Origin: Chloroflexota bacterium
Lineage (GTDB): Bacteria > Chloroflexota > Dehalococcoidia > SHYB01 > JACPQI01
Direction: 5' to 3'
NCBI GenBank assembly: GCA_016190545.1
Contig: JACPQI010000201.1
Coordinates: forward strand, 1 to 13,399
DNA length: 13,399 nucleotides
A model generated the notes under the pieces. The model ran no database searches, was not told where the DNA came from, and worked only from the letters and a program-made list of their open reading frames with translations. Positions 1 through 13,399 of the stretch are shown here, one piece after another. Numbering within the stretch: the first letter of the stretch is position 1; each line of letters starts with the position of its first letter. The position numbers and the translations under genes are program-made.

Positions 1-65
1 CATCGGTTGTTTGCACTTTTAAGCTGGTCTCAATAGTACAGGCGGACCACGCGCGGGAGGCCACG

Positions 66-560
66 ATGGACTGGTACCGGTTGACGGTGACGCTGCACGT
101 GCTGGCAGCGGTAGTCTGGGCGGGCGGCCAACTATTCATTGCGGCGGTGATGGTGCCGCTGGCGCTACGGCTGGAGCCGGGGCTGCGCGCCCAGCTCATC
201 GGGCAGATGGGGCGTCGCTTCCGCTGGGTGAGCTGGCTAATGCTGCTGACGCTGGTGGGGACGGGCCTGGCCCAGTCGTTCGAGCACTGGGGCCTGCGGC
301 CAGGCTACATCGCCTCCAGCGACTTCTTCGCGGTGGTGAAGTGGCGGCTGCTGACGGCCAAGGTGTCCCTGGTAGCCCTGGTGCTGGCTCTGAGCGCGCT
401 CCACGATTTCGCCCTGGGACCGCGCCTGGTGCGCTTGCAGCGGGAGGCGGCAGGGCAAGGGCAGGCAGCGCGGCTGCGCAAGGCCGTATCGTGGCTGGCC
501 CGCGTCAACGTGGCGCTGACGGTGACGATTGTCGTTCTGGCGGTGTTGATCGCCAGGTAG
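66..560 (+). CDS. CopD-like four-helix membrane protein
   Basis: The 164-residue product has four hydrophobic segments at about residues 5-33, 54-70, 95-117 and 144-162. Helix 1 carries a His-Val-Leu-Ala-Ala then Trp-Ala-Gly-Gly pattern. Helix 3 ends with His113-Asp114, and the last helix begins with an Asn. This layout resembles the CopD copper-resistance domain (Pfam PF05425), whose members are inner-membrane proteins linked to copper handling. No other copper gene is visible nearby, so transport of copper is not shown. The ATG at 66 is preceded by GGGAGG at 55-60 with a 5-base spacer, which supports this start. The gene converges on the helix-turn-helix gene, leaving 26 bases between stop codons. 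The family call is moderate; other small multi-helix DUF families share this look. Confidence 0.72.
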   Translation: MDWYRLTVTLHVLAAVVWAGGQLFIAAVMVPLALRLEPGLRAQLIGQMGRRFRWVSWLMLLTLVGTGLAQSFEHWGLRPGYIASSDFFAVVKWRLLTAKVSLVALVLALSALHDFALGPRLVRLQREAAGQGQAARLRKAVSWLARVNVALTVTIVVLAVLIAR

Positions 561-586
561 AAGCGCGGGGGCACGCTTACAAGCCG

Positions 587-1084
587 TCAAGCAGCGTGGG
601 CGGAGACGCTTTCGCCGTGGGCGATGGCTCGGTGGTGCGACCGAGTCCAGGGAAAGAGGCGCTGCCACCAGGCATGCCTGGGTGCCGGCAGGGCGGCCAG
701 GACCTGCCTCGCCTGTATCTGCGCCTGCTGGGCCTGGTTCTGGGCCTGCTGGAGCAGGACGTGAAGCTCGTGGATCTGGCGGTCCTTCTCCTGGAGCTGC
801 TGCTGCATCACTTCCATGAGGCGAGTCATCTCGGCCAGGGCCTCGGAGTCGTGGCTGGCCTCCTCTTCGCCCTTGGCCGCCGCCAGGTCGGCAGGGAGAA
901 CGACCTTGTAGGTGTAGCCCTGGGGGGTCTCCTCGCGCTCGGCGCGGAGGTCGCCGCGCTTGACGCGACGGCGGACGGTGTTGACGGAGCAGCCCAAGAG
1001 GCGCGCCGCCTCCTCGATGGTGACGCCCTCCGCGTGGGTAGCCTGCTGGGTAGCCGATGGGCCGGTCGCGACGTGGGTGGTCAT
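587..1084 (-). CDS. Helix-turn-helix (MerR/excisionase-fold) protein with coiled coil
   Basis: The 165-residue protein has three parts. Residues 21-68 form a compact DNA-binding helix-turn-helix of the MerR/excisionase type: a TIEEAARLLG helix, then SVNTVRRRVKRGDL, then a short beta hairpin with a Tyr-Thr-Tyr strand. Residues 80-130 form a Gln/Glu-rich coiled coil that likely mediates dimerisation. The tail holds an aromatic-basic patch (HAWWQRLFPW, residues 137-146) and then a His-rich end. Such proteins occur next to mobile or plasmid-like genes, but no target is evident here. AGGAGG at 1094-1099, 9 bases before the ATG, is a strong ribosome binding site. The gene lies 277 bases downstream of the PIN toxin on the same strand, with a foldback repeat between them. 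Function unknown beyond probable DNA binding. Confidence 0.8.
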   Translation of the reverse strand: MTTHVATGPSATQQATHAEGVTIEEAARLLGCSVNTVRRRVKRGDLRAEREETPQGYTYKVVLPADLAAAKGEEEASHDSEALAEMTRLMEVMQQQLQEKDRQIHELHVLLQQAQNQAQQAQIQARQVLAALPAPRHAWWQRLFPWTRSHHRAIAHGESVSAHAA

Positions 1085-1093
1085 GCCTGCTTC

Positions 1094-1099
1094 CTCCTG
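1094..1099 (-). promoter_or_regulatory. Ribosome binding site of helix-turn-helix gene
   Basis: On the minus strand this reads AGGAGG, a full match to the anti-Shine-Dalgarno core, 9 bases before the ATG at 1084. It fixes the start of the 165-residue protein and excludes the longer overlapping frames. Confidence 0.75.
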
Positions 1100-1131
1100 C
1101 TGTGGTCTTGCTTGCGGGGCCGCTTCTGTTC

Positions 1132-1207
1132 TCCTTCGACAGGCTTAGAGCCTGCCTTGAGGCCGCCGAAGGGACGAACGGAAATACTCGCACTTTCGTG
1201 GACTAAG
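1132..1207. repeat. Foldback intergenic repeat (TTCGACAGGC type)
   Basis: Outer arms CCTTCG (1133-1138) and CGAAGG (1167-1172) enclose an inner perfect hairpin, CAGGCT / AGCCTG (1140-1145 and 1149-1154) with loop TAG. It continues as GACGAACGG and a stretch reading, on the other strand, TCCACGAAAGTGCGAG. The look matches dispersed repeats with a CTTGTCGAAGG core that recur in intergenic DNA of many environmental bacteria; that comparison is from memory. It sits between the PIN toxin stop and the helix-turn-helix gene. Several spurious open frames cross it. Copy number cannot be judged from one window. Confidence 0.6.
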
Positions 1208-1361
1208 TTTTGAACTTTGTGCAAAAGATGGTAGCCGCCGGATACCCGCTTGGGAAGGTGTTTGGCGGGCAAATTTTCGCGAGATGGCTGACTACGGCAG
1301 GGACAAGGTGTCAGGTGCATGTGCAGGAAGCGCATCCCGCATGGGGAACAGCAGGACGGCG

Positions 1362-1808
1362 TCAGGCGCCTCGCAGCACTTCCTTGAGGAAGTCCCCAGG
1401 GGTGGTCACTTTCACAGGCAGCCCGGCTGCGAGCACTTTCGCAGTGAGCAGATGTCGCCGGTCCAACGTCAACAGATGTGTGGCCTGGCAGGACAGGGCT
1501 GCGGCAAGCACATGGGCGTCTTTCCTGTCAACCAGAGCGCAGCACTCCTCGACACGGCTTGCTGGGGGAGACGCCGCTACCTCCGGCTCTACCCCGGCAA
1601 GCTGTTGGTAGAACCGCAGGAGCTCTGCCTGGCCGAACTTCTCGGCGATGTTGACACGGGCCTCCAGAAGCACGCGAGTGGTGACCACGACGCGGAAGCG
1701 TTTCGCCTGGCACACCTCAAACGCCGCCGCCGATCCCCCTGAGGGCGAGCGCGACGCCGCCACCAGGACACTGGCGTCCAGGAAAACGACAGCCCGCCCG
1801 GCTTCCAC
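1362..1808 (-). CDS. PIN-domain toxin (VapC-like ribonuclease)
   Basis: The 148-residue product is a single PIN domain of normal length. PIN toxins are magnesium-dependent ribonucleases that cut tRNA, rRNA or mRNA when freed from their antitoxin. The acidic quartet is visible: Asp11 in FLDASVL, Glu49 in VLLEAR, Asp97 in DRKDAHVLAAA, and Asp116 in LLTLDRRHLL. The C-terminal VTTPGDFLKEVL is typical of this PIN group. The start is GTG at 1806-1808, immediately after the antitoxin TAG stop at 1809-1811, with no base between them. GGAGG at 1818-1822 lies inside the antitoxin's last codons, 9 bases before the GTG, so translation is likely coupled. The target RNA cannot be told from sequence. Confidence 0.88.
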   Translation of the reverse strand: MEAGRAVVFLDASVLVAASRSPSGGSAAAFEVCQAKRFRVVVTTRVLLEARVNIAEKFGQAELLRFYQQLAGVEPEVAASPPASRVEECCALVDRKDAHVLAAALSCQATHLLTLDRRHLLTAKVLAAGLPVKVTTPGDFLKEVLRGA

Positions 1809-2087
1809 CTACAGCTTCCTCCGCTTAAGTAGGGCGCGAACCCGCCGGACCGTCGCCTCGTCGAGCTTGTCCTCCTCCAGAAAGCGCGTAATATCCCCTT
1901 CGGTATAGCGGCGCAGGGACTCACTCTCCGGGCGCAGAGGCTCTATCTCAAGGCGGTCCCCAACGAGGGAGACCCGCAGCAAGGTATGCGCATCGATCCC
2001 CAGGGCCTGGCGAAATGGCGCGGGAATAGTAATTTGGCCTTTGGGCAGCGGCCTCACAATCTTGCGCGGCGCAGCGACCTTCGGCAT
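1809..2087 (-). CDS. AbrB/MazE-type antitoxin
   Basis: The 92-residue protein begins with a swapped-hairpin AbrB DNA-binding domain (about residues 8-52), with the diagnostic PLPKGQITIPAPFRQALGI stretch and an ending Asp-Arg-Leu-Glu-Ile-Glu strand. The C-terminal part (about 58-92) is charged and helical (YTEGDITRFLEEDKLDEATV, then an Arg/Lys-rich end). In this family that part binds and blocks the partner PIN toxin. GGAGG at 2095-2099, 7 bases before the ATG, supports the start. An extended -10 promoter with an inverted repeat over it lies upstream, as expected for an operon that represses itself. Operon with the PIN gene is nearly certain from the zero-base junction. Confidence 0.88.
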   Translation of the reverse strand: MPKVAAPRKIVRPLPKGQITIPAPFRQALGIDAHTLLRVSLVGDRLEIEPLRPESESLRRYTEGDITRFLEEDKLDEATVRRVRALLKRRKL

Positions 2088-2132
2088 GAGATAGCCTCCA
2101 CTTTTCTAAAAGTTGGAATTTCATCTTTTTCC

Positions 2133-2145
2133 ATCATACCATGAT
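2133..2145 (-). promoter_or_regulatory. Extended -10 promoter and putative operator of the toxin-antitoxin operon
   Basis: On the minus strand, 2141-2133 reads TGG then TATGAT, an extended -10 element (5 of 6 matches to TATAAT). An inverted repeat ATCAT-ACC-ATGAT (2133-2137 and 2141-2145) covers the same bases. Another inverted repeat, CTTTT-CT-AAAAG, lies at 2101-2112 between promoter and start. An operator over the -10 box fits the known autorepression of AbrB/MazE antitoxins; binding itself is inferred. Confidence 0.5.
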
Positions 2146-2229
2146 ACTGGCGCGGCGGGCAATGGTCCCTGCCCATCGCACCTCGCACCGTCGCGAACTG
2201 TACTGCAGCCTCTAGCCGCCGCGCGGGTG

Positions 2230-2238
2230 TGCTAGAAT
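2230..2238 (+). promoter_or_regulatory. Extended -10 promoter of the RNase HI-MoaC gene
   Basis: The sequence TGC-TAGAAT is an extended -10 element, TAGAAT at 2233-2238 matching 5 of 6 consensus bases. No good -35 box is seen 17 bases upstream, which is usual for extended -10 promoters. Transcription would begin near 2245. That is downstream of the ATG at 2237, so that codon cannot be the start and the GTG at 2273 is favoured. Confidence 0.5.
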
Positions 2239-2272
2239 GGGGCCAGCTTTGCGGGCAGATAGGAGCGACGCC

Positions 2273-3196
2273 GTGGGGCACATCCGCATCTACACGGACG
2301 GGGCGTGCCAGGGCAACCCGGGACCCGGCGGCTGGGCGGCCGTCCTGCTCGACGACAGCCGGAAAACGGTGCTGCAGGGCCATGAGGAGCGTACGACGAG
2401 CAACCGCATGGAGCTGCTGGCGGCCATCCAAGGGCTGGAGCATACGCCGGAAGGCAGCCACGCGACGGTCTACAGCGATAGCCAGTACCTGGTCTTTACG
2501 ATGACCAGGGGATGGAAGCGCAACAAGAATCTTGACCTCTGGCAGCGCCTCGACGAGCTGGTGAAAAAACGGGAGGTGCACTGGGACTGGATAGAGGGCC
2601 ACGCTGGTCATCCGGAGAACGAGGAGGCGAACCGCCTGGCCCAGGCCCAAACGGGGATGTCCGGTGTTCCATCGGCGAAAAGTGAGCAAGCGCCGCCAGT
2701 GGCGAGGCCCGCTGGAGTCGGCCCATCGCTGACGCACGTTGACGAGCAGGGCCGGGCCCGCATGGTGGACATCGGCGGGAAGCCGGAGACGGCGCGGGAG
2801 GCCGTCGCCAAGGGCCGGGTGCTGATGGAGCGGTCGACGCTGGAGCTGGTGAAGCGGGGGCTTATCGAGAAGGGCGACGTGCTCTCGGTGGCGCGGACGG
2901 CGGGCATCATGGCGGCCAAACGCACCCACGATCTGGTCCCCCTGTGCCACCCGCTGCTACTGACCCACGTGAGCGTGGACCTGCAGCCCAACGACCAGGC
3001 CGGGGCCATCGATATTTCGGCGACGGTGCGGACGACGGGCAAGACCGGGGTGGAGATGGAGGCGCTGACGGCGGTGAGCGTGGCGGCGCTGACTGTCTAC
3101 GATATGTGCAAGGCGGCGGACAAGGGGATGCGCATCACCGAGGTGCGTCTGGTGCGCAAGACGGGCGGCAAGAGCGGGACGTATGTGAGGGAGTGA
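2273..3196 (+). CDS. Ribonuclease HI - MoaC fusion (cyclic pyranopterin monophosphate synthase)
   Basis: One 307-residue frame carries two complete enzymes. Residues 1-126 are ribonuclease HI, which cuts RNA in RNA-DNA hybrids: [15 protein letters not shown] (Asp9), RMELLA (Glu47), YSDSQY (Asp69) and GHAGHPENE (His110). The fourth metal ligand, Asp134 in E. coli, is Asn120 here. Residues 151-307 are MoaC, which makes cyclic pyranopterin monophosphate in the first stage of molybdenum cofactor synthesis. It retains Lys200 (EKGDVL), [21 protein letters not shown], Asp277 and Lys284 in the YDMCKAADK region. A Pro/Ala/Ser-rich linker (127-150) joins them. GTG at 2273 is chosen over ATG at 2237 because AGGAG (2261-2265) lies 7 bases upstream and the promoter overlaps the ATG. 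An internal start at Met129 (position 2657) could yield free MoaC. No other moa gene is nearby. Confidence 0.9.
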
Positions 3197-3202
3197 GCGG
3201 CC

Positions 3203-3442
3203 CTACTCCCCGTACGCCATCTGATTCATCATTTTGGCGAAGCTGGTCCAGTCCCACCGTGCCGACCGTTTACGGTTGCTACCGGTCCAAGTGAAAGACC
3301 CCCGACCCACAACAAGCGAGCCCAGTTTCTCGTCGTCCGAGAACACATCCAGTGATAAGGAAGTCCCGGCCTTCGTAAGATCATGCACCTTGAAATCCGC
3401 TATCACTCTATGTTTCCTCTCTACCGTGCGCCTTTTCGGCAT
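3203..3442 (-). CDS. Small protein of unknown function, 79 residues
   Basis: The protein starts with a basic segment (MPKRRTVERKHRV), then predicted beta strands: VIADFKVHDL, SLSLDVFSDD, LGSLVVGRGSFTW. It ends with WDWTSFAKMMNQM. The Gly-Arg-Gly-Ser-x-x-Trp motif and the C-terminal W-x-x-FAxxM look conserved and recall small uncharacterised proteins seen in Chloroflexota-like genomes, but I cannot name a family. The ATG at 3442 is preferred over the adjacent GTG at 3445 because AAGGAG (3450-3455) is 7 bases away. It converges on the RNase HI-MoaC gene with 6 bases between stops, and is divergent from the oxidoreductase gene across about 100 bases. Ribosome binding site and compact fold pattern make it likely real. 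Confidence 0.7.
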   Translation of the reverse strand: MPKRRTVERKHRVIADFKVHDLTKAGTSLSLDVFSDDEKLGSLVVGRGSFTWTGSNRKRSARWDWTSFAKMMNQMAYGE

Positions 3443-3507
3443 CACCGTTCTCCTTTCTGCTCGTAGTATGGCTCAAGTGGCAGTTTAGGGTGAAAGTCGA
3501 TTGCGCT

Positions 3508-3513
3508 TATAAT
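3508..3513 (+). promoter_or_regulatory. -10 element upstream of luciferase-like oxidoreductase
   Basis: A perfect TATAAT lies 31 bases before the ATG at 3545. The -35 position, 17 bases upstream (3485-3490, TTAGGG), is weak. It is in the divergent region shared with the 79-residue protein gene. Confidence 0.45.
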
Positions 3514-3544
3514 AGCACCATTCTTGTTCGGCGAGGGATGCGTC

Positions 3545-4531
3545 ATGACAGGAAAAGCGATCGGCGTGGTGGTGCCCAGCCCCAATACCGCGGCGGCGGT
3601 GCAGGAAATCCAGTCGCTGGAGGAGCAGGGCGTGCCCGCCGTCTGGCTCACGGGCGGCGCCGTCGGCGTGGACGCGCTGGCGGTGCTGGCCGTCGCGGCG
3701 ACGAAGACCAAGCGCATCAAGATGGGGACATCGATCATTCCCACCTACCCGCGCCACCCGTTGGTGATGGTGCAGCAGACGCTGGTCATCGCCCAGCTTG
3801 CGCCGGGCCGGTTCCGCCTGGGCGTCGGGCCCAGCCACAGGCCCATCATGGAAGGTACGTACGGCTTCACGTTCCAGGAGCCGCTGGGCCACCTGCGGGA
3901 GTACCTGAGCATCCTCAAGGCCCTGTTCACCACAGGCGCTGTCGACTTCAAGGGCGCACATTACCGGGCCAACGCCAAAATACAGGGGCCCATCGACGTG
4001 CCGGTGATGGCGTCGGCGCTGCGGCGAGGCTCCTTCGAGCTGTGCGGCGAGGTGTCCGACGGGGCGATTAGCTGGCTGTGCCCGGTGAAGTACCTGCAAG
4101 ACATCGCGCTGCCCGCCATGCGCCAGGGGGCGGCGAAGGCGGGCCGGCAGCCGCCGCCGCTCATGGCCCAAGCCGCCCTGTGCGTGCACGACGACCCGGC
4201 CGAGGTGCAGTCGGCGGTGCGGGAGCAGGTGATTAACCCACGGCTACCCTTCTATCAGAAGATGTTCATAGCCGCCGGCTACCCGGAGGCGTCAAGCGGC
4301 ACGTGGAGCGAAGCGATGATAGACGCGGTGGTGTTCTCCGGCGACGAGCAGCGGGTGGCGGCCCGCATCAAGTCGCTGCTTGCTACCGATGCGGCGGAGG
4401 CGCTGTTCAGCATCGTGAGCGCCGGGAAGGACAAGGCGGCGTCGCGGCAGCGCTCCATCCGGCTCATCGCCAAGGCGGCGAATGCTAGGGCTAAGAGAGT
4501 GTGTGAGAAGGCCTGGTGCGGTGGGGAGTGA
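3545..4531 (+). CDS. Luciferase-like (LLM class) F420/flavin-dependent oxidoreductase
   Basis: The 328-residue product has the bacterial luciferase-like TIM-barrel fold (Pfam PF00296). Members use F420 or FMN to oxidise or reduce small molecules. Supporting stretches are IGVVVPSPN at the first strand, the KRIKMGTSIIPTYPRHPLV strand-loop, and RFRLGVGPSH. Further along are LGHLREYLSILKALF, an IDVPVMASALRR strand typical of sugar or cofactor-phosphate binding, and DGAISWLCP. Substrate cannot be inferred; cofactor F420 is more likely than FMN only by analogy with close-looking proteins. GAGGG (3533-3537), 7 bases before the ATG, supports the start. The last 12 codons (Lys317 to Glu328, with two Cys and one Trp) fall inside a foldback repeat that spans the stop codon, so the tail is probably acquired. 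The gene converges on the small membrane protein. Confidence 0.87.
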   Translation: MTGKAIGVVVPSPNTAAAVQEIQSLEEQGVPAVWLTGGAVGVDALAVLAVAATKTKRIKMGTSIIPTYPRHPLVMVQQTLVIAQLAPGRFRLGVGPSHRPIMEGTYGFTFQEPLGHLREYLSILKALFTTGAVDFKGAHYRANAKIQGPIDVPVMASALRRGSFELCGEVSDGAISWLCPVKYLQDIALPAMRQGAAKAGRQPPPLMAQAALCVHDDPAEVQSAVREQVINPRLPFYQKMFIAAGYPEASSGTWSEAMIDAVVFSGDEQRVAARIKSLLATDAAEALFSIVSAGKDKAASRQRSIRLIAKAANARAKRVCEKAWCGGE

Positions 4532-4588
4532 CCCCTCCCCAGATGCTTCGTCGCTGAACTCCTCAGCATGACATTCCACACACTTTCT
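4494..4588. repeat. Foldback element with 12-base terminal inverted repeats
   Basis: AGAGAGTGTGTG at 4494-4505 and CACACACTTTCT at 4577-4588 are inverted copies with one mismatch. Inside is a hairpin GGGGAG / CTCCCC (4523-4528 and 4535-4540) whose loop holds the oxidoreductase stop codon. A second foldback, ATGCT / AGCAT, lies in ATGCTTCGTCGCTGAACTCC and onward. On the minus strand this reads TGTCATGCTGAGG, like a widespread intergenic repeat in environmental genomes (recognised from memory). No run of T follows, so it is not a classic intrinsic terminator. It may still stop transcription between the two convergent genes. Confidence 0.6.
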
Positions 4589-4665
4589 AATAAAACTCGC
4601 AGAATAGTAGTTTGTCCAACGCCGTAAAAATCGCTGACTTGGAGAGGAAAAGTGGCAGCCAGCGT

Positions 4666-5115
4666 TTAGGTAAGCAAAAGATATATCCCAAGAAGGATTG
4701 ACAAGATCCCTGCGACGAGTGTTTGCGAATTGCTCGCAACTTTATGGCGTGTGAAGAAAGGCCACGTAAGTCTACCTAGGCCTAATACGAGAAATCCTAT
4801 TCCAAAAGGAAAGTCGCTACGCACCAGCGATATGAACACGTGAGTTAAGACACCCACGGCCATCCCTAATGCAACACTGACCGAATTGACGGTTTCTTCC
4901 TGGGAGTGTTTAAGGAGGGCTTCGTTCCAGCGTTTGGGATCCAAAGTCTTGAACCAACCCCAAGCCCAAACCACAAGCATTACGGCTACACCGAAACCGG
5001 TCACCCCGAGGCCCAGTCCCCATATGAAAGCAGGTACTCCTGCTCGTAGGACTTGGGTCCTGTTCAGCGCCTGTTGAGCGTTGGGGGGACTACTGTGCGC
5101 GTCCATGCTTTCCAT
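4666..5115 (-). CDS. Small four-helix membrane protein, unknown function
   Basis: The 149-residue product has a soluble polar N-terminus (about 1-25), a long hydrophobic segment (27-54), an exposed charged loop (56-75, with KTLDPKRWNEALLKHSQEE), and further hydrophobic segments at about 77-97, 103-121 and 132-148. I do not recognise the family. The coding DNA is clearly AT-richer than its neighbours, with mixed third positions, so it may be acquired. The stop of the polyprenyl synthase lies 43 bases upstream on the same strand, so it may be the last gene of that operon. The start is uncertain between ATG 5115 and ATG 5106; neither has a strong ribosome binding site. The hydrophobic pattern in this frame supports coding. 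Confidence 0.65.
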   Translation of the reverse strand: MESMDAHSSPPNAQQALNRTQVLRAGVPAFIWGLGLGVTGFGVAVMLVVWAWGWFKTLDPKRWNEALLKHSQEETVNSVSVALGMAVGVLTHVFISLVRSDFPFGIGFLVLGLGRLTWPFFTRHKVASNSQTLVAGILSILLGIYLLLT

Positions 5116-5158
5116 CCTGAGATGGTTTTAGTGCAGGTTTTCCATTTGGGATACGACG

Positions 5159-6133
5159 TTACTTCCGCCGCTCGACCACGTAGTCGGTGAGGCCGAGGAG
5201 GGAGCGGCGGGCGGGGGTGGCGGGGAGACGCATGGCGGCAGCGCGGGCGGAGTCCAGGAAACCGTTCGCCACGGCGTAGGCCTCCCGGATGAGGCCCGAG
5301 TTGCGGATGCGGTCGATGAGCTTGCGCAATTGCTCCGGATCGCGCTGGCCGTCGTTCAGGCCCAGCTCAGCGAGCGGCGTGCGCTCCAGCAGCATGATGA
5401 AGGGCAGAGTAACCGTCCCCTGGAGCAGGTCGGAGCCGACGGGTTTGCCCACCTCGTTGGCCTCGCCCTGGAAGTCGATGATATCATCCACAATCTGGAA
5501 GGCCTGGCCCAGGTTGTAGCCGAAGGCGCGCGCGGCCTGGACCGTCTCCTCGGGCGCGCCACTCAGGATGGCGCCCGTCTCGGCGGCGGTCTGGAAGAGG
5601 GAGCTGGTCTTACGGAAGATGCGCTGGAAGTAGTGCTCCCGGTCTTGCCGCCAGTTGAAGGCGTCGTGGGTCTCCTGGAGTTCGCCGGTGGAGAGGTGCA
5701 TGATGGCCTCGGCGAAGAGGCGGATGGCCCGCACGTTCTTGGTATCGCAGACCAGGGTGGCGGACTTGGCGAAGAGGTAGTCGCCCACCAGGACGGCAGT
5801 GTGCTGGCCGAACAGGCTACTCAGGGTCGGGCGTCCGCGCCGCACTCGGGAGTTGTCGATAGTGTCGTCATGGATGAGGGTGGCGATGTGCAGCAGCTCC
5901 ACGGCGCAGGCCATGAGGACGGGGTTGTCCGGCTCGGGAGGCGTGTGGAATCGGGAGGCCAGCAGCGTGAGGGCGGGGCGGACCCTCTTGCCGTCCGTTA
6001 CCAAAACCTTATCGAGCATGCTGGACAGGGGGCCGAAGGAGGCCTGGGCGGCGCCCTTGAGTCGGCGCTTGACCTCCTCGAGCTCCGCCGCGATCGGTTC
6101 GTAGATGGCGGCGATGGATGTGGTGCTGCTCAT
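5159..6133 (-). CDS. Trans-polyprenyl diphosphate synthase, probably long-chain
   Basis: This 324-residue enzyme adds isopentenyl diphosphate units to an allylic primer, making the side chain of quinones or carotenoid/lipid precursors. Conserved parts are GKRVRPAL (residues 48-55), the first aspartate-rich motif DDTID (89-93) followed by RRGRPT, the GD at 117-118, the Lys-Thr pair (175-176) in FRKTSSLF, and the second motif DDIID (216-220). The fifth residue before the first motif is Ala84. A small residue there is known to allow long products, whereas aromatic residues limit the enzyme to short ones. Length and motifs fit an IspB/HepT-like synthase; exact chain length is unknown. ATG 6133 is chosen because alignment to the family starts there, although no strong ribosome binding site is seen. 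It lies 125 bases after the MscS-OtsB gene on the same strand. Confidence 0.92.
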   Translation of the reverse strand: MSSTTSIAAIYEPIAAELEEVKRRLKGAAQASFGPLSSMLDKVLVTDGKRVRPALTLLASRFHTPPEPDNPVLMACAVELLHIATLIHDDTIDNSRVRRGRPTLSSLFGQHTAVLVGDYLFAKSATLVCDTKNVRAIRLFAEAIMHLSTGELQETHDAFNWRQDREHYFQRIFRKTSSLFQTAAETGAILSGAPEETVQAARAFGYNLGQAFQIVDDIIDFQGEANEVGKPVGSDLLQGTVTLPFIMLLERTPLAELGLNDGQRDPEQLRKLIDRIRNSGLIREAYAVANGFLDSARAAAMRLPATPARRSLLGLTDYVVERRK

Positions 6134-6258
6134 ATGGTTGACGTCTGTAGTACGCGGGGCTAACCACGGCGCACACAGGCCCCATCCATGATACACCGAA
6201 CAGCCCTCCGCGCATCGGGCGAATGCCTGTGGGAGAGTGTGGAGGTCTACACCTTGAC

Positions 6259-7989
6259 CTAGGCCTTAGGCTTGACTAGCTCCTCCCGAATCCACCGCAG
6301 CAACCACTCCACCTCATCCACGGAATTGAGGAGCAGGTCAATAGCGGCGCGGAATTCCGGTCTGTTCTCCGGCCCCACTATGCCAATACCCATGGCCTGC
6401 ACTCCGCTTTCCCGGAGCCCAGGCAGCGTATAGAATGCGTCCAGGTCGGTGGTGTCATCGCCCAGATACAGCACACCTTGGAGCCCGTGTCGAGACACCA
6501 ACGACCGCAGTGTGGCGCCCTTGTTTACCGCCAGCGGGGGGCGAAGCTCTACCACCCGTTTCCCCTCTGTCACCTTGAGAGAAGCAGCCGTAGACGAGCG
6601 TGCGATGGCAGCCAGAATAGCGCTGTGCGCCGCCTCCGGGTCCTCTGCCTGTCGGTAGTGAATGCTCCCTGTAATGCCCTTGCGCTCGATACGCACTCCA
6701 GGAAACTTCTGTACGCTGTCCAGCTCGTCCAGTACCCTTGAGATAAGCGGCAGGTACTCCGCCGCCCCGGGCGCAAGCTGCACCCCTCCATCCTCAATCC
6801 ACTCCAGCCCGTGGTTTCCTACATAGGTGAGACCTTCTATCCCTACCATCTGCCTCGTCCGCTCTGCAGGCCGACCAGAGACCACAGCCAGCAGCGCCAC
6901 ATGCTCCTGCAGGGCCGCGAGGGCATCCTTCACATTCGGAGGGACAACCGCCTCTTCCGGGGTCGACGCGATGGGGCTTAGCGTACCGTCCAGATCCGTC
7001 ACCAGACCCCAGGGACGGCTGCGTATCACCGGCGCCAGCCGCGCTCGTTGCTCCAGGGCATGGGACGTCTCCATGGAGAAGGTCACGCTCACGCCCCCGC
7101 GCTTTGCCCCCCGTCGCGCCTCAGCAGTCTGTTGCTCCAGGGGATTGCCGAAGTACACCTTGGTATGCGGCCACGGGATTTCGATCCCCACTTCATCAAA
7201 ACGCCGCTTTAACCGCCGCCGCAGCTCACCCATCACATCCCACTGTTTAATGGGCCTAGTGTTGCCGGTGATCTTGATCTCCACTCCGGAATCGCCCAGG
7301 CTATCCACCCGCAACACTGTCGGCGGCTCCAGCACCATGGTGCCCCAATGGGGGTCCTCGGCCAGCTCACGACCGACTTGGTTGGTCACGGCGATGACCT
7401 TGTCCAAGTCCTCCCCGTAGCCGACGCTCACGTTCATATTCACCCGTGACCACTCTTTGGTGAAGTTGCTGGCGACGGTAATCTCCCCGTTGGGAATGGA
7501 ATGCACGATACCATCCAGGTCGCGGAGCACCGTGCGCCGCAACGTGATGTCCTCCACCAGGCCGGCCACCCCCGCGATGCGCACGACGTCACCCCTTGAG
7601 TACCAGTCCTCTACTAGCATGGTAAGACCGTTCAGCACATCGCGCACCAGGTTCTGGGCGGCGAAGCCGACGGCGATGCCAGCAATGCCAACGCCCGCGA
7701 TAAACGGGGCGATGTTCACTCCTATCTCTGTCAGCACCACGAACGCCACCGCTACAATCAACACAAACGCTGTCGTCCGCCGTATCGCGAGCTGCAAGGT
7801 GTCGATACGTTGTTTAACTTCGTCCTCGTCCCGGCTCCGCAAGTCACGACGCAAGAGCAAGCGCACCAGGCGGGGCGCCGCGCGCGCCGCCATGCGCCAC
7901 GCCACATAAGCCAAAAGAATGATGACGGCGACCCGTATCGTGTGCGGAACCACGGTATCTCGCACACTGCCCCAGTCAATATCCGGCAT
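6259..7989 (-). CDS. MscS channel - trehalose-6-phosphate phosphatase (OtsB) fusion
   Basis: This 576-residue protein joins two complete modules. Residues 1-283 are an MscS-family mechanosensitive channel: TM1 at 15-37, TM2 at 72-92, and a pore helix at 94-128 with the Gly/Ala-packed run IAGVGIAGIAVGFAAQN and Gly121. Next is the beta domain (RGDVVRIAGVAGLVEDI, then SIPNGEI) and the alpha/beta domain ending near residue 282. A charged linker (284-322) leads to residues 323-576, a HAD-superfamily OtsB that turns trehalose-6-phosphate into trehalose. It has the nucleophile motif TDLDGTLSP (Asp332, Asp334), VVSGRP (Ser371), GNHGLEW cap contact, Lys490, and GDDTTD (511-515). All catalytic residues are present. 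The start ATG is 2 bases after the TAA of MscS-OtsA, so translation is coupled. As MscS forms heptamers, the enzyme would sit in the cytoplasm under the channel. Confidence 0.94.
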   Translation of the reverse strand: MPDIDWGSVRDTVVPHTIRVAVIILLAYVAWRMAARAAPRLVRLLLRRDLRSRDEDEVKQRIDTLQLAIRRTTAFVLIVAVAFVVLTEIGVNIAPFIAGVGIAGIAVGFAAQNLVRDVLNGLTMLVEDWYSRGDVVRIAGVAGLVEDITLRRTVLRDLDGIVHSIPNGEITVASNFTKEWSRVNMNVSVGYGEDLDKVIAVTNQVGRELAEDPHWGTMVLEPPTVLRVDSLGDSGVEIKITGNTRPIKQWDVMGELRRRLKRRFDEVGIEIPWPHTKVYFGNPLEQQTAEARRGAKRGGVSVTFSMETSHALEQRARLAPVIRSRPWGLVTDLDGTLSPIASTPEEAVVPPNVKDALAALQEHVALLAVVSGRPAERTRQMVGIEGLTYVGNHGLEWIEDGGVQLAPGAAEYLPLISRVLDELDSVQKFPGVRIERKGITGSIHYRQAEDPEAAHSAILAAIARSSTAASLKVTEGKRVVELRPPLAVNKGATLRSLVSRHGLQGVLYLGDDTTDLDAFYTLPGLRESGVQAMGIGIVGPENRPEFRAAIDLLLNSVDEVEWLLRWIREELVKPKA

Positions 7990-7991
7990 GT

Positions 7992-10628
7992 TTACCTACC
8001 TCTGCTTGTTTCCTGCGGTGTAGCGAGGGTACGTCTCGCCTTTCGCCTTCCATCACCCTCTTCCGCGATGAACTCCCGCGCGCCTGTCACTGTCTGCTCG
8101 TCAGCAGTTTCAACACGCGATATTTCCGAGAGCAGGCGCGAGGCCCAGCGGTACACGTCATGCTCTTGCACCTGTGTCCGCAGCCGCTGCATCCGCCGGC
8201 TTTGCTCCGCACTATCCATCTCCAATGCCCGATTCAGGGCATCGGCAAAACCCTCGGTGTCATAGGGATTGATAAGTAAGGCATCGCCCAGTTCGGTGGC
8301 GGCCCCTGTGGACTTGCTGAGCAAGAGCACGCCGCTGTTGTCCGTCCTGCTCGCGATGTACTCCTTGGCAATGAGGTTCATGCCGTCATGCAATGAACTT
8401 ACCACGCAGACGTCGGCCATCCCGTAGAGAGACCACAGCGCTCTGGTGTCGAACTGCCTCCGCAGATAGACCACCGGCCGCCACGACCCACGCTGGTGCC
8501 GCCAGTTCACGTAGTCTACCAGGTGTTCCACCTCGTCTGTCACCGCTTTGTACTCTTGGATTTGGGACCGGCTCGGCACGCCCACTTGAACAAAGGTGAA
8601 CTTGCCGATCCGGTCGGGGTATTTCGTGAAAAAGCGGTCAATGGCGCGCAGCCGCTCCGGGATGCCTTTCGTGTAGTCCAGTCGGTCCACACCCAGCCCT
8701 ATCCGGCAACCGTCCAGCGCCAGGTTACGCTGGAACTGGGCGCGCTGGCGCAGCACCGGGGCGCTGTCTACACCCTGCGAGATCTGTTCAAAGTCCACGC
8801 CTATCGGGAAAGACCGCACTACAGTCTGTCGCCCCTGACGAACAATCGTAGAGCGGTCATAGTCCACCCGCGACTCCAGGGTCTCGTCCACGCTGCGGAG
8901 GAAGTTGTTGCAAAACTGCCGCACATGGAATCCCATCAGGTCGTTGCCCAGGAGACCATCGAGCAACTCCTCAGCCCAGGGACAGGCCCGGAATACCTCG
9001 CTGGAGGGCCAGGGGATGTGCCAGAAGTGCGCAATGGTTGCAGGGACGCGGGCCTCGCGGAGCAACCGCGGCACCAGGGCGAGGTGAAAGTCCTGGAGGA
9101 AAACAAAGGCCCCCCGGCCCCGCGCCTCTTCGGCAATAGCCTCCGCGAACAGTTTGTTTACCTCCTGGTAGCCCTGCCAGAACTGGGCGTCGAAGCGGGG
9201 CTTGACGTACACCGCGTGGCACAACGGCCATAGCACCTGGTTGGAGAAGCCGTAGTAATAGGACGCTTCCTGTTCCTTCGAAAGAGCAAGGCGGCGCAGC
9301 GTGTAGTCCCCTCGGTCAGGCGGCACCCGCACCCGCCCGTCCCTATCCGTTACCTCCCAGTCGGCGCTGCCGCCGCCATGCGCCACCCACACCCCGCCGA
9401 GCACGGACATCACAGGGTCCAAGGCGCTGGCCATCCCACTCACGGGCCTGCTCCAGCGAATCGACCTGCCTTCGAAGTTGTGTATATAGGGCTCGCGGTT
9501 GGAGGCGACAATAAACAGCGTCTCCGAAAAACGCCCCTTCGCCAGCGCATGCAAGTCCCGCGCGCTCCCGCCCACCTCGCGGCGCACGTCCTGGCTGCGC
9601 AGCATGTCGGTGAGCGGGCTTTCCATGCCCTCCTGGTACAAGCGGTGCGCGACGCGCTGAAGGATTTTCTCCTCTAATGCCTCGCGTTCACCGGAGTCGA
9701 TGACGTGATAGAACAAGAGGAACCCGTAGCCGTCTTTCTCGCTTTTTGGATCTGGACTCACGTAGAACGGTTCGTCCTCGGCGATACCCGCCAACACGGA
9801 GGCCGCACCCCGCAACTCCTCGAGGAGGGCCTGCTCGACAAATGCGCCATCAGCCTCACCCGTGATGCGCACAGGGGTTGAGCACAACGTCGCCTGCTCG
9901 GTCTGGTGGTAGGTGGTGACCATCATATGCCACAGCCGCCGGTTGGGCACGGCTACAAGGTTGTTGGCCCGTGTGCGGATACGCACGCCTTGCCACGTGA
10001 TTTCCATGACATGCCCCGCCACGCCATTCTCCAGGCGCACGAAGTCGCCGACCCGAAGGTGTCCGCGCCGGCTCAGCCGGTAGTACATCATCACATTCGC
10101 CAGGACGTCTTGAAACACCAGGAAGATCGGCGCCAGCAACAAGCCGCCCAACGCGAACAGCGGCGTGAGCTCCACATCCACCACCGCCAGCAAGACGAGG
10201 GCTGTGATGAACGATGTGGCCATCGCCGCAAGCGTCTGCGCAAACCGCACCAGCGGCTCCGGCGTACGGCTGCTGCGCAGCTCATGGCCCAACAGCCGAT
10301 ACGTGGCCTCAATAATAACCGCCCCTACAGAAACTACGAATACGGCCAGGGTCGCCTTGGCCAGCGCAGCAAGAGCGTCATGGCCCTGGAAAAGCCGTGC
10401 TATGGCCAAGGCGACAAACGCGCCTGACAGCACAATCCACATCGGCACCGACCACCGCAACCGCTCCTGCATCACCTCGAAGCCCCGCCACCGCCTGTGG
10501 AGAGAGACGGCGTTTATCCTTCTCCTGGACACGTTCACCAAGACGAGGCCGGCCGCGCACCATAGCAGGAACACCGCCGTGGTGAGCGCGGCGTTGCCCC
10601 AGGCCGTGGTGGTCAAATCGTCCCACAT
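7992..10628 (-). CDS. MscS-like membrane domain - trehalose-6-phosphate synthase (OtsA) fusion
   Basis: This 878-residue protein has an N-terminal MscS-like part and a C-terminal family GT20 synthase. Hydrophobic helices are at about 13-33, 60-80, 88-110 and 133-151, followed by an MscS-type last helix (152-185) and beta domain (RVGDFVRLENGVAGHVMEI, then AVPNRRLW). The last helix lacks most of the Gly/Ala pattern of a standard pore. Residues 370-840 are OtsA, which joins glucose from a nucleotide sugar to glucose-6-phosphate. Seen are SNREP (376-380), the VSGMASAL acceptor loop, DFHLALVPRLL, HIPWPSSEVF, VDRLDYTKG (647-655, with the Arg and Lys that bind donor phosphates) and DGMNLIAKEY (748-757). 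AGGTGG at 10638-10643 is 9 bases before the ATG. The last 35 residues are polar and basic. The phosphatase partner follows 2 bases downstream. Confidence 0.94.
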   Translation of the reverse strand: MWDDLTTTAWGNAALTTAVFLLWCAAGLVLVNVSRRRINAVSLHRRWRGFEVMQERLRWSVPMWIVLSGAFVALAIARLFQGHDALAALAKATLAVFVVSVGAVIIEATYRLLGHELRSSRTPEPLVRFAQTLAAMATSFITALVLLAVVDVELTPLFALGGLLLAPIFLVFQDVLANVMMYYRLSRRGHLRVGDFVRLENGVAGHVMEITWQGVRIRTRANNLVAVPNRRLWHMMVTTYHQTEQATLCSTPVRITGEADGAFVEQALLEELRGAASVLAGIAEDEPFYVSPDPKSEKDGYGFLLFYHVIDSGEREALEEKILQRVAHRLYQEGMESPLTDMLRSQDVRREVGGSARDLHALAKGRFSETLFIVASNREPYIHNFEGRSIRWSRPVSGMASALDPVMSVLGGVWVAHGGGSADWEVTDRDGRVRVPPDRGDYTLRRLALSKEQEASYYYGFSNQVLWPLCHAVYVKPRFDAQFWQGYQEVNKLFAEAIAEEARGRGAFVFLQDFHLALVPRLLREARVPATIAHFWHIPWPSSEVFRACPWAEELLDGLLGNDLMGFHVRQFCNNFLRSVDETLESRVDYDRSTIVRQGRQTVVRSFPIGVDFEQISQGVDSAPVLRQRAQFQRNLALDGCRIGLGVDRLDYTKGIPERLRAIDRFFTKYPDRIGKFTFVQVGVPSRSQIQEYKAVTDEVEHLVDYVNWRHQRGSWRPVVYLRRQFDTRALWSLYGMADVCVVSSLHDGMNLIAKEYIASRTDNSGVLLLSKSTGAATELGDALLINPYDTEGFADALNRALEMDSAEQSRRMQRLRTQVQEHDVYRWASRLLSEISRVETADEQTVTGAREFIAEEGDGRRKARRTLATPQETSRGR

Positions 10629-10898
10629 GGTTATCGGCCACCTGCAGAGAAAAACAACCGGTCTTCAACCGTCCACGATTGCTCTGCCAGCGGAGGACAG
10701 ATTACCGACAGAGACTCGAGTGTCCTACATGAGGACCCGATAGAGAATCTGGTATGTACTGATGCGGAACCTACCCGGGCGAGGCCGGACGACGGCCCGC
10801 AGGAAACAGTACACTCCTAACTGTAACCTGATTCCTGGGGAAGCGCAAGCCCAGGAGGAAAATCCGCCCGCAGCGACGTATGAAATAGCGCGCCTCAC

Positions 10899-11024
10899 CG
10901 TCATTGCGGGCCGTCGAGCGAAGCAATCCGGTGGGGCCGAGGGTCGCTGCCACTCCTGCCTTCCTTCGCCAGACTGGCCCCACCCCACCAGGTTGCCACG
11001 GGCGAAGACGCCCTCGCAACGACG
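10899..11024. repeat. 126-base foldback repeat (CGTCATTGCG ends)
   Basis: CGTCATTGCGGG at 10899-10910 and CTCGCAACGACG at 11013-11024 are inverted copies matching at 10 of 12 positions. Inside, AGCAATCCGGTGGGGCC folds back on GGCCCCACCCCACCAGG and GTTGCC with a few bulges. Such CGTCATTGCG / CGCAATGACG foldbacks are common dispersed intergenic repeats in many environmental bacteria, recognised from memory. It is probably a non-autonomous repeat and not a gene; overlapping short frames are spurious. Confidence 0.65.
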
Positions 11025-11104
11025 GGGTCATAGCGATGTCTCGGCTGGCGGATTCAAAACAGCCGCTTGGCTGAGTACTAAGTGCTCAGGTAGTTGTCTA
11101 TTAA

Positions 11105-11148
11105 CTGCGGAATGAATTCCGCAGCATGCCGCCGAATGAATTCGGCGG
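11105..11148. repeat. Twin near-identical hairpins with GAATGAATTC core
   Basis: Two perfect 20-base palindromic hairpins stand side by side. The first has CTGCGGAAT / ATTCCGCAG arms (11105-11113 and 11116-11124). The second has CCGCCGAAT / ATTCGGCGG arms (11129-11137 and 11140-11148). Each has the 2-base centre GA and shares the core GAATGAATTC while the outer bases differ in a paired way. Compensatory differences suggest selection for, or copying of, the folded form. They lie downstream of metG. A small AAAAG-GA-CTTTT inverted repeat follows at 11150-11161. Confidence 0.7.
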
Positions 11149-11175
11149 TAAAAGGACTTTTGCATTGGTACTAGA

Positions 11176-11203
11176 CCGCGCTTGGCATGCCCGCGCAGCG
11201 CGG
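11176..11203 (-). terminator. GC-rich hairpin just after metG stop
   Basis: CCGCGCT (11176-11182) and AGCGCGG (11197-11203) form a 7-base stem beginning 1 base after the metG stop codon. A competing tighter hairpin, CCGCGC-A-GCGCGG (11191-11203), overlaps it. No T run follows on the minus strand (TCTAGTACC), so this is a weak terminator candidate or another repeat unit. Confidence 0.35.
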
Positions 11204-11204
11204 C

Positions 11205-12881
11205 CTACCCGCCCGACTGCCCGTGCAGCTTTTCTACCTCGGTGGCGATCTCGATCTGCTCCAGCTTGCGGAACAGGGGTTGAGGCTGGTTGAAGGCGTG
11301 GCCGCCCGGCAGCCGGGCCGGCGCCCAGCCGACGGTATCCATAGCGCCGGGCAAGTTGAGAATGGCGTGGAGCTTGGCCGCGCTGAACGGCAGGAACGGG
11401 TAGAGCGAAGTCTTGAGGGCCGCGATGACCTGGATGGCGGTCCACAGGGTCGTCGCCGCCTTGCGGCGGTCCGTCTTGATGGCGGCCCACGGCGCCTTGG
11501 AGTCCAGGTAGCGGTTGGCCCCTTGGGCCAGGCTGAACGCGACACCAATAGCCAGCTTAAACTTGCAGGCGCCCAGGTTGGCACCTGTCTCCTTGACCGC
11601 TTCCTGGGCCTTTGCCAGCAATGCGGCCTCGTCCGTGCCCAGAGGCCCTGGCTCTGGAACACACTTGTCGAAGTTGCGATAGCTGAAAGTGAGCACCCGG
11701 TGGACCAAGTTGCCATAGGTAGCCACCAATTCATCGTTGTTGCGGCGTAGGAACTCCCGCCAAGAGAAATCGGCGTCGGAGGTCTCCGGCATGGCAGCGG
11801 AGAGGTAGTAGCGCAGCGGGTCGGGGTCGAACTTGTCGAGGTAATCGGGCGCCCACACGGCCCAGTTGCGGCTGGTGGAGAGCTTGCGGCCCTCCAGGTT
11901 CATGAACTCGTTGGCGGGCACGTCATAGGGCAGGTTGCGACCGCCATGGCCCAGCAGCAGAGCGGGCCAGATGATGGTGTGGAAGGGGATGTTGTCCTTG
12001 CCGATGAAGTAGTAAGAGCGGCAGTCCTCACCCTGCCAGAAGTCTCGCCAGGCCTCCGGCTTCCCCTGCCGCTGCGCCCACTCCTTGCTGGCCGAAAGAT
12101 AGCCGCACACCGCCTCGAACCAGACGTAGATGCGCTTGCTCTCCCAGCCCTCCAGCGGCACCGGCACCCCCCAGGAGATGTCCCGTGTGATGGCCCGGTC
12201 CTTCAGCCCCTCCTCCAGGTAGCCGAGGGTGAAGTTGCGCACGTTGGGCCGCCAGTGCTCCTGCCGGCGCACCCACTCCAGCAGCGGCTGCTGGAAGTCG
12301 CTGAGCTTGAAGAACAGGTGCTCCGACTCACGTATTTCGGGCCGGTCGCCGGAGATGCGGCACGTGAGGTCGATGAGCTGCACGGGGTCCAGGGTCTTGC
12401 CGCAGTTGTCGCACTGGTCGCCGCGCGCGCCCTGAAAGCCGCAGAAGGGGCAGGTCCCTTCCACGTAGCGGTCCGGCAGGAAGCGCTTGCAGGTGTGGCA
12501 ATAAGGCAAGGGCATGCTGGCCTTGTAGATGACGCCCTTCTTGTGCAGGGCGTCGAAGACCTCACGGAAGGTGCGGGCGTGGTTCTCCGTGCCGGTGGTG
12601 GTGAAGAGGTCGAAGGTGATGCCCAGCCTGCGCCAGGTGTCGAGGAACCCCGGGTGGTAGCGGTCTACGATGGCCTGGGGCGTGACGCCTTCCTTCTCGG
12701 CCAGCACAGTGATGGGGGTGCCGTGCTGGTCGCTGCCGGAGACCATGAGGACCTGGCTGCCGATGGCCCGGTGGTAGCGGGCGAAGATGTCGGCGGCCAG
12801 GTAGCAGCCCGCCAGGTGGCCCACGTGGATGGGGCCGTTGGCGTAGGGCCAGGCGACGCCGATGAAGATGCGTTCAGGCAT
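11205..12881 (-). CDS. metG: Methionyl-tRNA synthetase
   Basis: This 558-residue enzyme charges tRNA-Met. The class I signature HVGH (19-22) follows VAWPYANGPI, and the second signature appears as KLSTS (333-337) in the usual GRKLSTSRNW setting. The zinc-binding insertion is complete, with Cys pairs at 128/131, 144/147 and 157/160. The methionine pocket and connective peptide are intact (SGSDQHGTPI, WGVPVPLEGWESKRIYVWFEA, FIGKDNIPFHTIIWP). The anticodon-binding helical domain fills the C-terminal third. The optional tRNA-binding C-terminal extension (EMAP-like) is absent, which is common. The ATG at 12881 matches the family start, though its ribosome binding site is weak. It has its own extended -10 promoter upstream and is divergent from the DUF6941-like gene. 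Confidence 0.97.
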   Translation of the reverse strand: MPERIFIGVAWPYANGPIHVGHLAGCYLAADIFARYHRAIGSQVLMVSGSDQHGTPITVLAEKEGVTPQAIVDRYHPGFLDTWRRLGITFDLFTTTGTENHARTFREVFDALHKKGVIYKASMPLPYCHTCKRFLPDRYVEGTCPFCGFQGARGDQCDNCGKTLDPVQLIDLTCRISGDRPEIRESEHLFFKLSDFQQPLLEWVRRQEHWRPNVRNFTLGYLEEGLKDRAITRDISWGVPVPLEGWESKRIYVWFEAVCGYLSASKEWAQRQGKPEAWRDFWQGEDCRSYYFIGKDNIPFHTIIWPALLLGHGGRNLPYDVPANEFMNLEGRKLSTSRNWAVWAPDYLDKFDPDPLRYYLSAAMPETSDADFSWREFLRRNNDELVATYGNLVHRVLTFSYRNFDKCVPEPGPLGTDEAALLAKAQEAVKETGANLGACKFKLAIGVAFSLAQGANRYLDSKAPWAAIKTDRRKAATTLWTAIQVIAALKTSLYPFLPFSAAKLHAILNLPGAMDTVGWAPARLPGGHAFNQPQPLFRKLEQIEIATEVEKLHGQSGG

Positions 12882-12917
12882 AGCTGGGCGCCCACCTATG
12901 GCGCAACGTCGGTGGCG

Positions 12918-12926
12918 ATTGTACCA
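12918..12926 (-). promoter_or_regulatory. Extended -10 promoter of metG
   Basis: On the minus strand 12926-12918 reads TGG-TACAAT. TACAAT matches 5 of 6 consensus bases and the TGn extension is present. Transcription would start near 12911, giving a leader of about 30 bases before the metG ATG at 12881. Confidence 0.5.
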
Positions 12927-12954
12927 CCGCCGGGCGCGTGCCCGTTTTCTGGCA

Positions 12955-12960
12955 TACTAT
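12955..12960 (+). promoter_or_regulatory. Possible -10 box for the DUF6941-like gene
   Basis: TACTAT matches 4 of 6 consensus bases, without a clear -35 box. It would give a leader of about 145 bases that contains the hairpin repeats before the ATG at 13112. Weak evidence. Confidence 0.25.
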
Positions 12961-12995
12961 GTCCGGCGTGCTGCGCTAAGAACGCATCCGAAAAC

Positions 12996-13085
12996 TCTCC
13001 TCTCGGGGAGTGCAGAGGGGGTGTCCCCCAACTTCTTTTTCCATCCCCCTCTCCTACGCAGGAGAGGGGGACCGGGGTGAGGGTT
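12996..13085 (+). repeat. Foldback repeat with 11-base perfect hairpin
   Basis: CCCCCTCTCCT (13045-13055) and AGGAGAGGGGG (13060-13070) form a perfect 11-base stem with loop ACGC, followed by ACCGGGGTGAGGG. Just upstream, GGGGG-TGT-CCCCC (13017-13029) is followed by AACTTCTTTTT, which looks like an intrinsic terminator on the plus strand. The whole block resembles the dispersed GGACCGGGGTGAGGG intergenic repeats known from many bacteria (from memory). It lies between the candidate promoter and the start of the right-edge gene, so it could attenuate that gene. Confidence 0.6.
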
Positions 13086-13111
13086 TTGAGATAGATTCTA
13101 AGGGGGATACG

Positions 13112-13399
13112 ATGCATCTCGACTTCGCCTTCGTCTGCGACTACGCCGAGCTGGGGGCCAAGATCAACGCCCTGGGCATCGGCTTCGACACCATCTACGC
13201 GCCCAAGATTCCGGCCACCCATCCGCACCTGCACCTGGTCGCCCAGCTCCGGGCCAGCATCGCCGAGGCCGGCGAGAAGCACCTCTCGGTCAGCCTCATC
13301 GACGCCGACGGCAAGGAGGTGCAGCCGCCCGTCACCGGCGCGTTCAACCTGCCCAAGCCTCAGGGCGCGACGGAGAGCGTGGGGCGCATCGCCATCGCC
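13112..13399 (+). CDS. DUF6941-like protein, 3' end outside window
   Basis: An open frame without a stop runs from ATG 13112 to the window edge (96 codons). AGGGGG at 13101-13106, 5 bases upstream, is a good ribosome binding site. The protein begins MHLDFAFVCDYAEL, then NALGIGFDTIYAPKIPATHP and HLHLVAQLRA. These match the pattern of DUF6941 proteins, which begin with a Phe-Cys-Asp strand, a Leu-Gly-x-Phe-Asp segment and a Pro-x-x-His-Pro turn. A second strand pair, LSVSLIDADGKEV, follows. Codon use is strongly GC-rich at third positions, supporting coding. No biochemical function is known to me. The gene is divergent from metG. Confidence 0.8.
   Translation, partial: MHLDFAFVCDYAELGAKINALGIGFDTIYAPKIPATHPHLHLVAQLRASIAEAGEKHLSVSLIDADGKEVQPPVTGAFNLPKPQGATESVGRIAIA

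Follow-up and report, generated by a model that had tools for sequence, protein, structure and literature searches.

Bacterial osmoregulation is usually presented as having two arms: solutes are made or taken up slowly, and in an emergency they are released fast through mechanosensitive (MS) channels. The classic enzymes of trehalose synthesis, OtsA and OtsB, are soluble. Why, then, would a bacterium join each of them to an MscS-type membrane part? The question is raised by the window, the whole stretch of 13,399 nucleotides analyzed here, from a Chloroflexota bacterium of the Dehalococcoidia (contig JACPQI010000201.1), where both arms of osmoregulation, solute synthesis and an MscS-type valve sequence, meet in one chain. 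These fusions, together with the linked genes described below, are a system for asking whether membrane tension directly controls an osmolyte enzyme. According to PMC7174268, it is not yet fully understood how cells match their internal solute concentration to the salt outside. The locus has the following features:

5159 to 6136, minus strand: polyprenyl diphosphate synthase (PF00348, 212 bits), the next downstream gene on the same strand, a neighbour outside the claimed module
6259 to 7989, minus strand: MscS::OtsB fusion gene, 576 aa
6292 to 7026, minus strand: trehalose-phosphatase domain, HAD-IIB, residues 322-566
7012 to 7146, minus strand: MscS-OtsB linker, 45 residues (pLDDT below 50 at residues 273-306)
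7147 to 7989, minus strand: canonical MscS channel part, residues 1-281, with TM3 PFIAGVGIAGIAVGFAAQ (PF21088, PF00924 and PF21082 over cut-off)
7992 to 10628, minus strand: MscS-like::OtsA fusion gene, 878 aa
8118 to 9512, minus strand: GT20 / predicted trehalose-6-phosphate synthase domain, residues 373-837 (PF00982, 425 bits)
9519 to 9620, minus strand: linker before OtsA, 34 residues
9612 to 10628, minus strand: diverged MscS-like membrane part, residues 1-339 (PF00924, 33.2 bits; hhalign; hydropathy)
11205 to 12881, minus strand: MetG, the upstream neighbour of the OtsA fusion

Both fusion genes are intact. The open reading frame of 878 aa (10628-7992, minus strand) is followed by that of 576 aa (7989-6259, minus strand), neither has an internal stop, and the gap from stop to ATG is 2 bases. 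A purine-rich stretch at the 3' end of the 878 aa gene could be the ribosome site of the 576 aa gene. The original prediction of two adjacent fusions between MscS-type domains and trehalose enzymes, 2 bases apart and in the order of the pathway (OtsA before OtsB), is borne out by these frames, by their Pfam domains and by their catalytic motifs.

The 576 aa protein matches four Pfam families, all above the curated cut-offs: PF21088 (residues 73-112), PF00924 (113-177), PF21082 (183-271), and PF02358 (331-525). It has the elements that define the MscS superfamily, i.e., the TM3 pore helix, the beta domain and the alpha/beta C-terminal domain, and the best solved relatives of its channel part are the MscS structures 3t9n/3udc (E about 1e-39). 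Its phosphatase end scores 166 bits with the trehalose-phosphatase model TIGR00685 (cut-off 68.05) and contains HAD motifs I-IV.

In the 878 aa protein, five hydrophobic segments are followed by a beta domain (9915-10061) and an alpha/beta domain. Pfam reports PF00924 at residues 190-238 (33.2 bits, cut-off 20.2) and PF00982 at 373-837 (425 bits) and leaves PF21088 and PF21082 unreported; the hhalign match to canonical MscS spans residues 96-339 (E 1.2e-6). The GT20 fold and catalytic motifs are present (SNREP 376, YYYGFSN 457, QD 512-513, HIPWP 537, DRLDYTKG 648, SRSQ 686, HDGMNL 747), and the domain is predicted to work like OtsA, as a trehalose-6-phosphate synthase. Its score with trehalose_OtsA TIGR02400 (455.7 bits) lies under the equivalog cut-off (564.85), so that the product is not certain. 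The predicted structures are weak in the membrane parts of both the OtsA fusion (pLDDT block means of 47-61 at residues 151-250) and the OtsB fusion (36-65 at residues 91-180). Fold searches, which barely covered the MscS parts, listed the enzyme domains only.

The membrane parts of the two fusions differ. In profile comparisons (hhalign, on small alignments of 5-19 rows), that of OtsA matches the MscS-like part of a family of DUF5752 proteins with E=5.8e-21 and the canonical MscS that OtsB is fused to with E=1.2e-6, the latter alignment covering TM3 and the beta and alpha/beta domains. Hence, the notion that the same channel type was fused twice has to be abandoned: OtsB carries a canonical MscS and OtsA a diverged, MscS-like part. 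DUF5752 itself (PF19027) is absent from the 878 aa protein according to Pfam, which places it outside the MscS-like::DUF5752 family. A 420 aa MscS-family protein of the SAR202 genome G005 (L121, 9727-10989) reaches 104 bits against the membrane profile of the OtsA type; it lies on a different contig from otsA and is possibly an unfused relative of this membrane part.

Each architecture recurs. Among the best 120 homologues listed for each protein, 19 have the MscS-OtsB architecture, the window's own protein included, and 10 the MscS-like-OtsA one. The former comprise 8 proteins of 532-584 aa, the window's own among them, and 11 of 517-706 aa; the nearest OtsB fusions are 58-73% identical, while the 11 of the longer group have about 40% identity and are in part SAR202 by name. 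The OtsA fusions have 50-64% identity, and one is 99% identical to that of the window. Named homologues of the fusions belong to SAR202, Dehalococcoidia and Chloroflexi. An assembly artefact or a one-off, which the original prediction had linked to an absence of such fusions elsewhere, can thus be set aside, as both architectures are found in other records. Sixteen pattern matches in viral contigs included no relatives.

The full OtsA fusion was found in 3 of 393 Dehalococcoidia genomes (G044, G072 and G122). In 45 further places of this set (44 genomes), an OtsA that scores at least 620 bits for the subfamily lacks the fusion. A separate otsB adjoins the OtsA fusion in G044, a separate MscS adjoins it in G122 (on a 5.9 kb contig whose end is close by), and G072 shows neither an otsB on the contig of its OtsA fusion nor a PF02358 match. 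The OtsB fusion occurs in two SAR202 genomes (G005 and G006; loci L005, L006), each of which also has, at another place, an OtsA of the same subfamily that is unfused and accompanied by an otsB of its own. None of the three OtsA-fusion genomes has an OtsB fusion alongside, bearing in mind the nearby contig end in G122, and we found no further double fusion in the 393 Dehalococcoidia genomes (with at most two candidates per genome scored for OtsA) nor in 7 genomes from the same order as G122. The pair as a recurring unit is not supported: each fusion, though recurrent, is rare, and only this window shows the two together.

The link extends beyond the fusions to separate genes. Among the matches listed, we gathered 119 otsB loci from 115 genomes, excluding OtsA-OtsB-type frames and two very long frames (G123:C100 and G215:C110); five long ones were fetched and left uncounted. 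In 40 of the 82 loci with at least 1.5 kb of flank on both sides (32 further loci were dropped for short flanks), otsB has an MscS-family gene no more than 3 kb away, always on the same strand (40/40). When the previously known genomes G001-G019 are removed, the count among the matches listed is 30 of 71 loci, a set that still includes a few genomes that had themselves yielded an MscS locus, though not on account of otsB. The link is common and non-obligatory, since 42 of the 82 flanked loci have no MscS-family gene within this distance. As a rough control, PF00924 was found within 3 kb of MetG in none of 11 genomes with a strong MetG match, the nearest being in G044, 12.8 kb away from a MetG fragment of 59 residues.

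Score thresholds of profiles built in this analysis divide most of these loci into two classes. Class I (49 loci) has the OtsA subfamily of the window, and class II (45 loci) has the otsB scoring closest to that of the window, mostly facing another GT20. The other 25 consist of 5 long frames, 18 loci without GT20, of which 3 have MscS nearby, and 2 loci of other kinds. Again among the matches listed, a DUF5752 protein is present beside unfused otsA-otsB in 29 of the 49 class I loci, and a same-strand MscS lies upstream of otsB in 19 of the 45 class II loci. The MscS-like::DUF5752 proteins have about 460 aa and directly follow otsA-otsB (L016 13296-14681, L027 13184-14566, L035 10147-11526, and others). 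Seven loci have the order MscS - otsA - otsB - MscS-like::DUF5752 (L016, L023, L027, L035, L123, L124 and L126). The DUF5752 part has 920 matches, and both Pfam domains are present in 119 of the best 120 listed. We found no paper on DUF5752 by name in the literature searched, which included few subscription papers and no preprints; its linkage to trehalose loci gives a first guess at its function. Among the long frames, the trehalose-phosphatase domain is joined to a glycosyl hydrolase of family 65 in L174 and L175 and to a second HAD domain in L174 and L168, and L172 and L173 are similar long frames.

The larger finding is that MscS-family valves and trehalose synthesis are linked at the gene level in Dehalococcoidia; of the cases found, that of the window is the most tightly fused. 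A single PF00924 gene was found in 16 of 25 genomes, and in all 16 this gene adjoins otsB; the 25 were picked for having MscS-family genes at trehalose genes, so that only the sole-copy result is free of this choice, and they are possibly incomplete. Being the only MscS found in these 16 chosen genomes, the protein at otsB probably must work as a valve there.

We favour, with some reservation, the explanation that the locus encodes a predicted membrane-tethered module making trehalose beside a tension-gated valve. The predicted trehalose-6-phosphate synthase would be held by the diverged MscS-like part, and the predicted trehalose-6-phosphate phosphatase would be tied by a likely flexible linker to the canonical MscS channel sequence. 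Trehalose, the presumed product, would then be made at the membrane next to a working valve able to release it, with OtsB placed under the cytoplasmic cage; the assembly may well be heptameric, as the solved MscS relatives are heptamers. Rising tension would open the valve, and the same membrane state might lower synthesis or stop it from running against the leak, which is the least certain step. These cells likely tie the making of trehalose to the membrane and to a release valve, since relatives often keep valve genes at trehalose genes. According to a review, bacterial mechanosensitive channels release trehalose (PMC9322971).

A simpler possibility, which we regard as rather less probable, is that valve and enzyme genes serving the same osmotic stress merged within an operon, their halves remaining independent within one polypeptide. 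Relatives with adjacent genes are what one would expect under it: among the matches listed, 5 of the 19 class II MscS/otsB pairs overlap as called and 11 are separated by 3-85 bases. Trees agree in part. The MscS-OtsB fusions fall into two types, type 1 (570-584 aa) and type 2 (648-706 aa, partly SAR202 by name), for which tree position and linkers suggested two independent origins, and a single clade of both types is not rejected (AU p of 0.081 on OtsB with two long rows omitted, and 0.245 on MscS). On the OtsB side, the tree clusters type 2 fusions with unfused MscS-otsB neighbours (99% SH-aLRT), as a merger would have it, the neighbouring MscS of this nearest kin being of a far subfamily. 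In the MscS tree, type 2 groups with MscS of loci lacking trehalose genes (88%) and type 1 has no supported sister, in a tree that carries a long-branch warning. As for the window, its OtsA groups within the class I subfamily, set apart from other GT20 with 100% SH-aLRT, and its OtsB is on the class II side of a weakly supported split (77%). These trees give no clean gene history for the MscS-OtsB fusions.

Three observations speak against a mere merger. The MscS type on OtsA differs from that on OtsB. The OtsA linker keeps a length of 33-35 residues across all 11 rows at 50-63% identity, and such fixed spacing would be expected of a membrane part that signals to its enzyme; the rows include P0130, which has no membrane helices. 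Finally, members of the OtsA subfamily are elsewhere wired to another membrane module. Among 109 further GT20 matches (7 without the search motif), 36 have more than 200 residues ahead of GT20; two hydrophobic segments lie about 140-145 residues apart in 33 of these, and the second helix is 91-94 residues ahead of the GT20 motif in 29 of the 36. The ten two-helix proteins put in the tree form one clade within the OtsA subfamily of the window (99% SH-aLRT). As other phyla carry a two-helix, Cache-like module in the position of the MscS-like part, membrane input to OtsA is suggested to be a habit of the subfamily. Matches of the module to Cache are weak (sCache_3_2 in 4 of 16).

P0181, P0216, P0232 and 30 more GT20 proteins are predicted to be transmembrane-sensor trehalose-6-phosphate synthases with the two-helix Cache-like N-terminus. 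A HAMP domain in them seemed likely by eye and is unsupported (1 of 16, E 0.16). P0130 (550 aa), of the fused-OtsA clade, starts within the alpha/beta domain, which points to a membrane part cut short or to a break of the frame further upstream.

In another reading, which we consider unlikely, the MscS parts are membrane anchors and oligomerisation scaffolds that gather enzyme copies, with neither sensing nor flux coupling. It fits the diverged pore helix of the OtsA fusion. The TM3 of the OtsB fusion (PFIAGVGIAGIAVGFAAQ...) is canonical and resembles that of solved MscS, whereas the stretch aligned to it in the OtsA fusion is PLFALGGLLLAPIFLVFQ..., and mean Gly/Ala over 24 TM3 positions is 0.27 in the OtsA fusions vs 0.34 (10 and 18 gap-free rows, respectively). 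This difference is modest, as the two sets have ranges that meet. Moreover, all 10 OtsA-fusion rows have Pro167 in this stretch. In the favoured explanation as well, the OtsA part is read as an MscS-derived membrane module that is probably no ordinary pore; with fewer small residues and a proline in all 10 rows, it is more likely an anchor or a tension-input module than a free-flowing pore. The OtsB linkers are also long (45-49 residues in type 1 fusions, 68-77 in type 2), as an anchor would allow. However, the OtsB fusion retains a canonical channel sequence, pore helix included, that an anchor would not need, and in 16 of the 25 genomes chosen for such neighbours, no MscS other than that at otsB was found.

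The boldest version, of which we are equally doubtful, is a bacterial "chanzyme" osmostat: MscS-type heptamers covalently joined to both enzymes would read tension, open the release valve and set the rate of synthesis, with trehalose-6-phosphate passed from an OtsA ring to an OtsB ring. Many Dehalococcoidia would have the separate-gene version, in which MscS-like::DUF5752 would be a docking ring. In the favoured explanation, direct tension control of OtsA would be plausible, and its near-constant linker is compatible with coupling. That of OtsB is unlikely given its linker, more likely a flexible leash than a rigid mechanical link; the linkers of OtsB fusions are long, variable between groups and of low confidence in the model, which makes direct mechanical gating unlikely. 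Against the favoured explanation, MS channels do not generally serve adapted cells to export compatible solutes; PMC7174268 cites cases from B. subtilis and E. coli, and reports that other solutes are exported independently of channels. Last and least probable, the pathway of this module would yield a related glycoside and not trehalose, the membrane logic staying unchanged, in keeping with the score of the GT20 domain (456 bits vs an OtsA equivalog cut-off of 565) and with Ser-Gly in place of the donor-loop Gly-Gly of OtsA.

The favoured explanation, enzymes tethered beside a valve, can be compared with known systems. The OtsA-OtsB pathway (GT20 and HAD-IIB, as separate genes or as an OtsA::OtsB fusion) shares both enzyme domains, the catalytic motifs and the otsA-otsB order with the window, whose enzymes differ in each having an N-terminal MscS-type membrane part. 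MscS (3t9n/3udc, E. coli MscS) shares the pore helix and the beta and alpha/beta domains with the OtsB fusion, whereas the fusions of the window add a C-terminal enzyme after the cytoplasmic part and the pore helix of the OtsA fusion has diverged. The MscS-like::DUF5752 proteins of Chloroflexota (PF00924 and PF19027) are the nearest kin found for the OtsA membrane part and adjoin otsA-otsB of the same subfamily; however, they are encoded by a separate gene and have DUF5752 where the window protein has its alpha/beta domain and OtsA. The Cache-like module::OtsA proteins (about 740-780 aa, with Nitrospirota, Syntrophorhabdaceae and Phycisphaerae among the sources) have the same OtsA subfamily and an N-terminal membrane module, which is a two-helix one in place of the MscS-like part. 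More distantly, TRPM7, TRPM2 and bacterial MscS with ligand-binding domains (bCNG) combine a channel with a catalytic or ligand domain within a single chain, but TRPM7 and TRPM2 are eukaryotic and unrelated channels, and bCNG has no enzyme. None of these is known to act on an osmolyte pathway. The original prediction knew of no described system of this form, and in line with this, we found no description of MscS-trehalose enzyme fusions, or of such operons, among the literature matches listed, as far as their available parts go and in sources with few subscription papers and no preprints.

The window MetG has 60-65% identity over most of its length to that of 21 of 35 genomes, all of them Chloroflexota; together with the names of the fusions' homologues, this makes a Chloroflexota host likely. 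A promoter scan of the window found no site, and there are 11 terminator-like sites where 4.8 are expected, 7 of them within genes. The gap between metG and the OtsA fusion has two near-identical 16-base palindromes, GCGGAATGAATTCCGC and GCCGAATGAATTCGGC, whose starts are 24 bases apart (11107-11146). Further away, a single open reading frame of 319 aa (2237-3196, plus strand) encodes an RNase HI + MoaC fusion; among 19 genomes searched, one match extends across both domains in G013, G003, G011 and G001, and in G044 the two domains share one open frame. Finally, a protein with a MazE-type antitoxin domain and the PIN-domain protein that follows it (1362-2087, minus strand) look like an ordinary toxin-antitoxin pair.
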